64,000 bases of DNA from Conexibacter sp. SYSU D00693 (GTDB taxonomy: Bacteria > Actinomycetota > Thermoleophilia > Solirubrobacterales > Solirubrobacteraceae). Under the pieces are notes generated by a model that was given only the letters and a program-made list of their open reading frames with translations, ran no database searches and was not told the DNA's origin. Shown here piece by piece: positions 1-64,000 of this stretch. Location of the stretch: positions 3,658,001 through 3,722,000 of the forward strand of contig NZ_CP070950.1 in NCBI RefSeq assembly GCF_017084525.1. Direction: 5' to 3'. Each line of letters begins with the position of its first letter. Position 1 is the first letter of the stretch. A program made the position numbers and the translations under genes.

Positions 1-597
1 CGCGCGCAGGCCGCGCAGCAGCGCGCGGATCCTCGGCAGCTCCTCGCGGAAGCGGCGGGTCGAGTCCTGGTGGACGTCGCCCGGGAGCAGGACGATGTCG
101 GGCCTGAGCGCCATCGCGCGGCGCACGGCCTCGCGCTCGTGGTCGCCGACGCGGCGGAACTGCAGGTCGCTGAGCACGATGAGGCGGACGGGGTCGTCCC
201 CCGCGCGCGCGGGCGCGACCGGGACCTCGGTGCGCTCGACGACGATCCGGTCGGGCTCGACGTAGGCGGCGTACGCGCCCACGGGCGCGAGCAGGAGGCA
301 CGGGACCCCGAGGACGAGCCGGCGGCGCGGGCGCGGCAGGCGGCGTCCGGCGGCGAGGAGGGCGAGGCCGAACGCGGGGACGCCGACGACGCCGTCGAGC
401 CACAGCACGTGGATGAGGCCGAAGTGCGGCTGCAGCCCGGCGGCCCGCAGCAGCGCGAGCTTCACCGCCCACGTCGCGAAGGCCGTCGCGGCGAGCAGGC
501 CGCGGTGCCGGGCCCGGGCCACGGCGACGCCGAGCGCCGCGAGCAGCGCCGCGTCCAGGGCGCCCGAGGCGGTGAAGAGCAGGTCCCAGCGGTCCAA
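1..597 (-). CDS. membrane-anchored metallophosphoesterase (3'-truncated by window edge)
   Basis: Reading the complement from a TTG at 597 gives 199 residues that run off the window. The first ~115 residues hold several hydrophobic helices (e.g. around the segment LIHVLWLDGVVGVPAFGLAL). They are followed by a calcineurin-like phosphoesterase opening with the metal-site motif LIVLSDLQF and the GDVH motif, after RPDIVLLP. This is the YkuE-type arrangement (membrane segments, then a phosphatase domain), so the likely role is a membrane-bound phosphoesterase of unknown substrate. A stop (TGA) lies just upstream in frame and GAAGG sits 9 nt before the TTG, which decides the start. The gene is divergent from the glyoxalase-like gene across a 48-nt gap. 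The catalytic C-terminal half is outside the window. Confidence 0.75.
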   Translation of the reverse strand, partial: MDRWDLLFTASGALDAALLAALGVAVARARHRGLLAATAFATWAVKLALLRAAGLQPHFGLIHVLWLDGVVGVPAFGLALLAAGRRLPRPRRRLVLGVPCLLLAPVGAYAAYVEPDRIVVERTEVPVAPARAGDDPVRLIVLSDLQFRRVGDHEREAVRRAMALRPDIVLLPGDVHQDSTRRFREELPRIRALLRGLRA

Positions 598-645
598 GGC
601 GCGAGACCTTCACAGCTCGTCGTAAAGCCCCGATGATGTGCGCCC

Positions 646-1038
646 ATGAGCACCTCCACCTCCTCGCGGGTGACGGGCGTCGACTTCGTCGGGCTCCCGG
701 TCGCCGACCTCGGCCGGGCTCGGGCGTTCTACGCCGACGTCCTCGGCCTCCAGCCCGGCAAGACCTGGGGCGAGGAGGACCCGATGGGCGCGGAGTTCGA
801 GACGGGCACCGTGACGCTCGCGCTCATGGCGTCGGAGCGCTTGGGCATGGAGGTCCGGCCCTCCTCGGCGCCCCTCGCGCTGCAGGTCGGCGACGTGGCC
901 GCCGCGCGGGCCGCGCTCGAGGAGCAGGGCGTCGCGTTCCTCGGGGACACCATCGACTCCGGCGTCTGCCACATGGCCCCGTTCAGCGACCCTGACGGCA
1001 ACGTCCTCATGCTCCACCACCGCTACGCGCCCCACTAG
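646..1038 (+). CDS. VOC-superfamily (glyoxalase/bleomycin-resistance-like) protein
   Basis: This 130-residue protein has the single-module vicinal oxygen chelate fold. It opens with a betaalphabeta start (VDFVGLPVADLGRARAFYADVLGL), has a central EFETGTVTLAL strand, and ends with the classic SDPDGNVLMLHHR. Family members bind a divalent metal through His/Glu on paired modules and act as dimers in isomerase, dioxygenase or drug-binding reactions; the substrate here cannot be told. An in-frame codon at 633 also exists, but the ATG at 646 gives the normal family N-terminus. It is a single gene between a divergent phosphoesterase and the carboxypeptidase gene 30 nt downstream. Confidence 0.85.
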   Translation: MSTSTSSRVTGVDFVGLPVADLGRARAFYADVLGLQPGKTWGEEDPMGAEFETGTVTLALMASERLGMEVRPSSAPLALQVGDVAAARAALEEQGVAFLGDTIDSGVCHMAPFSDPDGNVLMLHHRYAPH

Positions 1039-1056
1039 CGGACCGCGCCGTCCGGC

Positions 1057-1062
1057 TAGGCT
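1057..1062 (+). promoter_or_regulatory. -10-like TAGGCT giving a probably leaderless transcript
   Basis: TAGGCT ends 6 nt before the GTG start at 1069, the spacing expected when transcription begins at or next to the start codon. No Shine-Dalgarno-like sequence precedes the GTG. No convincing -35 is seen. The inference rests on the same pattern recurring before several genes in this window. Confidence 0.4.
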
Positions 1063-1068
1063 CGGACC

Positions 1069-2286
1069 GTGCACCGGGTCCGGGTCCTGCCCCTCGCGCT
1101 GCTCCTCGCGGCGGCGCTGCTCGCCGCGGCTGCGCCGGCGGCCTCGGCGGCGCAGGACCGCGCGCTGCGCTCCGCGCTGTCGCGGCTGGCGGCGCGGGCC
1201 GGCGGCACGACGTCGTTCGCGGTGACCGACGTCGCCGCCAAGCGCGTCCTCGCGCGCGTGCGCGACACGCGCGTGACGCCGCTGGCCTCCACGACCAAGC
1301 TCCTGACGACGGCGGCGGCGCTGCGCACCCTGCAGCCCCTCGAGACGGGCGTCCTGCTCGCCGGGCCGGTCGCCGGCGGCGTGCTGGCGGGCGACGTCGT
1401 CCTGCGCGGCGGCGGCGACGGGCTGCTGGGCGACGCCGAGCTCGCGACCCTCGCCACCGCCGTCCAGGCCGCCGGCGTGCGCGAGGTGCAGGGCTCGGTC
1501 GTCGGCGACGGCACGCGCTTCGACGCGCTGCGCGGCGGTCCGGGCACGGCGTTCGCGTTCGACCCGGAGATCGGCGGGACGCTCGGCGCCCTGACCTACC
1601 TGCGCGGCCGCGCGACGCCGGCGGGGCCGGTGCAGCCCGACCCGGCGCAGGCCGCGGCGGCGCGCTTCGACGACGTGCTCGAGGCGCGCGGGCTCGTCGT
1701 GCGTGGGACGCCGCGAGCGGGGACGACGCCGCTGGGCGCGGTCCTGCTGGGTCGCACCCAGCGCCGGGTGGCCGACGTCGTGCGCGCGGCGAACACCGAC
1801 TCCGACGACTTCCTCGCCGAGACGCTGCTCAAGGCGGTGGGCGCCGCGCAGGCGCGCGCAGGGACGACGGCGGCGGGCGCCGCGGCGGCGACGCGGGTCG
1901 TCCGGCGGCTCGGCGCACGGCAGGTGACGCTCGCCGACGGTGCGGGGCTGGTGCCGGGCTCGCGCGGCTCCGTGCGCGACCTCGTGGCGCTCCTGGTGCG
2001 GCTGCGAGGCACGAGCGCGTTCACGTCCTCGCTCGCCGTCGCCGGCCGCACCGGCACGCTGCGCGACCGGCTCACGGCGTCGCCGGCACGCGGCCGGTGC
2101 AGGGCGAAGACCGGCACGCTGCCCGACACCCGGGTCAGCGCGCTGGCGGGGATCTGCCGCGCCCGCGGCGACCGCCGGGTGGCCTTCGCGATCGTCACGA
2201 CGGGCAGCGCGGTGGAGCGCGCCCGCCCGGCGCAGGACGCGATGGTGCAGCGCCTCGCGCGGTGGCGGCGCGGCGCGCGCCGCTAG
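1069..2286 (+). CDS. dacB: D-alanyl-D-alanine carboxypeptidase/endopeptidase, PBP4 (S13) family
   Basis: This 405-residue exported protein has a signal peptide (Leu/Ala-rich, ending ASAAQ near residue 29). Penicillin-binding motif 1 is S74-T-T-K77 and motif 3 is K347-T-G within RCRAKTGTLPDTRV. PBP4-family enzymes trim or cleave peptide crosslinks of peptidoglycan in the periplasm/cell wall. Motif 2 reads S245-D-D rather than the usual SxN, within TDSDDFLAETLL. The rest of that element (DxxLAExLL) is as in the family, so a catalytic change is possible. Length matches compact S13 enzymes. The GTG start follows a -10-like element by 6 nt. The gene ends 12 nt before the FAH-family gene, so the two may be cotranscribed. 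Confidence 0.88.
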   Translation: MHRVRVLPLALLLAAALLAAAAPAASAAQDRALRSALSRLAARAGGTTSFAVTDVAAKRVLARVRDTRVTPLASTTKLLTTAAALRTLQPLETGVLLAGPVAGGVLAGDVVLRGGGDGLLGDAELATLATAVQAAGVREVQGSVVGDGTRFDALRGGPGTAFAFDPEIGGTLGALTYLRGRATPAGPVQPDPAQAAAARFDDVLEARGLVVRGTPRAGTTPLGAVLLGRTQRRVADVVRAANTDSDDFLAETLLKAVGAAQARAGTTAAGAAAATRVVRRLGARQVTLADGAGLVPGSRGSVRDLVALLVRLRGTSAFTSSLAVAGRTGTLRDRLTASPARGRCRAKTGTLPDTRVSALAGICRARGDRRVAFAIVTTGSAVERARPAQDAMVQRLARWRRGARR

Positions 2287-2298
2287 CGTGCCGCCGCG

Positions 2299-3081
2299 AT
2301 GAAGCTCGCGACGTTCCTGCCCGCCGGCGCCGACGCGCCCGTCGCGGGGGAGGTCCGCGACGACCGCGTCGTCGCCTTCGCCGACGGCTCGACCGTCCTC
2401 GACCGCCTCGCCTCGGGCGACCGCACGCCGGCCGACGGCCCCGACCACGCGCTCACCGACGTGACGCTGCTCATGCCGGTGCGCCCGCGCGTGCTCTTCG
2501 GCGTCGGGCTGAACTACGCCAAGCACGCGGCGGAGGGCGGCAGCGACGTCCCCAAGGCGCCGATCGTCTTCACCATGTCGCCGTCCAGCGCGGCCGACCC
2601 GGGCGCGCCGGTCCGCTGCCCGGAGGTCGTGCGCCGGCTGGACTACGAGGGCGAGCTGACGGTCGTCATGGGCGCCGGCGGCGAGGTCGCGGGGTACTGC
2701 GTGGCCGACGACGTCAGCGCGCGCGACCTCCAGCGCCGCGAGCCGCAGTGGACGCGCGCGAAGGGCTTCGACGGCGCCTGCCCGCTCGGGCCGTGGATCA
2801 CGACGGCCGACGAGGTGCTCGACCCGCACGACCTCCGGCTGCAGACGTGGGTCAACGGCGAGCTGCGCCAGGACGCGACGACCGCCGACCTCATCTTCGA
2901 CGTCCCGACGGTCGTGGGCTTCCTGCAGGAGACCTGCACCCTCGAGCCGGGCGACGTGGTCCTCACCGGGACGCCCGACGGCGTCGGCTTCGCGATGGAC
3001 CCGCCGCAGTTCCTGCAGTCCGGCGACGTCGTGCGGATCGAGATCGAGCGCCTGGGCGCGATCGAGCACGCGGTCGCCTAG
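2299..3081 (+). CDS. fumarylacetoacetate hydrolase-family protein
   Basis: This 260-residue protein has the FAH C-terminal catalytic fold. It shows LFGVGLNYAKHAAEG near residue 66, the metal-binding E117-x-E119 in DYEGELTVV, then ADDVSARDLQ, KGFDGACPLGPW and the terminal TGTPDGVGF. Family members hydrolyse or decarboxylate 2,4-diketo acids (fumarylpyruvate, acylpyruvates, 2-hydroxyhepta-2,4-diene-1,7-dioate) in aromatic catabolism. The N-terminus is the short lid form typical of YcgM-like acylpyruvases. No aromatic pathway genes neighbour it, so the substrate is open. Its TAG stop overlaps the TAG of the convergent SDR gene by four bases (CTAG). Confidence 0.88.
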   Translation: MKLATFLPAGADAPVAGEVRDDRVVAFADGSTVLDRLASGDRTPADGPDHALTDVTLLMPVRPRVLFGVGLNYAKHAAEGGSDVPKAPIVFTMSPSSAADPGAPVRCPEVVRRLDYEGELTVVMGAGGEVAGYCVADDVSARDLQRREPQWTRAKGFDGACPLGPWITTADEVLDPHDLRLQTWVNGELRQDATTADLIFDVPTVVGFLQETCTLEPGDVVLTGTPDGVGFAMDPPQFLQSGDVVRIEIERLGAIEHAVA

Positions 3082-3851
3082 AAGCCGGACATCCCCGGCT
3101 GGTTCTGGGCGCCGTCGACGACGACGTCGGTGCCCGAGACCCAGCTCGCGCGCTCGCTGAGCAGGAACGCCGCGACGTCGGCGACCTCCTCGGCGGTCCC
3201 GAGGCGGCCGAGGGGGAACTCCTGGGCGACGAAGCGCTCGAACTGCTCGGCGCGCTCGGTGCGCGCGTGGTCCCAGCCGCCGCCCTCGAAGAGGATCGAG
3301 CCAGGGCTGAGCGCGTTGACCCGGACGCCGCCCGGGCCGAGCTCGCGGCCCAACGACGCGGCGAGGTGGGAGACGGCCGCCTTGGCCGCCGCGTACTGCG
3401 CGCGGGGCTGGGGGCGATGGCCGGAGATGCTCGACACGAGCAGCGCCGCGCCCCCTTCGGGGAGGTGGGGGAGCGCGGCGCGGACGAGCGTCGCCGCGTG
3501 GACGACGTTGAGGTCGAAGGTCTCGCGGTAGGCCGCTGCGTCGGCGTCCTCGAGGGCGGATCCGCCGGTGCTGCCGCCCGCGTTGGCGACGACGAGGTCC
3601 AAGCCGCCGAGGGCGCCCGCCGCGTCGTCCACGAAGCGCCGCAGCGCGGCCTCGTCGGTGACGTCGACGGTCGCGCCGAACGCGCCGGGTGCCCCGGCGC
3701 GCTCGAGCTCCTGCACGGCGGCGGTCGTCTCCCCGCGCGCGCAGACCGCGACGGCCGCGCACTCCTGGGCCAGGCGCAGCGCGATCGCCCGCCCGATGCC
3801 CCGCGTCCCGCCCGTCACGAGCGCGCGCTTGCCGGCCAGCCCGAGGTCCAT
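3078..3851 (-). CDS. short-chain dehydrogenase/reductase (SDR)
   Basis: This 257-residue classical SDR has the cofactor motif TGGTRGIG at residues 13-20 and NAG at 90-92. The catalytic serine is in LLVSSISG (140/141), with Y153-x-x-x-K157 in QYAAAKAAV. It should be a cytoplasmic NAD(P)-dependent oxidoreductase; the arginine-poor loop after the second strand (CARGETT) suggests NADP(H) preference only weakly. The ATG at 3851 was chosen because it starts the family's normal N-terminus (MDLGLAGKRALVTGG); open frame upstream runs into a repeat. A palindromic repeat lies 29 nt upstream of the start. Confidence 0.9.
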   Translation of the reverse strand: MDLGLAGKRALVTGGTRGIGRAIALRLAQECAAVAVCARGETTAAVQELERAGAPGAFGATVDVTDEAALRRFVDDAAGALGGLDLVVANAGGSTGGSALEDADAAAYRETFDLNVVHAATLVRAALPHLPEGGAALLVSSISGHRPQPRAQYAAAKAAVSHLAASLGRELGPGGVRVNALSPGSILFEGGGWDHARTERAEQFERFVAQEFPLGRLGTAEEVADVAAFLLSERASWVSGTDVVVDGAQNQPGMSGF

Positions 3852-3880
3852 GGCGGCCAGGCTACGACCGCCCGGGGTGG

Positions 3881-3930
3881 AAGGTGCCTGGCACCTACCA
3901 CTCACGTGAGTGGTAGGTGCCAGGCACCTT
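3881..3930. repeat. REP-like palindrome, family A (two inverted GGTGCCTGGCACC units)
   Basis: A perfect 50-bp palindrome is centred at 3905/3906. Two 17-bp units with core GGTGCC-T/A-GGCACC face each other across CTACCACTCACGTGAGTGGTAG. Each unit is itself palindromic, so the DNA or RNA can form one long or two short hairpins. The right edge abuts the stop codon (TGA) of the minus-strand gene ending at 3931, so it could act as that gene's terminator or mRNA 3' stabiliser. A second, related pair lies at 9840-9901. Confidence 0.9.
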
Positions 3931-4695
3931 TCAGCGGCCGAGCTGCAGGCCGACGCCGTCGGCGACGGCGTCCCACACGTAGGTGGCGGTCGCCGCCCGG
4001 CCCTGGTCGGCGTTGCCGGCCGTGGGCGAGAGGGTGGCGGTGATGCGGTACGTGCGCGCCTCGCCGGCGGCGAAGCGGCCGAGGGCGAGAGGCGTCAGGC
4101 GGCCGAGGTCGGCGGTGGCGAGCGGCGCGGCGCGGGGCGGGCGGACCTGCTCGACGGTGAGGGTCAGGGCACCGCGGCTGAAGGAGGTGGTGGCGTTCGT
4201 CTCGCGCAGGGTGAAGCGCCCCGCGAGGGAGCCGGAGTTCGTGATGGTGACCTCGCTGGTGCGCGAGGCGCCCGGGGCGAGGTCGAGGCCGGTGAGCAGG
4301 GCGGCGCCGGCGCGCGAGTTGACCTGGAGCAGCTCGTCCTGGCGAGCACGGCCGGCGCCGGAGCCGGCGCCGCCGCTCGCGTTCTCGCCCGCGACGCCGC
4401 CGGCAGGGGTGGCGGCGTCCGCGGGCGAGCTCGCGGTGGGGGAGGACGACGAGGAGGCGGCGAGGGAGGCGCCGGGGGTGGCGCCGCCGCGGCCGGCGGT
4501 CACGGTGGGGGTGGCGGCGGGCGGCGCGGCGGCCCGCGCGCTGGCGCTGCCGTCGGCGCGCTCGCCGAGGACGCCGCCGAGCAGCGGGACGTGCGACGTG
4601 AGGGTCTGGCCGTTGCCGACGGTGGCAGCGCCGGCCGTCAGGGCGACGACGGCCAGCGTGCCGGTGCGGCGGGGGGTGAGGCGGGGGCGACCCAC
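3931..4695 (-). CDS. secreted protein with TasA/camelysin-like beta-sandwich
   Basis: This 254-residue exported protein begins with a basic n-region and hydrophobic segment (TGTLAVVALTAGAATVG). An Ala/Pro/Ser-rich linker follows (about residues 45-115), then a C-terminal beta-rich domain. That domain carries the hallmarks of the TasA/camelysin group: LLQVNSRAGAALLTGLDLAPG, a SEVTITNSGSLAGRFTL strand pair, and a late RTYRITATLSP...ATYVWDAV. In Bacillus such proteins form surface fibres or are cell-surface proteins. No SipW-type signal peptidase or sister gene is adjacent, so fibre formation is unproven. The stop codon abuts the family-A repeat. Confidence 0.55.
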   Translation of the reverse strand: MGRPRLTPRRTGTLAVVALTAGAATVGNGQTLTSHVPLLGGVLGERADGSASARAAAPPAATPTVTAGRGGATPGASLAASSSSSPTASSPADAATPAGGVAGENASGGAGSGAGRARQDELLQVNSRAGAALLTGLDLAPGASRTSEVTITNSGSLAGRFTLRETNATTSFSRGALTLTVEQVRPPRAAPLATADLGRLTPLALGRFAAGEARTYRITATLSPTAGNADQGRAATATYVWDAVADGVGLQLGR

Positions 4696-4753
4696 GCCGT
4701 CACCATCGGCCCCGCCGGTGTCAACCAGGTGTCGGCGCGGTGTGCGCCGCGTG

Positions 4754-5335
4754 TCAGTGCTTCGAGATGACCTTGTCGATGAGGCCGTACTCGGCGGCCT
4801 CGTCGGGCTTGAAGAAGCGGTCGCGCTCCATGTCGGCGTGGACCTCCTCGATCGGCTTGCCCGTGTGCTTGGCGTAGATCTCGTCGACGCGCCGGCGCGT
4901 CTTGATGATCTCCTGGGCGTGGATCTGGATGTCCGTGGCCTGGCCCTCGAAGCCGGCCGAGGGCTGGTGGATGAGGATGCGCGAGTTCGGCAGCGAGAAG
5001 CGCTTGCCGGCGGCGCCGCCGGCGAGCAGCAGCGAGCCCATGCTCATCGCGATCCCGACGCAGATCGTCGACACGTCGGGCTTGATGAACTGCATCGTGT
5101 CGTAGATCGCCAGGCCCGCGTAGATCGAGCCGCCCGGCGAGTTGATGTAGATCGAGATGTCCTTGTCCGGGTCGGCGGACTCGAGGTGCAGCAGCTGCGC
5201 CACGATGAGGTTCGCGATCTGGTCGTCCACCGGCTGGCCGAGGAAGATGATCCGCTCGTTGAGCAGGCGCGAGTAGATGTCGTACTCGCGCTCGCCGCGC
5301 GCGGTGCGCTCGATGACCATGGGGACGAGAGGCAT
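4754..5335 (-). CDS. clpP: ATP-dependent Clp protease proteolytic subunit
   Basis: This 193-residue serine protease forms the barrel that degrades unfolded substrates fed by ClpX/ClpC. The triad is complete: S98 in GIAMSMGS, H123 in [11 protein letters not shown]172 in MERDRFF. The oxyanion segment SPGGSIYAG (66-74) is also present. The ATG at 5335 gives the usual short propeptide ([11 protein letters not shown]...GEREYDIYS). Open frame continues upstream through repeat sequence but lacks family similarity. No clpX or tig is adjacent, so this looks like a stand-alone clpP, perhaps one of two or more paralogues. Its upstream region contains two copies of repeat family B. Confidence 0.96.
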
Positions 5336-5386
5336 GGCGGGCACCCTACCCAGCAGCCGCACTTGCCCTCCTCCTGCGAAGAAGGC

Positions 5387-5417
5387 GAAGAAGGGGACAG
5401 TCCCCTGCTTCTCACGC
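5387..5417. repeat. REP-like repeat family B, copy 1 (upstream of clpP)
   Basis: Core AAGGGGACAGTCCCCTG flanked on the right by CTTCTCACGC. The centre GGGGAC-AG-TCCCC is an inverted repeat. The left outer arm is degenerate compared with copy 2. It lies 52 bp upstream of the clpP start, so it is either in the clpP leader/promoter region or an inert insertion. Confidence 0.85.
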
Positions 5418-5458
5418 AAGCCCCCATGCGGGATCGCGGCGGGTCACGTCGCGCGGGC

Positions 5459-5491
5459 GTGAGAAGAAGGGGACAGTCCCCTGCTTCTCAC
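5459..5491. repeat. REP-like repeat family B, copy 2 (on the alkA stop codon)
   Basis: An imperfect 33-bp palindrome: outer arms GTGAGAAG/CTTCTCAC surround AAGGGGAC-AG-TCCCCT. The stop codon of the minus-strand glycosylase gene (5488-5490) lies inside the outer arm, so the repeat provides the gene's TGA. It is a direct repeat of copy 1, 42 bp away. Confidence 0.88.
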
Positions 5492-6348
5492 GCGAGCCAG
5501 AGGTGGGCCATGGCGAAGGTGCGGAAGGGGCGCCAGCGTGGGGCGTCGGCCTCCGTCAGCCCGAGGGCTTCGAGGCCGCGCAGGAGGCCGAGGTCCTTCG
5601 GCGGCCAGGCGTCGGGCTCGCCCAGCGCGCGGGCGACGACGTACTCGGCCGTCCACGGGCCGATGCCGGGCAGGGCGACGAGCGCCGCGCGCGCCGCGTC
5701 GGCGTCGACGCCCGGGCGGAGGTCGAGCGTGCCGTCGTCGACTGCGGCGAGGACCGCCCGCAGCGCCCGGCGGCGCGCGTTGGGCATCGCCGGCTCGTCG
5801 TCGGCCATGCCGTCGAGCAGCGCCCGGGCCGTCGGGAAGGGGCGCAGCGCCGGTGCGCCGTCGACCACGCAGGGCGGCCCGCCGTGGCGCGCCACGAGCC
5901 GGGACGCGAGCGTCCGCGCCGCCGCGACCGACACCTGCTGGCCGAGGACCGCCCGGACCGCGAGCTCGCCGCCGTCGACGCACCCCGGCAGCCGCCGCCC
6001 CGGCGCCGCGCGCACCAGCGCCCCCAACGCCGGATCGGCGCCGAGCACCGCGTCGGCCTCCGCCGCCGGGACGTCGAGCGCGAGCAGCCGCCGGCAGACC
6101 GCCACCGCCGCCTCGCGGTCCGCGGCGCGGGCGAGCCAGAGTCGAGCCGTCGCGCCCCGCGGGCCCAGCGCCAGCTCCGCCACGGCCGTCCCGCCGCCCA
6201 GCGCGAGCGCGCGCCGGACGACCAGCGCGTCGCGCTCGACCTCCTCGCAGCCCGTCGCCTGCCGCGCCGCGAGGAACGCGGCGATGCCCGCCGGGTCGTA
6301 GGACCCGCCGCCGGCCTCGAGCTCGACCTCCATCACCACGCCGCCCAT
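5488..6348 (-). CDS. alkA: DNA-3-methyladenine glycosylase II (AlkA/HhH-GPD family)
   Basis: This 286-residue protein has an AlkA-type N-terminal beta domain and a HhH-GPD domain. The helix-hairpin-helix [18 protein letters not shown] is followed by the catalytic aspartate D252 in WPPKDLGL. AlkA-type enzymes remove alkylated purines (3-methyladenine, 7-methylguanine) in base excision repair. No Ada methyltransferase module is fused. The ATG at 6348 was picked because longer frames run into the divergent aldo/keto reductase promoter; ATG 6333 is an alternative. The extreme C-terminus (MAHLWLA) and stop codon merge with repeat family B, so the last residues may not be ancestral. Confidence 0.87.
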
Positions 6349-6427
6349 CCCACCACGACGCGCGAACGGCCCGGGACGTGAACCGGCTGTGCAGGGCTCG
6401 CCCCGCGGCGTCGTACGGTCGGAGACC

Positions 6428-7414
6428 ATGACCCTCCCCCGCCGCAAGCTCGCCGACCTCGACGTCTCCGCCCTCGGCCTCGGCTGCATGGGCATGTCCG
6501 CCTTCTACGGCCAGACCGACGAGGCGGAGTCGATCGCGACGATCCACCGCGCGATCGACCTCGGCTGCAGCTTCCTCGACACCGCCGAGCTCTACGGCCC
6601 GCACCTCAACGAGGAGCTGCTGGGCAAGGCGCTGCAGGGCAAGCGCGACCAGGTCGAGCTCGCCACGAAGTTCGGCATCCGGCCCAACCCGACGCCCGAG
6701 GAGCCCAACGGCCGCGTCAACGACGGCTCGCCCGAGAACGTCCGCCGGTCGATCGAGGGCTCGCTGCAGCGCCTGCAGACCGACCACGTCGAGCTCTACT
6801 ACCTGCACCGCGTCGACCCCGGCACGCCGATCGAGGAGACGGTCGGCGCGATGGCCGAGCTCGTCCAGGAGGGCAAGGTCCGCCACCTCGGCCTCAGCGA
6901 GGCGGCGCCGGACACGATCCGCCGCGCCCACGCCACCCACCCGATCACCGCGGTGCAGACCGAGTGGTCGCTGTGGACGCGGGACCTCGAGGCCGAGGTC
7001 GTCCCGACCTGCCGCGAGCTCGGCATCGGCCTCGTCCCCTACTCGCCGCTGGGTCGCGGCTTCCTGTCCGGGCGCTTCAAGGCCCCGGAGGAGCTCGACG
7101 AGCACGACTTCCGCCGCAACGGCCCGCGCTTCACCGGCGAGAACCTCGAGCGCAACCTCCAGCTCGTCGCGCAGGTCGAGGAGCTCGCGCAGGAGAAGGG
7201 CTGCACGCCCGGCCAGCTCGCGCTCGCCTGGGTGCTGGCCAAGGGCGACGACGTCGTCCCGATCCCCGGCACGAAGCGCCGCACGTACCTCGAGGAGAAC
7301 CTCGCCGCCGTGGAGGTGACCCTCACCGACGACGACCTCCGCAGGCTCGAGGAGCTCCCGGCCGCCGCAGGCGACCGCTACGACGCCTCGGGCATGCGCA
7401 CCGTCAACCGGTAG
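6428..7414 (+). CDS. aldo/keto reductase (AKR11/13-like)
   Basis: This 328-residue TIM-barrel NADPH oxidoreductase has D51 and Y56 in [11 protein letters not shown]81 in ELATKFGI, and the histidine of [11 protein letters not shown]. These form the AKR catalytic tetrad. The C-terminus has the cofactor-binding VPIPGTKR motif. It is closest in style to the YhdN/IolS general aldehyde reductases; the physiological substrate is unknown. The ATG at 6428 is preceded by TACGGT 8 nt upstream, a possible -10 for a near-leaderless message. It is divergent from alkA. Confidence 0.92.
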
Positions 7415-7465
7415 CCGCGCGGACGCACCCCAGGGCGGGTGGCGTGCTTGCATGGACAACGACCC

Positions 7466-8215
7466 ATGAGCACCCCCGCCCTGGACGTCCGGCGCCTCGT
7501 CAAGACCTACGACGGCGGCTTCACCGCCCTGCACGGCCTCGACCTGCAGGTGCCGGCTGGCGCGTTCTTCGGCCTCCTCGGCCCCAACGGCGCCGGCAAG
7601 ACGACGCTCATCAGCGCCGTCTGCAACCTCATCCGGGTCTCGTCGGGCGAGATCGACGTCTTCGGCGCGCCCCACACCTCGATGGAGGCCCGCGCCGCCG
7701 TCGGCCTCGCCGAGCAGGACGTCAACCTCGACCGCTTCCTCGACGTGGAGGAGACGCTCGTCTACCACGGCGGCTACTTCGGCATGGCCCGCAGCGACGC
7801 CCGCCGGCGCGCCGCCGAGATGATGGACGTCTTCGACCTGCGCGCGAAGGCGAAGGTCCGGGCCCCCGCGCTCAGCGGCGGCATGCGCCGGCGCCTCCTG
7901 CTCGCCCGCGCGCTCATGCACGAGCCGCGCCTCGTGATCCTCGACGAGCCGACGGCCGGCGTGGACTTCGAGCTGCGCCTCGAGCTCTGGGACTACATCC
8001 GCCGCCTGCACCAGCAGGGCACGACGATCCTCCTCACCACGCACTACCTCGAGGAGGCCGAGGAGCTCTGCGAGGAGATCGCGCTCATCCGCGGCGGCGA
8101 GCTGCTGGCCCGCGACTCCGCCGACGGGCTGCGCGCCGCCTACGACGCGCGGACGCTCGCCGACGTCTACGTCAAGGCGATGGCCGGCGAGCAGCCGGTG
8201 GGGGCGGCGTCGTGA
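7466..8215 (+). CDS. ABC-2 type exporter, ATP-binding subunit
   Basis: This 249-residue ABC ATPase has Walker A GPNGAGKTT (39-47), signature LSGGM (136-140), and Walker B LVILDEPTAGVD (from 156). The switch histidine is in LLTTHYLEEAEELCEE. Sequence style matches YadG/CcmA/DrrA-like exporters (short linker, EEAEELC after the H-loop). Together with the membrane subunit at 8212 it should export a hydrophobic compound, lipid or drug. The ATG at 7466 is favoured over an upstream codon because it starts the first beta strand normally. The stop overlaps the permease GTG start (GTGA). Confidence 0.93.
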   Translation: MSTPALDVRRLVKTYDGGFTALHGLDLQVPAGAFFGLLGPNGAGKTTLISAVCNLIRVSSGEIDVFGAPHTSMEARAAVGLAEQDVNLDRFLDVEETLVYHGGYFGMARSDARRRAAEMMDVFDLRAKAKVRAPALSGGMRRRLLLARALMHEPRLVILDEPTAGVDFELRLELWDYIRRLHQQGTTILLTTHYLEEAEELCEEIALIRGGELLARDSADGLRAAYDARTLADVYVKAMAGEQPVGAAS

Positions 8216-8976
8216 ACGCCTCGCGCGGCCTGACCGCGCTGTCCATGCGCGAGGTCGACCGCGTCCTGAAGCTGTGGACGCAGACCGTCGCCGCGCCCAT
8301 CCTCAGCTCCTTCCTCTTCATCGCCGTCTTCGGGCTCTCGCTCGGCGGGCGCATCCAGCAGATCGACGGCGTCGACTACGAGGTCTTCATCGTCCCGGGC
8401 CTCATCATCATGGGGATGATCCAGGCGGCCTACGCGAACAACTCCGCGACCGTCTTCCAGGCCCGCTTCGACCGCTACCTCAACGACGTGCTCTCGGCCC
8501 CGATGAAGGGCTGGGAGGTCAACCTCGCCCTGTGCATGGGCGGCGTCGTGCGGGCGCTGCTCATCGGCGGCGGGCTCCTGATCGCGTCGGTCCTCGTCGT
8601 GGACGTGCCGGTCCACGAGCCGCTGGTCCTCGTGCTCGCCGTCGCCCTCGCGCTGACGCTCTTCGCGAGCTTCGGGGTGGTCGTCGGCGTCTACGCCAAG
8701 AGCTGGGACCACACGGCGTTCATCCAGAACATCGTGATCCTGCCGCTGAGCTTCCTCGGCGGCGTCTTCTACTCCGTGGACCTCCTGCCCTCGCCGTGGG
8801 AGGAGGTCAGCCACGTCAACCCGATCTTCTACCTCGTGCAGGCCGTCCGCTACGGGTTCCTGGGGACGAGCGACGTGTCGCCCGTCCTCGCGCTCGGCGT
8901 GATCGCCGCGCTGGCCGCGGGTAGCGTCGCGTGGAGCTCATGGCTGTTCGCGACGGGCCGCAAGCTGAAGCCGTAG
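8212..8976 (+). CDS. ABC-2 type exporter, permease subunit
   Basis: This 254-residue integral membrane protein has six predicted helices. It shows the ABC-2 hallmark near the C-terminus: LPLSFLGGVFYSVDLLP, then HVNPIFYLVQAVRYGFLG. It is the YadH/NodJ-like partner of the preceding ATPase. The GTG start overlaps the ATPase stop by four bases, implying translational coupling. The next gene (EamA transporter) begins inside its last 37 bases, so the three may form one operon. Confidence 0.92.
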   Translation: MNASRGLTALSMREVDRVLKLWTQTVAAPILSSFLFIAVFGLSLGGRIQQIDGVDYEVFIVPGLIIMGMIQAAYANNSATVFQARFDRYLNDVLSAPMKGWEVNLALCMGGVVRALLIGGGLLIASVLVVDVPVHEPLVLVLAVALALTLFASFGVVVGVYAKSWDHTAFIQNIVILPLSFLGGVFYSVDLLPSPWEEVSHVNPIFYLVQAVRYGFLGTSDVSPVLALGVIAALAAGSVAWSSWLFATGRKLKP

Positions 8977-9842
8977 GCGGCGCGTTCCCGCCGCCCATCG
9001 TCCTCGTCCTCAGCGGCATCGTCTCGATCCAGTTCGGGGCGGCGCTGGCGGCCACGCTCTTCGACGACGCCGGCGCCTCGGGCGTGAGCGTCCTGCGCCT
9101 CGGCTTCGCGGCGGTCCTGATGCTCGTGGTCGTGCGCCCGCGCGTGCGCGGGGTGGACCCCGGCGCGCTGCGGCTCGTCGGCGCGTTCGGCCTGTGCCTC
9201 GGCGCGATGAACCTCACGTTCTACGAGGCGCTGGACCGCATCCCGCTGGGCGTCGCCGTGACGCTCGAGTTCGTCGGTCCGCTGGGCGTCGCGGTCCTCA
9301 CCAGCCGCCGCCGGCTCGACCTCGTGTGGGCGGCGATCGCGGCCGTCGGGATCGTCCTGCTCGCCGACCTCGGCGGCGGTGGGACCGACGCGCTCGGCGT
9401 CGTCCTGGCGCTCGTCGCCGGCGGCTTCTGGGGCGGCTACATCCTGCTCGCGCAGGCCGCGGGCCGGCACTTCACCGGGGCACAGGGCGTCGCGCTGGCG
9501 ATGGTCGTCGCCGCGCTCGTCCCGCTCGGTCCCGGCATCGCCCAGGCGGGCGGCGACCTGCTCGACGCGCAGCTCATCGTCCTCGGCGCGGGCGTCGCGC
9601 TGCTGTCGAGCGTCATCCCGTACACGCTGGAGACCGAGGCGCTGCGCCGCCTGCCGGCCAACGTCTTCGGCGTCCTGATGAGCCTGGAGCCGGCCCTCGC
9701 CGCGCTCGCCGGGCTCATCGTGCTGGGCCAGGACCTGGGGGTGCGCGAGCTCGTGGCCATCGGGCTGGTGGTCGCGGCGAGCGCGGGCGTCTCGCTCACG
9801 CAGCCACCGCCACCGGAGCCGGTGACCGCTCAGGGCGCGTGA
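8940..9842 (+). CDS. EamA/RhtA-like DMT-family exporter
   Basis: This ~300-residue membrane protein has ten hydrophobic helices in two EamA repeats (first repeat about 20-140, second 150-285). Features such as AMNLTFYEALDRIPLGVAVT, VEFVGPLGVAV-like and ALSSVIPYTLE-like segments match the RhtA threonine/homoserine exporter group. It likely exports amino acids or other small metabolites. A GTG at 8931 is an alternative start; ATG 8940 gives MAVRDG. It overlaps the end of the ABC permease. The TGA stop (9840-9842) forms part of a family-A repeat. Confidence 0.88.
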   Translation: MAVRDGPQAEAVGGAFPPPIVLVLSGIVSIQFGAALAATLFDDAGASGVSVLRLGFAAVLMLVVVRPRVRGVDPGALRLVGAFGLCLGAMNLTFYEALDRIPLGVAVTLEFVGPLGVAVLTSRRRLDLVWAAIAAVGIVLLADLGGGGTDALGVVLALVAGGFWGGYILLAQAAGRHFTGAQGVALAMVVAALVPLGPGIAQAGGDLLDAQLIVLGAGVALLSSVIPYTLETEALRRLPANVFGVLMSLEPALAALAGLIVLGQDLGVRELVAIGLVVAASAGVSLTQPPPPEPVTAQGA

Positions 9843-9901
9843 AAGGTGCCTGGCACCTTCCACGCCTCGCGGTGGTGGAAGGTGCCAGGCACCTTCCACC
9901 C
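9840..9901. repeat. REP-like repeat pair, family A, between convergent genes
   Basis: Two 17-bp units, AAGGTGCCTGGCACCTT (9843-9859) and its counterpart with central A (9879-9895), are separated by 19 bp. Flanking TTCCAC/GTGGAA segments pair across the middle. The left unit begins on the TGA of the EamA gene. The array fills the gap up to the stop of the metalloprotease gene, so it could serve as a bidirectional terminator. Confidence 0.88.
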
Positions 9902-9903
9902 GC

Positions 9904-11871
9904 CTAGCGGCCTGTCAGCTGGTCGACCGCGACGCGCCCGCGGCCCGAGGCGCAGCGCACGCGGACCTGCCGGGCGTCGTCGCTGAGCGAGCTCGCCCGC
10001 GCGGTGCCGGCCTTGGGGACGCTGACCCAGCGCCCGCCGACGAGGGCCTGGACCTTCGCGGCACAGCCCTTCGTGGTCACGCGCACCTCGTCGACCTCGG
10101 CCGAGAAGCGGGCGAGGACGGTCTTGCCGCGCACGAGGCCGCCGCCCTTGTTGGCCAGGCCCGCGACGCGGACGCTCCTGCCGTCGGCGTGGACCGAGCG
10201 CGGCTTGCGCCACGGGCGGATCGGCTCGCGGACCTCGGGCTCGTCGTCGTCGGAGGCGTCGTCGCCGGGGCCGGCGTCCTCGTCGTCGGCGCGGCGCGGC
10301 GGCTTGGTCGTGGTCGGCGGCTTGACGGTGACGGGCGGCTTGACGGTGACGGGCGGCGTGGTGACCGTGGGCGGCGTGGTCACCGTCGGCGGCGTGACGA
10401 CCTCGGGCTCCTCGACCACCTCGACCGAGGCGCCGAGCGCGGCGACGTCGACCGGCAGGGCGGCCGAGTCACGGGCGTTGCCCGCGGCGTCGACCGCGGT
10501 GACCTTGTAGGTGACCGTCGGGCTCGTGGAGGTCGTCGCCTCGTCGACCCACGACGTCGCCGTCGTCGTCGTGGCGGGCTGGCCGTTGCGCGTGATGCGG
10601 TACTCGGTCGTGGCGACGTCGTCGGAGGCGGCGGGCCAGGCGAGCTTCACCCGGCCGCCCTCGAGCGTGGCCATCGGCGTGGGCGCCGCCGGCGCCGTGA
10701 CGTCGGCGCCCAGGCCGCGCAGGTCGACGCTCACCGTCGCGCCCGTGGCGTCGAGCTTGTTGAGCGTCACCGAGATCTTCGCGACGGGATCGGTGACCGT
10801 CTTGCCGGGCAGCAGCGCGGCGTCGCTGAAGGTCGAGGTGCCGGGCGTCGTGTCGAGCAGGCGGGTCTGCTCGCGCGTCGTGTTGGCCAGGCGCAGCAGG
10901 ACGCCCTTGACCGCGGCGCTCGACGAGGTGAGGAACTCGAAGTTGCCGAACGGCTTGCGCAGCTCGATCGTCATCGCGCGCCCGTCGGGACGCGGGATGC
11001 GCAGCATGCGGGTGGCGGCGCTCGTGTCGCTGGCGGCGCCCAGGACGAACGTGCCGTTGGCGGTGACGGCCTTGGACCTCGCCGAGGGCATCCAGCCGCC
11101 CTCGAGCTTGTGCGGGGCGGCGTAGTGCGTGTCGCCGCTGCCCATCGGGTCGAACGGGTCGCCGTACTCGTTGAGCGAGCAGGAGCTCGAGAGGAAGACG
11201 CGGGCGCCGCCCGAGGTGCAGGCCCAGCTGCCCGCGTGGTCCAGGCCGAAGCCGTGGCCGAGCTCGTGGACGATCACCTTGCGCGAGATCGTCTGGTTGA
11301 GCCAGATCTCCTGGCCCGGCATCCACGCGAGGCCCGACCAGCTGCAGCCGGTGCTGCCCACCAGGACGTAGGCGACGTTGCCGGTCTGGAGGTAGGGCTG
11401 CAGGTCGTAGCCCTGGGCGCTGAGCTTCGTCTTGGCCTCCGCGGCCCAGTCCTGCCACTTGCAGCCGCCGCCGCTGGACACCGTGACGTTCGGCAGGACG
11501 TCGCCCGCGGCGTTGCCGGCGCCGGTGAGGGAGACGATCCCGTCGGTCATCTCGTTGAGCGCCTTGCTGGCCGAGCCGCTGCCGCTGACGAACGCGTCGC
11601 GCAACTGCGTGGCGTTCCAGCTCGGGCTCGCGCCCGGCATGAGCACCTGGACGATGGCGACCTTCCGCGTGCCGGTGCCCTTCCAGGACGGCACGCCCGC
11701 GCGCGTGGTGACGCCCGACGGGGCGGCCGGGGCGCTGACGGGGACCTCGACGAGCTGGCCGTCGACGAGCAGCTCGCCGTGGTCGGTGCCGCCGTGGGCG
11801 AGGGCCGCCGCGGGGGTGGTGAGGGCGGTCAGGGCGCCGAGCAGCGCGGCGATGCGAGTGGGACGACGCAC
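9904..11871 (-). CDS. secreted zinc metalloprotease (gametolysin/M11-like) with Fn3 domain
   Basis: This 655-residue exported protein has a signal peptide to about residue 25 (cleavage after AALA). The peptidase domain contains the zinc motif H202-E-L-G-H206-G-F-G-L-D-H212 and a cysteine-rich surround. A beta-sandwich follows, then one fibronectin type III domain (from about TAPAAPTPMATLEGG), a Thr/Pro/Val repeat linker (TTPPTV/VKPP), an acidic stretch and a final small beta domain. It is probably an extracellular protease attached or spaced by the linker. The GTG at 11871 was chosen because it begins a good signal peptide (MRRPTRIAALLGAL); upstream frame is not protein-like. It is divergent from pgsA. 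Confidence 0.82.
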   Translation of the reverse strand: MRRPTRIAALLGALTALTTPAAALAHGGTDHGELLVDGQLVEVPVSAPAAPSGVTTRAGVPSWKGTGTRKVAIVQVLMPGASPSWNATQLRDAFVSGSGSASKALNEMTDGIVSLTGAGNAAGDVLPNVTVSSGGGCKWQDWAAEAKTKLSAQGYDLQPYLQTGNVAYVLVGSTGCSWSGLAWMPGQEIWLNQTISRKVIVHELGHGFGLDHAGSWACTSGGARVFLSSSCSLNEYGDPFDPMGSGDTHYAAPHKLEGGWMPSARSKAVTANGTFVLGAASDTSAATRMLRIPRPDGRAMTIELRKPFGNFEFLTSSSAAVKGVLLRLANTTREQTRLLDTTPGTSTFSDAALLPGKTVTDPVAKISVTLNKLDATGATVSVDLRGLGADVTAPAAPTPMATLEGGRVKLAWPAASDDVATTEYRITRNGQPATTTTATSWVDEATTSTSPTVTYKVTAVDAAGNARDSAALPVDVAALGASVEVVEEPEVVTPPTVTTPPTVTTPPVTVKPPVTVKPPTTTKPPRRADDEDAGPGDDASDDDEPEVREPIRPWRKPRSVHADGRSVRVAGLANKGGGLVRGKTVLARFSAEVDEVRVTTKGCAAKVQALVGGRWVSVPKAGTARASSLSDDARQVRVRCASGRGRVAVDQLTGR

Positions 11872-11937
11872 CGTCCTGTGGTCGGCCGCGCCGCGGCGGG
11901 TTCCCAGCCCCGGCCCGCCCGCATGGACGACCGTGCG

Positions 11938-12516
11938 ATGCTCCGCCCCGTGTTCCCGGTGAACGCGCCCAACGTCCTGACGCTGCTGCGGATCCTCCTG
12001 GTCCCGGTGCTCGTCGTCGCCCTGCTCGGGGAGACCGAGCACGGCGACGTGCTCGCCGCGGGCGTCTTCGCGCTCGCGTCGGTCACGGACGCCATCGACG
12101 GGCACCTCGCGCGTCGCTCCGGCGCGATCACGACCTTCGGCAAGCTCATGGACCCCGTGGCCGACAAGCTGCTGGTGGTCGCGGCGCTCGTCTCGCTCGT
12201 CTCGCTCGAGCGGCTGGCGGCATGGGTGGCGATGGTCATCATCGCCCGCGAGTTCGCGGTCACGGTCTCGCGCATGGCCGCGACGCAGCAGGGCGTCGTC
12301 CTCGCCGCGTCGTGGTGGGGCAAGGCCAAGACCATCGTGCAGGTCGCGGCGATCTTCTTCGTCATCGCCTACGACCCGACGCCGCTGTGGGTCGACCTCC
12401 TCGTCTACAGCGCGGTGAGCATCACGATCGTCAGCGGCATCGACTACTTCTTCGGGCTGCGGCGCGGGCTGCGCGAGGCCGAGCAGCGCCGGGCCGCCGG
12501 GCTGGACCCCGCGTAG
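11938..12516 (+). CDS. pgsA: CDP-alcohol phosphatidyltransferase, PgsA-like
   Basis: This 192-residue membrane enzyme carries the complete CDP-alcohol phosphotransferase signature DAIDGHLARRSG...G...MDPVADK, in the SVTDAIDG helix near residue 50. PgsA makes phosphatidylglycerol phosphate from CDP-diacylglycerol and glycerol-3-phosphate, the committed step to anionic phospholipids. Several hydrophobic helices follow, ending in a basic tail. The start is uncertain: ATG 11923, ATG 11938 and GTG 11950 are all in frame. The stop overlaps the next GTG start by one base (TAGTG). Confidence 0.88.
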   Translation: MLRPVFPVNAPNVLTLLRILLVPVLVVALLGETEHGDVLAAGVFALASVTDAIDGHLARRSGAITTFGKLMDPVADKLLVVAALVSLVSLERLAAWVAMVIIAREFAVTVSRMAATQQGVVLAASWWGKAKTIVQVAAIFFVIAYDPTPLWVDLLVYSAVSITIVSGIDYFFGLRRGLREAEQRRAAGLDPA

Positions 12517-12929
12517 TGCGCTGGGCCGCCGCGCTGCTGGTCGTCGCGGTCGCCGCGACGGTGGCGATCCTCGTGTGGGCGATCAGCGGGTCACGGGACA
12601 CCGTCCCGGACGACCTGCGCTCCTGCGTGCTCGACGGGGGCGCGACGGTCGTGCGCTCCAACGACACGCTGCGCGACTTCGCGCGCGACCTCGAGGCGGG
12701 GCGGGTGGAGTCCAGCGCGCCGGTGGCGGTCCGCGACCGCCGGGCGGTCCTGCTCGACGCCCCGGACCTGCGGATCCTCGTCCTGGCGGCCGAGGGCAGC
12801 GCGCCGCTGGACTCCGGCGTCGCGCGGCGCGTCGCCGCCACGCCCGAGGTCTACTCGGTGGTGGCCGTCGAGCGCGGCGACCTGCGCGTCGTCGAGCGCT
12901 GCGCGCGGCGCGTCGACGCCGACGGCTAG
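12516..12929 (+). CDS. membrane-anchored hypothetical protein
   Basis: This 137-residue protein has one N-terminal transmembrane helix (WAAALLVVAVAATVAILVWAI). An outside domain follows with two cysteines (RSCVLDGG and VVERCARR) that could pair. No family is recognised. The GTG start overlaps the pgsA stop by one base, so it is almost certainly translated with pgsA and may act on the envelope. Its TAG stop shares CTAG with the convergent permease gene. Confidence 0.7.
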   Translation: MRWAAALLVVAVAATVAILVWAISGSRDTVPDDLRSCVLDGGATVVRSNDTLRDFARDLEAGRVESSAPVAVRDRRAVLLDAPDLRILVLAAEGSAPLDSGVARRVAATPEVYSVVAVERGDLRVVERCARRVDADG

Positions 12930-13990
12930 CTCAGCGCCGCGAGCATCCCGGCCGACGCGAGGCCGGCGAGCGCGACGGCGCCGCCCATGGCGGCGGTCGC
13001 CCGCGTGCCCAGCGGCCGGGCCACCATGACCATCGAGGGCAGGCTGAGGGCGGGCAGCGTGATGAGCAGGGCGCCGAGCGTCGCGGGCGCCGCGTCGGCG
13101 GCGGCGAGCGCGAGGAGGATCGGGATCTCGCCGGCGGTGGGCAGGACGACGAGCGTCCCGAGGACCGCGGCGGCCAGGACGACGGCGAGGGTGGCGTCGT
13201 CCAGGGGCGGCAGCCAGCCGCGCAGGAGGCCGACGGCGAAGACGAGCAGGAGGTACTCGGGGACGAGCGTGAGGGTGTTGCGGGTGAGCGCCCTCGCGAA
13301 CCGCCCGGGCGCCGTGGCGAGTGACCAGGGCTGGGCAGGGGGCGGCGGTGCGGTGGTGGGTGGCGGCGCGGCCCGCGGTCCGGCGAGGCGGGCCACCAGC
13401 GCCGTCAGCCCCACGACCACGACAAGGCCCATGACGAGCCGCGTGACCGTCCACTGCCACGGTGCGAGCAGCGCGAGGAAGACGAGGACCGCCGGGTTGA
13501 GCAGCGGGTTGCCGACCCAGAACGCGAGCGTCCCGCCCAGCGAGGCGCCGCCCTGGCGCGCGGCGCGCACCAGCGGCGCGGCGCAGCAGGAGCACATCAT
13601 CGTCGGGAGGCTGCAGAGGCCGCCGGCGACGGTGTCGGTCGTCGTCCCGCGCGGGCTGAGCGCGCGGACGAGGCGCTCGCGCGGGAGGAAGGCCTCGACC
13701 GCGCTGGCGAGCAGGAGGGCGGCCAGCAGCGCCTTCCACACCGCCTCGGCGTACGTCGTCGTGAACGCCCACGCCGCGGAGAGCGAGGCGGCGCCGTCGC
13801 GCGTGAGGTCGACGAGCGCGCTGCCCGGGTAGGCGCCGGTGTCGTCGATGACCGCGGTGCGGTCGGCGTAGGGCGCCCACTTCGACCACCACAGCAGGCC
13901 GACGGCGAGGCCGACGACCGCGAGCAGGCCGACGGCGGAGCTACGGCGCGAGAGCACCGGCACCGAGGTCGCGGCGGTCGAGCTCCTCAC
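12926..13990 (-). CDS. ArsP/DUF318-type permease
   Basis: This 354-residue membrane protein has about eight helices in two halves. The first half has PTMMCSCCAAPLVRAARQGG (Cys at 133, 135, 136), matching the conserved cysteine-containing loop of the ArsP_1 permease family. The second half repeats the topology (LPTAGEIPILLALAAADA). Family members efflux trivalent organoarsenicals, or are of unknown function. Here the substrate is open, but thiol-reactive metalloids would fit the cysteine cluster. A GTG start at 13990 lies inside the end of the small membrane gene 13941-14177, suggesting coupling. Confidence 0.75.
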   Translation of the reverse strand: MRSSTAATSVPVLSRRSSAVGLLAVVGLAVGLLWWSKWAPYADRTAVIDDTGAYPGSALVDLTRDGAASLSAAWAFTTTYAEAVWKALLAALLLASAVEAFLPRERLVRALSPRGTTTDTVAGGLCSLPTMMCSCCAAPLVRAARQGGASLGGTLAFWVGNPLLNPAVLVFLALLAPWQWTVTRLVMGLVVVVGLTALVARLAGPRAAPPPTTAPPPPAQPWSLATAPGRFARALTRNTLTLVPEYLLLVFAVGLLRGWLPPLDDATLAVVLAAAVLGTLVVLPTAGEIPILLALAAADAAPATLGALLITLPALSLPSMVMVARPLGTRATAAMGGAVALAGLASAGMLAALS

Positions 13991-14177
13991 GCAGGTCGTC
14001 GCGCACGTCCTCCCTGATGTCCTGCGCGTCCTGCTCGAAACGTGCCTCGATGCGGGTGACCTCGCGGTCGACGCGCTCCTCGACGCGGTCGGCGGCGACC
14101 ATGGCGAGGACGACGATCGCGCCGAGCAGGACGATCGCGTGGACGGTCAGGGCGAGGACGAACGAGCCGGGTCGCAT
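13941..14177 (-). CDS. small single-helix membrane protein with charged coiled coil
   Basis: This 78-residue protein has one transmembrane helix (ALTVHAIVLLGAIVVLAMV) followed by a highly charged stretch (VEERVDREVTRIEARFEQD...) likely to form a coiled coil. No family is recognised. The ATG at 14177 gives a compact membrane protein; longer frame upstream is not convincing. It overlaps the downstream permease gene by 50 nt in another frame, so it may be a partner or regulator of that permease. It is divergent from the sigma factor gene. Confidence 0.55.
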   Translation of the reverse strand: MRPGSFVLALTVHAIVLLGAIVVLAMVAADRVEERVDREVTRIEARFEQDAQDIREDVRDDLREELDRRDLGAGALAP

Positions 14178-14234
14178 GGCCTCGTGATGCCCGGTCTGGC
14201 CGGGAGGTCGTCCTGACAGGGTGTCGGGCAGCGC

Positions 14235-14262
14235 TTGTGCCGCGCGCAACGTGTGCTAAGAC
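14235..14262 (+). promoter_or_regulatory. candidate promoter of the primary sigma factor gene
   Basis: TTGTGC (14235-14240), a 16-bp spacer, then TAAGAC (14257-14262) preceded by TGC, i.e. an extended -10. Transcription would start near 14269 and leave a ~137-nt leader before the TTG start codon at 14406. This is judged from sequence alone. Confidence 0.4.
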
Positions 14263-14405
14263 TTCCGGCAGGTCGAACGCCTTCGAGGCTGGCCTCTCGC
14301 GGCAGATGTCGCGGCCGCCCGTAGGGGCTTCCAACTGCAGAGGGATCGGAGAGGGACGGCGAGGCACGACGCGCGCCGTTCGAGAGCAGGAGCAAGGGAG
14401 CCGGG

Positions 14406-15572
14406 TTGACCAAGTCTGAAGTGCTTCTCGCCGACGAAGCACCCATTGCGGAGCTGGAGGAGCTCCGCAACCTCATCGCCGAGGGCCAGGAGCGCGGGTT
14501 CCTGACCATCGAGCAGATCACGGCCTGCCTCGAGGAGGTCGAGGTCACCAAGGAGCAGGTCCGCGAGCTGCACGCGTACCTGGACGAGCACGGCATCGCG
14601 ATCGTGTCGGCCGACGGCCGCGCGGTCAGCAGCGAGACCGCCAAGGTCGAGGCGCAGGCCGAGCAGCGCGCCGCCCAGCGCGAGAGCGGCGGCGCCGCAG
14701 CGCCGGCCGAGCGCAAGAAGAAGCCGGAGATCGACCTCACCGTCGAGCCGTCGCTGGACTCGCTGCGCCTGTACCTGCGGTCGATCGGCCGCGTGAGCCT
14801 GCTCACCGCCGAGCAGGAGGTGTCGCTCGCCAAGCGCATCGAGCGCGGCGACATGAACGCCAAGCAGCAGATGGTCGAGGCCAACCTGCGCCTCGTCGTC
14901 TCGATCGCCAAGGGCTACCTCGGCCGCGGCCTGACCTTCCTGGACCTCATCCAGGAGGGCTCGCTGGGCCTCATCCGCGCGGTGGAGAAGTTCGACTACC
15001 GCCGCGGCTACAAGTTCTCGACGTACGCGACCTGGTGGATCCGCCAGGCCGTGACGCGCGCCATCGCCGACAAGGGGCGGACGATCCGCATCCCGGTCCA
15101 CATGGTGGAGAAGCTCAACAAGGTCGTGCACGTCGAGCGCCAGCTCGTCCAGTCGCTCGGCCGCGAGCCCTCCCCCGAGGAGATCGCCGCCGAGCTCGAG
15201 TGCACGCCGCGCGAGGTGCGCGACATCCTGCGCATGAGCCAGCAGCCGATCTCGCTCGAGAAGCCGATCGGCGAGGAGGAGGAGTCCGAGCTCGGCGACT
15301 TCGTCGAGGACCAGACCGCCGAGTCCCCGTTCGAGCTGGCGTCCGAGTCGCTGCGCAAGGAGAACGTCCACCGCGCGCTGGCGGCGCTGCCCCAGCGCGA
15401 GCGCGAGGTCATCGAGATGCGCTTCGGGCTCACGGGCGGGCGCCCGCGCACGCTCGAGGAGGTCGGTCGCGCGTTCAACGTCACGCGCGAGCGCATCCGC
15501 CAGATCGAGAACCACACGCTGAAGAAGCTCGAGTCGCTGCCCGAGGCGCAGCGGCTGCGCGACGCGTCGTAG
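14406..15572 (+). CDS. sigA: RNA polymerase primary sigma factor (RpoD/SigA)
   Basis: This 388-residue sigma-70 has an N-terminal region 1.1-like segment ([21 protein letters not shown]). Region 1.2 is present ([21 protein letters not shown]). The complete region 2 ([20 protein letters not shown], then [20 protein letters not shown]) contacts the -10. Region 3 is present, and region 4 ends with [20 protein letters not shown], which reads the -35. This is the housekeeping sigma of the cell. The TTG start at 14406 is supported by AAGGGAG 7-13 nt upstream and by a proper N-terminus; no ATG/GTG lies nearby in frame. A hairpin terminator follows at 15599. Confidence 0.95.
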
Positions 15573-15598
15573 CGCTCGATCGCCATCCGTAGAGGCCT

Positions 15599-15633
15599 GC
15601 GGCCGCCTCCGCCCGTCGGGGTGGGGCGGCCGC
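15599..15633. terminator. hairpin terminator downstream of sigA
   Basis: Outer arms GCGGCCGCC and GGCGGCCGC form a perfect 9-bp stem around a GC-rich loop that can pair further. It lies 27 nt after the sigA stop, with no long T tract, which is usual in very GC-rich genomes. Confidence 0.6.
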
Positions 15634-15665
15634 TCGTCGTCCGGGGCGGTCGTGTCGTCCGGAGG

Positions 15666-15679
15666 CGAACGTATGTTCG
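15666..15679. promoter_or_regulatory. LexA (SOS) box before the PD-(D/E)XK gene
   Basis: CGAAC-GTAT-GTTCG fits the Gram-positive LexA consensus CGAACRNRYGTTYG at every position. The box overlaps a possible -10 (TATGTT, 15672-15677), and the ATG at 15685 follows 7 nt later. LexA binding would therefore block transcription of a near-leaderless message. Confidence 0.7.
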
Positions 15680-15684
15680 TGTAC

Positions 15685-16110
15685 ATGACGACGGGTCGAC
15701 TCACGACGAGACGCCAGGGCGACCGGGGCGAAGCGTCGGCGCTCGAGTGGCTGACCTCGAAGGGCGCCGCGGTGCTCGTGCCCTTCGGCAGCGCTCCGGA
15801 CTACGACCTGATCGCGGACTGGGGCGACACGCCAGTGCGCGTGCAGGTCAAGACCAGCACGTGCTTCGCGAAGGGTCGATGGGCGGTCACGTTGGCCACG
15901 CGGGGCGGCAACCAGAGCTGGAACGGCCTGGTCAAGCGCTTCTCGCCGACCCGTTGCGACCTGCTGTTCGTCCTCGTGGGTGACGGACGCCGATGGTGCA
16001 TCCCCGCTGACCGCGTCGAGGCGACCTCGGGGCTGCATCTGGGCGGTCCGAAGTACGCCGAGTTCGAGGTGGAACCCGGCCTGCCGCTGCCGACCGCCGT
16101 CGCGGCCTGA
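15685..16110 (+). CDS. PD-(D/E)XK endonuclease-like protein (PDDEXK_5-type), probably SOS-induced
   Basis: About 141 residues. The N-terminal helix carries a conserved glutamate (GDRGEASALEWL). The nuclease core then follows: PDYDLIADWG, and RVQVKTSTC with the lysine of the D-x(n)-Q-x-K motif. This layout fits group I intron-type/PDDEXK_5 and Holliday-resolvase-like nucleases. Candidate starts are 15673, 15679 and 15685; the last is favoured because it lies 7 nt after a -10-like element inside a LexA box. Codons such as TTG, CGA, GAA and GGT are more frequent than in neighbours, and the gene sits beside tRNA-Tyr. Both suggest transfer. Likely role: DNA cleavage in repair or as a selfish/defence nuclease. 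Confidence 0.6.
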   Translation: MTTGRLTTRRQGDRGEASALEWLTSKGAAVLVPFGSAPDYDLIADWGDTPVRVQVKTSTCFAKGRWAVTLATRGGNQSWNGLVKRFSPTRCDLLFVLVGDGRRWCIPADRVEATSGLHLGGPKYAEFEVEPGLPLPTAVAA

Positions 16111-16131
16111 TCGCTACACTGACGCGCCCTC

Positions 16132-16213
16132 GGCGAGGTACCGAAGCGGTCAACCGGGCCTGACTGTAAATCAGGTGGCTTTGCCTTCGCAGGTTCGAAT
16201 CCTGCCCTCGCCA
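16132..16213 (+). tRNA. tRNA-Tyr (anticodon GTA)
   Basis: The acceptor stem GGCGAGG (16132-16138) pairs with CCTCGCC (16206-16212). The anticodon arm is CCTGA-CTGTAAA-TCAGG with GTA. A long class II variable arm is present, and the T arm is GCAGG-TTCGAAT-CCTGC. The discriminator is A16213 and CCA is not fully encoded. The large variable arm plus GTA identifies a bacterial tyrosine tRNA. Confidence 0.96.
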
Positions 16214-16223
16214 TACGCCGTCT

Positions 16224-16249
16224 GAAGGCCGCCCGAGAGGGCGGCCTTC
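16224..16249 (+). terminator. hairpin terminator after tRNA-Tyr
   Basis: A perfect 11-bp stem GAAGGCCGCCC/GGGCGGCCTTC with a GAGA tetraloop starts 11 nt after the tRNA and is followed by TCGTCGTCC. Confidence 0.75.
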
Positions 16250-16319
16250 GTCGTCCCTGGGACGGCTCGCGCCCGACCCTGACGCGCCCTCGACACCTCG
16301 TCCGTAGGATCTCGCGCCT

Positions 16320-16913
16320 ATGCAGATGCGACGCCTCGGCGCCCTCGGCCTGGTTGCCCTCTCCCTCGGAGCGGCCGGCTGCGGGGACGACCTCCCGGAT
16401 CCGAACCAGGGCTCGGCCATCGACGGCGATCCGGCCACGCCGCTGCCCAAGACGCTGACCACCGCGTCGGCGCCGGAGACCCCGGCCCGCAAGCCCGGCG
16501 AGCCGCTGCCGCCCGCCAACCTGCCGGCGATCTCCAAGGACCTCTCGAAGAAGCCCAACGCCCCGAAGGGCACCGGCGCCGCACCCAAGGAGCTCCAGGG
16601 CACCGACGTCGTCGTCGGCAAGGGCCAGGAGGTCAAGGAGGGCGACACCGTCGAGGTGCAGTACGTCGGCGTGCTCTTCAAGGACGGCAAGGAGTTCGAC
16701 ACGTCCTGGGGCAAGGGCGAGCCGTTCAGCTTCCAGGTCGGTCAGGGCAACGTCATCCAGGGCTGGGACCAGGGCATCCCCGGCATGAAGGTCGGCGGCC
16801 GCCGCGCGCTCGTGATCCCGGCGGACCTCGCCTACGGCGCGGCCGGCTCGCCGCCCACGATCGGCCCGAACGAGCCCCTGATCTTCGTCGTCGACCTCAA
16901 GAAGATCAGCTAG
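16320..16913 (+). CDS. FKBP-type peptidyl-prolyl cis-trans isomerase, lipoprotein
   Basis: This 197-residue protein has a lipoprotein signal peptide: lipobox LGAAG-C21. A Pro/Lys-rich linker of ~80 residues spaces the enzyme from the membrane. The C-terminal FKBP domain spans about 105-197 and has the conserved VEVQYVGVLFKDGKEFDTSW, FQVGQGNVIQGWDQGI and RRALVIPADLAYG segments. It should catalyse proline isomerisation in exported proteins at the outer face of the membrane. Positions lining the FK506 pocket (Tyr, Phe, Asp, Val-Ile, Trp, Tyr) are present, so it is likely active. TAGGAT lies 9 nt before the ATG. A hairpin terminator follows. Confidence 0.94.
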   Translation: MQMRRLGALGLVALSLGAAGCGDDLPDPNQGSAIDGDPATPLPKTLTTASAPETPARKPGEPLPPANLPAISKDLSKKPNAPKGTGAAPKELQGTDVVVGKGQEVKEGDTVEVQYVGVLFKDGKEFDTSWGKGEPFSFQVGQGNVIQGWDQGIPGMKVGGRRALVIPADLAYGAAGSPPTIGPNEPLIFVVDLKKIS

Positions 16914-16926
16914 TCGTCGGGAGGCT

Positions 16927-16948
16927 CCGCGCGGCGCTCGCCGCGCGG
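16927..16948 (+). terminator. hairpin terminator after the FKBP gene
   Basis: A 9-bp perfect stem CCGCGCGGC/GCCGCGCGG with loop GCTC lies 14 nt after the stop codon. Confidence 0.6.
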
Positions 16949-17071
16949 GCCGGACCCGCCCACAGGGCCGCCCCCCGCAGGTAGGGCGACGGCCCGCTGC
17001 TCACGAACCGCGACGGCGGGTAGCATCGCTCCACGGTTGCTGACGGGTCCCTCCCGCCAGACCGGAAGAGC

Positions 17072-17713
17072 ATGAAGACCGAGCGCGTCACCGTCGTCGT
17101 CGCCGACGACCACCCCCTCTTCCGGGACGCCGTCTCCGCGGCCCTCAAGCGCCGCCCGGAGTTCGACCTCGTGGGCGCCTACGCCGACGGCCGTCAGGCC
17201 CTGGACGCCATCCGGGAGCACAGGCCCGCCGTCGCCGTCCTCGACGTGCAGATGCCCGAGCTGTCCGGCCACGACGTCCTCAACGCCGTGCGCCGGGACG
17301 AGCTGGGCACGCGCGTCGTCCTGCTGAGCGCGAACCTCGACAGCGACAGCGTCTACCAGGCGATCGCCAACGGGGCCAGCGCGTACCTGTCCAAGGACGC
17401 CACCCAGGAGCGCGTCTGCGACGCCGTCATGAGCGTCGCCCGCGGGGACGTCGTGCTGAGCGCCGAGGTGCAGACCGGCCTGGCCACCGAGGTCCAGGCG
17501 CGGGCCGCCGCGGGCCGGACGCTGCTGTCGCCGCGCGAGCAGGAGATCCTCGCGCTGACCGCCAGCGGCATGAGCGCGCCGGACATCGGCCGGCAGCTGC
17601 ACCTGAGCCCGGCGACCGTCAAGACCCACCTGAAGTCGCTCTACGAGAAGCTCGGCGTGAGCGACCGCGCCGCCGCGGTCGCCGAGGGCATGCGCCGCGG
17701 GCTGCTGGAGTAG
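17072..17713 (+). CDS. NarL/LuxR-family response regulator
   Basis: This 213-residue protein has an N-terminal receiver domain: acidic pocket ADDHP, phosphoacceptor D58 in VAVLDVQMPE, and K in AYLSKDA. The C-terminal LuxR-type HTH is LLSPREQEILALTASGMSAPDIGRQLHLSPATVKTHLKSL in the usual position (quoted here in two overlapping parts as LLSPREQEIL and SPATVKTHLKSLYEKL). It is a phosphorylation-controlled transcription regulator. No histidine kinase is adjacent, so its partner is elsewhere. It is convergent with the Nudix gene 12 nt away. Confidence 0.92.
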   Translation: MKTERVTVVVADDHPLFRDAVSAALKRRPEFDLVGAYADGRQALDAIREHRPAVAVLDVQMPELSGHDVLNAVRRDELGTRVVLLSANLDSDSVYQAIANGASAYLSKDATQERVCDAVMSVARGDVVLSAEVQTGLATEVQARAAAGRTLLSPREQEILALTASGMSAPDIGRQLHLSPATVKTHLKSLYEKLGVSDRAAAVAEGMRRGLLE

Positions 17714-17725
17714 CCCCGCGAGCCG

Positions 17726-18235
17726 CTAGTCGCGCGCAACGCCGAGCGCGTCCTGGAGCGCCGCGCGCGTCGACCAGAAGGCGAGCTCGTCCCACGGAAC
17801 GTCTGCGGGCGCGAACGCGCGGACCTCGGTCGCCTCGGGCGTCGTGCGCGGCTCCTCGTCGAGGCGGCCGCGGAAGACCACGAGCACGATCCGGTCCTCG
17901 GGGCGGCTGTACACCCCGACCAGCCCGGTGAGCTCGAGCCGGACCTCCAGCTCCTCCATCGCCTCGCGGTGCGCCGCGTGCTCGACGGACTCGCCGAGGT
18001 CGACGAACCCGCCGGGGAACGTCCACAGGCCCCTGCCCGGGTCGAAGCCGCGGCGCAGCAGCACGACCTCGCCGTCCGCGGTGAACGGGATCGTCGACGC
18101 CACCGGCTTGGGGTTGTGGAACTCGTGCCGGCCGCAGCTGCGGCAGTGCGTGTGGCGCGGGAACTCGACCACGACGTCCTCGCTCCCACAGCGCGGGCAG
18201 AAGCGCCAGGTGTCGAGGGCCGGGTTGATGGACAC
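17726..18235 (-). CDS. Nudix hydrolase with zinc ribbon (NADH-pyrophosphatase-like)
   Basis: This 169-residue protein begins with a zinc ribbon (CPRCGSEDVVVEFPRHTHC, then CGRHEFHNPKP). A Nudix domain follows, whose Nudix box is GGFVDLGESVEHAAHREAMEEL (G at start, REAMEEL with the metal-binding glutamates), split across about residues 83-104. It likely hydrolyses a nucleoside diphosphate linked to X; NAD(H) or ADP-ribose are possible from the ribbon plus HNPKPV element seen in NudC-like enzymes. The start is a GTG at 18235 giving MSINPALDTWRFCPRCG; upstream frame is Arg/Pro-rich and unlikely to be translated. Confidence 0.85.
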   Translation of the reverse strand: MSINPALDTWRFCPRCGSEDVVVEFPRHTHCRSCGRHEFHNPKPVASTIPFTADGEVVLLRRGFDPGRGLWTFPGGFVDLGESVEHAAHREAMEELEVRLELTGLVGVYSRPEDRIVLVVFRGRLDEEPRTTPEATEVRAFAPADVPWDELAFWSTRAALQDALGVARD

Positions 18236-18355
18236 GGCGACGGACCCTACGGCCGGCCGCGTCTGCGGGCGGTCTGGCGTCCACCGCCGCGGGGGCACGC
18301 GGAACCTCGGGCGGGCGGCGGGGCGGGCGGCGGGGCGTGGCGGGCGCCTGTCGGC

Positions 18356-18775
18356 TCAGTCGTCGTCGTCCCCGCCGCGGCCGCGTCCGCGGCCGCGCCC
18401 ACGACCGCGGTCGTCGTCGCCGCTCCCGGACCCGCTCGAGTCGTCGTCGCTGCCGTCGTCGTCGGTCTCGACGGGCGGCGCGGTGGACGCGGTGGTCGTG
18501 CGCGGCGGCGCCGGCGGCGTCGTGGCCGTGCGCGTCGGGCGCAGGGTGGTGCGCGAGCGGGTCGTGCTCGTGCGGGTGCGCCGCCCGGTCGTCGTCGTCG
18601 CGCCGCGGGCGGCCGGGGTGCGCGACGGGGCGAGCTCGCTCCCAGCCGTCAGCGGCTCGGAGTCCAGGCCGATGTCCTCGCTGGTCAGCGACGACGCGGC
18701 CATGGTCAGCGCCACGGCCACCAGGAGCCCGGCGACGGCGGCGGCAGCGATGACGAGGGTGCGGCGCACGGTCAC
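18356..18775 (-). CDS. exported low-complexity protein with RG-repeat/acidic tail
   Basis: This 139-residue protein has one N-terminal hydrophobic helix (RTLVIAAAAVAGLLVAVALTMA). A Thr/Arg-rich region follows (TTTTGRRTRTSTTRSRTTLR), then an acidic/Ser stretch and a C-terminus of alternating Arg-Gly followed by four Asp. No family is recognised. The GTG start at 18775 overlaps the histidine kinase TGA (GTGA), so it is translated with the two-component system. A nearly identical C-terminal design (RG repeat then DDD) is found in the protein at 20994-21695 on the other side of the system. Confidence 0.6.
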   Translation of the reverse strand: MTVRRTLVIAAAAVAGLLVAVALTMAASSLTSEDIGLDSEPLTAGSELAPSRTPAARGATTTTGRRTRTSTTRSRTTLRPTRTATTPPAPPRTTTASTAPPVETDDDGSDDDSSGSGSGDDDRGRGRGRGRGRGGDDDD

Positions 18776-20181
18776 GACGGAGCGTAGGCGTCGCTGGGTG
18801 AAGCGCCGGCAAAGGCTCTGGCGGGCAGCCGCAGTCGCGCCGCGGTGCCGCCCTCCCGGCGGCCCACGAGCATGACGTCGCCGCCCCACCGCGACGCCAG
18901 CTCCCGGGCGATGGGCAATCCGAGGCCGGTGCCCGACGGCCCGCGCCGCCCGGCGCTGCCCCGGTGGAAGCGCTCGAAGACCGCCTCGGCCTCCTCCGGC
19001 GTGATGCCGGGGCCGTCGTCGAGGACGTCGATCCCGCCCGGGCGGGAGACCACGCGCACGGCGGTCTGCGACGGCGAGTAGTGCAGCGCGTTCTCCACGA
19101 GGGCGTCGACGATCCGGTCGACGTCCACGCGCGCGCACCACGCCCGGCGGCCGTCGCTCTCCAGCTCCGCCACCACCCGCTGTCCGCGCTCCTGCGCCGC
19201 GCGCTCCCAGCGCTCGGCCGCGCGGGCCGCGGCGTCGTCGAGGTCGACCTCCTCGCCCGGGAGGTCGCGCTCGCCCGCCCGGCTGAGCTCGAGCAGCTCG
19301 CCGACCATCTGCGCGAGGCGGTCGAGCTCGCGCTGGGCGGCCTGGAGCTCGTCGCGCACCTCGGGCTCCCGCGCATCGGCCTCCGCGGCCTCGATGCGCA
19401 GCCGCAGCCCGGCCAGGGGCGTGCGCAGCTGGTGGCTGGCGTCGGCGACGAACCGCCGTTGCGAGGCGACCAGCCGTTCGAGTCGCTCGGTCATGAGGTT
19501 GAAGGTGCGCGCGAGGGACTGCTGCTCGGCGCTGCCCTCGACCTCCGCCCGCGCGGAGAGGTCGCCGTCGGCCACGCGGCGCGCGGCCGCGTCGAGCCGC
19601 CGCACCGGCCGCGCCACGCCCCCGGCCAGGACCCACCCGACGCCCAGGCCGAGCCCCACGACGACGAGCCCGATGAGCCCGAGCCCGAGCCACTGCCGGC
19701 GCACCGCCCGGTCGACGGCGTCGGTGCTCTGCGTGATGCGCACCGCACCGGCGGGTGAGCCCTGGCGGACGACCGGCACCGCGGTGGCGAGCAGGCCCTC
19801 GTCGAGGGTGTCCGACACGCGCTCGAGCTGCTCCGCGCGCCCCCCCAGCGCGGCGGCGACCTCCGGGCGCGTGCCGTAGACGCGCCCGACGGGCTCGCGC
19901 TGGGAGTCGGCCAGCAGCCGGCCGTCGGGACCCACGACGAGCACGCGCCCGCGGACCGACAGCGCCGCCCGCTCGACGAGGTCCTGCAGCTGCGCGCGCC
20001 GCGACGCGCCGAGCAGCTCGGCCGCCGACGCCGCGACGAGGTCGGCCTGCCCGCGCGCCTCCGAGCGCACCTCGGTGTCGACGCGGTCCGACAGCGTCGA
20101 CGCGAGCGGCACGCCCAGCGCCACGACGGCGAGCACCAGCACGTAGGCCAGCGCCAGGAGGAGGCGGGTGCGAAGGGCTAT
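18772..20181 (-). CDS. sensor histidine kinase, apparent ATA start
   Basis: This 469-residue membrane kinase has TM1 near residues 5-28 and an extracytoplasmic sensor to ~163. TM2 is LGLGLIGLVVVGLGLGVGWV, followed by HAMP. H250 lies in FVADASHQLRTPLAG, and the ATPase has VENALHYSP (N box) and GLGLPIARELA. It phosphorylates the OmpR-type regulator encoded immediately upstream. No ATG, GTG or TTG lies in frame near the proper N-terminus. The codon at the expected place is ATA, overlapping the regulator's TAG as ATAG, with GGAG 7 nt before it. The first in-frame GTG would remove part of TM1. Its stop is coupled to the 18356 gene. Confidence 0.88.
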   Translation of the reverse strand: MALRTRLLLALAYVLVLAVVALGVPLASTLSDRVDTEVRSEARGQADLVAASAAELLGASRRAQLQDLVERAALSVRGRVLVVGPDGRLLADSQREPVGRVYGTRPEVAAALGGRAEQLERVSDTLDEGLLATAVPVVRQGSPAGAVRITQSTDAVDRAVRRQWLGLGLIGLVVVGLGLGVGWVLAGGVARPVRRLDAAARRVADGDLSARAEVEGSAEQQSLARTFNLMTERLERLVASQRRFVADASHQLRTPLAGLRLRIEAAEADAREPEVRDELQAAQRELDRLAQMVGELLELSRAGERDLPGEEVDLDDAAARAAERWERAAQERGQRVVAELESDGRRAWCARVDVDRIVDALVENALHYSPSQTAVRVVSRPGGIDVLDDGPGITPEEAEAVFERFHRGSAGRRGPSGTGLGLPIARELASRWGGDVMLVGRREGGTAARLRLPARAFAGASPSDAYAPS

Positions 20182-20888
20182 GCCGGCGCTCCATCGGGCG
20201 CGGTGAAGCGGAAGCCGACACCGCGGACGGTGTGGATGAAGCGCGGGGCACTCGCGTCGTCGCCGAGCTTTCGTCGCAGCCAGCCCATGTGGACGTCGAG
20301 CGTCTTGGTCGAGCCGAACCAGTTCTCGTCCCAGACCCGGCTCATCAGGTCCTCGCGCGTGACGACGCGACCGGCGTGGCGCATGAGCTCGGCCAGCAGG
20401 TCGAACTCCTTGCGGCTGAGGTCGAGCGGCGCCCCGTCGAGCACGACGTGGCGCGCGGCGAGGTCGAGGCGCAGGCCGTCGACCTCGAGCGGCGCGGCCG
20501 GCGGCGCCTGCGCGGAGGACGCGTGCGCGCGCGTGCGACGCAGGACCGCCCGGATGCGCGCGATGACCTCCGCGCCGCTGAAGGGCTTGACCACGTAGTC
20601 GTCGGCGCCGAGCTCGAGGCCCACGACGCGGTCGGTCTCCGTCCCGCGCGCGGTGACCATGATCACCGGGACGTCGGACTCGGCCCGGATCGTCCGGCAC
20701 ACGTCGCGCCCGTCGCCGTCGGGCAGCGCGAGGTCGAGGAGGACGAGGTCCGGCTCGGCGTCGCGCGCGCGGTCGAGCGCGTCGGCCGCGGTCTCCGCGA
20801 CCACGGCCTCGAAGCCCTCGCGGCGCAGGAGCTTGGCGAAGGGCTCGCTGATCGAGCGTTCGTCCTCCACGAGCAGGATCCGGTCCAT
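20178..20888 (-). CDS. OmpR/PhoP-family response regulator
   Basis: This 236-residue protein has a receiver domain: ED pocket at 8-10, phosphoacceptor D52 in LVLLDLALPDGDG, K in DDYVVKPF. The winged-helix DNA-binding domain is shown by EFDLLAELMRHAGRVVTRED, then KTLDVHMGWLRRKLG and VRGVGFRF. OmpR-type regulators bind tandem direct repeats; such an array (20931-20974) lies just upstream of its own start and of the divergent operon. It is the first gene of a minus-strand unit with the kinase and the low-complexity exported protein. Confidence 0.94.
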   Translation of the reverse strand: MDRILLVEDERSISEPFAKLLRREGFEAVVAETAADALDRARDAEPDLVLLDLALPDGDGRDVCRTIRAESDVPVIMVTARGTETDRVVGLELGADDYVVKPFSGAEVIARIRAVLRRTRAHASSAQAPPAAPLEVDGLRLDLAARHVVLDGAPLDLSRKEFDLLAELMRHAGRVVTREDLMSRVWDENWFGSTKTLDVHMGWLRRKLGDDASAPRFIHTVRGVGFRFTAPDGAPA

Positions 20889-20930
20889 CTGCGGGCGAGG
20901 CTACCCGGGCGATCGCGCGGGGTGGGCAGG

Positions 20931-20974
20931 CTTTGCAGAGTCTTTGCCGAGGGTTGCCGGGGCCTTGCCGGCGG
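20931..20974. promoter_or_regulatory. four phased direct repeats, probable OmpR-type regulator site
   Basis: Four consecutive ~11-bp units start CTTTGC, CTTTGCC, GTTGCC and CTTGCC. The TTGC cores lie at 20933, 20944, 20954 and 20965, so spacings of 11, 10 and 11 bp place them on one DNA face. This is the geometry bound by PhoP/OmpR dimers. The array sits in the 105-bp gap between the regulator gene and the divergent 20994 operon. Confidence 0.6.
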
Positions 20975-20993
20975 GGTCGCGAACGTGCCGGCC

Positions 20994-21695
20994 ATGCCCT
21001 TCACCCGCACCCACATCGCCGCCGGCACGACCGTCCTGGCGCTCGGCGGCCTCGCCGCCTTCGCCGTGGCCGACCGCCCCGACGAGCCCTCCGCCTCGCC
21101 GCAGCCCGCGGCCGCCGCGGTCACCACCGCCGACCCCGAGGTCCGCACCGAGGTCGTCCGCCGCACGAGCACCGTCGACGTCCCCGCCAGCGGCGGTGGC
21201 GGCGGCGCGAGCGGCGGCGGCAGCGCCGCGCCGTCGAGCTCCGCCTCCCCGGCGTCGAGCGCCGCCACGGGCGCTCCGGTGCGCCGCTCGTCCCCCGCCG
21301 CGGCCGCGCGCGACGACGACCGCTTCGACGACGATCGCGGTCGCGACGACGACCGCTTCGACGACCGCCTCGACCGCCTCGACGACGACCGGGGCCGCGA
21401 CGACGACCGCGACGGCCGCGGCCGCCACGACGACCGCGGCGACTCGCCCGACGACGACGGCACGGCCGACCAGGGTCGCGGCGACGCGCCGGGCACGCCG
21501 ACCAGCGGCGGCTCCGGCGACGACGACGGCACCGCCGACCAGGGCCGCGGCGACGCGCCCGGCACCGCGGGCACCGGCTCGGGCACCTCGGGCCGCGACG
21601 GCGACCGCGTCGACGACGACCGCGGCGGCTCCGACGACGACGACTCCGGGCGGGGCCGTGGCCGCGGGCGGGGCCGGGGTGGCGACGATGACTGA
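20994..21695 (+). CDS. exported Asp/Arg-rich low-complexity protein
   Basis: This 233-residue protein has an N-terminal hydrophobic segment (HIAAGTTVLALGGLAAFAVA). A Ser/Gly/Ala linker follows, then ~110 residues built from DDDR, FDDDRGRDDD and DDDGTADQGRGDAPGT repeats (the last occurs twice), ending in an RG repeat and DDD. No family is recognised. The acidic repeats could bind Ca2+ or Fe ions. It is the first gene of a coupled operon (21688, ApbE, ferric reductase-like) and overlaps the next gene by 8 nt. Its tail resembles that of the 18356-18775 protein. Confidence 0.6.
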   Translation: MPFTRTHIAAGTTVLALGGLAAFAVADRPDEPSASPQPAAAAVTTADPEVRTEVVRRTSTVDVPASGGGGGASGGGSAAPSSSASPASSAATGAPVRRSSPAAAARDDDRFDDDRGRDDDRFDDRLDRLDDDRGRDDDRDGRGRHDDRGDSPDDDGTADQGRGDAPGTPTSGGSGDDDGTADQGRGDAPGTAGTGSGTSGRDGDRVDDDRGGSDDDDSGRGRGRGRGRGGDDD

Positions 21696-22131
21696 CCCGC
21701 GCACGCCGCGCCCGCCGCGCCTGCCCCCGGGCACGCGCCGGCGGCCGCCGCTGCCCAAGCCGCCGGCGGTCGCCACCTACGCGACCGCGGCCGGGACGTT
21801 CTTCGTCTCGCTGACCCTGCTGTCCGGCCAGATGAGCGCGGGGGAGGACCCCGCGCTCGGCGCCGGCCAGCAGGCCGCCGCACCCGCCGCGACCGTCGCG
21901 CAGCCGCCGCGCCGGCAGGTCGTCGTGCGGCGGATCATCGAGCGGCGGGTCGTCCGCCGCGTCGCCCCGGCGGCCGGTGGCGGTGGCGGCCGGACCGTCC
22001 GCACCGCTGCACCCGCCGGCGGCGCCGCCCCGGCGCCCGCGGCGGCCGCCCCGTCCGCCCCCGCCGCTGCCCCCGCCCCCGCCCCCGCCGCTGCCCCCGC
22101 CCCCGCGCCCGTCGTCTCCCGCGCCTCATGA
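21688..22131 (+). CDS. single-helix membrane protein with Ala/Pro-rich tail
   Basis: This 147-residue protein has a Pro/Arg-rich cytoplasmic N-terminus and one membrane helix (VATYATAAGTFFVSLTLLSG). A basic segment follows (VVVRRIIERRVVRRV), then an Ala/Pro tail typical of wall-spanning linkers. No family is recognised. It overlaps its neighbours on both sides (8 nt with the Asp/Arg-rich gene, ATGA with apbE). It is therefore a fixed member of this operon, possibly a scaffold or electron-transfer partner whose cofactor site is not evident. Confidence 0.6.
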   Translation: MTDPRTPRPPRLPPGTRRRPPLPKPPAVATYATAAGTFFVSLTLLSGQMSAGEDPALGAGQQAAAPAATVAQPPRRQVVVRRIIERRVVRRVAPAAGGGGGRTVRTAAPAGGAAPAPAAAAPSAPAAAPAPAPAAAPAPAPVVSRAS

Positions 22132-23033
22132 CCGCCACGCTCGCCCCGCCCGCCGAGACCACCGAGGACCGCACCTTCCGCGCCCTCGGCACGACCGTCC
22201 GCGTCGTCGTCCAGGCACCCGACGCGCGCACCCGCGCCGACGCCGTCGTCGACCTCGTCCACGACTTCGACGCGCGCCTCTCCCGCTTCCGCCCGGACTC
22301 CGAGCTCTGCGCCCTCAACGCCGACCCGCGCTGGACCGTCCCGGCGAGCGCCCTCCTGCGCGACGCCGTGCGCTGCGGGCTCTGGGCGGCGCGGCGCAGC
22401 GGCGGCCTGGTCGACCCGACGCTCCTCGATGCGCTCGAGGACGCCGGCTACCGGACATCCCTCGCCGACCACACCGCCCCGCAGGTCGTCTCGACCGACC
22501 AGGGCCCCGCGCGCCCCGACCCCGCTGCCCGCTGGCGCGAGGTCCGCGTCCAGGAGGCCCGCGGCGCGATCGTCCGCCCTCCCGGACTGCGGCTCGACCT
22601 CGGCGGCACGGGCAAGGGCCACGTCGCCGACCTCGCCGCCCGGCTCCTCGACGGCGCCGCGCGGTGGGCGATCGACTGCGGCGGTGACGTCCGCGTCGGC
22701 GGGACCGCCGGCCCGCAGCCGGTCGCCATCGCCGGTCCCGACGGCTCGACCGCCGCGACGTTCCACGTCGAGCACGGCGCGATCGCCACCTCCGCCATCC
22801 ACGCGCGCGCGTGGGTGACCCAGGACGGGACCGTCGCCCACCACCTCCTCGACCCCGCGACCGGCCGTCCCGCCCACACCGGCCTCGTGCAGGTCACGGC
22901 GCTCGCGCCGACCGTCCTCGAGGCCGAGACCCTCGCCAAGACCGCCCTGCTCAGCGGCTCCACCGACCCGCTCACCGCGTACGGCGGCTTCGCGATCGAC
23001 CAGCACGCAACGACGAGCGAGGTCCCCGCATGA
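22128..23033 (+). CDS. apbE: FAD:protein FMN transferase (ApbE family)
   Basis: This 301-residue enzyme covalently attaches FMN from FAD to Thr/Ser of target redox proteins. Conserved family features are seen: FRALGTTVRV at the start, LSRFRPDSELCALN, LDLGGTGKGHVADLAA, AIDCGGDVRVGG, and HHLLDPATGRPAHTGLVQVT with the metal-site region near DPATG. No N-terminal signal or lipobox is visible, so it may act in the cytoplasm or be exported with a partner. It overlaps the ferric reductase-like gene by ATGA. No FMN-binding-domain substrate is encoded in the operon. Confidence 0.93.
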   Translation: MTATLAPPAETTEDRTFRALGTTVRVVVQAPDARTRADAVVDLVHDFDARLSRFRPDSELCALNADPRWTVPASALLRDAVRCGLWAARRSGGLVDPTLLDALEDAGYRTSLADHTAPQVVSTDQGPARPDPAARWREVRVQEARGAIVRPPGLRLDLGGTGKGHVADLAARLLDGAARWAIDCGGDVRVGGTAGPQPVAIAGPDGSTAATFHVEHGAIATSAIHARAWVTQDGTVAHHLLDPATGRPAHTGLVQVTALAPTVLEAETLAKTALLSGSTDPLTAYGGFAIDQHATTSEVPA

Positions 23034-23590
23034 CCCCCGCCCCCGCCGACCACAGCTGGTGGCTCGCCTCCCGCGCCGCCGGCATCACCGCGCTGCTGTG
23101 CCTCACCGTCGCGGTCGGCGTCGGCCTGATGATGAGCGGGCGCGTCGCCCGGCGTCCCGGCTGGCCCAGGGTCATGCTCGCCGTCCACGAGCACGCCGCG
23201 CTCGCGGGGCTGATCGCCATCGCGGCCCACGGGATCCTCCTGCTCGGCGACGGATTCCTGCGCCCGACGCTCGCCGACATCGCCGTCCCGTTCGCCATGG
23301 AGCGCGAGCGCACCTGGACGGCGATGGGCGTGGTCGGCGGCTGGCTGGCCGTCGCGCTCGGCCTCACCTGGTACGCGCGCAAGCGCATCGGCGTCGACCG
23401 CTGGCGCAAGGTGCACCGGCTGACGATCGTCGTCTACGCGCTGAGCGTCGCGCACGTCCTGGGCGCCGGGACCGACGGCCAGGAGCCGTGGATGCAGGCC
23501 TTCCTGCTCGCGACCGGCGCGCCGATCCTGTTCGTCTTCGTGATGCGCGTGCTGCTGCGGCGCCCGGCGCCGCAGACCGCGGCGGCCTAG
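23030..23590 (+). CDS. ferric reductase-like transmembrane protein
   Basis: This 186-residue integral membrane protein has about six helices and paired histidines for haem b (VHEHAALAGLIAIAAHG and KVHRLTIVVYALSVAHV). This is the ferric-reductase-like transmembrane family, which shuttles electrons across the membrane (compare MsrQ and the YedZ/Fre families). It lacks FAD/NAD domains, so it needs a partner. It is coupled to apbE by ATGA. The TAG stop shares CTAG with the convergent glycohydrolase gene. Confidence 0.85.
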   Translation: MTPAPADHSWWLASRAAGITALLCLTVAVGVGLMMSGRVARRPGWPRVMLAVHEHAALAGLIAIAAHGILLLGDGFLRPTLADIAVPFAMERERTWTAMGVVGGWLAVALGLTWYARKRIGVDRWRKVHRLTIVVYALSVAHVLGAGTDGQEPWMQAFLLATGAPILFVFVMRVLLRRPAPQTAAA

Positions 23591-24570
23591 CCGGTGGGCG
23601 GTGCGCTGCTGACGCCGGCGGGCGCCGTCGTCGCCTGCAGCGCCTCGAGGTCGAGCGTCTCGTGCAGGTCGAAGAGCGCATCGGCGACGCGGACGAGCTC
23701 CTCGGCCTCGAAGACCTCCGCGCGCCACTCCTCCGGGATGCCGTCCTCGCCGTAGAGCGCGCCCGCGAGCTGGCCGGCGACGGCGGCGTTCGTGTCCGCG
23801 TCGCCGCCCTGGTTGGCGGCGGCGAGCACGGCACCGCGGAACGAGTCCGTGGAATGCACCGCCCACAGCGCGACCTCGAGCGTGTTGACCGCAAGGCCGT
23901 CGGAGCCGACCGCTTCCGGCTTGGCGTCGCGGAACGAGCCGGCGGCGACCTCGGTCGTGAGGGGCTCGAGCGGCTCGTCGTGCCAGATCTCGCGGTGTCG
24001 CGGTCCCGGCTGCTCGAGCATGTCGCGCTTGCCGTGGCCGTGCAGCGCGCCGTGGAGCATCACGGCGAAGTAGCGGCACGGGTCCACCGCGGCGGGGTTG
24101 CCGTGCGTCGTGCGGGCCTGCATCGCGGCGGCCCGGACCGCGGTCTCGCGGTCGCGCGCGTAGGCGAGGACGACGGGCGCCAGGCGCATCAGCGCGCCGT
24201 TGCCGAGACCCTCGTCGTCCGGCGTCGTCACCGGGCGCTCGCCCTGGACGAAGCGCTCGATCGACGCGCGGGTCGTGCGGCCGACGCCGAACGCGTGGTC
24301 GCGCGTCGAGCGCTCGCCGTCGGTGAGCCAGCGCGCGTAGCGGGCGAGCTGGTCGTCGGGGTCGAAGCCCTTCGTGGCGATGAGCGAGTCGGCGAGGCAC
24401 AGCGCCATCGCGGTGTCGGCGGTCCACTCGCCCCGGCGCAGCGCCCCGGCGCCGCCCTCCGTGTAGCCGGTGACGACGCTGAAGGACCCGCGGCGCGCGC
24501 CCTCCAGCGGCGCACCCAGGGCGTCCCCGATCGCCAGGCCCAGCATCGCTCCGCGGAAGCGCTCTCGCAT
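23587..24570 (-). CDS. ADP-ribosylglycohydrolase (DraG/ARH)-family protein
   Basis: This 327-residue all-alpha protein starts RERFRGAMLGLAIGDALGAP. The first metal motif normally reads TDDT; here it is T50-A-D-T53 in GEWTADTAMAL, so one magnesium-ligand aspartate is replaced by alanine. The second motif NQGGDADTNAAVAGQLAGALYG (G-G-D-x-D-T) is intact. DraG/ARH proteins remove ADP-ribose from proteins, nucleic acids or metabolites. The substitution may leave one metal site and change activity. ATG 24570 is used; a GTG at 24582 is possible. It is a single gene between convergent and same-strand neighbours. Confidence 0.85.
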   Translation of the reverse strand: MRERFRGAMLGLAIGDALGAPLEGARRGSFSVVTGYTEGGAGALRRGEWTADTAMALCLADSLIATKGFDPDDQLARYARWLTDGERSTRDHAFGVGRTTRASIERFVQGERPVTTPDDEGLGNGALMRLAPVVLAYARDRETAVRAAAMQARTTHGNPAAVDPCRYFAVMLHGALHGHGKRDMLEQPGPRHREIWHDEPLEPLTTEVAAGSFRDAKPEAVGSDGLAVNTLEVALWAVHSTDSFRGAVLAAANQGGDADTNAAVAGQLAGALYGEDGIPEEWRAEVFEAEELVRVADALFDLHETLDLEALQATTAPAGVSSAPPTG

Positions 24571-24636
24571 CGCGGGTGCCACTACCCCCGGCGCGGGAGA
24601 GGAACGCGCCGAGGGCAGCGGTTTGGACCGCCGGTC

Positions 24637-25473
24637 CTAGGCCGCGGCGGCCGGCTGCTGCGCCGGGTGGACCGTGAGCGTCTCGCCGAGCTCGAGCGCC
24701 CGCGCCGCGACGCCCTGCTCGTCGGCGGCGTCGAGGAAGCGCTGCGTGGGGTCCTGCGCCGCAGGCGCGTAGACGCCGTCGATCTCGTAGCCCTCGGCGT
24801 GGATCGGGACTGTCAGGCGCGCGCCGAGCGCCCGCGCCGCGATCGCCGCCTGCCCCGGCGTCATCGCCGCCGGCAGCGGGCTCGACGGCTGGCGGTGGGG
24901 GAGGGTCAGCACGGCGCCGTTGACCGGGAGCAGGGCGACGTCGAACGGGCCGCAGCGCAGCGTCATCCGCCACCAGAAGCCGTGGAACATCGTGTCGCCG
25001 GCGTGCAGGACGCGCACGCCGTCGGCCTCGACGGCCCAGGAGAGCTGCGGGTCGCCCGAGCCGTCGACGGCGGGGAGGGTGGTGATGGTGAAGGGGCCGA
25101 CGGTCGTCGTCTCCCACGGTTCCATGCGGCGTCGCTCGACGTCCAGCGTCGCGAGCTCGTGCTCGGCCTGCGCCAGCCCCGCCTCCTCGTAGGGACCGCC
25201 TGCGCCGGCCAGCGGCTCGAGGACCGGCGCGTCCGGCGCGAGCGCCTTGGCGATGGCCCGCGCGTCGGCATGGTCGCGGTGCAGGTGGGTGACGAGCGCC
25301 GCCACGGCCCGGCCCGGCTGCGCCGGGACCGTCGGCGGCACCGGCGTCCCCGCCGCCCGGTCGCCGAGCGGCGCCCACACCGCCGCCGCGTCCTCCAGCG
25401 CGTCGAGGACGACGGTCGACCCGTCGCCCGCCTCGAGCTCCACGCCCGCCCAACCCAGAGAGGAGATCAGCAT
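24637..25473 (-). CDS. UlaG-like metallo-beta-lactamase-fold hydrolase
   Basis: This 278-residue protein has the metal motif T-H63-L-H65-R-D67-H68-A-D, later HAGDTMFHGFWW and a terminal IHAEGYEI, in the arrangement of MBL-fold hydrolases. The fold supports lactonase, phosphodiesterase or esterase reactions; substrate unknown. It is divergently transcribed from a TetR regulator, with a shared operator between the -35 and -10 of its promoter. It is therefore probably the regulator's main target and may destroy the inducing compound. The ATG lies 8 nt from the -10, implying a leaderless message. Confidence 0.85.
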   Translation of the reverse strand: MLISSLGWAGVELEAGDGSTVVLDALEDAAAVWAPLGDRAAGTPVPPTVPAQPGRAVAALVTHLHRDHADARAIAKALAPDAPVLEPLAGAGGPYEEAGLAQAEHELATLDVERRRMEPWETTTVGPFTITTLPAVDGSGDPQLSWAVEADGVRVLHAGDTMFHGFWWRMTLRCGPFDVALLPVNGAVLTLPHRQPSSPLPAAMTPGQAAIAARALGARLTVPIHAEGYEIDGVYAPAAQDPTQRFLDAADEQGVAARALELGETLTVHPAQQPAAAA

Positions 25474-25481
25474 GCCGTGGT

Positions 25482-25511
25482 CTTATACAGAACGATCGTT
25501 CGGCTTGTAAA
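25482..25511. promoter_or_regulatory. overlapping divergent promoters with a palindromic operator
   Basis: Leftward promoter (MBL gene): TTTACA (25511-25506) and TATAAG (25487-25482) with an 18-bp spacer. Rightward (tetR): TTATAC (25483-25488) and TGTAAA (25506-25511) with 17 bp. The perfect palindrome GAACGATCGTTC (25490-25501) lies between the elements of both. Starts follow the -10s by 8 and 10 nt. TetR binding would block both promoters at once. Confidence 0.7.
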
Positions 25512-25521
25512 GTCGGTCCCC

Positions 25522-26130
25522 ATGCCGCGCCGCTCCGCTGCCGACGTCGCCGACAGCCGCACCGCGACCGTCGAGGCCGCCGTCGACCTCGCCTCGATCG
25601 AGGGCCTCGAGGGCATCACCATCGGCCGGCTCGCCAGCGAGCTGGGGATGAGCAAGAGCGGCCTCATCGGCCGCTTCGGCGACAAGGAGTCCATGCAGCG
25701 CGCGGTCCTCGCCGCCGCGATCGAGCGCTTCACCGACGCGGTCTGGCGTCGCGTCCAGGACGTCGAGCCCGGCCTCCCGCGCCTCGAGGCGATCGTAGAC
25801 GCCTGGATCGTCCACCTGCGCGAGGACACCTTCCCGGGCGGCTGCTTCGTGACGACGGCGAGCGTCGAGTACGACGCGCGCGACGGGGCGCTGCACGACG
25901 ACGTCGCGGCCGCGGTGCGGCTGTGGCTCGGGGTGCTGGAGGCGGACGCTCGCGTGGCCCGGGACGCCCGCTCGCTCCCGACCGACCGGGATCCCGCGGA
26001 CGTGGCGCTCGAGCTCCACGCGCTGGCGTCGGGCGGCAGCGTCGCCGGCCGCCTGCTCGGCGACCGCGATGCCCTGGACCGCGTCCGGGCCGCGATGCGC
26101 CGCGCCCTCGGTCTGCCGGACGACCGCTGA
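25522..26130 (+). CDS. TetR-family transcriptional regulator
   Basis: This 202-residue protein has an N-terminal HTH (ASIEGLEGITIGRLASELGM, then SKSGLIGRFGDKESMQRAVL) and a C-terminal ligand-binding helical domain with FPGGCFVTTASVEYDARDG. The latter is typical of the TetR_C_16/YbiH-like group that senses hydrophobic compounds. It should repress its own promoter and that of the divergent MBL-fold hydrolase through the palindrome at 25490-25501. The ATG follows its -10 by 10 nt. Confidence 0.92.
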   Translation: MPRRSAADVADSRTATVEAAVDLASIEGLEGITIGRLASELGMSKSGLIGRFGDKESMQRAVLAAAIERFTDAVWRRVQDVEPGLPRLEAIVDAWIVHLREDTFPGGCFVTTASVEYDARDGALHDDVAAAVRLWLGVLEADARVARDARSLPTDRDPADVALELHALASGGSVAGRLLGDRDALDRVRAAMRRALGLPDDR

Positions 26131-26261
26131 CCCGTACCCCGCCCTCAAGCCCGGTCCCGCGCCGGCCGATGACCGGCCTGGTACGCCGACCTCCGCGCCG
26201 GAGGCGACGCACCGCGAGTCCGTCTACACTGCTCGCAGCACGCCCGGCCCGCCGGGCACGC

Positions 26262-26334
<73 letters not shown>

Positions 26335-26507
26335 TGGGACCGCGCCGTGGGCGCGACGACGACGTCGACGCGGGCGCCACGGGACGGCTCGCTCAGCTCG
26401 GAGCCGACAGCCCGCGCCCCTCGGGAACGCCGCTGGCGCTCGGGCGGCCGACCTGGCTGGGCGCCGGCGTTGTGCTCGACGCCCAGCCTCGGCCCACAGG
26501 GGGCGGA

Positions 26508-27605
26508 TCAGCCGCCGCGCGCCACCTCGGCCATCGTCACCCGCGACACGTCGTAGGTGATCGCCACGGCCGGAGCCGACGTGCCGTCCTCCCGGCCCGT
26601 GAAGCGGATCGGCATGCCGGTGTCCGCGTCGATGGTCAGGCGCTCGGTGTACCCGTGGCGGGCCTGCCGGGCCGCGAGCACGAGGACCTGGCGGCCGCCG
26701 TCCGTGGCCTTGGTGACGGTCACGCTCTGCAGCGTGCCGAGCAGGTGCAGCACGCCCGCGCGCACGGCAGGACGAGCAGCGCCGGCGTTCAGCGCGTCCA
26801 TGGAGTTGACCCAGATCCGGTTCTCCAGCTGGGCCTCGGCCTGCGCCGGGGTCGGGACCCGCGGACGGGTCTTGCTCGGCACGACGCGGCGCTTGCCGTC
26901 GGCACCACGGACGACCTCGTCGTCGGAGGGCTTGCGGCCGGGGATGAAGGCCGCATCGCCCATCCGCTGGCGGGCCGCCTCGATCGGACCGTCGAACGCC
27001 GCCTCGGCGGCCGCCACGTCGCGGCGCACGAAGTCCCAGTCGTCGGCCGAGTTGGTGTCGGACCCCTGGTCGGCGATCGCGGCGGCCAGCCCGTCCGGGG
27101 TCTCGGCGTAGAAGTACGCGCCGTCGTCGCCGAAGAGGTCGGCGCCCACGACCGACCGGTCCCCGGGCGAGCCCTGGCGGCGGACGATCAGCGTCGCGTC
27201 GCCGGGCAGCGACGCCGTGGCCTGCGCGGCGCCCGTGTGCAGGCGCGTCGTCAACCGCGCAAGGGGCGCGGCCGCGGCGGTCGGCACGCCGCCGCCCAGC
27301 CGCAGACGCGACGACGTCTGGCCGTCGGCGCCCTGCTGGGTCGTCACCTGCGGGCCCCCCGCCGCGATGACCGCGACGGCCAGGCCGCCGGCGGCCAGGC
27401 CGCCGATCGCCAGCCGTGCGGCGCCGCGGCGGCGCCTGGGCCGACGTGCCACCGCCGCGAGCGGGCCCACGCCCTCGCCGGTCATGTCGGCCAGCAGCGC
27501 GGCACGCGCGCGGCGCGTGGCGTCGTCGTCCAGCCTGACGGTCCGCGGCCGGCGCTCGGCCAGCCACTCCAGGTCGCGCTCGTCCTGCTGCTCGGTGGTG
27601 CTCAT
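26508..27605 (-). CDS. CU044_5270-like membrane protein, probable anti-sigma factor
   Basis: This 365-residue protein has a ~60-residue cytoplasmic N-terminus, one transmembrane helix (LAIGGLAAGGLAVAVIAAGG, about 65-84), and a large outside domain. The domain contains repeated beta segments (LTTRLHTGAA, DATLIVRRQGSPG, YTERLTIDADTGMPIRFTG). It matches the family often annotated as CU044_5270 that pairs with ECF sigma factors. Its start overlaps the sigma gene stop (ATGA), so it likely holds that sigma factor at the membrane until an envelope signal arrives. The N-terminus lacks a zinc anti-sigma motif (HxxxCxxC). Confidence 0.75.
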   Translation of the reverse strand: MSTTEQQDERDLEWLAERRPRTVRLDDDATRRARAALLADMTGEGVGPLAAVARRPRRRRGAARLAIGGLAAGGLAVAVIAAGGPQVTTQQGADGQTSSRLRLGGGVPTAAAAPLARLTTRLHTGAAQATASLPGDATLIVRRQGSPGDRSVVGADLFGDDGAYFYAETPDGLAAAIADQGSDTNSADDWDFVRRDVAAAEAAFDGPIEAARQRMGDAAFIPGRKPSDDEVVRGADGKRRVVPSKTRPRVPTPAQAEAQLENRIWVNSMDALNAGAARPAVRAGVLHLLGTLQSVTVTKATDGGRQVLVLAARQARHGYTERLTIDADTGMPIRFTGREDGTSAPAVAITYDVSRVTMAEVARGG

Positions 27606-28261
27606 CGGTCGTCCTCGTTCTCGTGCTCGGCGATGTGGTCGCGCACGCTGCGGCGTGCGCGGTGGATGCGGGACCGCACGGTCCCGATCGGGATGTCCAG
27701 GGCGCGGGCGATCTCGTCGTAGTCGAGCTCGCCCCAGGCGCGCAGCAGCAGCGCATCGCGGTCGGCAGCCGGCAGACCGCCCAGCGCGGCCGTCAGCTGC
27801 TGCCCGAGCATCTGCGCTTCGAGCCGCGGCAGCGGATCGGCGCCGATCGCCGTGCCGTCCGTCGCGCGCAGGGCGGCGGCTCGCCGCAGGGCCGACGCGC
27901 CCCGGTCGGAGCTGCGGAAGTGCTCGCGCAGCAGGTTCGTGGCGATGCCGTACAGCCAGGGCCGCGCGTCGGTGAACGCCGGGTCGTAGCGGTCGCGTCG
28001 TGCGAAGGCGACGCGGAACGCCTCGGCGGCGATGTCCTCTCCGGCTGCTCCTGCCCGGGCGGTGCAGAACGCGTGGATCCGGGGCCAATGGCGGTCGAAG
28101 ACGACGGCGAAGGCCTGGGGCTCGCGCCGCGATCGGGCGATCGCCGCAGCGTCGTCGCCGGGCGCAGATGCGGACGTGGGGGCCCGCGGGCGGGCGGCCG
28201 CGGCTGCGGGTTCTGCGCAGTCGGCGGCGGCCAGCACCGTGTGGTGGTCGATCAGCGTCAT
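27602..28261 (-). CDS. ECF-family RNA polymerase sigma factor
   Basis: This 219-residue sigma factor has an N-terminal extension of ~45 residues. Region 2 follows (FAVVFDRHWPRIHAFCTAR, then AEAFRVAFARRDRYD and ARPWLYGIATNLLREHFR). Region 4 is LPAADRDALLLRAWGELDYD followed by EIARALDIPIGTVRSRIHRAR. It is SigE/RpoE-like and should direct a stress or envelope regulon. It is coupled by ATGA to the downstream membrane protein that probably controls it. The ATG at 28261 is the first good start. Confidence 0.92.
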   Translation of the reverse strand: MTLIDHHTVLAAADCAEPAAAAARPRAPTSASAPGDDAAAIARSRREPQAFAVVFDRHWPRIHAFCTARAGAAGEDIAAEAFRVAFARRDRYDPAFTDARPWLYGIATNLLREHFRSSDRGASALRRAAALRATDGTAIGADPLPRLEAQMLGQQLTAALGGLPAADRDALLLRAWGELDYDEIARALDIPIGTVRSRIHRARRSVRDHIAEHENEDDR

Positions 28262-28377
28262 GTCACCGGTCCATCTGCCGCACGGCGCCGAGAAGTTCGC
28301 GGTGGCGGCCAGACAGCGCCGACCCCGGCTACGGTGACGTGCCGCCGGAGGAGCGGGGACGCTTCTCGGGCCAAGCC

Positions 28378-29946
28378 CTACCGCAGGCGACGCACGGCGC
28401 GCGCGATGTGGCCGTATCCGTCGCGCCCGCTCGCGCTCACCCGCCCCGCGCGACCAGCCGACCGCAGCACGAAGCACCGCCGCGTCTCGCCGACGGAAGC
28501 GATCACCGAGCGCCCGCCCGCGACGATCCGCGCCCGCGGCACCGTCCCGCCGAGAGCACGCGCGCACATCCGCAAGCCACCACCCCGCACCCGCCGCACC
28601 CCGCTCAACCGCAGCAGCGCGTGGGGCTGCAGCGACGCCTGGCGCGTGACGAAGCTGCCCTCCCAGCCGGCCCGGAACTGCTGCACCCGGTGCGGGCGGC
28701 CGAGGTCGAAGACCAGCCGCAGCCGGCCCTCGTCGTTGGGCGCGAGGGTCTCGGGGCGCCCCGAACCCCCGAAGTCGACGTCGACCGCCCGCAGCCCGCG
28801 GAACAGCGGCGGTGTGACGACGACCGTCCGCCCGGACCCGCGCACGAGCACCGACGACGCGTTCGCCCGCAGCCGCATCCACTCCAGCGCGCGATCGGGG
28901 TCGACGCCGACCCGCCACCCGAACACCTCGAAGCGCGGCTCGATCGAGCGGAAGTCGACGGTCTCGGGGTCAGGAGGCGGCGAGGCCAGTGCTCGCGTCA
29001 GCCCGCTCAGCGCGTCCACCGTCTCGCGCCGGAAGTTCGGCAGGGAGTGGCAGCCCGAGGCGTAGTCCTGCCACTCGTGCTCCACCCCGAGCTCGCGGAA
29101 GCGCTCGTGGAGGTTGACGCTCGCCATGTGCACGCCGGTCTCGACGGCGCACGAGAGGAGGTCGGCGCCGAGCGCCTGCTCGCCGAGGGCGGCGTTGAGC
29201 GTCCCGTTGCCCGTGCGGATCTGCAGGGCGATGCCGCGCAGGTTCTCCGCGAGGTCCCAGGGGTTGTGGCCGCGCCAGCGGATCTCCTCGAGCGTCCGAG
29301 GGCCGTAGATCGCATCGGGCAGCCCGCCGTCCAGCGACGAGCTCGCCGACAGGACGCTGCCGTTGATCGGCAGGTTGCTGTCGACCGCCCCGCTCAACGA
29401 CGCCGCCGCGACGAACAGGTCGGGATGGCGGGCGGCGAACATCATCGCCCCGTAGCCGCCCATCGAGATCCCGAAGATCGCCCGCGCGCGCCGCTCGGGC
29501 ACCGTCCGGTAGCGCGCGTCGATCAGCGGGATGAGCTGGGAGATGACGAACGTCTCGTACTTCGGCGGCCCGCCGCGGCCGGCGTTGAACCAGTCGCTCC
29601 AGTAGCCGGCGTTGGCGTCGGGCGCGACGACGATCGAGGGGTAGTCCTGCGTCAGGCGCTCGCCGTCGAGCAGCCGGCGGAAGGCGGTGTAGCGGTTCGA
29701 GGTGCCGGCGGTGACGTAGGTGACCGGCCACCGGCGCTGAGGCTCGTCGCCGTAGCCGACCGGGAACATGACCTCGACCTTGGTCGGCGCGACGAACGCG
29801 TCGGTCCTGATCGTCAGCTCGATGGTGCGGTCGCTGACGCGCCGCTCGGCGACGACGACGGCGTCCGCCCAGGCGCTGCTCGTCGCGCCGGACGCCCACG
29901 CCCACGCGACGATCGCCACCCCGACAGCCATCCGTAGCCGCGACAC
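28378..29946 (-). CDS. secreted esterase D/antigen-85-like hydrolase
   Basis: This 522-residue exported protein has a signal peptide to about residue 28 (AWAWASGATSSAWA). The alpha/beta-hydrolase domain of the esterase family PF00756 has nucleophile S161 in FGISMGGYGAM, an acidic residue in the EWQDY region, and His in SGCHSLPNF. The C-terminal third is a beta-rich domain (VLVRGSGRTVVVTPPLF...). Family members include mycolyltransferases, siderophore esterases and feruloyl esterases; substrate not evident. The GTG start at 29946 supplies the basic n-region; ATG 29931 is an alternative. Confidence 0.82.
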   Translation of the reverse strand: MSRLRMAVGVAIVAWAWASGATSSAWADAVVVAERRVSDRTIELTIRTDAFVAPTKVEVMFPVGYGDEPQRRWPVTYVTAGTSNRYTAFRRLLDGERLTQDYPSIVVAPDANAGYWSDWFNAGRGGPPKYETFVISQLIPLIDARYRTVPERRARAIFGISMGGYGAMMFAARHPDLFVAAASLSGAVDSNLPINGSVLSASSSLDGGLPDAIYGPRTLEEIRWRGHNPWDLAENLRGIALQIRTGNGTLNAALGEQALGADLLSCAVETGVHMASVNLHERFRELGVEHEWQDYASGCHSLPNFRRETVDALSGLTRALASPPPDPETVDFRSIEPRFEVFGWRVGVDPDRALEWMRLRANASSVLVRGSGRTVVVTPPLFRGLRAVDVDFGGSGRPETLAPNDEGRLRLVFDLGRPHRVQQFRAGWEGSFVTRQASLQPHALLRLSGVRRVRGGGLRMCARALGGTVPRARIVAGGRSVIASVGETRRCFVLRSAGRAGRVSASGRDGYGHIARAVRRLR

Positions 29947-30059
29947 GCGCGAACGACCCTATCCGTGCGGCGACGCGGCACCAACCCGGCACTGTCGTGC
30001 GGGGCCTGCGAGACGAACCTGCGCGCCACGCAGCACGACACGACCAAGGGGGAGCAGGG

Positions 30060-30962
30060 ATGACCACGCAGGACATCGCGGTCGACAGCAAGGTGACGGT
30101 GCACCCGGTGAGCCTCGCGCTCGGGGCGCGGCTCGAGGGCGTCGACCTCACGCAGCCCATCGACGAGCCCGACTGGGCCGTCGTGCGCCAGGCGTTCGCC
30201 GACCACAGCCTCGTCATCGTCCGCGGGCAGGACATCACCGTCGACGACCAGCGTCGCTGGGCGCAGGGCTTCAGCGAGCTCGACCTGCCGGAGGGCGTGA
30301 GCCCGCTGGAGATGCGCGAGCACACGTCGATGTTCACGCTCGAGGGCCACCCGGACACGCTGGCGCTGCACAACAACGCCGACCGCCGCCCGGGCCTCGA
30401 CCACTGGCACACCGACAACATCGGCTTCGTCGACCCGCCGAGCGCGACGGTGCTCTACGCCAAGGTCACGCCGGCGCTGGGCGGCGACACGCTCTTCGCC
30501 TCGATGCACCTCGCCTTCGAGGCGCTGTCCAGGCCGATGCAGGTCTTCCTGGAGTCGCTCGACGCGGTGCACGACATGCGCCAGGCCTTCCGCAACCCGA
30601 TGCTCGAGGAGGCGCTGCGCAAGAAGGGCATCGACCCCGACGAGCACTTCGCCCGCCACGAGCCGGCGGTCCACCCGCTCGTGCGCACGCACCCGGTCAC
30701 CGGGCGCAAGGCGCTGTTCCTCTCGGCGCCGCACACGACCGGCATCGTCGGCCTGTCCGACAAGGAGGCCCGGACCCTCCTGCAGTTCCTCTTCCACCAC
30801 TGCGAGGACCCGGCCTTCCAGTACCGCCACGTCTGGCAGGAGGGCGACGTCCTGGTGTGGGACAACCGCGCGCTGCAGCACCTGCCCGTCGCCGACTACC
30901 ACCCGCACGAGCGCCTCATGTTCCGCATGAGCGTCTCGGGCGACGTGGTGCGCCGGGGCTGA
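30060..30962 (+). CDS. TauD/TfdA-family Fe(II)/2-oxoglutarate dioxygenase
   Basis: This 300-residue dioxygenase has the iron ligands H117 and D119 in DHWHTDNIGF. The distal histidine is H274 in NRALQHLPVADYH, and the 2-oxoglutarate arginine is near R285/R289 in HERLMFRMSV. Relatives hydroxylate or desaturate taurine, aryloxyacids, amino acids or acyl chains. The ATG follows GGGGGAGCAGGG, one of the strongest ribosome sites in the window. It is the first gene of a tight operon: the GNAT gene starts 1 nt after its stop and the synthetase-like gene 5 nt after that. Confidence 0.93.
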   Translation: MTTQDIAVDSKVTVHPVSLALGARLEGVDLTQPIDEPDWAVVRQAFADHSLVIVRGQDITVDDQRRWAQGFSELDLPEGVSPLEMREHTSMFTLEGHPDTLALHNNADRRPGLDHWHTDNIGFVDPPSATVLYAKVTPALGGDTLFASMHLAFEALSRPMQVFLESLDAVHDMRQAFRNPMLEEALRKKGIDPDEHFARHEPAVHPLVRTHPVTGRKALFLSAPHTTGIVGLSDKEARTLLQFLFHHCEDPAFQYRHVWQEGDVLVWDNRALQHLPVADYHPHERLMFRMSVSGDVVRRG

Positions 30963-30963
30963 C

Positions 30964-31773
30964 ATGCCGCCCGTGGACGGGGCCGTCGATCCGGGTCACG
31001 CGCTGGCCCGGACGTGGTTCGCGCCGCGCCATCCCAACCGCTGCTGGGCGGAGGCGGTCGTGAGCGACCGCCTCCCCGGCCGGGTGTGGACGCTGCCGCG
31101 CGCGGGCGACCCGATGACCGTGGTGGTGGAGGCCGGCGAGCGGTTCTGCTTCGTCGGAGGCCGCGTGGACGACGACGTCCTCGCCCACCTGACCGACGCC
31201 CTGCGCGAGCGCTCGCCGGCGGCGCAGGTCGTCCTGCCGCCGTCCTGGCACGACGTCCCGTTCACCGTGCCCGCCGGCCGCCGGACGCAAGGCCGGGCGC
31301 ACTTCCGCGCGCCCGCGCACCGCCTGCGCGAGGCGCTCACCCAGGAGCTCGAGGACGACCGCCGCGCGCACCTGGCCCGCCAGGACGTCTGCGTCCGGCG
31401 CCTCGAGGCCGACGACTTCGACGACCCGCTCCTGCACGACACCATGCGCGCGATCTACGGCGACGCCGAGCACTTCGGCGCCGAGCCGGAGATGGGGTTC
31501 TGCGCCGTGGACACTGACGGCCTGCTCGTCTCGTGGCTGCACCCGATCTGCGGCGACACGACCGCCGAGGTCGGAGCCGGCACGCGGGCCGACGCGCGCG
31601 GCCGCGGCATCTCGGCGGCGCTCAACGTCCTGACGGTCCGCGCGCTCGCGCTCCAGGGCTTCGACGTCACCGCGTCGTGGGTCCTCGAGCACCCGGCGAG
31701 CCCGGGCCTCGCCGGCCACGTCGCCCTCGAGCACGAGTTCGACTACACCGTCCTCGTGCCCGTCGAGGGCTAG
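30964..31773 (+). CDS. GNAT-family acyl/aminoacyl transferase with N-terminal extension
   Basis: This 269-residue protein has about 140 N-terminal residues of an unassigned alpha/beta domain, then a GNAT core (VCVRRLEADDFDDP, MGFCAVDTDGLLVSWLHPICG). The CoA-loop-like segment reads GTRADARGRGISAALNVLTVR (R/Q-x-x-G-x-G/A form RGRGIS). The two-domain shape fits the PF12746-like acetyltransferases. The acceptor is unknown. It sits between a dioxygenase and a synthetase-like gene, so acylation or aminoacyl transfer onto the pathway product is plausible. Confidence 0.75.
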   Translation: MPPVDGAVDPGHALARTWFAPRHPNRCWAEAVVSDRLPGRVWTLPRAGDPMTVVVEAGERFCFVGGRVDDDVLAHLTDALRERSPAAQVVLPPSWHDVPFTVPAGRRTQGRAHFRAPAHRLREALTQELEDDRRAHLARQDVCVRRLEADDFDDPLLHDTMRAIYGDAEHFGAEPEMGFCAVDTDGLLVSWLHPICGDTTAEVGAGTRADARGRGISAALNVLTVRALALQGFDVTASWVLEHPASPGLAGHVALEHEFDYTVLVPVEG

Positions 31774-31778
31774 GCGCC

Positions 31779-32639
31779 GTGCACGACGTCGACCCGCTCA
31801 TCGCCCTCGCCCACGAGGGCGACGGCGGCCCCTGCGACACGGTCTACCTCGGCTTCGGCCTGGCCGCCCACGGCGGCCTGACCACCGGGGAGCTGCCGCT
31901 CGACGCCCTGGCGATGCTCGTCGTCGCCGAGCGCCAGCGCCGCCTGCGCGGCGCGCAGCGGATCCTCCACCTCGTCGCCGACCGCCACGCGCTGGTCAAC
32001 GCCTTCGCGACCCGCCGGGAGGTCGCCCGCGCGGCGGACGCGCTCGTCGACCAGCTCGAGGCGCTCGCCCCGGCGCTCGGCCTGCAGGCCTACGACGTCG
32101 TCCGCGCGTCGCAGCTCACCGCGCCGGAGTACCGCCGCCTCGTCGCCGACGCCGGCCAGCGCGCGCCCGACCCGTACGGCGCCCGCCAGGCCGCCGACGT
32201 CGAGTGGATGCGCCGCGCCCACGGCGCCGCCGTGAAGGTCGGCTGGACGCTGAGCGCCCGCCCGGACGGGGTCGCGCGGCGCGACGAGGTCGCCTTCGAC
32301 GCGCTGCACCGCCAGCTCTTCGGGCCCGGCCTCGCGACGGTCTACACCGGGCCGGGTCGCAGCCTCGACCCGGATCGCCCGCGCTGCAGCCCCTACGTCC
32401 TGCTCGCCGGCCAGCGCCGCCTGACGCTCGCGTCCGGCGCCGGGTCGGTGGCCGAGCACTGCGCGAGCTCGCGCATGCGGCGCCACCTGCGCCCGATCGC
32501 CGAGCGCGTCCTGCAGCAGCTCGGCGTCGTGGCGGTGGCGGACACGCCGCTGCAGGACCGCCTGGAGCTGCTGCTCGCGCTGCTGCGCGGCGACGCCCGT
32601 CCGGACGCGCCGCTCGCGCAGCCCGCGGTCGCCGCCTAG
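31779..32639 (+). CDS. class I aminoacyl-tRNA-synthetase-like (HUP fold, TyrRS/TrpRS-type) protein
   Basis: This 286-residue protein is not matched to a named family with certainty. It shows a degenerate class I signature region (FGLAAHGGLTTGELPL at 26-41). A VADRHALVNAF stretch (66-76) is strikingly like the IADWHA helix of tyrosyl-tRNA synthetases. EYRR and KVGWTLS (153-159) follow, then a DEVAFD...YTGPG...SPYVLL segment like the substrate-binding half of TyrRS. There is no KMSKS loop or anticodon-binding domain. It may adenylate an amino acid or use aminoacyl-tRNA in small-molecule synthesis. GTG start; 5 nt after the GNAT gene. Confidence 0.5.
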   Translation: MHDVDPLIALAHEGDGGPCDTVYLGFGLAAHGGLTTGELPLDALAMLVVAERQRRLRGAQRILHLVADRHALVNAFATRREVARAADALVDQLEALAPALGLQAYDVVRASQLTAPEYRRLVADAGQRAPDPYGARQAADVEWMRRAHGAAVKVGWTLSARPDGVARRDEVAFDALHRQLFGPGLATVYTGPGRSLDPDRPRCSPYVLLAGQRRLTLASGAGSVAEHCASSRMRRHLRPIAERVLQQLGVVAVADTPLQDRLELLLALLRGDARPDAPLAQPAVAA

Positions 32640-33874
32640 CGCGGCGTCCACGCCACCCGCAGGTGGCGCATCTGGCGCAGGACCAGGCTCTGCCAGACGC
32701 CGTGGTCCTGGCCGTCGACGAGGCGCAGCTCGGGCAGGCGGTCCAGCAGCGCGTTCGTGGCGATCTCGAACTGGAGCTTGGCCAGCGGCGCGCCGAGGCA
32801 GAAGTGCGTGCCGCGCCCGAAGGTGAGGTTCGCGCGGGCCGCGCCCTCGCGCTCGGGGTCGAGCTGCGCCGCGTGCGGGCAGGCCGCCTCGTCGCGGTTG
32901 GCCGACGCGAACAGGAGCATGAGCCGCGACCCCGCGGGCAGCTCGACGCCGCCGACGACGACGTCCTGCACCGCCGTGCGGACCATGCCGTGGGAGACAG
33001 AGTCCCAGCGGCTGGCCTCCTCGAGGAACGGCAGCAGCCGCGAGCGGTCCTCGCGCAGGCGCTCCCACCAGCCCTGCTCGAGCGCGACCTTCCAGGTGTT
33101 GGCCAGCAGCGCGGTCGTCGACTCGTGGCCGGCCGAGAGCATCGAGGCGCCGATCGCGAGGACGAGCTCGTGCTCGGTGAGCCGCTCGCCCTCGTGCTCG
33201 GCGTGGACGAGGTAGCTCGTGAGGTCCTCGCGCGGGCCGCGCCGGCGGTCCTCGATGAGCTCGATGCAGTAGCGCTGGAAGGCGAGCACGCCCTCGGCCA
33301 TCGCGGGCTGGTCCTCGGCCGGGATCGGCTCGAAGGCCAGGCCCTGCCAGTCGGCGCTCCAGCGCTTGATCTGCCAGACGTCCTCCTCGGGGACGCCCAT
33401 GACGCCGAGGATCACGTGGACGGGCAGGGGGTAGGCGAGCTGCTCCACGAGGTCGGCGTGGTCGTGGCCGTCGAAGGCGTCGACGAGCTCGTGCGTCACG
33501 CGCGCGATGAGCGGCGCCATCGCCGCGATGCGCGCGCGGGTGAAGCCGCGGTTCATGAGCCGCCGCAGGCGCGTGTGCGCCGGCGGGTCCATGCCCAGCA
33601 GGACGTGGCGCGTGTCGTAGCCGCGGGCGAGGATCGCGCGCGCCTCGTCGGTCAGGTGCGCGCCGCTGCTGAGCATGTCGCGGTTCGAGAAGCGCCGGGC
33701 GTCGCGCAGCACCGCGCAGACGTCCTCGTAGCGGCTGACGAGCCACATGCCGAGCACCGGGTTGAACGTCACCGGCTCCTGCGCGCGGAGGCCGTCGAAG
33801 AACGGGTGCGGGTCGGTGACGTGCGCGCCGGCGAAGGGGTGGTAGGCGGCGCCGAGGGACGTGGTGGTCGTCAT
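32636..33874 (-). CDS. cytochrome P450
   Basis: This 412-residue soluble bacterial P450 has the I-helix motif AGHESTT in SMLSAGHESTTALLAN, ExxR in LEEASRWDS, and the haem loop FGRGTHFCLGAPLAK with C359 as thiolate ligand. Bacterial P450s of this size hydroxylate natural products, terpenes or fatty acids and need ferredoxin partners, none of which is adjacent. The ATG at 33874 gives the usual N-terminus (YHPFAGAHVTDPHPFF). The stop shares CTAG with the synthetase-like gene, so the P450 faces the TauD-GNAT-synthetase operon and may belong to the same pathway. Confidence 0.93.
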   Translation of the reverse strand: MTTTTSLGAAYHPFAGAHVTDPHPFFDGLRAQEPVTFNPVLGMWLVSRYEDVCAVLRDARRFSNRDMLSSGAHLTDEARAILARGYDTRHVLLGMDPPAHTRLRRLMNRGFTRARIAAMAPLIARVTHELVDAFDGHDHADLVEQLAYPLPVHVILGVMGVPEEDVWQIKRWSADWQGLAFEPIPAEDQPAMAEGVLAFQRYCIELIEDRRRGPREDLTSYLVHAEHEGERLTEHELVLAIGASMLSAGHESTTALLANTWKVALEQGWWERLREDRSRLLPFLEEASRWDSVSHGMVRTAVQDVVVGGVELPAGSRLMLLFASANRDEAACPHAAQLDPEREGAARANLTFGRGTHFCLGAPLAKLQFEIATNALLDRLPELRLVDGQDHGVWQSLVLRQMRHLRVAWTPR

Positions 33875-34009
33875 CGCGCGACCGTAGGTGCGCGGTCGCG
33901 CGGCGTCAGTGCCCGGCTGGTGTCGCCTCGCGGAGCGCGAGGACCGCCGGCGGGCGGTCACCGTCCGCGTGACGTTGCGCTCGACGATCGCCGAGCCGCC
34001 GTGCGAGCC

Positions 34010-34723
34010 CTAGCCCGTCGGGTCAGACGTCCAGGGCGTGACCGGCCGCCGCTGGCGCTCGCCGTCGATCGCGAGGTCGACGTGCTCGTCGAAGAAGCAG
34101 ACCAGGCCGGCGACCTTCGGGCACTCGGGGATCGGCTCGTCGTAGACCCAGGCGAGGTCGCGCCCGCCGTGGCGCAGGAACCGCGCGGTGCCCTTGAACG
34201 GGCAGCGCGAGACGGTCGTCGACGGCTCGAGCAGGTCGAGCCGGACGTCCTGCGGTGGCAGGTACCACCGCGTGGGCAGCGTCGTCTCGAACAGCGCGTG
34301 CGGGCGGCGGGAGTCGGCCAGGACCTCGCCCTCGTGGGCGACGACGACGTGGCGCTCACTGGGCACGACGTCGACGCGGTGTCGCGGGTCGCGGGCGTGG
34401 ACGACGACCTCCTCGGCCTCCTCGAACCACCGCACCGTCCCGTCCCACGTGAACGTCCAGTGCCCGTCGAGCTCGGCGGGCGCGCCGTCGGCGACGCTCA
34501 GGCGCCGGGCGGCGCCGGGCGGCAGCGCGGCGACCGCCTCGAGGTCGACGTCCTCGGGTGCGAAGCAGTAGGTCGGCAGGACGCCGGGGCCGTAGCGGAC
34601 GTGCAGCAGGGCGCTGCGGCTGTCGGCCACCCACCGGTCGCCGGCGCGCACGCGCACCCACCGGGGCGTGGGCTCGACGCGCTCGGGCGGGACCTCGATG
34701 TCGAAGGGCGGGGCGGCCGCCAT
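34010..34723 (-). CDS. tandem DUF427 protein
   Basis: This 237-residue protein contains two DUF427 modules. The first (WVRVRAGDRWVADSRSALLHVRYGPGV) ends near residue 115. The second (RHVVVAHEGEVLADSRRPHALFETTLPTRWYLP) ends with CPFKGTARFLR and the conserved DLAWVYDEP. DUF427 proteins are small beta-barrels of unknown biochemical role, common in actinobacteria and fungi. It lies 32 nt downstream of the esterase gene on the same strand and is probably cotranscribed. The 135 nt between its stop and the P450 start hold nothing recognisable. Confidence 0.85.
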   Translation of the reverse strand: MAAAPPFDIEVPPERVEPTPRWVRVRAGDRWVADSRSALLHVRYGPGVLPTYCFAPEDVDLEAVAALPPGAARRLSVADGAPAELDGHWTFTWDGTVRWFEEAEEVVVHARDPRHRVDVVPSERHVVVAHEGEVLADSRRPHALFETTLPTRWYLPPQDVRLDLLEPSTTVSRCPFKGTARFLRHGGRDLAWVYDEPIPECPKVAGLVCFFDEHVDLAIDGERQRRPVTPWTSDPTG

Positions 34724-34755
34724 CGGCGTGGTCTACCAGCCGGAGGTCCGACGGT

Positions 34756-35436
34756 CTACGTGCGCACCCAGTCCAGCGCGGCGCCCACGACGTCCTGGGG
34801 CACCTCGTGCCCGCCGGCGAACTCGTGGAAGGCGACGTCGTGGCCGGCCGCGCGCAGCTGCGGCACGATCCGCCGGCTGCAGCGGTCGATCGGGAGGACC
34901 GCGTCGCCGGTGCCGTGCGAGACGAAGACCCGCGGGCGGCCGACCGTCGCCGGCGGGACGGCGAAGCCCGGGGAGAAGGCGAGGAGGTGGGTGAGCAGGT
35001 CGCCGTTGGCCAGCCCGAGCGACAGGGCGTACGACGCGCCGTCCGAGAAGCCGCCCAGGACCACCCGCTCGCGGTCCACCGGGCAGGTGGCGAAGACCTC
35101 GCTGAGGGCCGCGCCGAGGAACGCGACGTCGGGGCCGAAGCCGCCGCGGACGACGTCCCAGGTGGCGTCGTGGGCGTCGATGGCCAGGAGCAGCAGGGGC
35201 GCCTCCTCGCCCGCCGCGCCGAGCATGCCGATGGCGCGCCGGGCCGTGCCGCCCGCGCCGTGCAGCAGGACCACCAGCGGGCACGGTCCGCCCGCCGCCG
35301 CGGCCGCCGGCACCCGCAGCAGCGCCTCGCGCAGGTCGGGCCGCAGCGCGAGCGCGACCGTCCCGGCCGCGGGCGGGATCGCGGGTCCGCCGTCGGGGAC
35401 CTCCACGACCAAGCGCGCCGGAGACGAGACCGCCAC
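34756..35436 (-). CDS. alpha/beta hydrolase, phospholipase/carboxylesterase type
   Basis: This 226-residue hydrolase has oxyanion-hole LVVLLHGAGGT, nucleophile S131 in LGGFSDGASYAL, aspartate in SHGTGDAVLPI, and histidine in FHEFAGGHEVP. This matches the PF02230 esterase group, and no signal peptide is visible. It likely hydrolyses short acyl or aryl esters. The GTG start at 35436 follows a short leader; the divergent DUF3253 gene starts 37 nt away, so the two share a promoter region. Confidence 0.82.
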   Translation of the reverse strand: MAVSSPARLVVEVPDGGPAIPPAAGTVALALRPDLREALLRVPAAAAAGGPCPLVVLLHGAGGTARRAIGMLGAAGEEAPLLLLAIDAHDATWDVVRGGFGPDVAFLGAALSEVFATCPVDRERVVLGGFSDGASYALSLGLANGDLLTHLLAFSPGFAVPPATVGRPRVFVSHGTGDAVLPIDRCSRRIVPQLRAAGHDVAFHEFAGGHEVPQDVVGAALDWVRT

Positions 35437-35472
35437 ACCGTGAGGGTACGCCCGCCCGGGTACGCCTCCCAC

Positions 35473-35724
35473 GTGGACCTCGAGGCGGTGATCCGCGAGC
35501 ACGTCGAGCGTCGCGGCGCGGGGAGGACCGTGTGCCCCTCCGAGGTCGCGCGGGCCGTCGGGGGCGACGGGGACGAGCGCTGGCGCCCGCTCATGCCCGC
35601 CGTGCGCGAAGCGGCGGCGGCGATGGCCCGGCGCGGGGAGATCGCCGTGACGCAGCGCGGGGAGCCGGTCGACGCGCTGGACGCGCGTGGCCCGATCCGG
35701 CTCGGGCTGCCGGCGGGGGACTAG
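35473..35724 (+). CDS. DUF3253 small protein
   Basis: This 83-residue protein matches the DUF3253 pattern: LEAVIREHVERRGAGRTVCPSEVARAVG, then WRPLMPAVREAAAAMARRGEI and a PVD...GPIRLGL ending. The fold is winged-helix-like and the family is unassigned. A GTG at 35473 starts the family core; an in-frame GTG at 35440 would add 11 residues. Its TAG stop shares CTAG with the convergent acylphosphatase fusion gene. Confidence 0.8.
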   Translation: MDLEAVIREHVERRGAGRTVCPSEVARAVGGDGDERWRPLMPAVREAAAAMARRGEIAVTQRGEPVDALDARGPIRLGLPAGD

Positions 35725-36365
35725 CCCTCGGCGTGCACGTCGCGGCGCTTGACGAGCAGCCACTGCGGGCGCACCCCGGGCTTCGTGCGCTGCAGCGCGA
35801 AGCCCCCGCGCAGCCGCTCGCCGTGCAGCTCGACCATCGCGTGGCCGCGCTCGAGCGCCGCCGGCCACGGCACGCGGCCACGCTGCTCGTAGAGCCCCTC
35901 GTCCCAGACCGACGACGGCACGTCGGTGTTCGGGCGCTCGAGCTCCACCGCCAGGCGCTTGTCCGCCGGCGCGAGCGACGGCGTCTTGCGCAGCGCCCAC
36001 GCCCACTCGCGGTCGCCGACCTCCAGGCGCAGCTCGAAGCCGCCGCCGGGGACGTCGAGCTCGTGCACCGCGAAGCGCCCCGCGGGCACGCCGCGCACCG
36101 CGAACTGCTCGTGGCCCTCGACGTCGACGCGCTCCACCGTGACCCCGTCGACCTGCGCGGCGGGCGGCCCGTCGTGCAGGAGCTCGACGAGCTGCTGCAC
36201 GCCCTCGTCCTCGCCCTCGGCGTGCACGAGCACGGTCCGGTCCTCCTGGTTGACCACCCAGCCCAGGACCCCGAGCCCTGCGGCGTGCTGCACGACGAAG
36301 TCGCGGAACCCCACGCCCTGGACCCGCCCGTGGGCGACGGCGCGCACAGCAGTCTGCTCGGCCAC
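35721..36365 (-). CDS. acylphosphatase fused to a LigD 3'-phosphoesterase-like domain
   Basis: 214 residues. Residues 6-90 are a complete acylphosphatase, with catalytic R21 in HGRVQGVGFRDFV and N39 in LGWVVNQEDRTV. Residues ~95-214 follow the LigD phosphoesterase pattern: FELRLEVGDREWAWALRK, then TPSLAPADKRLAVELE, ALERGHAMVELHGERLRGGF and a terminal QWLLVKRRD. In LigD the metal/catalytic residues include His, His-x-Asp, and His in EDHPLDY. Here those positions read mostly G, E and R, so the second half looks catalytically degenerate. GTG start at 36365. The functional link between the two halves is unknown. Confidence 0.78.
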   Translation of the reverse strand: MAEQTAVRAVAHGRVQGVGFRDFVVQHAAGLGVLGWVVNQEDRTVLVHAEGEDEGVQQLVELLHDGPPAAQVDGVTVERVDVEGHEQFAVRGVPAGRFAVHELDVPGGGFELRLEVGDREWAWALRKTPSLAPADKRLAVELERPNTDVPSSVWDEGLYEQRGRVPWPAALERGHAMVELHGERLRGGFALQRTKPGVRPQWLLVKRRDVHAEG

Positions 36366-36421
36366 GGCGAGCAGTCTGCCCGCTCGTGCGGTGCGACCAC
36401 GCGCCTGAGAGGATCGGCCCG

Positions 36422-37696
36422 ATGCTGCGGGTCGGCCTCCTCGCGCTGGTCCTCCTGGTCCTCGCCGCGCCCGCGCGCGCCCAGGCGCCGGCGCTCGACG
36501 TCCCCCCGGGCACCAGCGCGGCGAAGGTCCTGGTCATCGGGACCGACGGCACCCGCTTCGACCTCGTGCAGCGGCTCATGGACGCCGGCGAGGCGCCGCA
36601 CCTGCGCGCCCTGGCACAGGACGGCTTCGCGCTGCCCTCGGTGCTCCAGTACCGCCCGCCCGGCGCGCTGACCCTCAGCGAGGTCGGGTGGACGACGATC
36701 GCCACGGGCGTCTGGCCCGCCAAGCACGGCGTGCGCGGCTACGCGCTCAACAACGACCCCGGGCAGGCGACGAAGAACGGCCACCTGGACCTCCTGAGCC
36801 GCCTCGAGCGCGAGCGCCCGCGGCTCAGCACGTTCCTGGCCAGCAACTGGGCCAACCTCGGCCTGCACCGCAACGGCGGCCCGATCTTCGGCGACGCCGT
36901 CGACGCGGGGTTCGCCATCGCCGCACCCGACGACGTCGAGGGCTGGGACGCCGCCGACCAGGAGGTGGCCGACGTCGCCGCCCGCCAGCTGCGTGAGCGC
37001 GGCCCGGATGCGAGCGTCGTGTACTTCGGCGTCGTCGACGAGGCCGCCCACCTCGTCGGCTCGGCGACGCCGCGCTACCGGCAGGCGATCCGGGACCTCG
37101 ACCGGCGCGTCGGCCAGCTGCTCGACGCCATCCGCGCCCGGCCGACCTACGCGGGCGAGCAGTGGACGGTGCTCGTGACGACCGACCACGGCCAGCAGGA
37201 CCTCGCCGCGCCGTCGGCCTTCAGCCACGGCGGCGGGTCCGACCTCGAGCGCACCTCCTTCGTCCTGGCCTCGGGCTTCGGGGTCCCCCGCGTGCCCGCG
37301 CGGCCGCTGTGGGTGGTCGACCTCGCGCCGTCGGTCTTCGTCCGCCTCGGCGTCGCGGTCGAGCGCGCCTGGGACCTCGACGGCCGCGCCTTCACCACCG
37401 CGCCGGCGGTCCCCGCGCCGACCGCCGCGGTGCGCCGGCGCGGCCGGACCCTGCGCATCACGGTCCGGGCGCCGGCCGGCGCCCCCGCGCTGCGCTCGGT
37501 CGCCGTGCGCGGCGGCGCCGCTCGCGCGAGCAGGCGCGTCCGCGCCGCCGACGGCGCCCGCCGCGTCCGGCTCACCGTGCGCCTGGGCCGCCCCGCGCCC
37601 GCCCTGGTGCGCGTGACCACGACCGACACGACCGGCGCCGCGACCGCGACGACGGTCCGCGTGGCGGGCCGGTCAGCCGCTCGCGGCCGGCGCTGA
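36422..37696 (+). CDS. secreted alkaline phosphatase-superfamily phosphodiesterase
   Basis: This 424-residue exported protein has a signal peptide to ~21 (VLLVLAAPARA). The nucleotide pyrophosphatase/phosphodiesterase-type domain has first metal site VLVIGTDGTRFD and nucleophile threonine in EVGWTTIATGVWPAKHG. DEAAHLVG and the second metal pair VTTDHGQ...FSHGGG are also present. The C-terminal ~90 residues are an Arg-rich beta-sandwich (RGRTLRITVRAPAG, RRVRLTVRLG) like those ending other exported proteins here. It likely hydrolyses extracellular phosphodiesters. ATG 36422 is chosen for its signal peptide; a hairpin follows at 37709. Confidence 0.85.
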   Translation: MLRVGLLALVLLVLAAPARAQAPALDVPPGTSAAKVLVIGTDGTRFDLVQRLMDAGEAPHLRALAQDGFALPSVLQYRPPGALTLSEVGWTTIATGVWPAKHGVRGYALNNDPGQATKNGHLDLLSRLERERPRLSTFLASNWANLGLHRNGGPIFGDAVDAGFAIAAPDDVEGWDAADQEVADVAARQLRERGPDASVVYFGVVDEAAHLVGSATPRYRQAIRDLDRRVGQLLDAIRARPTYAGEQWTVLVTTDHGQQDLAAPSAFSHGGGSDLERTSFVLASGFGVPRVPARPLWVVDLAPSVFVRLGVAVERAWDLDGRAFTTAPAVPAPTAAVRRRGRTLRITVRAPAGAPALRSVAVRGGAARASRRVRAADGARRVRLTVRLGRPAPALVRVTTTDTTGAATATTVRVAGRSAARGRR

Positions 37697-37708
37697 GCGC
37701 CACCAGCG

Positions 37709-37728
37709 CGTGGGGCGTGTGCCCCACG
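37709..37728. terminator. short hairpin downstream of the phosphodiesterase gene
   Basis: CGTGGGGC/GCCCCACG, an 8-bp stem with a GTGT loop, lies 13 nt after the stop. It could instead be an operator for the DJ-1 operon that begins at 37839. Confidence 0.45.
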
Positions 37729-37838
37729 GCAAGATCCAGCGCACGCCCCATGACGACAGGGCGCCCGCGTCCAAGACTGGAGTCGACCGCTGCGACCCGC
37801 TGACGCGGGCCGCAGCCCTACGACGAAGGGAGCAGGAC

Positions 37839-38420
37839 ATGGCCGGAGAGCTCAGGGGCAAGAAGGTCGCGATCCTGGCGGCGGACGGCGTGGAGCGCGT
37901 GGAGCTCGAGCAGCCGCGCAGCGCGGTGGTCGACGCCGGCGCGGACGTCGAGCTGCTGTCGATCCACGACGGTGAGATCGCCGCGCGCGACCACGACCTC
38001 GAGGACGCGGGCACGTTCCGCGTCGACGGCCTGGTGTCCCAGGCGTCGGTCGACGACTACGACGCGCTGCTGCTGCCGGGCGGCACGGTGAACCCGGACC
38101 AGCTGCGCATGGACGGGGACGCCGTGAGCTTCGTCCGGGCGTTCTTCGAGAGCGGCAAGCCGATCGGGACCATCTGCCACGGGCCGTGGACGCTCGTGGA
38201 GGCGGGCGTGGTGGAGGGCCGGCGCATCACCTCGTGGCCGAGCGTGCGCACGGACCTGCGCAACGCCGGCGCCACCGTCCTGGACGAGGAGGTCGTCGTC
38301 GACGAGGGGCTCGTCTCCAGTCGCAGCCCCGACGACCTGCCGGCGTTCTGCGCGAAGGTCGTCGAGGAGTTCGCCGAAGGACCCCACGCCCAGCGCAAGG
38401 CCGGAGCGGCAGCGGCATGA
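37839..38420 (+). CDS. DJ-1/PfpI-family protein
   Basis: This 193-residue protein has the PfpI/YhbO fold. The nucleophile elbow is IGTICHGPWTLVEAG with C113-H114 and a GKKVAILAADGVE N-terminus; an upstream acidic residue is E22/E24. Family members act as glyoxalase III-type deglycases/chaperones in carbonyl stress. GAAGGGAGCAGG precedes the ATG. The stop overlaps the start of a formaldehyde-dehydrogenase-like gene (ATGA), supporting a joint aldehyde-detoxification role. Confidence 0.92.
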   Translation: MAGELRGKKVAILAADGVERVELEQPRSAVVDAGADVELLSIHDGEIAARDHDLEDAGTFRVDGLVSQASVDDYDALLLPGGTVNPDQLRMDGDAVSFVRAFFESGKPIGTICHGPWTLVEAGVVEGRRITSWPSVRTDLRNAGATVLDEEVVVDEGLVSSRSPDDLPAFCAKVVEEFAEGPHAQRKAGAAAA

Positions 38421-39583
38421 GGGCCGTCGTCTACAACGGGCCGCGCGACGTCGCGGTCCGCGAGGTCGACGACCCGCGCATCGAGCAGCCGACCGACGCC
38501 CTGGTCCGGATCACCACGACCAACATCTGCGGGTCGGACCTGCACATGTACGAAGGCCGGACCGACTTCGAGGAGGGGCGGGTGTTCGGCCACGAGAACC
38601 TCGGGCAGGTCGTGGAGGTCGGTGAGGGCGTCCATCGCCTGCAGGTCGGCGACTGGGTGTGCCTGCCCTTCAACATCGCGTGCGGGTTCTGCGTGAACTG
38701 CACCAGAGGGCTCACGAACTACTGCCTGACGGCGCAGCCGATGGAGGACATGGCCGGCGCCGCCTACGGGTTCGCCGACATGGGCCCCTGGCAGGGCGGG
38801 CAGGCCGAGATGCTGCGGGTGCCGTGGGCGGACTTCAACGCCCTGCGGCTCCCGGAGGACGCCGAGGACAAGCAGGACGACTACGTGATGGTCGCCGACA
38901 TCTTCCCGACGGGCTGGCACGCGACCGAGATGGCCGGCCTGCAGGCGGGGGAGACGATCGTCGTCTACGGCGGCGGCCCGGTCGGCCTGATGGCGGCCTA
39001 CTCCGCGACGCTCAAGGGCGCCTGCAAGGTCATGGTGGTCGACCGGCACCCCGACCGGCTGCGGCTGGCCGAGTCGATCGGCGCCGTGGCGATCGACGAC
39101 TCCAAGGAGTCGCCCGTCGACCGCGTGCTCGAGGAGACCAACGGCCTCGGCGCGCACCGCGGCTGCGAGTGCGTGGGCTACCAGGCGCACGACCACCAGG
39201 GCCATGAGCGGCCCAACGACACGCTCAACAAGCTCGTGCAGTCGGTGCGGTTCACCGGCGGCATCGGCGTGGTGGGCGTCTACGTCCCGGAGGACCCGGG
39301 CGGGGCCGACGACCTCGCGAAGGAGGGCAAGGTCGCCTTCGACTTCGGGATGATGTGGTTCAAGGGCCAGAAGATGGGGACCGGACAGTGTCCGGTGAAG
39401 CGCTACAACCGCCACCTGCGCAACCTCATCCACTCCGGCGTGGCAGAGCCGTCGTTCATCGTCTCGCACCGCCTCGGGCTCGATGAGGCCCCGGACGCCT
39501 ACAAGCACTTCGACTGCCGGCACGACGGCTGGACGAAGGTCCTGCTCAAGCCCGGGCAGAACGGCAACGGCGCGCACGCGTAG
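38417..39583 (+). CDS. zinc-dependent alcohol dehydrogenase, glutathione-independent formaldehyde dehydrogenase-like
   Basis: This 388-residue MDR enzyme has catalytic zinc ligands C38 (NICGSDLHMYEG) and H59-E60 (VFGHENLG). The structural zinc lobe is IACGFCVNCTRGLTNYC and the NAD site GGGPVGLMAA. Insertions (GFADMGPWQGGQAE, DIFPTGWHATEMA, PNDTLNKLVQSVRF) match glutathione-independent formaldehyde dehydrogenases such as FdhA of Pseudomonas. It should oxidise formaldehyde or other small aldehydes/alcohols with NAD. It is coupled to the DJ-1 gene by ATGA. A second dehydrogenase of the same group lies 0.6 kb away on the opposite strand. Confidence 0.92.
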   Translation: MRAVVYNGPRDVAVREVDDPRIEQPTDALVRITTTNICGSDLHMYEGRTDFEEGRVFGHENLGQVVEVGEGVHRLQVGDWVCLPFNIACGFCVNCTRGLTNYCLTAQPMEDMAGAAYGFADMGPWQGGQAEMLRVPWADFNALRLPEDAEDKQDDYVMVADIFPTGWHATEMAGLQAGETIVVYGGGPVGLMAAYSATLKGACKVMVVDRHPDRLRLAESIGAVAIDDSKESPVDRVLEETNGLGAHRGCECVGYQAHDHQGHERPNDTLNKLVQSVRFTGGIGVVGVYVPEDPGGADDLAKEGKVAFDFGMMWFKGQKMGTGQCPVKRYNRHLRNLIHSGVAEPSFIVSHRLGLDEAPDAYKHFDCRHDGWTKVLLKPGQNGNGAHA

Positions 39584-39619
39584 CGCGCCGGTCGCGACGA
39601 CCGACAGCCCGCGGACGCA

Positions 39620-39646
39620 GAAGGCCCCGCCGATGGCGGGGCCTTC
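39620..39646. terminator. bidirectional hairpin terminator
   Basis: GAAGGCCCCGCC/GGCGGGGCCTTC, a perfect 12-bp stem with a GAT loop, midway between convergent genes ending at 39583 and 39676. Confidence 0.8.
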
Positions 39647-39675
39647 GCGCTGCTGGGATGGGACCGACGCGGAGG

Positions 39676-40146
39676 TCAGGCCGCGGCCGGGGTGACCGCG
39701 CGGCCCCCGTCGTGGATCTTCCGGGCGGGGTCCTCGGTGTTGGACCGCCGCACGGCCTCGACGTCGCCGTGCCAGTCGCCGCGACCCGTCGGGTCGGTGA
39801 TGGCGAGCGACGCGAGCTCGAACGCGGCGAGGCCGACGTGCGGCAGCCACTGCTTGAGCCCGCGCTTCCACTGCCCGGTCACGAACGGGGTCGCGGCCAG
39901 CGCCAGAGCGCCGATCGCGTCCATCGCCAGGTGGACCTGGAACGGGATCGCCTTCACGGCCCCGAGCGGGTAGTCGGTCAGCGTGCTGTAGCCGGCGTGG
40001 ATGGCCCCGGCCGTGCGGATCTGCGCGGCCGAGCGCGTGCCTTCGATGCCGGCGAGCTTCGGGAACACCGTGAGCAGCGTGGCGCCGGCGGTGTAGTCGA
40101 CGACCCCGTGCAGGGTGGCGTCGACGGGCCTGGGGGGAAACGGCAT
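39676..40146 (-). CDS. small multi-helix membrane protein
   Basis: This 156-residue protein has about four hydrophobic segments (DYTAGATLLTVFPKLAG, GYSTLTDYPLGAVKAIPF, LAMDAIGALALAATPFV, VGLAAFELASLAIT) and a polar tail with NTEDPARKIHDGG. It resembles the SPW-repeat/VIT-like family of small membrane proteins but is not assigned with confidence. It follows the second formaldehyde-dehydrogenase-like gene by 11 nt on the same strand and is likely cotranscribed. Confidence 0.65.
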   Translation of the reverse strand: MPFPPRPVDATLHGVVDYTAGATLLTVFPKLAGIEGTRSAAQIRTAGAIHAGYSTLTDYPLGAVKAIPFQVHLAMDAIGALALAATPFVTGQWKRGLKQWLPHVGLAAFELASLAITDPTGRGDWHGDVEAVRRSNTEDPARKIHDGGRAVTPAAA

Positions 40147-40157
40147 GGTCACAGCTC

Positions 40158-41335
<1,178 letters not shown>

Positions 41336-41336
<1 letters not shown>

Positions 41337-41719
41337 CAGACCCCGACCTCCGCGAGCTCGGCGTCGTCGAGCGGCTGGGCGGGGCGCTGGTCGAGCTTGC
41401 GCTCGGCGAGCTCGCCCTCGGGCGTCCCGTCGCTGCGGACGACCACGCCGGTCTCGACGAGCTGCTTGAAGCGGCGCAGCTCGTCCATCGCCTTCGCCCG
41501 CGGCAGGACGCCGCGGACCTTGTCGACGACCTCGCCGACCTTGCCGCCCGGCGTCTCGGAGTCGAGCGTGACGTGGATCTCGGTCCCCCGGTCTCCGGGC
41601 GCCGCGGTGAAGCGCACCTCGGCCTCGTCGAGGGACGTGGGGTGCAGGGCGGGGTCCTTCCACAGGCGCTGCAGCTCGTCGCGCGGGCGCAGCACCGTGA
41701 TGGTGGCATGGGGCTTCAT
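41336..41719 (-). CDS. SRPBCC/polyketide-cyclase-like small protein
   Basis: This 127-residue protein has a short N-terminal strand pair ([20 protein letters not shown]) and a central [21 protein letters not shown] helix-rich end follows ([30 protein letters not shown]). It looks like a shortened SRPBCC (cyclase/dehydrase) protein of the type often found beside Zn-dehydrogenases in stress clusters. The ligand is unknown. It is the first gene of the minus-strand operon with the dehydrogenase and the membrane protein. The 215 nt upstream, shared with the divergent DUF2254 gene, hold no gene. Confidence 0.6.
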
Positions 41720-41934
41720 GGCGGCCTCCGTGTCGGGGTGGTTGGTCCCTCCTGGTGTGGCCGGCGCACGGTCTCGCGTACCTGGTCCGCCCGGCTCATC
41801 TTCGCCTGGGGGATCTGCCCCACGGTGCGAGCGGGCACGACGCCCTCGCCGAAGATGGGCAGCCGTCCCCATGACGCACGGCGTGGCGCCGTGGAACCTC
41901 CGCGGTCCCCGTCCCCGGCCCCTGGAGGTCTGCC

Positions 41935-43209
41935 GTGAACCGCATCTGGGTGCTTCCCGCGCTGCTCGTCGTCACCGGCGTCGCCGCGGCGCTGGGGCTG
42001 TCGGCGATCGACCGGGCGGCGGGCTACGACCTGGTCCCGGTCTCCGTGGTCGGGACGGCGTCGACCGCCCAGCAGGTCCTGTCGCTGCTCGCCCAGGCCG
42101 TCCTGAACCTCGCGACCGTCGTGCTGAGCCTCACGCTGGTCGCCGTCCAGCTCGCCATGGGCCAGTTCTCGCCGCGGATCGTCCGGGCGCTGCAGGCCGA
42201 TCGGCGCAACCAGGCGGCGATCGGCGTCTTCCTCGGGACCTTCGCCTACGCGATGCTCGCCATGCGCGAGGTCGACGACCAGAGCAACCAGGTGCCGGGG
42301 CTCACCGTGCTGGTCGCCTACGTGCTCGGTCTGGCGTGCCTGGTCGGCCTGCTCGTCTACATCCACCAGGTCTCGCAGTCCCTGCGGGTCGGCGGGATCA
42401 TCGACCTCGTCGGCGACGAGACGCGCGCCCAGCTCGAGCGACGCTTCCCGCCCGACGACGAGGCCGTGCCGTCCGCCGACGGTGCCGCCGGGGTCCACAC
42501 GATCGACGCCAGGGACTCGGGCGCCGTCGTGCTGATCGAGCGCGACGCCCTCGTCGAGGCGGCGCGCGAGGCCGACGCCCGTGTGGAGGTCGTCCCGATG
42601 ATGGGCGACTTCGTGCCGAAGGGCGCGCCGCTGGCACGGGTGGAGGGCGGCGCGGTGCCGCCCGACGTGGTCCGGCGGCACGTCCGGCTGGCCAGCGAGC
42701 GCACCCACGAGCACGACCCGGCGTACGGGATCCGCAAGCTGGTGGACATCGCCGAGCGGGCCAGCGCGGACCCCTTCGACGACCCGACCACGACGGTCCA
42801 GGCGATCGATCGCCTGCACGACTGCCTGCGCCTGCGCCGGCGGCTGCCGTCGGGCAGCTACGCCGACGCGGCGGGCGTCCCGCGCCTGCTCGTCCGCGAG
42901 CTGCAGTGGCCGGGCTACGTCCGCCTCTCGTTCGACGAGGTGCGGCTCGTGGCGGCGGAGAACCCGCAGACGGCGCGGCGGCTGCGCGCGGCGCTGCTCG
43001 ACCTGCTCGACGTCGCCCCGCAGGACCGGCGGCCGCCGCTCGAGCGTCAGCTCAAGCTGCTGGAGGCCGCCGTGGCGCGCAACTTCGACGACGACGCCGA
43101 CGTCGACGCGGCGTCGACCGCGGACGCGCAGGGCCTCGGCTCGGGGCCCGACCTGGTCACCCTGCCGCTGGACGGAGCTCGACGAGCTGGTAGCGCAGCG
43201 CGAAGATGA
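41935..43209 (+). CDS. DUF2254 membrane protein
   Basis: This 424-residue protein has four N-terminal helices (MNRIWVLPALLVVTGVAAAL; VLNLATVVLSLTLVAVQLAM; AAIGVFLGTFAYAMLAM; VLVAYVLGLACLVGLLVYI). The motif GQFSPRI and a large soluble C-terminal region are characteristic of the DUF2254 family. Function unknown. GTG start with GGAGG-like sequence 7 nt upstream (CTGGAGGTCTGCC). Its last 53 bases overlap, antisense, the end of the sensor-kinase/regulator gene. Confidence 0.87.
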   Translation: MNRIWVLPALLVVTGVAAALGLSAIDRAAGYDLVPVSVVGTASTAQQVLSLLAQAVLNLATVVLSLTLVAVQLAMGQFSPRIVRALQADRRNQAAIGVFLGTFAYAMLAMREVDDQSNQVPGLTVLVAYVLGLACLVGLLVYIHQVSQSLRVGGIIDLVGDETRAQLERRFPPDDEAVPSADGAAGVHTIDARDSGAVVLIERDALVEAAREADARVEVVPMMGDFVPKGAPLARVEGGAVPPDVVRRHVRLASERTHEHDPAYGIRKLVDIAERASADPFDDPTTTVQAIDRLHDCLRLRRRLPSGSYADAAGVPRLLVRELQWPGYVRLSFDEVRLVAAENPQTARRLRAALLDLLDVAPQDRRPPLERQLKLLEAAVARNFDDDADVDAASTADAQGLGSGPDLVTLPLDGARRAGSAARR

Positions 43210-46030
43210 GCGCCTGCAGCTGGGAGTGCACGCCCAGCTTGGCGAGGATGCTCGCGACGTGGTTGCGCTGGGTGCGCACGGAGATGTGCAGCCGCGCCGC
43301 GGCGCCATGGCTGTCGCAGCCGTCGGCGATCAGCTGCAGGATCTCGCGCTCGCGCGGCGTCAGGCTCTCGATCGCCCGGCGGTCCAGGAGCTCGCGCTCG
43401 CGTTCGCGACTGGCGAACCGCAGCAGCTCCACGACCTCGTCGAGCGGCAGCAGCGTCTCGCCGGCGCGGACCCGCCGGACCGCGTCGAGGACGTCGGGCA
43501 GGCTGGTCGTCTTCGGCAGCGCGCCGGCGGCGCCGCGCTCCACCGCGCGCGCGAGGACCACGCGGTCCAGCCCGGCGCTGAGCACCAGCGCGTGCGCTCC
43601 GGGCTCGGCGTCGCGCAGCTCCGCGATCAGGTCGGTGCCGTCGCCGTCAGGGAGTCCCAGGTCGACCACGGCCACGTCGACGCCGTCGAGCAGGCCGCGG
43701 GCCTCGGCGAGGGTGGCCGCCTCGCCCACCACGTCGAAGTCCGGCTCGCTGCGCAGTGCTGCGGCGATCGCCTCGCGCACCGCCGCGTGGTCCTCGACGA
43801 GGAGCACGCGGATGGGGGCGGGGGTCGCCGGCGAGGACGTCAGCGGCAGCCGGACCCCCACGGCGGTGCCGCCCGCCGCGGGCGTCCGGACCGTGACCTG
43901 GCCGCCGTGCCGGGCCGCGCGCTCGTGCATGCCGGCGATCCCGTTGCCCGACACCGCGTGGGCGTCCACGCCCCGCCCGTCGTCGGTGACGTCGCACCAC
44001 AGCTGCCCGCCGGTCGTCCACGTCCGCACCCTGACGCGGTGGGCGTCGGCATGGCGGCGGACGTTGGTCAGCGCCTCGCCGACGATGTGCAGGAGGTCGT
44101 CGCTCGTGCGCCGCGGCGGTCGCTCGGGCATCCCGGCCACCTGCAGGTCGACCTGCAGGTCGGGCGCCATGCGGCGGTGCAGCTCGACGAGCTCCGCGAG
44201 CAGGTCCTCGAGCGGGCGGTCCTCCTCGGCGAGGCGCAGGTCGTAGACGGCGCTGCTCAGGGCACCGCCGATCCGCGTCAGGGCGTCGACGAGGAGGTCG
44301 TCACGCTGTGACCCGGCCGGTGGGTCCTCGGCGCGGGCCAGCGCGTACCGCGCATCCTGCAGGGCCTCGTCGTGCAGTGCGCGGGCCATGCGCCGGCGCT
44401 CGGCGTCGCGCGTCTGCTCGAGCCGCCGCGACGTGCGCGAGCGCTCGATGGCGGCCGCCAGCGCGTGCGCGGCGGCCTGGAGGTACGTCACGTCGGGCGG
44501 GGCGAGGCGCGGGCCGGCGTGCGAGAAGACGCCGAGCGCGCCGAAGACCTCGTCCTGCCCCGCGACCGGCACGATCGCGCCGGCGGCTGGCCGGTGCGAG
44601 CGCAGGGCCGGCGCCACGTCGACGCCGGCCGCGAGGACGTCGTCGACGACGACGGCGCCGTCGGCCAGCGCGCGACCGAACAGGTCGCCGGCGTCCGTCG
44701 TCCCGACGACCATCGCGCCCTCGTGCTCGAAGCCGGCACCGGCACGGAGGAGCAGCCGGTCACCGACCGGCGAGCGCTCGGCGAACAGCGCGAAGGTGGC
44801 GCCCACCGCCCGGCCGATGCGGCGGACGGCGTCGTCGAGGAACCGTCCCAGGTCGTCGGTCCGCCCTGAGCGGGCGCCGAGCCGGGCCACGACCGCCTGC
44901 TGCTCGACGCGACGGGCGCCAGCCTCCTCGGCGGCGTGCCAGTCGCTCACGTCGCGCAGGAGCACCGACACGCCGTCGTCTGCGGGGTGGACCCGGACCT
45001 GCCACCACCCGCCGACCTCGTCGCGATGGCGGCCCGCGTCGACGGCCCGCCGCTCGGCCTGCGCCGCGGCGGCGGCGCGCTCGACCGGCGCCCCGAGCAG
45101 CGCGGGGAGCACGGTCAGCGCATGGGCGCCGATGAGCGGCTCGTGGCGCGGCTGCTCGCCCCGCAGCCGGGCGATGAGCCGGGCCGCCCCCGCGTTGAGG
45201 AAGGTCAGCCGGAGGTCGCCGTCGAGGCCGAGCAGTGGGTCGGTCACGCTCTCGAGGACCGCGGTGGTCCGCCGCCGGGACTCACGCAGCAGCTCGTCCT
45301 GACGCAGCGACGGGCGCAGGTCGCGCGAGACCGTCGCGATGCCCAAGGGGCGCGCGCTCGCCCGGTCGTCGACGCGGAAGGCCTGGCACGAGACCGGGAC
45401 CGGCGGACCTCCGGCGAAGTCGTGCAGGTCCAGCTGCTCGGTCCGGCGGTCCCCGCGCATGACGTCCGGCAGGAGCTCGTCGCGCACCCGCGGGCGGTCG
45501 TGCTCGGCGAAGAGGTCGGCCACGTCGCGGCCGTCGGCCTGGGACAGGTCGTGCAGGCCGAGAAGCCGGAGACCCGCGTCGTTGACGAAGGCGACGCGTC
45601 CGTCGAGGTCGGCGAAGCAGACGGCGTCCTGCGAGTCCGCGACCACCGCCGACAGCTGCTCGAGGCGCCGGGCGACCCGGCGGCGCTCGGTCACGTCGCG
45701 GTGGATCCCCACGTAGCCGCAGAGCTCGCCCGCGTCGTCGTGGATCGCGGAGACCACGGCCTCGACCTCGATGGGCATCCCGTCCCCGCGGACCGCGGTC
45801 AGCTCGGTGCGCGACCGTCCGTGCTCCAGGAGCTCGCGTTCGAGGCGCTCGCGCTGGTCGTCGCCCCTGAAGGTCGCGACCTCGTTCGCGGGCCGGCCGA
45901 GCACGTCGGCGGCGGCGAAGCCGTACAGCTGCTCCGCACCGGGGTTCCAGTGGGTGATGCGGAAGTCGGCGTCGGTCCCCACCACGCCGTCGTCGACGAG
46001 GTCGAGCAGGCGCGCCTGATGCTGCTGCAT
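43157..46030 (-). CDS. single-chain PAS/GAF sensor kinase fused to receiver and LuxR DNA-binding domain
   Basis: 957 residues without a stop. PAS domains lie at about 1-120 (DADFRITHWNPGAEQLYG), 125-240 and 250-375, and a GAF domain at about 385-540. The HisKA_3 helix has H553 in MARALHDEALQ, and the HATPase has N656 in GEALTNVRRHA and DDGRGVD. The receiver starts at 738 with phosphoacceptor D790 in VDLGLPDGDG. The LuxR HTH is SLTPREREILQLIADG...ISVRTQRNHVASIL. NarL-type kinase and regulator are normally two proteins. Here all are joined by a ~10-residue linker (TSSPATPAP), giving a cytosolic protein with no membrane segment. It probably senses redox or small molecules and binds DNA itself. 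Confidence 0.88.
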   Translation of the reverse strand: MQQHQARLLDLVDDGVVGTDADFRITHWNPGAEQLYGFAAADVLGRPANEVATFRGDDQRERLERELLEHGRSRTELTAVRGDGMPIEVEAVVSAIHDDAGELCGYVGIHRDVTERRRVARRLEQLSAVVADSQDAVCFADLDGRVAFVNDAGLRLLGLHDLSQADGRDVADLFAEHDRPRVRDELLPDVMRGDRRTEQLDLHDFAGGPPVPVSCQAFRVDDRASARPLGIATVSRDLRPSLRQDELLRESRRRTTAVLESVTDPLLGLDGDLRLTFLNAGAARLIARLRGEQPRHEPLIGAHALTVLPALLGAPVERAAAAAQAERRAVDAGRHRDEVGGWWQVRVHPADDGVSVLLRDVSDWHAAEEAGARRVEQQAVVARLGARSGRTDDLGRFLDDAVRRIGRAVGATFALFAERSPVGDRLLLRAGAGFEHEGAMVVGTTDAGDLFGRALADGAVVVDDVLAAGVDVAPALRSHRPAAGAIVPVAGQDEVFGALGVFSHAGPRLAPPDVTYLQAAAHALAAAIERSRTSRRLEQTRDAERRRMARALHDEALQDARYALARAEDPPAGSQRDDLLVDALTRIGGALSSAVYDLRLAEEDRPLEDLLAELVELHRRMAPDLQVDLQVAGMPERPPRRTSDDLLHIVGEALTNVRRHADAHRVRVRTWTTGGQLWCDVTDDGRGVDAHAVSGNGIAGMHERAARHGGQVTVRTPAAGGTAVGVRLPLTSSPATPAPIRVLLVEDHAAVREAIAAALRSEPDFDVVGEAATLAEARGLLDGVDVAVVDLGLPDGDGTDLIAELRDAEPGAHALVLSAGLDRVVLARAVERGAAGALPKTTSLPDVLDAVRRVRAGETLLPLDEVVELLRFASRERERELLDRRAIESLTPREREILQLIADGCDSHGAAARLHISVRTQRNHVASILAKLGVHSQLQALIFALRYQLVELRPAAG

Positions 46031-46149
46031 GTCGGGGGCGCCGGCGCTGCGCACCTCCGGGCGCTGCCCGGGCCTGGCGTGTCGAAACTCGCCGGGCCGC
46101 TCACCGTTGGAGGGCAACGACGGTGGCCGCCGTCGCCCTGTGGGAGCGG

Positions 46150-47184
46150 CTAGGCGGCGGCGGTCTTCGGCGCCCAGCCGATCGCGGGTGCGACGTCGCG
46201 CACGATCGTCTCGAGCAGGTGGGCGTTGTAGTCGACGCCGAGCTGGTTCGGGACCGTGAGCAGGAGGGTGTCGGCCTCGCGGACCGCGACGTCCTGGGCG
46301 AGCTCCTGCGCGATCTTGTCCGGCTCGCCGGTGTAGGTGCGGCCGAATCGCGAGACGGTGCCCTCGAGGATCCCGACCTGGTCGGCGTTGGAGTCGCGGC
46401 CGAAGAGGCGGCGGTCGAGGTCGCTGGTGATCGGGATGACGCTGCGGCTGACCGAGACGCGCGGCTCGCGCTCGTGGCCGGCGGCCAGCCACGCGTCGCG
46501 GAAGACCGCGATCTGCTCGGCCTGGAGCTGGTCGAACGGGACGCCCGTGTCCTCGACGAGGAGCGTCGAGCTCATGAGGTTCATGCCCTGCTGGCCGGCC
46601 CACGCGGCGGTCGCCCGGGTGCCCGAGCCCCACCAGATGCGGTCGGCCAGGCCGGGGGCCTGCGGCTGGATCGGCAGCATGCCCTCGGAGGGCTGGCCGC
46701 CCGCGTCGGCGTGCACCACGCCGGCGCCTTCGATCGCCGCGCGGAAGAGCTTGGTCTTCTGGCGCGCGAGCTCGCCGGCGTCGAGGCCCTCCGGCGGGAC
46801 GTAGCCGAACGCCTCGGCGCCCTTCCACGCCGGCTCGGGCGAGCCGCGGCTCACGCCGAGCTGCAGCCGGCCGGCGCTGATGAGGTCGGCGACGGCGGCC
46901 TCCTCGGCCATGTAGAGCGGGTTCTCGTAGCGCATGTCGATCACGCCGGTGCCGAGCTCGATGCGCGAGGTGCGGGCGGCCATCGCGCTGAGCAGGGGGA
47001 ACGGCGCGCTGAGCTGGCGCGCGAAGTGGTGGACGCGGACGAACGCGCCGTCGACGCCGAGCTCCTCGGCCGCCACCGCCAGCTCGATGGACTGCGTGAG
47101 CGCCTCCTGGGCCGTGGGCGTGCGGCTGATGCCGCCCGGCTGCCAGTGGCCGAAGGAGAGGAACCCGATGCGCTTCTCGTGCAC
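46150..47184 (-). CDS. LLM-class flavin-dependent oxidoreductase
   Basis: This 344-residue luciferase-like monooxygenase opens RIGFLSFGHWQPGG, has LGTGVIDMRYENPLYMAEEAAV, LQLGVSRGSPEP and IWWGSGTRATAAWAG. It should use FMNH2 or F420H2; the group is often annotated as probable LLM oxidoreductase in actinobacteria. Substrate unknown. The GTG at 47184 is preceded by GAGG 8 nt upstream; GTG 47193 is an alternative. It is divergent from the glucan phosphorylase gene. Confidence 0.9.
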   Translation of the reverse strand: MHEKRIGFLSFGHWQPGGISRTPTAQEALTQSIELAVAAEELGVDGAFVRVHHFARQLSAPFPLLSAMAARTSRIELGTGVIDMRYENPLYMAEEAAVADLISAGRLQLGVSRGSPEPAWKGAEAFGYVPPEGLDAGELARQKTKLFRAAIEGAGVVHADAGGQPSEGMLPIQPQAPGLADRIWWGSGTRATAAWAGQQGMNLMSSTLLVEDTGVPFDQLQAEQIAVFRDAWLAAGHEREPRVSVSRSVIPITSDLDRRLFGRDSNADQVGILEGTVSRFGRTYTGEPDKIAQELAQDVAVREADTLLLTVPNQLGVDYNAHLLETIVRDVAPAIGWAPKTAAA

Positions 47185-47283
47185 TGCCGTCACCTCGTCT
47201 CGTTCGATGCGGACTGCGGTCCGCTTCTTCGTCGAGCTTAGCACCGCGTGTCGCTCACCCGCTCGTGGGGGACAGGGGTGGGG

Positions 47284-49422
47284 ATGACGCACGCGACGAC
47301 GACGTCCGACGCCGGCGCCGCGGACCTCGCGGCCGAGGTCGCCGACCTCGCTGAGCGACTGCCCGGTCCGCTGCGCCCGCTCGCGCGCGTGGCCTACGAC
47401 CTGCGCTGGTCCTGGGACCCCGACGGGCCCCCGACCTTCGCGGCGATCGCGCCGAGTCTCTGGGAGGCCGTCGGCCACAACCCCGTCCGGCTCCTGCGCG
47501 AGGTCCGGCTCGCCAACCTGCGCGCCGCCGCGGCAGACGAGGCGCTCGTCGGGCGCGCCGCGGCGCTCGAGGCCCGCGTCGAAGGCCCGCCGCGGCCCGT
47601 CGCCTCCGGTGGCGTCGCGTACTTCTGCGCGGAGTTCGCGCTGCACCGCTCGCTGCCCGGCTACGGCGGCGGCCTCGGCGTGCTGGCCGGCGACATCCTC
47701 AAGGAGGCCTCCGACCTCGCCCTGCCGATGGTGGGCGTCGGGCTCCTCTACCGCCAGGGCGCGGCGCACCAGCGCACCGACGCCTCGGGCTGGCAGCACG
47801 ACTGGTGGTCGACCGCGCAGCCCGACGCGCTGCCGATGGCGCTCGTCACCGGGGGCGACGGCAAGCCCGTCCTCGTCTCGGTGCCCGTCGGGGACCGCGA
47901 GGTCGTCGCCCAGCTCTGGCGCGTCGACGTCGGCCGCGTGCCGCTGCTGCTGCTCGACGCCGACCGTCCCGAGAACGACGCGATCGGCCGCTGGACGACC
48001 GCGCGCCTCTACGACGGCGACCCCGAGACGCGCCTGGCCCAGTACGCGCTGCTGGGCGCCGGCGGCGTGCGCGCGCTGCGCGCGGTGGGCATCGACCCGG
48101 CCGTCGTCCACCTCAACGAGGGCCATGCCGCGCTCGCCGCCCTCGAGCTCGCGTGCGTCGAGCGCGAGGCGGGCGCCGACCCGCAGGAGGCGCTCGCGCG
48201 GGCCCGCGCGAAGACGATCTTCACGACGCACACCCCGGTGCCGGCGGGCAACGACACCTACCCGCCCCACCAGGTCGCCGAGCAGCTCGGCCGGCTCTGC
48301 GAGCAGGCGGGCATCGCGCCCGAGCAGCTCGTGCGCCTGGGCCGCACGACGCCCGACGACGAGCAGGAGCCGCTCGGCGTCACCCAGCTGGCCCTGCGCA
48401 CGAGCCGCGCGGCCAACGGCGTCGCCGAGCGCCACGGCCACGTGAGCCGCGGGATGTGGCGCGGCGTCTGGCCCGACCGCGAGGAGGCCGACGTCCCCAT
48501 CGGCCACGTCACCAACGGCGTGCACCTCCCGACGTGGCTCGGCAGGCCCATGCGCGCCCTGCTCGACCGGACCTTCGGGGAGGGCTGGACGGCCCGCGCC
48601 GACGACCCGGCGACGTGGCAGGCGCTCGACGACGTCCCCGACGAGGAGCTGTGGGCGGTGCGCAACGCGCAGCGCGCGCAGCTCATCGCCCTGGCCCGCG
48701 AGCGCGGCGCGCGTGACCGGCTCGTACGCGGCGACCAGCGCGCGTACGTCGCGGCGGCCGAACGCTCCCTGGACCCCGACGTCCTGACCCTCGGCTTCGC
48801 CCGGCGCATCGCGACCTACAAGCGCATCGGCCTGCTCGTCGCCGACCGCGAGCGGGCCCTGGCGCTGCTGGGGGGCGAGCACCCGGTCCAGCTGCTCATC
48901 GCGGGCAAGGCGCACCCGCGCGACGAGGAGGCCAAGCGCACGCTGCAGGGCGTCTTCGAGCTCAAGCAGGACCCGCGCGTCGCCGAGCGCGTCGTCTTCC
49001 TCGACGACTACGACGTCGCGCTGGGCGCGGCGCTCACCCAGGGCTGCGACGTGTGGCTCAACGTCCCCCGCCCGCCGCTCGAGGCCTCGGGCACCAGCGG
49101 CATGAAGTCGGCGGCCAACGGCGGGCTCAACGTCTCCGTCCTCGACGGCTGGTGGGCGGAGGCGTTCGACGGCTCCAACGGCTGGGGCCTGGACGGCTCG
49201 GTCGAGCACGGCGACCAGGGCGCGCGCGACTGGCGCGATGCCGGCGCCATGCTCGACGTGCTCGGCGGGGAGGTCGCGCCGATGTTCCACCGCCGCGACG
49301 CGCAGGGCCTGCCGCGCGAGTGGCTGCAGCTGGTGCGCAACTCGCTCAAGACCAACGGCCCGCGCTTCAGCGCCACGCGGATGGTCCGCGACTACGCGCG
49401 CGACATGTACGGCCTCGGGTGA
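47284..49422 (+). CDS. glgP: alpha-glucan phosphorylase (GT35, short form)
   Basis: This 712-residue enzyme is of the short TIGR02094-type phosphorylase class. It shows RVAYDLRWSWDPDG, YFCAEFALHRSLPGYGGGLGVLAGD, VVHLNEGHAA, TTHTPVPAGND, RIATYKRIGLL, and the PLP lysine K608 in SGTSGMKSAANGGL. It removes glucose-1-phosphate from glycogen or maltodextrin. The C-terminal GSVEHGDQGARDWRDAG is typical. The ATG at 47284 follows GGGG by a few bases. The stop overlaps the start of the arginine deiminase-like gene (GTGA). Confidence 0.93.
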   Translation: MTHATTTSDAGAADLAAEVADLAERLPGPLRPLARVAYDLRWSWDPDGPPTFAAIAPSLWEAVGHNPVRLLREVRLANLRAAAADEALVGRAAALEARVEGPPRPVASGGVAYFCAEFALHRSLPGYGGGLGVLAGDILKEASDLALPMVGVGLLYRQGAAHQRTDASGWQHDWWSTAQPDALPMALVTGGDGKPVLVSVPVGDREVVAQLWRVDVGRVPLLLLDADRPENDAIGRWTTARLYDGDPETRLAQYALLGAGGVRALRAVGIDPAVVHLNEGHAALAALELACVEREAGADPQEALARARAKTIFTTHTPVPAGNDTYPPHQVAEQLGRLCEQAGIAPEQLVRLGRTTPDDEQEPLGVTQLALRTSRAANGVAERHGHVSRGMWRGVWPDREEADVPIGHVTNGVHLPTWLGRPMRALLDRTFGEGWTARADDPATWQALDDVPDEELWAVRNAQRAQLIALARERGARDRLVRGDQRAYVAAAERSLDPDVLTLGFARRIATYKRIGLLVADRERALALLGGEHPVQLLIAGKAHPRDEEAKRTLQGVFELKQDPRVAERVVFLDDYDVALGAALTQGCDVWLNVPRPPLEASGTSGMKSAANGGLNVSVLDGWWAEAFDGSNGWGLDGSVEHGDQGARDWRDAGAMLDVLGGEVAPMFHRRDAQGLPREWLQLVRNSLKTNGPRFSATRMVRDYARDMYGLG

Positions 49423-50423
49423 GCGCCGCGCCGCGGGTCGACTCCGAGGTCGGCCGGCTGCGGACCGTCCTGGTCCACCGGCCCGGCGACGAGCTGGCCC
49501 ACGTCGACCCGGAGCATCCCGAGGCGGCGCTGTTCGGCGCGGCGATGGACGCCGCGCAGGCGGCGGCCGAGCACGACGCGCTGACCGCCGCGCTGCGCGA
49601 CGGCGGCGCCGAGGTCCTCGAGGTCGCCGCGCTGGCCGCCGACGTCCTGGGCACCGGGGACGCCCGGCGGGCGATCGGCGCGATGCCCAACCTCCTCTAC
49701 ACGCGCGACCCGGCGTTCTGGGTGGGCGACGGCTGGGTCGCCGGCGAGATGGCGACCGGCCAGCGCCACGACGAGCCCGAGCTCCTCGCGCGCGTCTTCA
49801 CCGAGCACCCGCGCCTCGCCGAGACGTCGCGGTCGTGGACGCCCGCCGGGGCGCCGCGGCCCGTCGTCGAGGGCGGCGACGTGCTCGTGCCGGCGGCGGG
49901 ACGTGTCGCGGTCGGCGTCGGGGAGCGCACGACCGAGGCCGGCGCGCGGGCGCTGGCGGAGGCCCTGCTCGAGGGCGGCGGGGCGACGGAGCTGCTGACG
50001 TTGCGGGTCCCGGCGGGCGCGGGCTTCCACCTGGACCTCGTCCTCACGGCGCTGGACGTCGACGCCTTCGCGGTGTGGGCGCCGGTGCGCGACCGCCTGC
50101 AGGCCCACGTGTGGCGCTGGACGCCGTCGGGCGTGACGCCGTCGGCGATCGACGACGCCTACCGCTGGCTGGCCGGCGGCCACGCAGCGCAGCTCGTCGA
50201 GATCGCCGCCGAGCCCGACGGCCACGGGCGACCCTGGGACCACGGGTGCAACGTCGTCGCCCTCGCGCCGCGCACGGTCGTCGCCTACGCCGACAACGTG
50301 CGCGCCAACGCCCGGCTCGAGGCGGCGGGCGTGACGGTCGTCGCCGTCCCGGGCGCGGCGCTCGCGGCGGGGAGGGGCGGGCCGCGGTGCCTGACCTGCC
50401 CGGTCAGTCGCGACCCGCTCTGA
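49419..50423 (+). CDS. arcA: arginine deiminase-like amidinotransferase-fold protein
   Basis: This 334-residue protein has the ADI order of motifs. LVHRPGDEL opens it, then NLLYTRDPAFW (family N-L-x-F-T-R-D), EGGDVLVPA, the HxD of FHLDLVLTALD, HGCNVVALAPRTVVAYADN, and catalytic C324 in GGPRCLTCPVSR. Active ADI converts arginine to citrulline and ammonia. Length is shorter than classical ArcA (~410) because the helical insert is reduced. No arcB or arcC is adjacent; instead it is coupled to the glucan phosphorylase by GTGA, an unusual partnership. Confidence 0.82.
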   Translation: MSAAPRVDSEVGRLRTVLVHRPGDELAHVDPEHPEAALFGAAMDAAQAAAEHDALTAALRDGGAEVLEVAALAADVLGTGDARRAIGAMPNLLYTRDPAFWVGDGWVAGEMATGQRHDEPELLARVFTEHPRLAETSRSWTPAGAPRPVVEGGDVLVPAAGRVAVGVGERTTEAGARALAEALLEGGGATELLTLRVPAGAGFHLDLVLTALDVDAFAVWAPVRDRLQAHVWRWTPSGVTPSAIDDAYRWLAGGHAAQLVEIAAEPDGHGRPWDHGCNVVALAPRTVVAYADNVRANARLEAAGVTVVAVPGAALAAGRGGPRCLTCPVSRDPL

Positions 50424-50432
50424 TCGGGTGCC

Positions 50433-52088
50433 TCAGCGGGCGACGGTGACCTTGACCGTGGTGGGCGACGTCCGGTTGCCGGCGGCGTCGACCGCGACGG
50501 TCCGCAGGCGCACGACCCCGCCGCCGGCGCGGCGCAGCGCGCTGCGCACCTTCTTGGGCAGCGCCACCTTGACGGTCGTCGCGGTCCCGGCCGCGACGCC
50601 GACGCTGCGGCCCTTGAGCTTGACCTTGCGCGCCTTGCCCTTCGGGTCGACGTCGCCCGTGACCTGGACGAGGCACGCCTCCGAGCAGGTCAGGCGCAGC
50701 TTCACCGACGTCGCGCCGAGCTTCAGCCGCTTGGCCGCGGTCGGCTCGAGCGCCGGCGGCGTGCGGTCCACGGGGCGCTGCTGGACGGGCGACCCGCCCT
50801 TGCTCTGCGGGGTCTGGGGCTGCACCACGCGATCGGGCTCCGCCGGCCAGGCGTCGTCGCGCACCCACGCGACGGGGCTGCCGCCGCTGACCGACTCGCC
50901 GAGGACGACGGCCTTGCCGTTGCGGGCGACCTCGGGGTGGAGGCTGACGTTCGTGCCCGGCATGCCGAGGACGGTGGTCTCGAGCGTGCCGTCGGCCGCG
51001 CGCATCGTCGCGCGCGGGGCGTTGATCGGCTGGCCGAGGAAGGCGTTGGTCGTGAACTGCCAGACCGAGAGCTCGCGGCCGTCGGGCAGGCCGATCGCAC
51101 GGCCGTCGAAGGTGCCGGTCATCTCGGTCCCGAGCTGCTGGGCCGGGCCGGCCGTGCCGTTGGCCAGGCGCGTGCGGCGCAGGACGGTCCCGGCGGCGTC
51201 GTCGTGCCACACCAGGTGTGCGACGCCCGCGTCGTCCACGTCGAGGGTCCCGAAGCCGTCGATGGCGGGGACCATCGAGCCCCAGGCGCCGCCTGCGGGC
51301 CGCGTGATGGTGCGCAGCGGCGTGGCGCCCAGGACCGTCGCGACGGCGGTGCCGTCCTCTCCGACGCTGAGCCGGGGGAGCTGGGCGTCGCCGGTGGCCA
51401 GCGTGTCGACCGCCGACCAGGCGCTCGCCGCGCGGGGCAGGTCGGCGGCCTCGATGCGGAAGTCGCCCGCGCCGCTCGAGCCGCCGCCGACGACGGCGAA
51501 GCGCTCCCAGACGGTGGTGAGGTCGCCGTCGCCGTCGAGGCCGCTGGCGGAGTGGACGAAGCTGCCCGCCCCCAGCGCGACCGGTGCCTCGAAGCTGCCG
51601 CCGGGCGCGCGGCGCACCGCGGCGATGCCGGTGCTCGAGGAGAAGAGCACGGCGGCGTCGCCGCGCCGGTTCATGACCACCTGCGGCTCGGCCGTCGCGG
51701 CGGTGGCCACCGTCTGTGCCGGTCCGAAGCCCTGGCCCGGCGCGCGCACGGCCGCCTGGACCGTCGCGTCGATCGTCGGCGCGGAGCTCGCCCACGTGAC
51801 GACGGCGGTGCCGTCCGCGGCCATCGCGACGTCGGGGTTGATGCCGGATGTGGTCAGGACCTGTGCCGGGCCGAACGTGCCGCCCGGCGGGCGGAAGGAG
51901 GCCTCGACGTTGGCGCCGCTGCGCGCGTAGACGAGGACCGCGCCGCCCTGGTGGTCGACGGCGAGGTCCGCCGTGTGGGCGTCGGAGGGGGCGACGGGCT
52001 GCGGCCCGAACCACCCCTCGGCGGAGGCGGTGGCGGGGAGGGCGGCCGCGGCGAGGGTCGCGGCCGCGAGGAGCGGGAGGAGGCGCAC
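50433..52088 (-). CDS. secreted beta-repeat (propeller-like) surface protein
   Basis: This 551-residue exported protein has a signal peptide (LLPLLAAATLAAAALPATASA). About 400 residues of ~45-residue repeats follow, of the form DxxGxAVxxW...FGPAQ (DHQGGAVLVYARSG, AADGTAVVTWASS, NRRGDAAVLF, GEDGTAVATV). A Pro/Gln linker and a C-terminal beta domain come last, with two cysteines (LTCSEACLVQVTGD) and an AVDAAGNRTSPTTVKVTV ending. The repeats suggest a beta-propeller. No catalytic motif is seen. GTG 52088 chosen for the signal peptide; GTG 52094 possible. Confidence 0.7.
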   Translation of the reverse strand: MRLLPLLAAATLAAAALPATASAEGWFGPQPVAPSDAHTADLAVDHQGGAVLVYARSGANVEASFRPPGGTFGPAQVLTTSGINPDVAMAADGTAVVTWASSAPTIDATVQAAVRAPGQGFGPAQTVATAATAEPQVVMNRRGDAAVLFSSSTGIAAVRRAPGGSFEAPVALGAGSFVHSASGLDGDGDLTTVWERFAVVGGGSSGAGDFRIEAADLPRAASAWSAVDTLATGDAQLPRLSVGEDGTAVATVLGATPLRTITRPAGGAWGSMVPAIDGFGTLDVDDAGVAHLVWHDDAAGTVLRRTRLANGTAGPAQQLGTEMTGTFDGRAIGLPDGRELSVWQFTTNAFLGQPINAPRATMRAADGTLETTVLGMPGTNVSLHPEVARNGKAVVLGESVSGGSPVAWVRDDAWPAEPDRVVQPQTPQSKGGSPVQQRPVDRTPPALEPTAAKRLKLGATSVKLRLTCSEACLVQVTGDVDPKGKARKVKLKGRSVGVAAGTATTVKVALPKKVRSALRRAGGGVVRLRTVAVDAAGNRTSPTTVKVTVAR

Positions 52089-52152
52089 GCCCACCCATCG
52101 TCCGTCCGTCCACCCGGGTTGAGCGCCGCGTCCTGGCCCGAACCCGCCCGCC

Positions 52153-53538
52153 CTAGGCGCGCTGCACCGGGCCGCCCTCGCGCGCCCAGCGCGGGACACC
52201 GCCCTCGACGACGTGCAGCACGTCGCGCACGCCGAGGCGGCGCAGGAGGCTCGCCCCGACCGCGGCGCGCTGGCCCGACGCGCAGATGGCGGCGGCGGGG
52301 CGGTCGGGGTCCAGGCCCTCGGGCCGCTCGCGCAGCCCGTGGTAGGGCGCGTGGAGGGAGCCGGGGACGTGCCCGGCCGCCCACTCGTCGGCCTCGCGGA
52401 CGTCGACGAGCTGCACGCCCTGGCCCGCGGGCTCCCAGCGCTCGCGCAGCTCGGGCACGGTGATGCGCGCGATCCGCTCGACGGCGAGCCCCTCCTCGCG
52501 CCACGACGTCATGCCGCCAGCGAGGTGCCCGGTGACCGTGCGCACGCCGACGGCGGCGGCGAGCAGCGCGGCGTGCGCGGCGTCCTCGTCGTCGCGGCCG
52601 ACGAGCACCAGCGGCTCGTCGGCGCGGGCCAGCCACGCGAGCTTCGAGCCGAAGCCGGCGCGCAGCGCCGTGATCGAGACCGCGCCCGGGACGTGGGCCT
52701 CGTCGAACTGCAGGTCGGTGCGGACGTCGACGACGAGCGCGCCGCCCTCGGCCGCCTCGAGGACCTGTCGCGGCGTGAGCGGGGCGCTCGCCGGCGCACC
52801 GGTGAGCAACGGCCCGCGATTGAGCTCGACGATCGCCTCGAAGTTCGGTGGTTGGGGCGGCAGCGCGGCGGTCGCCTGCGCGACGAACTCCGCCTCGTCC
52901 GCGATGGCCAGCAGCGGCTGGTTGGTGCGCTCGAAGCCGATCGTCGAGGCGACCTTGAGGTCCATGCCGGGACCGCCGCACAGCGAGCCGCCGAGGTGCC
53001 CGGGCCAGACCTCGGTCGTGTCGGGCAGCGCCAGCAGGCGGTCGTGCAGCGAGCGGAAGATCGCGCGGGCGCCCGCCTCGCGCTCGACCGCCAGGTCCGG
53101 CCGCGCGACGTCGCCGACGAACAGCGAGTCGCCCGTCAGCACGGCCCACGGCTCGGCGCTGCGCGCCCGGTCGACGAGCGCGAAGGCGGTGTGCTCGGGG
53201 CGGTGGCCCGGGGTGTGCAGCGCGCGGATGGTGAGCGAGCCGAGCTCGAGCTCCCAGCCGTCCTCGATCGGCTCGTGGTCGTAGGCGGCTTCGGCCAGCC
53301 GGTGCACGTGGATCGTCGCGCCGGTGGCGGCGACCAGCCGGCCGTGGCCGGAGACGTGGTCGGCGTGGGTGTGGGTCTCCAGGACGTGGGCGATGCGCAC
53401 GCCGACGTAGCGCGCGAGGCGCAGGACCTCCCCGACGTCCAGCGGCGGGTCGACGACGGCCGCGACGCCGGCGTCCTCGTCGCCGACGAGGTAGCTCGCA
53501 CAGCCGAGGTCGTCGTGGGTCAGCTGGCGGAAGAGCAC
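52153..53538 (-). CDS. MBL-fold persulfide dioxygenase-like protein with two rhodanese domains
   Basis: 461 residues. Residues 1-230 are an ETHE1/GloB-like metallo-hydrolase (ETHTHADHVSGHGRL, HTPGHRPEHTAF, TGDSLFVGDVARPDL, VWPGHLGGSLCGG). Two rhodanese domains follow. The first (ALVVDVRTDLQFDEAHVPGA) has no active-site cysteine (LVLVGRDDED). The second (VQLVDVREADEWAAGHVPGS) has it in AAICASGQRAA. Such proteins oxidise glutathione or other persulfides in sulfide/thiosulfate metabolism. It is the last gene of a four-gene minus-strand operon, 4 nt after a small membrane protein gene. Confidence 0.9.
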   Translation of the reverse strand: MLFRQLTHDDLGCASYLVGDEDAGVAAVVDPPLDVGEVLRLARYVGVRIAHVLETHTHADHVSGHGRLVAATGATIHVHRLAEAAYDHEPIEDGWELELGSLTIRALHTPGHRPEHTAFALVDRARSAEPWAVLTGDSLFVGDVARPDLAVEREAGARAIFRSLHDRLLALPDTTEVWPGHLGGSLCGGPGMDLKVASTIGFERTNQPLLAIADEAEFVAQATAALPPQPPNFEAIVELNRGPLLTGAPASAPLTPRQVLEAAEGGALVVDVRTDLQFDEAHVPGAVSITALRAGFGSKLAWLARADEPLVLVGRDDEDAAHAALLAAAVGVRTVTGHLAGGMTSWREEGLAVERIARITVPELRERWEPAGQGVQLVDVREADEWAAGHVPGSLHAPYHGLRERPEGLDPDRPAAAICASGQRAAVGASLLRRLGVRDVLHVVEGGVPRWAREGGPVQRA

Positions 53539-53542
53539 CGAC

Positions 53543-53908
53543 CTAGCGGCCGCGCAGCTGGACGGCCGTCGCCGTGTCGGCGGCCGTCAGGGCCAGCATC
53601 GCCTTCTGCGTCAGCCGGGCTCGCTTCGCGTCGCGCCGGCGGCCGACCTCGCGGAAGTGGGCGGCGAAGACGAGGTTGAGCGCTCCCCGCGCGAGCATCC
53701 ACCGCGCGGGGTTGCGGCCGGACAGCAGACCCGGGACGAGCGCCAGGTCGGCGGCCCCGACGGCGCGGGCGGGGCCCGGCTCGAGGTCGGCCAACGGCCC
53801 GAAGCGCCGCGGCGCCACGAGCAGCGCGACGCCGATGACCAGCGTGACGAGGCCGACGAACCGCGGTGCCTGCTCGACCGGCGTGGGCACGGGCTTGGCG
53901 GAGTCCAT
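53543..53908 (-). CDS. small membrane protein
   Basis: This 121-residue protein has two or three hydrophobic segments (RFVGLVTLVIGVALLVAP; ARAVGAADLALVPGLLSG; ALNLVFAAHF) and a basic C-terminal helix ending in AMLALTAADTATAVQLRGR. No named family is assigned. ATG at 53908. It lies between a hypothetical gene (10 nt upstream) and the MBL-rhodanese gene (4 nt downstream), so it is part of that operon. Confidence 0.7.
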   Translation of the reverse strand: MDSAKPVPTPVEQAPRFVGLVTLVIGVALLVAPRRFGPLADLEPGPARAVGAADLALVPGLLSGRNPARWMLARGALNLVFAAHFREVGRRRDAKRARLTQKAMLALTAADTATAVQLRGR

Positions 53909-53918
53909 GGGCGCGACC

Positions 53919-54545
53919 CTAACCGGCGACGAGCGGGTGGTCGCGCGGGGCGAAGCCGGCCTCGAGCGCGGCCACGGAGGTGGGCGGCGTGAGGAGCAGC
54001 AGCGGGCCGGGCGCGGGAGCGTCGTCGCGCAGCGCGCCGAAGGCCCACGCCCGCGGGCCGTCCGCGGTGACGACGAAGGGCGCCCCGGCCGCGTCGAGCA
54101 CCATCGCGCCCACGGGCAGCGCGGCGGGGTCGACCTCGCCGTGGAGCCGGCGCCCTGCGGCGAGGCCGTCGCGCGGGCGGGCGCCCGCGCGAAGGCGCTC
54201 GTGGTGCAGGCGCTCGTCGAGCTCGGTGACGTTCGCAGCCGAGGAGCCGGCGAGGAACGCCCTGGCGTCGGCGTGCCGGCACTCCAGGCACGGCCGGTGA
54301 CCGGCGGCCAGCGCCGTCGCCTCGTCGCGGAAGAAGAGGCCGGTGTACCCGCCGGCCTCGGGCATCGGCCCGCCGCGCGAGCGCCCGCGGAACGCGGGCA
54401 CGCAGGTGATCCACCGCCGGCCCTGCCACCCGCGCACCGCCTGCCGACCGCCGTCGTGCAGCGCGCCCCGGTTGCCGAAGGCCGGAAGCCGCACCGGCGC
54501 GACGTGCAGCGCCCCGAGCGGGTCGCAGCCGACGGGGAGCGGCAC
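53919..54545 (-). CDS. hypothetical protein with RPCLECR motif
   Basis: This 208-residue soluble protein of unknown function contains GYTGLFFRDEATALAAGHRPCLECRHADARAF. The spacing of RPCxxCR after an AAG/GHRP element recalls the Ada zinc domain, but the other zinc cysteines are missing. The remainder includes LHGEVDPAALPVGAMVLDAAGAPFVV and a hydrophobic C-terminus. A GTG start sits 3 nt after the stop of the kinase-like gene, indicating cotranscription. Confidence 0.65.
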   Translation of the reverse strand: MPLPVGCDPLGALHVAPVRLPAFGNRGALHDGGRQAVRGWQGRRWITCVPAFRGRSRGGPMPEAGGYTGLFFRDEATALAAGHRPCLECRHADARAFLAGSSAANVTELDERLHHERLRAGARPRDGLAAGRRLHGEVDPAALPVGAMVLDAAGAPFVVTADGPRAWAFGALRDDAPAPGPLLLLTPPTSVAALEAGFAPRDHPLVAG

Positions 54546-54548
54546 GCC

Positions 54549-56534
54549 TCAGGCGGTGGCCGGGGCCGCCTGCTGCACCCGGTTCCACTCGATCCACCCG
54601 AGCCCCTCGCGGCCGTCCCCGGCGCGCACGCGCGCCATCGCGCGCACGAAGTGCGAGCGCCGACCATCGGGCGCCAGCAGGAGGATCGGGCCGTAGGCGA
54701 GCGGCTCCACGTCCAGGGCGGGACCGGCGGCGCCGTGGTCGAGGCGATCGCCGGCCACGAGGCCGTCCGGGCGCTCGACGAGGGCCGAGCCCGCCTCGCC
54801 CAGCTCGGTCACGGCCCCGCCCTCCTGGCAGTAGCCCACGCCGCGGCCGGGGAACTGCGGCGTGGTGACCATGTGCGTGTGGGTGCCCTCGCCGAGGTGG
54901 AAGGCGCTCCACATCCAGTCCGTCGCCCACCAGTCGCGCGCGCCCCACGAGTGGTCGCGCTGGCCCGGGCCGTCGAGCTCGAAGGTGTCGTCGCCCACGC
55001 GCACGGTCCCGCGCACCCGGCACGGGACCTCGTAGCGCGCGCCGATCCGCCAGCGGTACGGCGCGCCGTCGGTCTCCCACACGAGGTCGAGCTCGACCTC
55101 CACCGGCTGGCCCTCCTCGCCCTCGCGCAGGAGGTCCGCCGGGTCGTCGTGGGCGGCGCCCGTCCCGCGCAGGACCACGCGCCAGCGCTCGAGCGGCACC
55201 TCGCAGCGCTGCTCGGCGGCGTAGCGGTCGGTCTCCAGGCGCTGGACGTCGTCGTCGGGCGCCGGCAGCGGTGCCGCGGCGTCGACGAGCATGACCGTCG
55301 GGCGCTCCGGGCCGCACACGCATGCCGTGTAGAGCGCGATGCCCTGGTTGGGCAGGCGGCCGAGGCGGGCGTAGACGCCCAGCGAGCCGTCGGCGCTCAC
55401 CGCGTCGAAGTACCAGCTCTCGTTCCACAGCGGCTCGGGCCCCGGCGTGTGGCGCCCCTCGTCCTGGGCGTCGGGGACGAGCGCGGGCTGCGCGGACCCG
55501 CCGCCTGGCCTGGGCAGCAGGTCGAGCGCGTCGAGGTCGAGGACCTGCGCGCACACGCGCGCGAAGACCGCCATGAACATGTCGTCGCCGCGTTCGGTGC
55601 GCTCGACGACCATCGGCGGGATCGTCGCCATGAGCAGCCCCAGGAAGGTCTGGCGGCGGTACTCCTCCCAGCACGTCTCCCAGCTCAGCGCGTCCACGCC
55701 GCGGGCCAGCAGCGCCTCGTGGTAGGCGCGCACGAGGCTTCGCTCGTGGGCGCGGCGCTCCTCGGTGGTCAGGCTCGTGCCCAGGAAGTAGGACAGGTCG
55801 GTCACCGCCGGCCCCCAGCCGACGGTCTGCCAGTCCACGACCGTCACGCCGCCCGGCGAGAAGAGGAGGTTGTCGAGGCGGAAGTCGCCGTGGACGAGCC
55901 CGAGCGGCGGCCGGCGGTCGGCGACCCAGGCGTCGTGGCTGAGCACGAAGCGCTCGGCGACCTCGACGTGCGCCGGGTCCAGGCGGTCGGCGTAGCGCTC
56001 GAGGAAGCCCGGCAGCAGCGCCGCGTGCAGCGCCTGCGTCAGCGGCGAGTCGGGGTTCAGCCAGCCCTCCACCGCGAGCCCGAGGTCGCCCAGGACGGGC
56101 GCGTGCAGCGCGGCCATCGCCTCCACGGCCTGGCGCGCCTCCGGCGCCGTGCAGCCGGTCACCTGGTCGCCCTGGGCGCCGTCGACCACGTCCTCGAGCA
56201 CGAGGGTGAACCAGCCGTCGGCCTCGTCGTAGGTCGCCAGGTGACAGCCGGCGAGCGGCCCGCGCAGCCGGTCGGCGAGCTCGCGGTAGAAGCGGACCTC
56301 GCGCGCGTAGGCGCCCATGCCCACGCCGGTCGCGCGGCTCGTCGTGTCGTCGGAGGCGAGCTTCACCACGACGGACTCCTCGGCGCCGCCGCCGGCCGGG
56401 TCGCGGAAGCGCACGCGGTGGCTCTGGCTCATCTGGCCCGTGCCGATCCGCGCGCGGTCCAGCAGCTCGAGGCGGCGGCCGAGCACCTCCGCGAGCCAGC
56501 CGGCGGTGATCAGGTCAGGGGTCCGGATGAGCAT
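54549..56534 (-). CDS. aminoglycoside/ecdysteroid-kinase-like protein fused to a beta-rich C-terminal domain
   Basis: 661 residues. Residues 1-365 are a protein-kinase-like (APH/EcKinase, acyl-CoA dehydrogenase-associated) fold. They show VVVKLASDD (nucleotide-binding lysine), LGLVHGDFRLDNLLF (catalytic D and N), and VVDWQTVGWGPAVTDLSYFL (metal aspartate). Residues ~400-661 form a separate beta-rich domain (ESWYFDAVSADGSLGVYARLG, GQRDHSWGARDWW). That domain resembles the DUF7064/7065-type lipocalin-like domains found beside such kinases. It probably phosphorylates a small hydroxylated substrate. First gene of the operon; ATG 56534, divergent from dinB. Confidence 0.78.
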   Translation of the reverse strand: MLIRTPDLITAGWLAEVLGRRLELLDRARIGTGQMSQSHRVRFRDPAGGGAEESVVVKLASDDTTSRATGVGMGAYAREVRFYRELADRLRGPLAGCHLATYDEADGWFTLVLEDVVDGAQGDQVTGCTAPEARQAVEAMAALHAPVLGDLGLAVEGWLNPDSPLTQALHAALLPGFLERYADRLDPAHVEVAERFVLSHDAWVADRRPPLGLVHGDFRLDNLLFSPGGVTVVDWQTVGWGPAVTDLSYFLGTSLTTEERRAHERSLVRAYHEALLARGVDALSWETCWEEYRRQTFLGLLMATIPPMVVERTERGDDMFMAVFARVCAQVLDLDALDLLPRPGGGSAQPALVPDAQDEGRHTPGPEPLWNESWYFDAVSADGSLGVYARLGRLPNQGIALYTACVCGPERPTVMLVDAAAPLPAPDDDVQRLETDRYAAEQRCEVPLERWRVVLRGTGAAHDDPADLLREGEEGQPVEVELDLVWETDGAPYRWRIGARYEVPCRVRGTVRVGDDTFELDGPGQRDHSWGARDWWATDWMWSAFHLGEGTHTHMVTTPQFPGRGVGYCQEGGAVTELGEAGSALVERPDGLVAGDRLDHGAAGPALDVEPLAYGPILLLAPDGRRSHFVRAMARVRAGDGREGLGWIEWNRVQQAAPATA

Positions 56535-56598
56535 CGGCGCGACCCTAACCGCGCGTCGGGGCTCCGGCGCGACCTGCGCAGTTCCGCCGCAGACGGTG

Positions 56599-56612
56599 CG
56601 AACATCTGTTCG
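56599..56612. promoter_or_regulatory. LexA (SOS) box at the dinB start
   Basis: CGAAC-ATCT-GTTCG matches the Gram-positive LexA half-sites perfectly, with one mismatch in the preferred spacer pattern. Its last base is the first base of the GTG start, so bound LexA would cover the transcription start. Confidence 0.75.
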
Positions 56613-57735
56613 TGTCGTGCGCCACCCCGATCCTCCACGCGGACGCCGATGCGTTCTACGCGGCGGTGGCCCAGCGCGACGACCCGGCACTGCGCCGGCG
56701 GCCGGTCGCGGTCGGCGGCTGGGTCGTCATGGCGGCCTCCTACGAGGCGCGCGCCTTCGGGGTGCGGGGCGGGATGCCCCCGCCGCCGCGCGCCGGCGGT
56801 GCCCCGAGCTCGTGGTCGTCGAGTCCGACTTCGCGGCCTACCGCGAGGCCAGCGACCAGCTCTTCGCCGCCTTCCGCGAGGCCGCGCCGATCGTCCAGGC
56901 GGGCTCGATGGAGGAGGCCTTCCTCGACGTCCGCGACGTCGGCCGCGACCCCGGCGAGCTCGCCACCGCGCTGCGCGCGCGGGTGCGCGAGGAGGCCGGG
57001 CTCGCCCTGACGGTCGGCGTCGCCCGCACGAAGGTCCTGGCGAAGCTCGCGAGCCGCTCCGCGAAGCCCGACGGCCTGCGCGTGGTCGCCCCCGCGGACG
57101 AGCTGGCCTTCCTGCACCCGCTCGCGCTCGAGGACGTCTGGGGCGTCGGACCGGCGACGGCGGGCAGGCTGCGCGCCCACGGCGTCCTGACCGTCGGCCA
57201 GGCGGCGGGGCTCGACGAGGCGACGCTCATGCGCCTGGCCGGCAAGGCGGCCGGGCGCTACGTCCACACGATCGCCCGCAACGAGGACCTGCGGCCCGTC
57301 CAGCGCCGGCGGGGACGCCGCTCCTTCGGCGCTCAGCGCTCCCTCGGCCGGCGCCCGCGGACGCTGCGCGACGTCGACGAGGCGCTCGCCGGACTCGTCG
57401 ACCGCGTCGCCGAGCGCCTGCAGCGCGCCGGCCGGGCGGGCCGGACGGTCGTCCTGCGCCTGCGCCACCGCGACATGTCGCGCACCACCCGCTCGTGCAC
57501 GCTGCACCGCGCGACGGCGGAGGCGCCCCCGCTGCTCACCGCCGCCCGGGGCCTCCTGCACGCCGCCGTCCCGCTCCTGCGCGCCCGCGGCATCACGCTC
57601 GTGGGCGTCACCGTCACCAACCTCGACGGTCCGGGCCTCGGGGAGCAGCTGCGCCTCGCGCTCGACCCGCCATCCGGATCGGACGGTCACCGGGAGCTGA
57701 CTGGTCAAGTTGACACAGCTTCGTGGTCCATGTGA
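56612..57735 (+). pseudogene. dinB: DNA polymerase IV (dinB) with an apparent 1-nt frameshift
   Basis: The GTG at 56612 opens a Y-family polymerase ([30 protein letters not shown], then [14 protein letters not shown]). Reading then leaves frame at a run of five C (56777-56781). The -1 frame continues perfectly: [29 protein letters not shown] with catalytic acidic residues, then VGVARTKVLAKLAS, the HhH-like VWGVGPATAGRLRAHG, and a little-finger domain to 57735. A sixth C would restore the gene (~374 aa). The cause is a sequencing error in a homopolymer, a true mutation, or programmed -1 slippage. Pol IV carries out error-prone translesion synthesis, and the LexA box fits SOS control. Confidence 0.85.
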
Positions 57736-57839
57736 CGATGGCGTACGGGCACGCCGCCGGGCTGCTTTCGTCGGCACGCCCGGCGGCGACCGCCCTCGTT
57801 GTGGGAGGCTCGCACCGTCCACGAGCAGGAGGCGACGCG

Positions 57840-58703
57840 GTGCGGCGGATGAGGGGCGGGGTCCTGGCGGCGGTGACGGCGTGTGCGCTGCTCGCCGGCG
57901 GCGCGACGACGGCGGCGAGCGCCGCGTCGCAGGGCGTCAACGACTGGACCTGCGAGCCCAGCGCCGAGCACCCGCGGCCGCTCGTCCTCGTCCACGGCCT
58001 GGGCGCGAACGGTCCGACGAACTGGGGCTACCTGGCGCCGCGCCTCGCGCAGGCGGGGTGGTGCGTGTACTTCCTGACCTACGGCGTGGACCCGCGGACG
58101 GCGCTGCTGCCCTACCGCCCGGGCGGCACGATCCCGATGGAGCGCAGCGCGCCCGAGCTGCGGGCGTTCGTCGACCGTGTGCTCGCGTCGACCGGCGCGT
58201 CGCAGGTCGACCTGGTCGGTCACTCCGAGGGGACCGTCATGCCGCGGTACTACCTCGAGCGCCTCGGCGGCGCCCCGAAGGTCAAGCGCTTCGTGGCGCT
58301 CACGCCCCTGTGGCGGGGGACCGACGTCCTGGGCCTCGCGACGCTCAAGGCCCTGGCGCCGCCGGTGCTCGGCGACCTCGCGGTGAAGCTCGCGGTGAAG
58401 CTCGTGGCGAGCCTCTGCGGGTCCTGCCCGCAGTTCCTCAAGGGCTCGGCGTACCTCAACGACCTCAACGCCGACGGCGAGGCCGTGCCCGGCATCGAGC
58501 ACACGAACATCATGACCCGCTACGACGAGCTCGTGCAGCCGTACACGAGCGGCGTCATGCGCGACGGCGGGACGAACGTCGTGGTCCAGGACGTCTGCCC
58601 CGGGGACCTCTCCGAGCACGCGCTCGTGGCCTTCGACCCGGTGGTCCTCCAGCTCGTGCGCAACGCGCTGGACCCCGGGCGCGCCGCGCCGGTGCGCTGC
58701 TGA
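57840..58703 (+). CDS. secreted triacylglycerol lipase (EstA/class 2 type)
   Basis: This 287-residue exported lipase has signal peptide GGVLAAVTACALLAGGATTAASA and oxyanion LVHGLGANGPTNWGYLAP. The nucleophile is S129 in VDLVGHSEGTVMPRYYLE (GHSQG in most relatives), and paired cysteines lie near CGSC. It resembles EstA/LipB-type lipases of actinobacteria that hydrolyse acylglycerols outside the cell. The GTG at 57840 has AGGAGG 7 nt upstream, a decisive ribosome site. A possible promoter is TTGACA (57710-57715) with GACGAT 18 bp later, lying inside the end of dinB. Confidence 0.88.
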   Translation: MRRMRGGVLAAVTACALLAGGATTAASAASQGVNDWTCEPSAEHPRPLVLVHGLGANGPTNWGYLAPRLAQAGWCVYFLTYGVDPRTALLPYRPGGTIPMERSAPELRAFVDRVLASTGASQVDLVGHSEGTVMPRYYLERLGGAPKVKRFVALTPLWRGTDVLGLATLKALAPPVLGDLAVKLAVKLVASLCGSCPQFLKGSAYLNDLNADGEAVPGIEHTNIMTRYDELVQPYTSGVMRDGGTNVVVQDVCPGDLSEHALVAFDPVVLQLVRNALDPGRAAPVRC

Positions 58704-58804
58704 GCCCTCGTCGTCACACCACAAACCTCTCTGTGAAAATTGCGGATGACAACAAAGTCCTGATCTGGGAAGGTCGATCGCCCGCCCTGCCCAGGAGGAC
58801 CGTC

Positions 58805-58996
58805 GTGCCCCAGTCCGTGTCGTCCAGCGAGAGCCGCACCACCACGGCCTCGATGTCGTCCAGCGCGCTCGTCGTGACCGACTACCTGCGCGAGCTGCGC
58901 GCCCAGGCCGGCTGGCGCCGCGCCCGCGTCGCCGCCACCAGCACCAGCGCCGCCGCCCGCGTGCGCGCCCAGCTGGCGCAGCGCCCGCCGCGCTAG
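58805..58996 (+). CDS. 63-aa orphan small protein
   Basis: MPQSVSSSESRTTTASMSSS begins this short Ser/Thr-rich then Arg/Ala-rich protein (DYLRELRAQAGWRRARVAA). It has no membrane segment and no recognised family. Support comes from AGGAGG 6 nt before the GTG at 58805, and from the unusually AT-rich 50 bases before it (58720-58770). Those stand out in this genome and probably hold a promoter. It could be a small regulator or nucleic-acid-binding peptide. Confidence 0.55.
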   Translation: MPQSVSSSESRTTTASMSSSALVVTDYLRELRAQAGWRRARVAATSTSAAARVRAQLAQRPPR

Positions 58997-59074
58997 CGGC
59001 TCCGTAGAGCTCCACAGGTCGGTCGCGTCCTCCTTGCGGAGGTCGCGGCCACGGCGGTCGCCGATGCTCCTCCC

Positions 59075-59386
59075 ATGAAGCTCATCGACCGCTCCCCCGG
59101 CCTCTTCATCTGCGCCGCCTTCGCGGTGGTCTACGGCGTCATCGGCGTCGAGGCCTGGATGTGGACGGCCGCGTCCGTCGCCGCCGTGGCGGGGACGCTC
59201 ACGCTCATCATCGCCGTCGCGCTGGCCATCGGCACCGCCTTCTACAAGCTCCTCGACGACGGCACGGACGCCCAGCCGGTCCCCGCGGCGACGCCCGAGC
59301 CCGTCGAGCGCCCGCAGGCCGTCCGCGTCCCGGCCGCGCGCCCCGCGCGTCCGGCGCCGCGAGTCCCCGCCGGCCTCGGGGTCTAG
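59075..59386 (+). CDS. small two-helix membrane protein
   Basis: This 103-residue protein has two transmembrane helices (LFICAAFAVVYGVIGVEAWM; AAVAGTLTLIIAVALAIGTAF) and a Pro/Ala/Arg-rich tail. No named family. ATG 59075 follows CTCCTCCC with no clear ribosome site. A strong hairpin terminator follows the stop. Confidence 0.7.
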   Translation: MKLIDRSPGLFICAAFAVVYGVIGVEAWMWTAASVAAVAGTLTLIIAVALAIGTAFYKLLDDGTDAQPVPAATPEPVERPQAVRVPAARPARPAPRVPAGLGV

Positions 59387-59397
59387 CCACGGCCGCT

Positions 59398-59427
59398 GCG
59401 CCCGGGCCGTCCTGGCGGCCCGGGCGC
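59398..59427. terminator. bidirectional hairpin terminator
   Basis: A perfect 12-bp stem GCGCCCGGGCCG/CGGCCCGGGCGC with a six-base loop, between convergent genes ending at 59386 and 59438. Confidence 0.7.
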
Positions 59428-59437
59428 GGCGCCGTGC

Positions 59438-59854
59438 TCAGTGGTGCGCGTGGCCCGCGTACTCGCCGCGGCGCGCCAGCATCACGGCGAGCATCGCCGG
59501 CAGCATCGCGACGTGCTGGACCATCAGCGCGTCGTGCGTCGTCTCGAGCGTGCCGGTCGCCTGCAACGCGATCGCAGCGAGGGTCGGGACGACCATCGAC
59601 GCGTTCATCTCGGTCGTCGGGGTCCAGCCGTGGCCGCGCCAGCGCATGTACGCGGTCATGGGGACGCACATCGAGACGCACATGCCGGCCAGGACGAGCG
59701 CGGGCGCGTCGTCGCGCAGCGCGTCCATGCCGGGGCCGGCGAGCTCGGCGACGCCGGCCATCCCGGCACCCAGGACGAGCATGCCGGCGACCATCACGAG
59801 GACCATCTCGACGTAGTGGCGGGTGAAGGTGAGAGCGGGGTGGGAGAGCGTCAT
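59438..59854 (-). CDS. Met-rich membrane protein, probably copper-linked
   Basis: This 138-residue protein has four helices. Methionines are abundant in and beside them (EMVLVMVAGMLVLGAGMAGV; AGMCVSMCVPMTAYM; EMNASMVVPTLAA; VAMLPAMLAVMLARR), there is a C-x-x-x-C pair and a His-rich end (EYAGHAHH). Proteins of this type are sometimes misannotated as FliP. The composition and the CsoR-like operator immediately upstream suggest Cu(I) handling. The -10-like TAGCCT ends 7 nt before the ATG at 59854, implying a leaderless message. Confidence 0.65.
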   Translation of the reverse strand: MTLSHPALTFTRHYVEMVLVMVAGMLVLGAGMAGVAELAGPGMDALRDDAPALVLAGMCVSMCVPMTAYMRWRGHGWTPTTEMNASMVVPTLAAIALQATGTLETTHDALMVQHVAMLPAMLAVMLARRGEYAGHAHH

Positions 59855-59870
59855 GGCCGGCAGGCTACGC

Positions 59871-59889
59871 GGTACCCCCAGGGGGTACC
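59871..59889. promoter_or_regulatory. CsoR/RcnR-like operator
   Basis: GGTACCCCC-A-GGGGGTACC, a perfect palindrome of 9-bp arms with a G/C-tract centre, matches the form of Cu(I)-sensor CsoR sites. It lies 16 bp upstream of the Met-rich membrane protein start and overlaps its -35 region. Confidence 0.65.
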
Positions 59890-59933
59890 AGAGGGCGTTC
59901 CGGACGCCCACCCCGACGATCCGGCCACCTGGG

Positions 59934-60188
59934 TCAGCGGCGCGGCGAGCAGGTGCGCAGGGTGCGCCGCTGCACGACCGTCCGGCCGCCGCGCAGCCGC
60001 AGGGCGATGCGCACGTGGTGGCGGCCGCGGGCCAGCCCGCGGAGGTCCACCCGCACGCGCGAGCGCAGGCCCGCCCACGTCCGCGGCCGTCGCCCGTCGA
60101 CGGCCACCGAGGTCGAGACGACGCGGCCGCCGCGCGGGCGACGCAGGGCGACGGTCACGACGCGCCGGCTGCGGCAGCGCCCGCCGCG
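59934..60188 (-). pseudogene. C-terminal remnant of a secreted beta-domain protein
   Basis: The complement encodes ~84 residues ending in a stop at 59934. They have the Arg-rich beta-sandwich pattern found at the C-terminus of exported proteins here (RRVVTVALRRPRGG, RVRVDLRGLARGRHHVRIAL, RRTLRTC) with terminal paired cysteines. There is no start or N-terminal catalytic part. The similarity stops at ~60188, where asparaginase-like sequence begins on the other strand. Confidence 0.55.
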
Positions 60189-60200
60189 AGCCACGCCCGT

Positions 60201-60512
60201 CGCGGCGTCGGGGTCGTCCTGGCGGCGATGGGCGCCGGGCACGTGCCCGAGCCCCTCGTGGACGTGCTCCAGGACGCCGTCGCGCGTGTGCCCGTGGTGG
60301 CGGCGTCGCGGACGGGCAGCGGCCGGCTGCTGGCCGAGACCTACGGCTTCCCCGGGTCCGAGCGCGACCTGCACCGCCTCGGCCTGCTCGACGCCGGCGA
60401 CCTCGCGCCCCTGAAGGCGCGCGTGCTCCTGGCCCTCGCGCTGTGGAGCGCGCCCGATCGTCCCGCGACGGAGTCCCTGGTGCGCGAACGCGCCACGCCG
60501 GTCGCCGACTGA
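60201..60512 (+). pseudogene. C-terminal fragment of an L-asparaginase
   Basis: About 103 residues match the C-terminal domain of type I/II asparaginases: GVGVVLAAMGAGHVPEPLVD, VPVVAASRTGSGRLLAETYG, LHRLGLLDAGDLAPLKARVLLALAL. They end at a TGA at 60510-60512. The catalytic N-terminal domain (TGGTI, TDT motifs) is absent upstream. The fragment has stayed in frame, so loss was recent or the piece is still expressed. Confidence 0.7.
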
Positions 60513-60517
60513 CTGCT

Positions 60518-60540
60518 GAACGACGACGTTCGGCTAGGGT
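60518..60540 (+). promoter_or_regulatory. operator-like inverted repeat and -10 of the serine hydrolase gene
   Basis: GAACG-ACGA-CGTTC (60518-60531) is an inverted repeat, followed by TAGGGT (60535-60540) ending 7 nt before the GTG at 60548. A repressor on the repeat would sit in the -35/-10 spacer of a leaderless promoter. Confidence 0.45.
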
Positions 60541-60547
60541 CGCCGCC

Positions 60548-62263
60548 GTGCACGGACGCTCCTGGACCCTCGCCCTCGCGACGACGCTCGCCGTCGCCCT
60601 GCCCACCAGCGCCGCGGCGGCGCCGGTGCCCGGCGACGTCGTGCGGGCCGTCGTCGCGAACGTCCCGGGCGCGACGATCACCAAGCCCGAGGAGCCGGTG
60701 GTCGGCGTCCCCGCGCAGGAGGACGTCCTCGCCGGGCGCCTCGCGGTCGTCACCGACCCCGAGTACTGGATCGGGGTCGTCAAGGACCTCGTGCAGGACC
60801 GGACGATCCTGCTGCCGTCGCCCGTGGACCTCTTCAAGCCCGAGGCGCTGCTGCCCACCGTCCCGGTGGCCGACGGCCCGAAGGCCTCGCCGCTGCCGCG
60901 CCAGGACGTCGACCTGCTCGACGTCCGCTACCCCTGGCAGGGCACGACGAAGACGCTGCGCCAGTACCTGCACACGACGGAGACCGACGTCGTCGCCTTC
61001 CTCCACGACGGCAAGGTCGTCGCCGACCACTACGTCAACGGCTGGTCGTCGTCGGTGCGCCACCAGCCGTGGTCGGTGACCAAGTCGTTCGTCTCGGCGC
61101 TCGTCGGCATCGCGCTGCACGAGGGCAAGGTCGGCTCGCTGCAGGACCCGATCGACCGCTACGTCCCCGAGCTGGCCGGGACGGCGTGGGCGGGGACGAC
61201 GATCCGCAACCTGCTCGCCATGGAGTCCGGCGTGCACTGGGACGAGGGCACGCCGGTGCTCGCGGTCAACACCCAGGTGCAGCAGTGGATCCAGGCGGGG
61301 CTGGACCTGCTGACCGACGGCGCGCTGGGCCAGACGCGCAACGAGTTCCTGAAGTCGCTGCCGCGCGTGGCGCCGCAGGGCACGAGGTTCTCCTACAACT
61401 CGGGCAACACGCAGGTGCTGGCGTGGATGCTCGAGCGCGTCTACGGCCAGCCGTTCAACGAGGTCATCAGCGAGAAGCTCTGGGCCCCGGCGCAGATGGA
61501 CGGCGACGCGAAGGTCATGACCGACCGCGTCGGCGACGCGATCGCCTCCCAGGGCCTCTACGCCCGCGTCTTCGACCTCGCCCGCTTCGGCGAGCTCTTC
61601 CGCCACGGCGGCCGGACGCCCGACGGCACGCAGGTCGTCCCGGAGGCGTGGGTGCGCGAGTCGACGACGATGACGCAGAACTCCGAGGGCCGCTACGCCC
61701 TGCAGTGGTGGCGCGGCGCCCTGGCCGACACCTACGACGCGTCGGGCTTCCAGGGCCAGAAGATCAGCGTCACCCCGTCGACCTGCCTGACCGGCGTGCG
61801 GCTCAGCCACACGCTCGGCCTCAACCTGTCCGAGGGCCTGGCGCTCGAGAGCGGCGAGCAGCAGTGGTGGGCGCTGTACCGCGCGGTCGCCGCGAAGCTC
61901 GGCGGCTGCCCGCCGAGCGCCACGGGGGCCGCCTCCGCCCGCGCGCGCAGGCGGCTCACCCTCGGGCGGACCGCCGCGCGGATGTCACGGCGTGCCGCCC
62001 TGCGGCGCGGCGCCGTCCGGGTCCGGGTCCTGGCCGGCCAGCGGGTCCGGGGCGTCCTGCGGCTCACCGCCCGCCGGGGGCGCCGGGAGGTCCTCGTCGC
62101 CCGCCGGCAGCTCACCCTCCCGGCCAACCGCGTCCAGACCGTCAGCCTCCGCCTCACCCGGGACGGGCGGCGGCTCCTGCGCGACCGGCGCAGCGTCAGC
62201 CTCGTCCTGCGGGCCACCGGCGGGCAGCTCGGGAGCGCGAGCCGGCGGGTCGTCCTGCGGTAG
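60548..62263 (+). CDS. secreted serine hydrolase, beta-lactamase class C/NylB-like
   Basis: This 571-residue exported protein has signal peptide WTLALATTLAVALPTSAAAA. S176-V-T-K179 in QPWSVTKSFVSALVG is the SxxK nucleophile. YNSG (in TRFSYNSGNTQVLAWMLE) is the second motif. It resembles 6-aminohexanoate-dimer hydrolase/esterase-type members rather than antibiotic-hydrolysing enzymes. The C-terminal ~120 residues are an Arg-rich beta-sandwich (VRVRVLAGQRVRGVLRLTA). The last 279 bases lie antisense to the sigma factor gene, and exactly encode this added domain. Confidence 0.85.
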   Translation: MHGRSWTLALATTLAVALPTSAAAAPVPGDVVRAVVANVPGATITKPEEPVVGVPAQEDVLAGRLAVVTDPEYWIGVVKDLVQDRTILLPSPVDLFKPEALLPTVPVADGPKASPLPRQDVDLLDVRYPWQGTTKTLRQYLHTTETDVVAFLHDGKVVADHYVNGWSSSVRHQPWSVTKSFVSALVGIALHEGKVGSLQDPIDRYVPELAGTAWAGTTIRNLLAMESGVHWDEGTPVLAVNTQVQQWIQAGLDLLTDGALGQTRNEFLKSLPRVAPQGTRFSYNSGNTQVLAWMLERVYGQPFNEVISEKLWAPAQMDGDAKVMTDRVGDAIASQGLYARVFDLARFGELFRHGGRTPDGTQVVPEAWVRESTTMTQNSEGRYALQWWRGALADTYDASGFQGQKISVTPSTCLTGVRLSHTLGLNLSEGLALESGEQQWWALYRAVAAKLGGCPPSATGAASARARRRLTLGRTAARMSRRAALRRGAVRVRVLAGQRVRGVLRLTARRGRREVLVARRQLTLPANRVQTVSLRLTRDGRRLLRDRRSVSLVLRATGGQLGSASRRVVLR

Positions 62264-63295
62264 GGGCGCAGGCGCCCCGCAGGCGCGGTCGTAGTAGGCG
62301 CCGTAGACGCCGGGCTCGCGCGCCTCGTCGCAGCCGGCGCCCGACGCGAGCCGGACGAGCTTCGTGCGCACGCCCGTCGAGCGCTTGCGCAGGTAGGTGC
62401 GCTCCTTCGCGGGAAGTGCCTGCCAGTCGTCGCGGTCGACGTCGGCCGGGACCCACGGCGACGGCGTGGGCTCGGCGGGCGGCGGCGTCGCGGCGGGCCG
62501 CCGGCGCGGCGCCGCACCCGGCGAGGCGGGCGGCGACGCGGGGGCGACCATGACCTGCGCGCGCTGGGGCGCGCTGGCCGGCGCGACAGCGGGGGCGGGG
62601 GCGGAGGCCGCGGGCTGCGCGGCGCTGCCGGGGACCACGGCGACGATGGCCGCGGCGCCCGCGACCGACAGGCCGCGCAGCGCCGGCGCCGCCGCCGGCG
62701 CACCCGCGAGCTGCTCGGCCAGCCAGCCCCAGCCGGGCACGAGCGCCGCGGCCCGCGCTCGGAGGTCCTGGGCGCGGGCGCGCGCCCGCGCGCGCAGCCG
62801 GGCGCACGCGCGCGAGGACAGCACCCGCGCGTTCATCGGCGTGACGCCGAGCTCCGCCGCGACCTCGACGTGCGGGCGGCCCTCGAGGCGGGCCAGCAGC
62901 GCGTGGCGCTGACGGGCGGGCAGCTCGCCGACGTCGGCGACGACCTCCGCGAGCAGCTCCCGGGCCAGGACGGCGTCGGCGGGCCCGCCGACCGCGAGCG
63001 CCGCCTCGGGCACCGCGTCCAGCGGCGCCCCGGCGGCGCGGCGCAGCTCGTCCACGCAGCGGTTGCGCACCATCCGGTGCAGGTAGCCGGGGTCGAGCGC
63101 GGCGTCGGAGCGCAGCAGCGCCCGCTGGGCGCTGATCAGCACGTCCTGGACGACGTCGTCGGGGTCGACGGGCCGGCTGCGCAGCAGCCGGCGGGCCACG
63201 CGACGCAGCTCGTCGCCGTGGCCCGCCGACAGCGCCTCGACGAGCCGCCAGGCCTCCTGCGGGGTGCGGTGCGGGGTGGGTGCGGGGGAGGACAA
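61985..63295 (-). CDS. ECF sigma factor with membrane tether and Pro/Asp/Glu-rich extension
   Basis: 436 residues. Residues 15-180 are a sigma factor: region 2 VDPDDVVQDVLISAQRALL with YLHRMVRNRCVDELRR, and region 4 LPARQRHALLARLEGRPHVE with VAAELGVTPMNARVLSSRA. An amphipathic Arg/Ala helix follows, then a hydrophobic segment at ~206-224 (GLSVAGAAAIVAVVPG), an Ala/Pro linker, and a short cysteine-containing domain (LVRLASGAGCDEAREPGVYG...RACG). A long acidic Pro-rich tail comes last. It is likely membrane-bound and released by proteolysis. The start is uncertain; TTG 63295 is the only nearby codon. The tail overlaps the serine hydrolase gene antisense. Confidence 0.65.
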   Translation of the reverse strand: MSSPAPTPHRTPQEAWRLVEALSAGHGDELRRVARRLLRSRPVDPDDVVQDVLISAQRALLRSDAALDPGYLHRMVRNRCVDELRRAAGAPLDAVPEAALAVGGPADAVLARELLAEVVADVGELPARQRHALLARLEGRPHVEVAAELGVTPMNARVLSSRACARLRARARARAQDLRARAAALVPGWGWLAEQLAGAPAAAPALRGLSVAGAAAIVAVVPGSAAQPAASAPAPAVAPASAPQRAQVMVAPASPPASPGAAPRRRPAATPPPAEPTPSPWVPADVDRDDWQALPAKERTYLRKRSTGVRTKLVRLASGAGCDEAREPGVYGAYYDRACGAPAPLPQDDPPARAPELPAGGPQDEADAAPVAQEPPPVPGEAEADGLDAVGREGELPAGDEDLPAPPAGGEPQDAPDPLAGQDPDPDGAAPQGGTP

Positions 63296-63315
63296 GCGGC
63301 GCGCCGGGCGGCGGA

Positions 63316-63816
63316 CTAGCGGCGGGCGGTGCCGCAGGTCGAGTAGGTCACCGGCTTGGTCGTGGTGCCGGCCTTCGGACCCTCCAGCACGAGCCGCATG
63401 CGCAGGTTGCGGTACGCGCACCCGCTCGGCGCGCCCGATGAGGAGACGGTGGCCGGCGTGGAGGCCGCGCCCGGGGCGGCGGCGCCGAAGGTCCAGCGCA
63501 CGGTGCCCGCGGCGTTCCACTCGCGCGTCCAGGTCACCTTGGCGGCGCCGCGCTGATGGGCGGCGTGGACGAGGCCGACCCACCCGGCGTCGCGGTACAC
63601 GCGGCACAGGCCGCGGTCGGCGACCTCCCCGGCGTCGTCCACGCGCTTGCCCGTGGCGCAGTCGTCCTTCGTCGTGCGGCCGTCGGCGAACTGCAGGACG
63701 ACGTCGTGGCGCTTGGCGGTGAAGTCCTCGACGGGCGTCTCGCCGGCGAGCGCGGAGCCGGCGCCGCCGGCCGCGACGGCGGCGGCGGTGAGGAGGGCGA
63801 TCGTGGTGCGGTTCAT
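63316..63816 (-). CDS. small secreted protein
   Basis: This 166-residue exported protein has a clear signal peptide (TTIALLTAAAVAAGGAGSALA). Four to five cysteines (KDDCATG, GLCRVYR, SGCAYRN, YSTCGTARR) suggest two disulfides, and the core is beta-rich (KVTWTREWNAAGTVRWTF). No family recognised. It lies 20 nt upstream of the tethered sigma factor gene on the same strand. It may be the signal or an output of that system. Confidence 0.7.
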   Translation of the reverse strand: MNRTTIALLTAAAVAAGGAGSALAGETPVEDFTAKRHDVVLQFADGRTTKDDCATGKRVDDAGEVADRGLCRVYRDAGWVGLVHAAHQRGAAKVTWTREWNAAGTVRWTFGAAAPGAASTPATVSSSGAPSGCAYRNLRMRLVLEGPKAGTTTKPVTYSTCGTARR

Positions 63817-63851
63817 GCAAGCACCACGGACGAGCGCCCCTCGTGTGACAG

Positions 63852-63998
63852 TCAGCCCTCGCGGCCGTCGGGGCGCTCGGCCGGCCCACCGGCCGCCAGG
63901 CGCATGAGCGGCGTGTCGAAGTCGACGGAGGTCTCCACCCCGTCCGGGCGCTGGGCCCGGCTGTCGAACTGGTGCTGGTAGTGGCCCCAGGCGCCCCC
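63852..63998 (-). CDS. C-terminal end of an unidentified protein (5' part outside window)
   Basis: The complement reads 48 residues beginning GGAWGHYQHQFDSRAQRPDG, then VETSVDFDTPLMRLAAGG, and ends at a TGA (63854-63852). Composition and codon use are protein-like, but the piece is too short to assign. It is on the same strand as, and 36 nt upstream of, the small secreted protein gene. Confidence 0.5.
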   Translation of the reverse strand, partial: GGAWGHYQHQFDSRAQRPDGVETSVDFDTPLMRLAAGGPAERPDGREG

Positions 63999-64000
63999 GG

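What the first reader, a model, noticed from the sequence alone, without database searches (positions are those of the whole stretch)
30060..33874. TauD dioxygenase - GNAT - aminoacyl-tRNA-synthetase-like operon facing a P450: possible undescribed tRNA- or adenylate-dependent pathway
The three plus-strand genes are packed with 1- and 5-nt gaps behind a very strong ribosome site, and the P450 ends on the same CTAG as the third gene. The 31779 protein has a VADRHALVNAF helix, KVGWTLS and DEVAFD...SPYVLL blocks that look like a TyrRS/TrpRS catalytic core. It has no KMSKS loop and no anticodon-binding domain. Synthetase paralogues plus acyl/aminoacyl transferases and oxygenases are known to make small amino-acid-derived compounds (e.g. 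valanimycin-type tRNA-dependent pathways). This exact combination is not one I recognise. Gene calls are seen in sequence; the pathway is inference.
Basis: partly seen in the sequence, partly recalled or inferred. Interest (0 to 1): 0.75.

Follow-up and report, generated by a model that had tools for sequence, protein, structure and literature searches.

The report
TyrRS-derived non-synthetase in dioxygenase–acetyltransferase operon
A soil-type actinobacterium carries a small three-gene operon whose third gene makes a protein with the predicted shape of tyrosyl-tRNA synthetase, one of the enzymes that read the genetic code, but without the two histidines that such enzymes use to activate amino acids, so it probably does a different and still undescribed job in making or modifying a small tyrosine-derived molecule.

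Summary
The gene calls hold: TauD-type dioxygenase, GNAT and a 286-aa protein ('family X') abut on the + strand, and a convergent P450 shares the CTAG stop. Family X matches no curated family above cut-off. Its AlphaFold model (pLDDT 79) matches archaeal TyrRS at Z 19.4 over about 229 residues. Alignment to M. jannaschii TyrRS keeps the tyrosine-pocket residues (Y32, Y151, Q155, D158) in the actinobacterial members. Both HIGH histidines and the KMSKS lysines are gone. New residues (K153, W156, D169, E170, an Arg-rich loop) are invariant in 19 homologues. TauD-GNAT-X is conserved in Patulibacter medicamentivorans. In another Solirubrobacteraceae MAG, X overlaps a second, divergent TyrRS gene. 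In Myxococcales MAGs X stands alone, under purifying selection. The P450 is not part of the conserved gene block: its 73% orthologue lies beside bioA in Patulibacter. However, P450, GNAT and X occur in the same two of about 249 sampled class genomes. Most likely X is a TyrRS-derived, non-adenylating aromatic-amino-acid enzyme, possibly an aminoacyl-tRNA-dependent transferase, in a small specialised-metabolite operon. The fold and the motif loss are shown by prediction and alignment; the chemistry is inferred.

The parts
30060..30962 (+). Fe(II)/2-oxoglutarate dioxygenase of the TauD/TfdA family (gene 1 of the operon)
   Evidence: PF02668 208.6 bits; alignment to E. coli TauD keeps HxD (H117, D119), H274, R285 and R289 but not the taurine-pocket H70, Y73 and N95; 75% identical in P. 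medicamentivorans in the same order
30964..31773 (+). tandem-GNAT acyltransferase (gene 2)
   Evidence: PF12746 19.5 bits, below its 26-bit cut-off; medium-confidence model, best match PamZ Z 15.2 over 253 residues; RGRGxS loop in both orthologues; 46-48% identical orthologue in P. medicamentivorans
31779..32639 (+). family X: TyrRS-derived protein without HIGH histidines or KMSKS lysines (gene 3, GTG start)
   Evidence: AlphaFold2 pLDDT 78.8, pTM 0.81; archaeal TyrRS Z 19.4, rmsd 3.0, 229 residues; 19-member alignment; residue mapping
32636..33874 (-). cytochrome P450, convergent, sharing CTAG with gene 3; not syntenic with the module elsewhere
   Evidence: PF00067 60.1 bits, FGRGTHFCLG heme motif; 73% orthologue beside bioA in P. 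medicamentivorans
30045..30053 (+). ribosome-binding-site-like AAGGGGGAG upstream of gene 1
   Evidence: sequence

Best explanation
Genes 30060-32639 form a three-gene operon for making or modifying a small aromatic-amino-acid-derived metabolite. Its third product descends from tyrosyl-tRNA synthetase and keeps the tyrosine-binding pocket, but has lost the HIGH and KMSKS elements that activate amino acids with ATP. It is therefore most likely not a synthetase. The best-supported working model is an enzyme that receives a tyrosine-like aminoacyl group already activated, as Tyr-tRNA(Tyr), and passes it to a small acceptor using its own conserved residues (K153, W156, D169, E170, D174, R194, R200, R202). 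The TauD-type enzyme hydroxylates or otherwise oxidises the product, and the tandem GNAT acylates it, for tailoring or for self-protection as PamZ does. Shown: operon structure, its conservation in Patulibacter, loss of the motifs, strong purifying selection in Myxococcales, an extra TyrRS gene next to X in one relative. Predicted: the TyrRS fold. Inferred: tyrosine as substrate, tRNA as donor, order of steps, product. The P450 is probably a separate gene.
For: Fold: archaeal TyrRS are the top matches by Foldseek and VIA-align (Z 19.4, 229 of 286 residues). An independent weak sequence hit goes to the archaeal-type TyrRS model PRK08560 (E 0.17). MAFFT with M. jannaschii TyrRS (sequence verified against 1j1u) pairs Y23-Y32, D68-D68, H70-H70, N74-N74, Y133-Y151, Q137-Q155, D140-D158 and E170-Q173 in five of six runs. 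Both HIGH histidines are replaced and KMSSS becomes RLTxxS. Invariant new polar residues in 19 homologues from two phyla. dN/dS 0.04-0.12 among Myxococcales pairs. Same three-gene order in P. medicamentivorans. In L006, X overlaps a second TyrRS only about 30% identical to that genome's housekeeping copy, followed by a GNAT and an additional prephenate dehydratase. Precedent: SbzA, an IleRS copy that moves Ile from Ile-tRNA onto altemicidin beside GNATs (PMC6331615; PMC12945691).
Against: No direct evidence for tRNA binding; the C-terminal anticodon-binding part is shortened. SbzA, the closest precedent, keeps its HIGH and KMSKS-like motifs. The myxobacterial members replace two of the four pocket residues (Y23 to W, D140 to Q) and have neither TauD nor GNAT nearby, so substrate and partners cannot be general. 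L006 has no TauD nearby, and its GNAT is unrelated by BLAST. L006 is a MAG, so the extra TyrRS and dehydratase copies might partly reflect binning. Profile-profile alignment of X with TyrRS is weak, so descent rests mainly on structure.
Confidence: 0.38

Rival explanations
1. Family X is still an ATP-dependent amino-acid-activating ligase that needs no tRNA, as MshC or the hydrazine-forming MetRS-like domains are, using replacement residues (Arg loop, K153) in place of HIGH and KMSKS.
For: TyrRS fold and amino-acid pocket kept; R214 sits where the first KMSKS lysine would be, and R194, R200 and R202 are invariant and could bind phosphates.
Against: Both HIGH histidines are lost in every member, and an invariant Asp (D42) sits at the start of that helix. 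Class I enzymes that adenylate normally keep HIGH (established knowledge).
Confidence: 0.2
2. Family X is a non-adenylating enzyme that does new chemistry on a free aromatic amino acid, the TyrRS pocket having been recruited only for binding.
For: Pocket retained with a new set of invariant polar residues; stand-alone occurrence in Myxococcales without partner genes.
Against: No co-substrate or cofactor motif recognised; no precedent found in the papers searched.
Confidence: 0.22
3. Family X is a catalytically dead TyrRS paralogue: a sensor, regulator, or decoy for a TyrRS inhibitor.
For: Loss of both catalytic signatures; dead synthetase paralogues such as HisZ exist (established knowledge); adjacent second TyrRS in L006.
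Against: New invariant charged residues (K153, D169, E170, D174, three Arg) across two phyla are more than ligand binding needs; tight co-operonic position with an oxygenase and an acyltransferase.
Confidence: 0.15
4. All four genes, P450 included, form one biosynthetic unit.
For: P450, GNAT and X are found in the same two of about 249 sampled class genomes, and the P450 abuts X here.
Against: In P. medicamentivorans the 73% orthologue is on another contig beside bioA, and the TauD-GNAT-X block there has no P450. That genome carries 15 P450 matches, so coincidence is easier. The P450 also matches BioI structures (3ejb, 171 bits), though not best. L006 has X without that P450.
Confidence: 0.2

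Closest known systems
Archaeal/eukaryotic-type tyrosyl-tRNA synthetase (class Ic; M. jannaschii TyrRS, 1j1u)
   Same: Predicted fold over nearly the whole length (Z 18.6 to 1j1u itself, 19.4 to its variants); equivalents of Y32, D68, H70, Y151, Q155 and D158 in the actinobacterial members
   Different: Both HIGH histidines and the KMSKS lysines absent; Q173 replaced by Glu; about 20 residues of the middle insertion and much of the C-terminal part missing; new invariant K153, W156 and an Arg-rich loop
SbzA, IleRS-like aminoacyl-tRNA-dependent transferase of SB-203208 biosynthesis
   Same: Class I synthetase relative in a specialised-metabolite setting with GNAT acyltransferases
   Different: IleRS (class Ia), full-length with HYGH and AMSKA motifs kept and trace charging activity; X is TyrRS-derived, short and without these motifs
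Cyclodipeptide synthases (AlbC, Rv2275)
   Same: TyrRS/TrpRS-like Rossmann domain, similar length, no HIGH/KMSKS
   Different: No match to PF16715; no catalytic Ser in the first loop (GFGLAA instead of GxSPxN); Q137 where CDPS have Glu; invariant residues differ
TauD/TfdA dioxygenases
   Same: Full domain with Fe and 2-oxoglutarate ligands
   Different: Taurine-pocket residues H70, Y73 and N95 not kept
PamZ (paenilamicin self-resistance tandem GNAT) and aminoacyl-tRNA-dependent GNATs Sba18/Sbb17
   Same: Tandem-GNAT architecture in the predicted model (PamZ Z 15.2; Sba18 Z 10.4)
   Different: About 9-16% identity; no sequence match in the PDB; acyl donor unknown

Membership tests
Tyrosyl-tRNA synthetase (class Ic) | HUP/Rossmann TyrRS fold | tested here: met
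   AlphaFold2 model versus PDB: Z 19.4, rmsd 3.0, 229 residues; a prediction, not a solved structure
Tyrosyl-tRNA synthetase (class Ic) | HIGH motif (both His) | tested here: not met
   TTGEL, GEGRL, VTGDL or SCG-L in place of HLGHY
Tyrosyl-tRNA synthetase (class Ic) | KMSKS/KMSSS loop with Lys | tested here: not met
   RRLTLAS, PRLTFSS, RRITVTS; DRLLLGT in Myxococcales
Tyrosyl-tRNA synthetase (class Ic) | Tyr-pocket residues Y32, Y151, Q155, D158 (Mj numbering) | tested here: met
   Y23, Y133, Q137, D140 in the three actinobacterial lineages (5 of 6 MAFFT runs); in Myxococcales W and Q replace the first and last
Tyrosyl-tRNA synthetase (class Ic) | Anticodon-binding C-terminal domain | tested here: inconclusive
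   Model aligns to residue 305 of Mj TyrRS but with fewer residues
Tyrosyl-tRNA synthetase (class Ic) | Curated family score (PRK08560 cut-off 220 bits) | tested here: not met
   10.9 bits, E 0.17
Tyrosyl-tRNA synthetase (class Ic) | tRNA charging activity | not testable with these tools
   needs enzyme assay
Cyclodipeptide synthase | Pfam CDPS PF16715 | tested here: not met
   no hit at E<=1; no CDPS match in the own genome
Cyclodipeptide synthase | Nucleophilic Ser in GxSPxN after strand 1, and Tyr-x3-Glu | tested here: not met
   GFGLAA and Y133-x3-Q137 in X versus GVSPGNSYF in CDPS loci
SbzA-type aaRS-like aminoacyl transferase | Full-length IleRS-like protein with HYGH and AMSKA motifs | tested here: not met
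   X is 286 aa, TyrRS-like, motifs absent (PMC12945691)
SbzA-type aaRS-like aminoacyl transferase | aa-tRNA-dependent transfer to a small acceptor | not testable with these tools
   needs enzyme assay
TauD/TfdA Fe/2OG dioxygenase | PF02668 above cut-off and HxD...H...R ligands | tested here: met
   208.6 bits; H117, D119, H274, R285
Taurine dioxygenase (equivalog) | PRK09553 cut-off 313 bits and taurine pocket | tested here: not met
   229.3 bits; H70, Y73 and N95 not kept
PF12746 GNAT / tandem GNAT | Curated PF12746 score (26 bits) | tested here: not met
   19.5 bits over the full length
PF12746 GNAT / tandem GNAT | Tandem-GNAT fold | tested here: inconclusive
   model pLDDT 63; PamZ Z 15.2, rmsd 4.7, 253 residues
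Aminoacyl-tRNA-dependent GNAT (FemX/Sba18 type) | aa-tRNA as donor | not testable with these tools
   Sba18 Z 10.4 at rmsd 7.4 only; an RGRGxS CoA-type loop is present
Cytochrome P450 | PF00067 and FxxGxxxCxG | tested here: met
   60.1 bits; FGRGTHFCLG
BioI-type P450 | Acyl-ACP cleavage in biotin synthesis | tested here: inconclusive
   orthologue beside bioA in one genome; 3ejb 171 bits but not the best match

The most novel reading that the evidence does not exclude
Family X is a new class of TyrRS-derived biosynthetic enzyme, shared by Solirubrobacterales and Myxococcales, that uses the tyrosine pocket without ATP activation. It either transfers tyrosine from Tyr-tRNA to a small molecule by a mechanism different from CDPS and SbzA, or does new chemistry on free aromatic amino acids. 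In Solirubrobacterales it works with a dedicated TauD oxygenase and a GNAT.
Probability: 0.45. Interest if true: 0.8.

Novelty: new variant of a known kind. Interest (0 to 1): 0.6.

Why it matters
Synthetase relatives that left translation are few and each has opened a class of natural products (CDPS, SbzA, AcmF). A January 2026 review of aminoacyl-tRNA-dependent enzymes names an IleRS-like and an AlaRS-like enzyme, CDPSs, GNAT-fold transferases and LanB-like ligases; the parts read here name no TyrRS-derived enzyme without HIGH/KMSKS other than the CDPSs, which share that fold (PMC12945691). If the reading is right, a TyrRS pocket has been reused with the activation machinery removed, in two distant phyla. 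That gives a testable case of how a translation enzyme is turned to small-molecule chemistry, plus a handle (TauD-GNAT-X) for finding the product.

Tried and rejected
Sequence search of the PDB with X alone or with the 19-member profile found nothing useful. Local profile-profile alignment to Mj TyrRS found only the VADRHALVN block; a first CDPS run used wrongly picked CDPS reading frames and is void, and global mode failed for all references, giving no usable alignments, so residue mapping relied on MAFFT plus the predicted structure. Plasmid and viral collections: no relatives. A weak second hit in the own genome (E 2e-4, 77 residues) and in G093 were not followed; the reading frames at L004 look like unrelated GC-rich sequence. 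In the first CDPS/TyrRS extraction some loci were read on the wrong strand; TyrRS sequences were corrected. The dN/dS value for window versus Patulibacter (0.61) is not interpretable because third positions are nearly all G/C. No CDPS chain appears among the 50 rows shown of the fold search; absence there proves nothing. Isonitrile synthase was considered from memory because TauD and P450 partners are typical of it; X did not match any Pfam model of that kind at E<=1, so it was dropped. Defence-system models: no hits. No tRNA gene lies in the operon; a tRNA-Tyr at 16132-16213 is 14 kb away and probably housekeeping. Searching the class of a myxobacterial relative was not possible with the tool.
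Full report
Observation. The window holds TauD (30060-30962), GNAT (30964-31773) and a 286-aa protein, here family X (31779-32639, GTG start), in tandem on the + strand with gaps of 1 and 5 nt, and a convergent P450 (32636-33874, minus strand) that shares CTAG as stop. A codon-usage gene finder run on the window keeps all four genes. The upstream neighbour (28378-29919, esterase) is on the other strand, so the operon is just these three genes.

Family assignments. TauD passes PF02668 (208.6 bits). Alignment to E. coli TauD keeps the iron ligands and the 2-oxoglutarate arginine but not the taurine-pocket residues H70, Y73 and N95, and the taurine equivalog cut-off is not reached. The GNAT reaches PF12746 only below cut-off. 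Its model is of medium quality (pLDDT 63) and matches tandem GNATs, best the paenilamicin self-resistance enzyme PamZ (Z 15.2, 253 residues, rmsd 4.7; PamZ function: PMC9054821, abstract); aminoacyl-tRNA-dependent GNATs Sba18 and Sbb17 are in the list at lower Z. An RGRGxS loop, close to the CoA-binding signature, is conserved in both orthologues, which leans towards an acyl-CoA donor. The P450 passes PF00067 and has the FGRGTHFCLG heme motif.

Family X. No Pfam or NCBIfam model reaches cut-off. The best NCBIfam hit is archaeal-type TyrRS at E 0.17. Relatives were found by searching genomes: in 299 Thermoleophilia-class genomes only the window's own and one other, in 396 phylum genomes only the own, and, in a scan of 84,980 species limited to exact peptide patterns, 18 loci: two Solirubrobacterales and sixteen Myxococcales/Deltaproteobacteria-type or unnamed MAG contigs. 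The true spread may be wider, since that scan needs an exact short peptide. The 19-member alignment has many invariant polar residues: D42, D68, Y133, Q137, E142, K153, W156, D169, E170, D174, Y189, R194, R200, R202, R214.

Structure. AlphaFold2 on the 19-member alignment gave pLDDT 78.8 and pTM 0.81. All top Foldseek matches are TyrRS. VIA-align gives Z 19.4 for M. jannaschii TyrRS variants over 229-230 residues at rmsd about 3 and Z 17 for yeast TrpRS. The M. jannaschii sequence was verified against PDB 1j1u. Five of six MAFFT runs pair Y23 with Y32, Y133 with Y151, Q137 with Q155, D140 with D158, D68 with D68, H70 with H70 and E170 with Q173. From established knowledge of TyrRS, Y32 and D158 contact the phenol OH, and Y151, Q155 and Q173 the amino group. 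In the actinobacterial members the pocket is thus kept except Q173 to Glu; in Myxococcales Y23 and D140 are Trp and Gln. The HIGH histidines are replaced in every member and the KMSSS stretch reads RLTxxS or is lost. K153, W156 and the loop G193-R194...R200-P201-R202 have no counterpart in TyrRS.

Context. In Patulibacter medicamentivorans (L005, the same contig as L003/L039) TauD, GNAT and X lie in the same order with a 10-nt gap and an 11-nt overlap; identities are 75, 46-48 and 58%. No P450 is adjacent there. In L006, a Solirubrobacteraceae MAG, X overlaps by 56 nt a complete TyrRS gene that is only about 30% identical to the other TyrRS genes, while the genome's housekeeping TyrRS is 58% identical to that of the window genome. 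A GNAT unrelated to the window's by BLAST and a prephenate dehydratase follow, and that genome has two further dehydratases. This MAG may be imperfect, but an extra TyrRS next to X points to tyrosine or Tyr-tRNA. In Myxococcales X sits between an M23 peptidase and a convergent sulfotransferase, followed by a TauE-type permease and a YkuD protein, without TauD or GNAT, and evolves under purifying selection (dN/dS 0.04-0.12 in eight pairs).

The P450. Its 73% orthologue in P. medicamentivorans lies 168 nt downstream of bioA and converges on bioD-bioF-bioB. The window genome has its bio genes about 300 kb away, and congeners have bioB-F-D without this P450. A BioI-like role is therefore a fair rival reading. 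Yet among about 249 genomes of the class, the P450, the GNAT and X were each found only in the window genome and in P. medicamentivorans. If the occurrences were independent and uniform the coincidence would be about 1 in 248, but P. medicamentivorans is rich in P450s, so this is only suggestive.

Mechanism. Shown: operon, conservation, motif loss, selection. Predicted: TyrRS fold with a kept aromatic-amino-acid pocket. Inferred: X does not adenylate; it most likely takes an already activated aminoacyl group (Tyr-tRNA) or acts on free tyrosine-like substrate, followed or preceded by TauD oxidation and GNAT acylation. The nearest precedent is SbzA, an IleRS copy that moves Ile from Ile-tRNA onto altemicidin (PMC6331615), but SbzA keeps HYGH and AMSKA (PMC12945691). 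CDPSs share the fold and motif loss but not the catalytic Ser or Tyr-x3-Glu, and PF16715 does not match. X is therefore filed neither as a synthetase nor as a CDPS: it is a TyrRS-derived family of its own, working possibly like SbzA or a CDPS. The papers searched gave no description of such a family; the library is limited to open-access papers.

Noticed in passing
L038:10446-16398 (P. medicamentivorans contig): P450 73% identical to the window's sits between bioA and convergent bioD-bioF-bioB: a candidate BioI-like enzyme for pimelate supply; congeners have bioBFD without it.
   Followed up: partly
L006:7974-11761: Family X overlaps a second, divergent TyrRS gene, followed by a GNAT and a third prephenate dehydratase copy: possible producer of a TyrRS-directed or Tyr-derived compound with its own resistant TyrRS.
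   Followed up: partly
L006:12165-16572: MurD and MurL-like genes and a C5 cytosine methylase flank that cluster.
   Followed up: no
L013:6363-11851 and the same order in other Myxococcales loci: Conserved block M23 peptidase, family X, convergent sulfotransferase, TauE-type permease, YkuD L,D-transpeptidase in uncultured Myxococcales.
   Followed up: partly
window 16132-16213: tRNA-Tyr (GTA) gene 14 kb upstream of the operon, probably the housekeeping copy.
   Followed up: no
window 34010-34723: DUF427-domain protein (95.7 bits) next to the P450, same strand.
   Followed up: no
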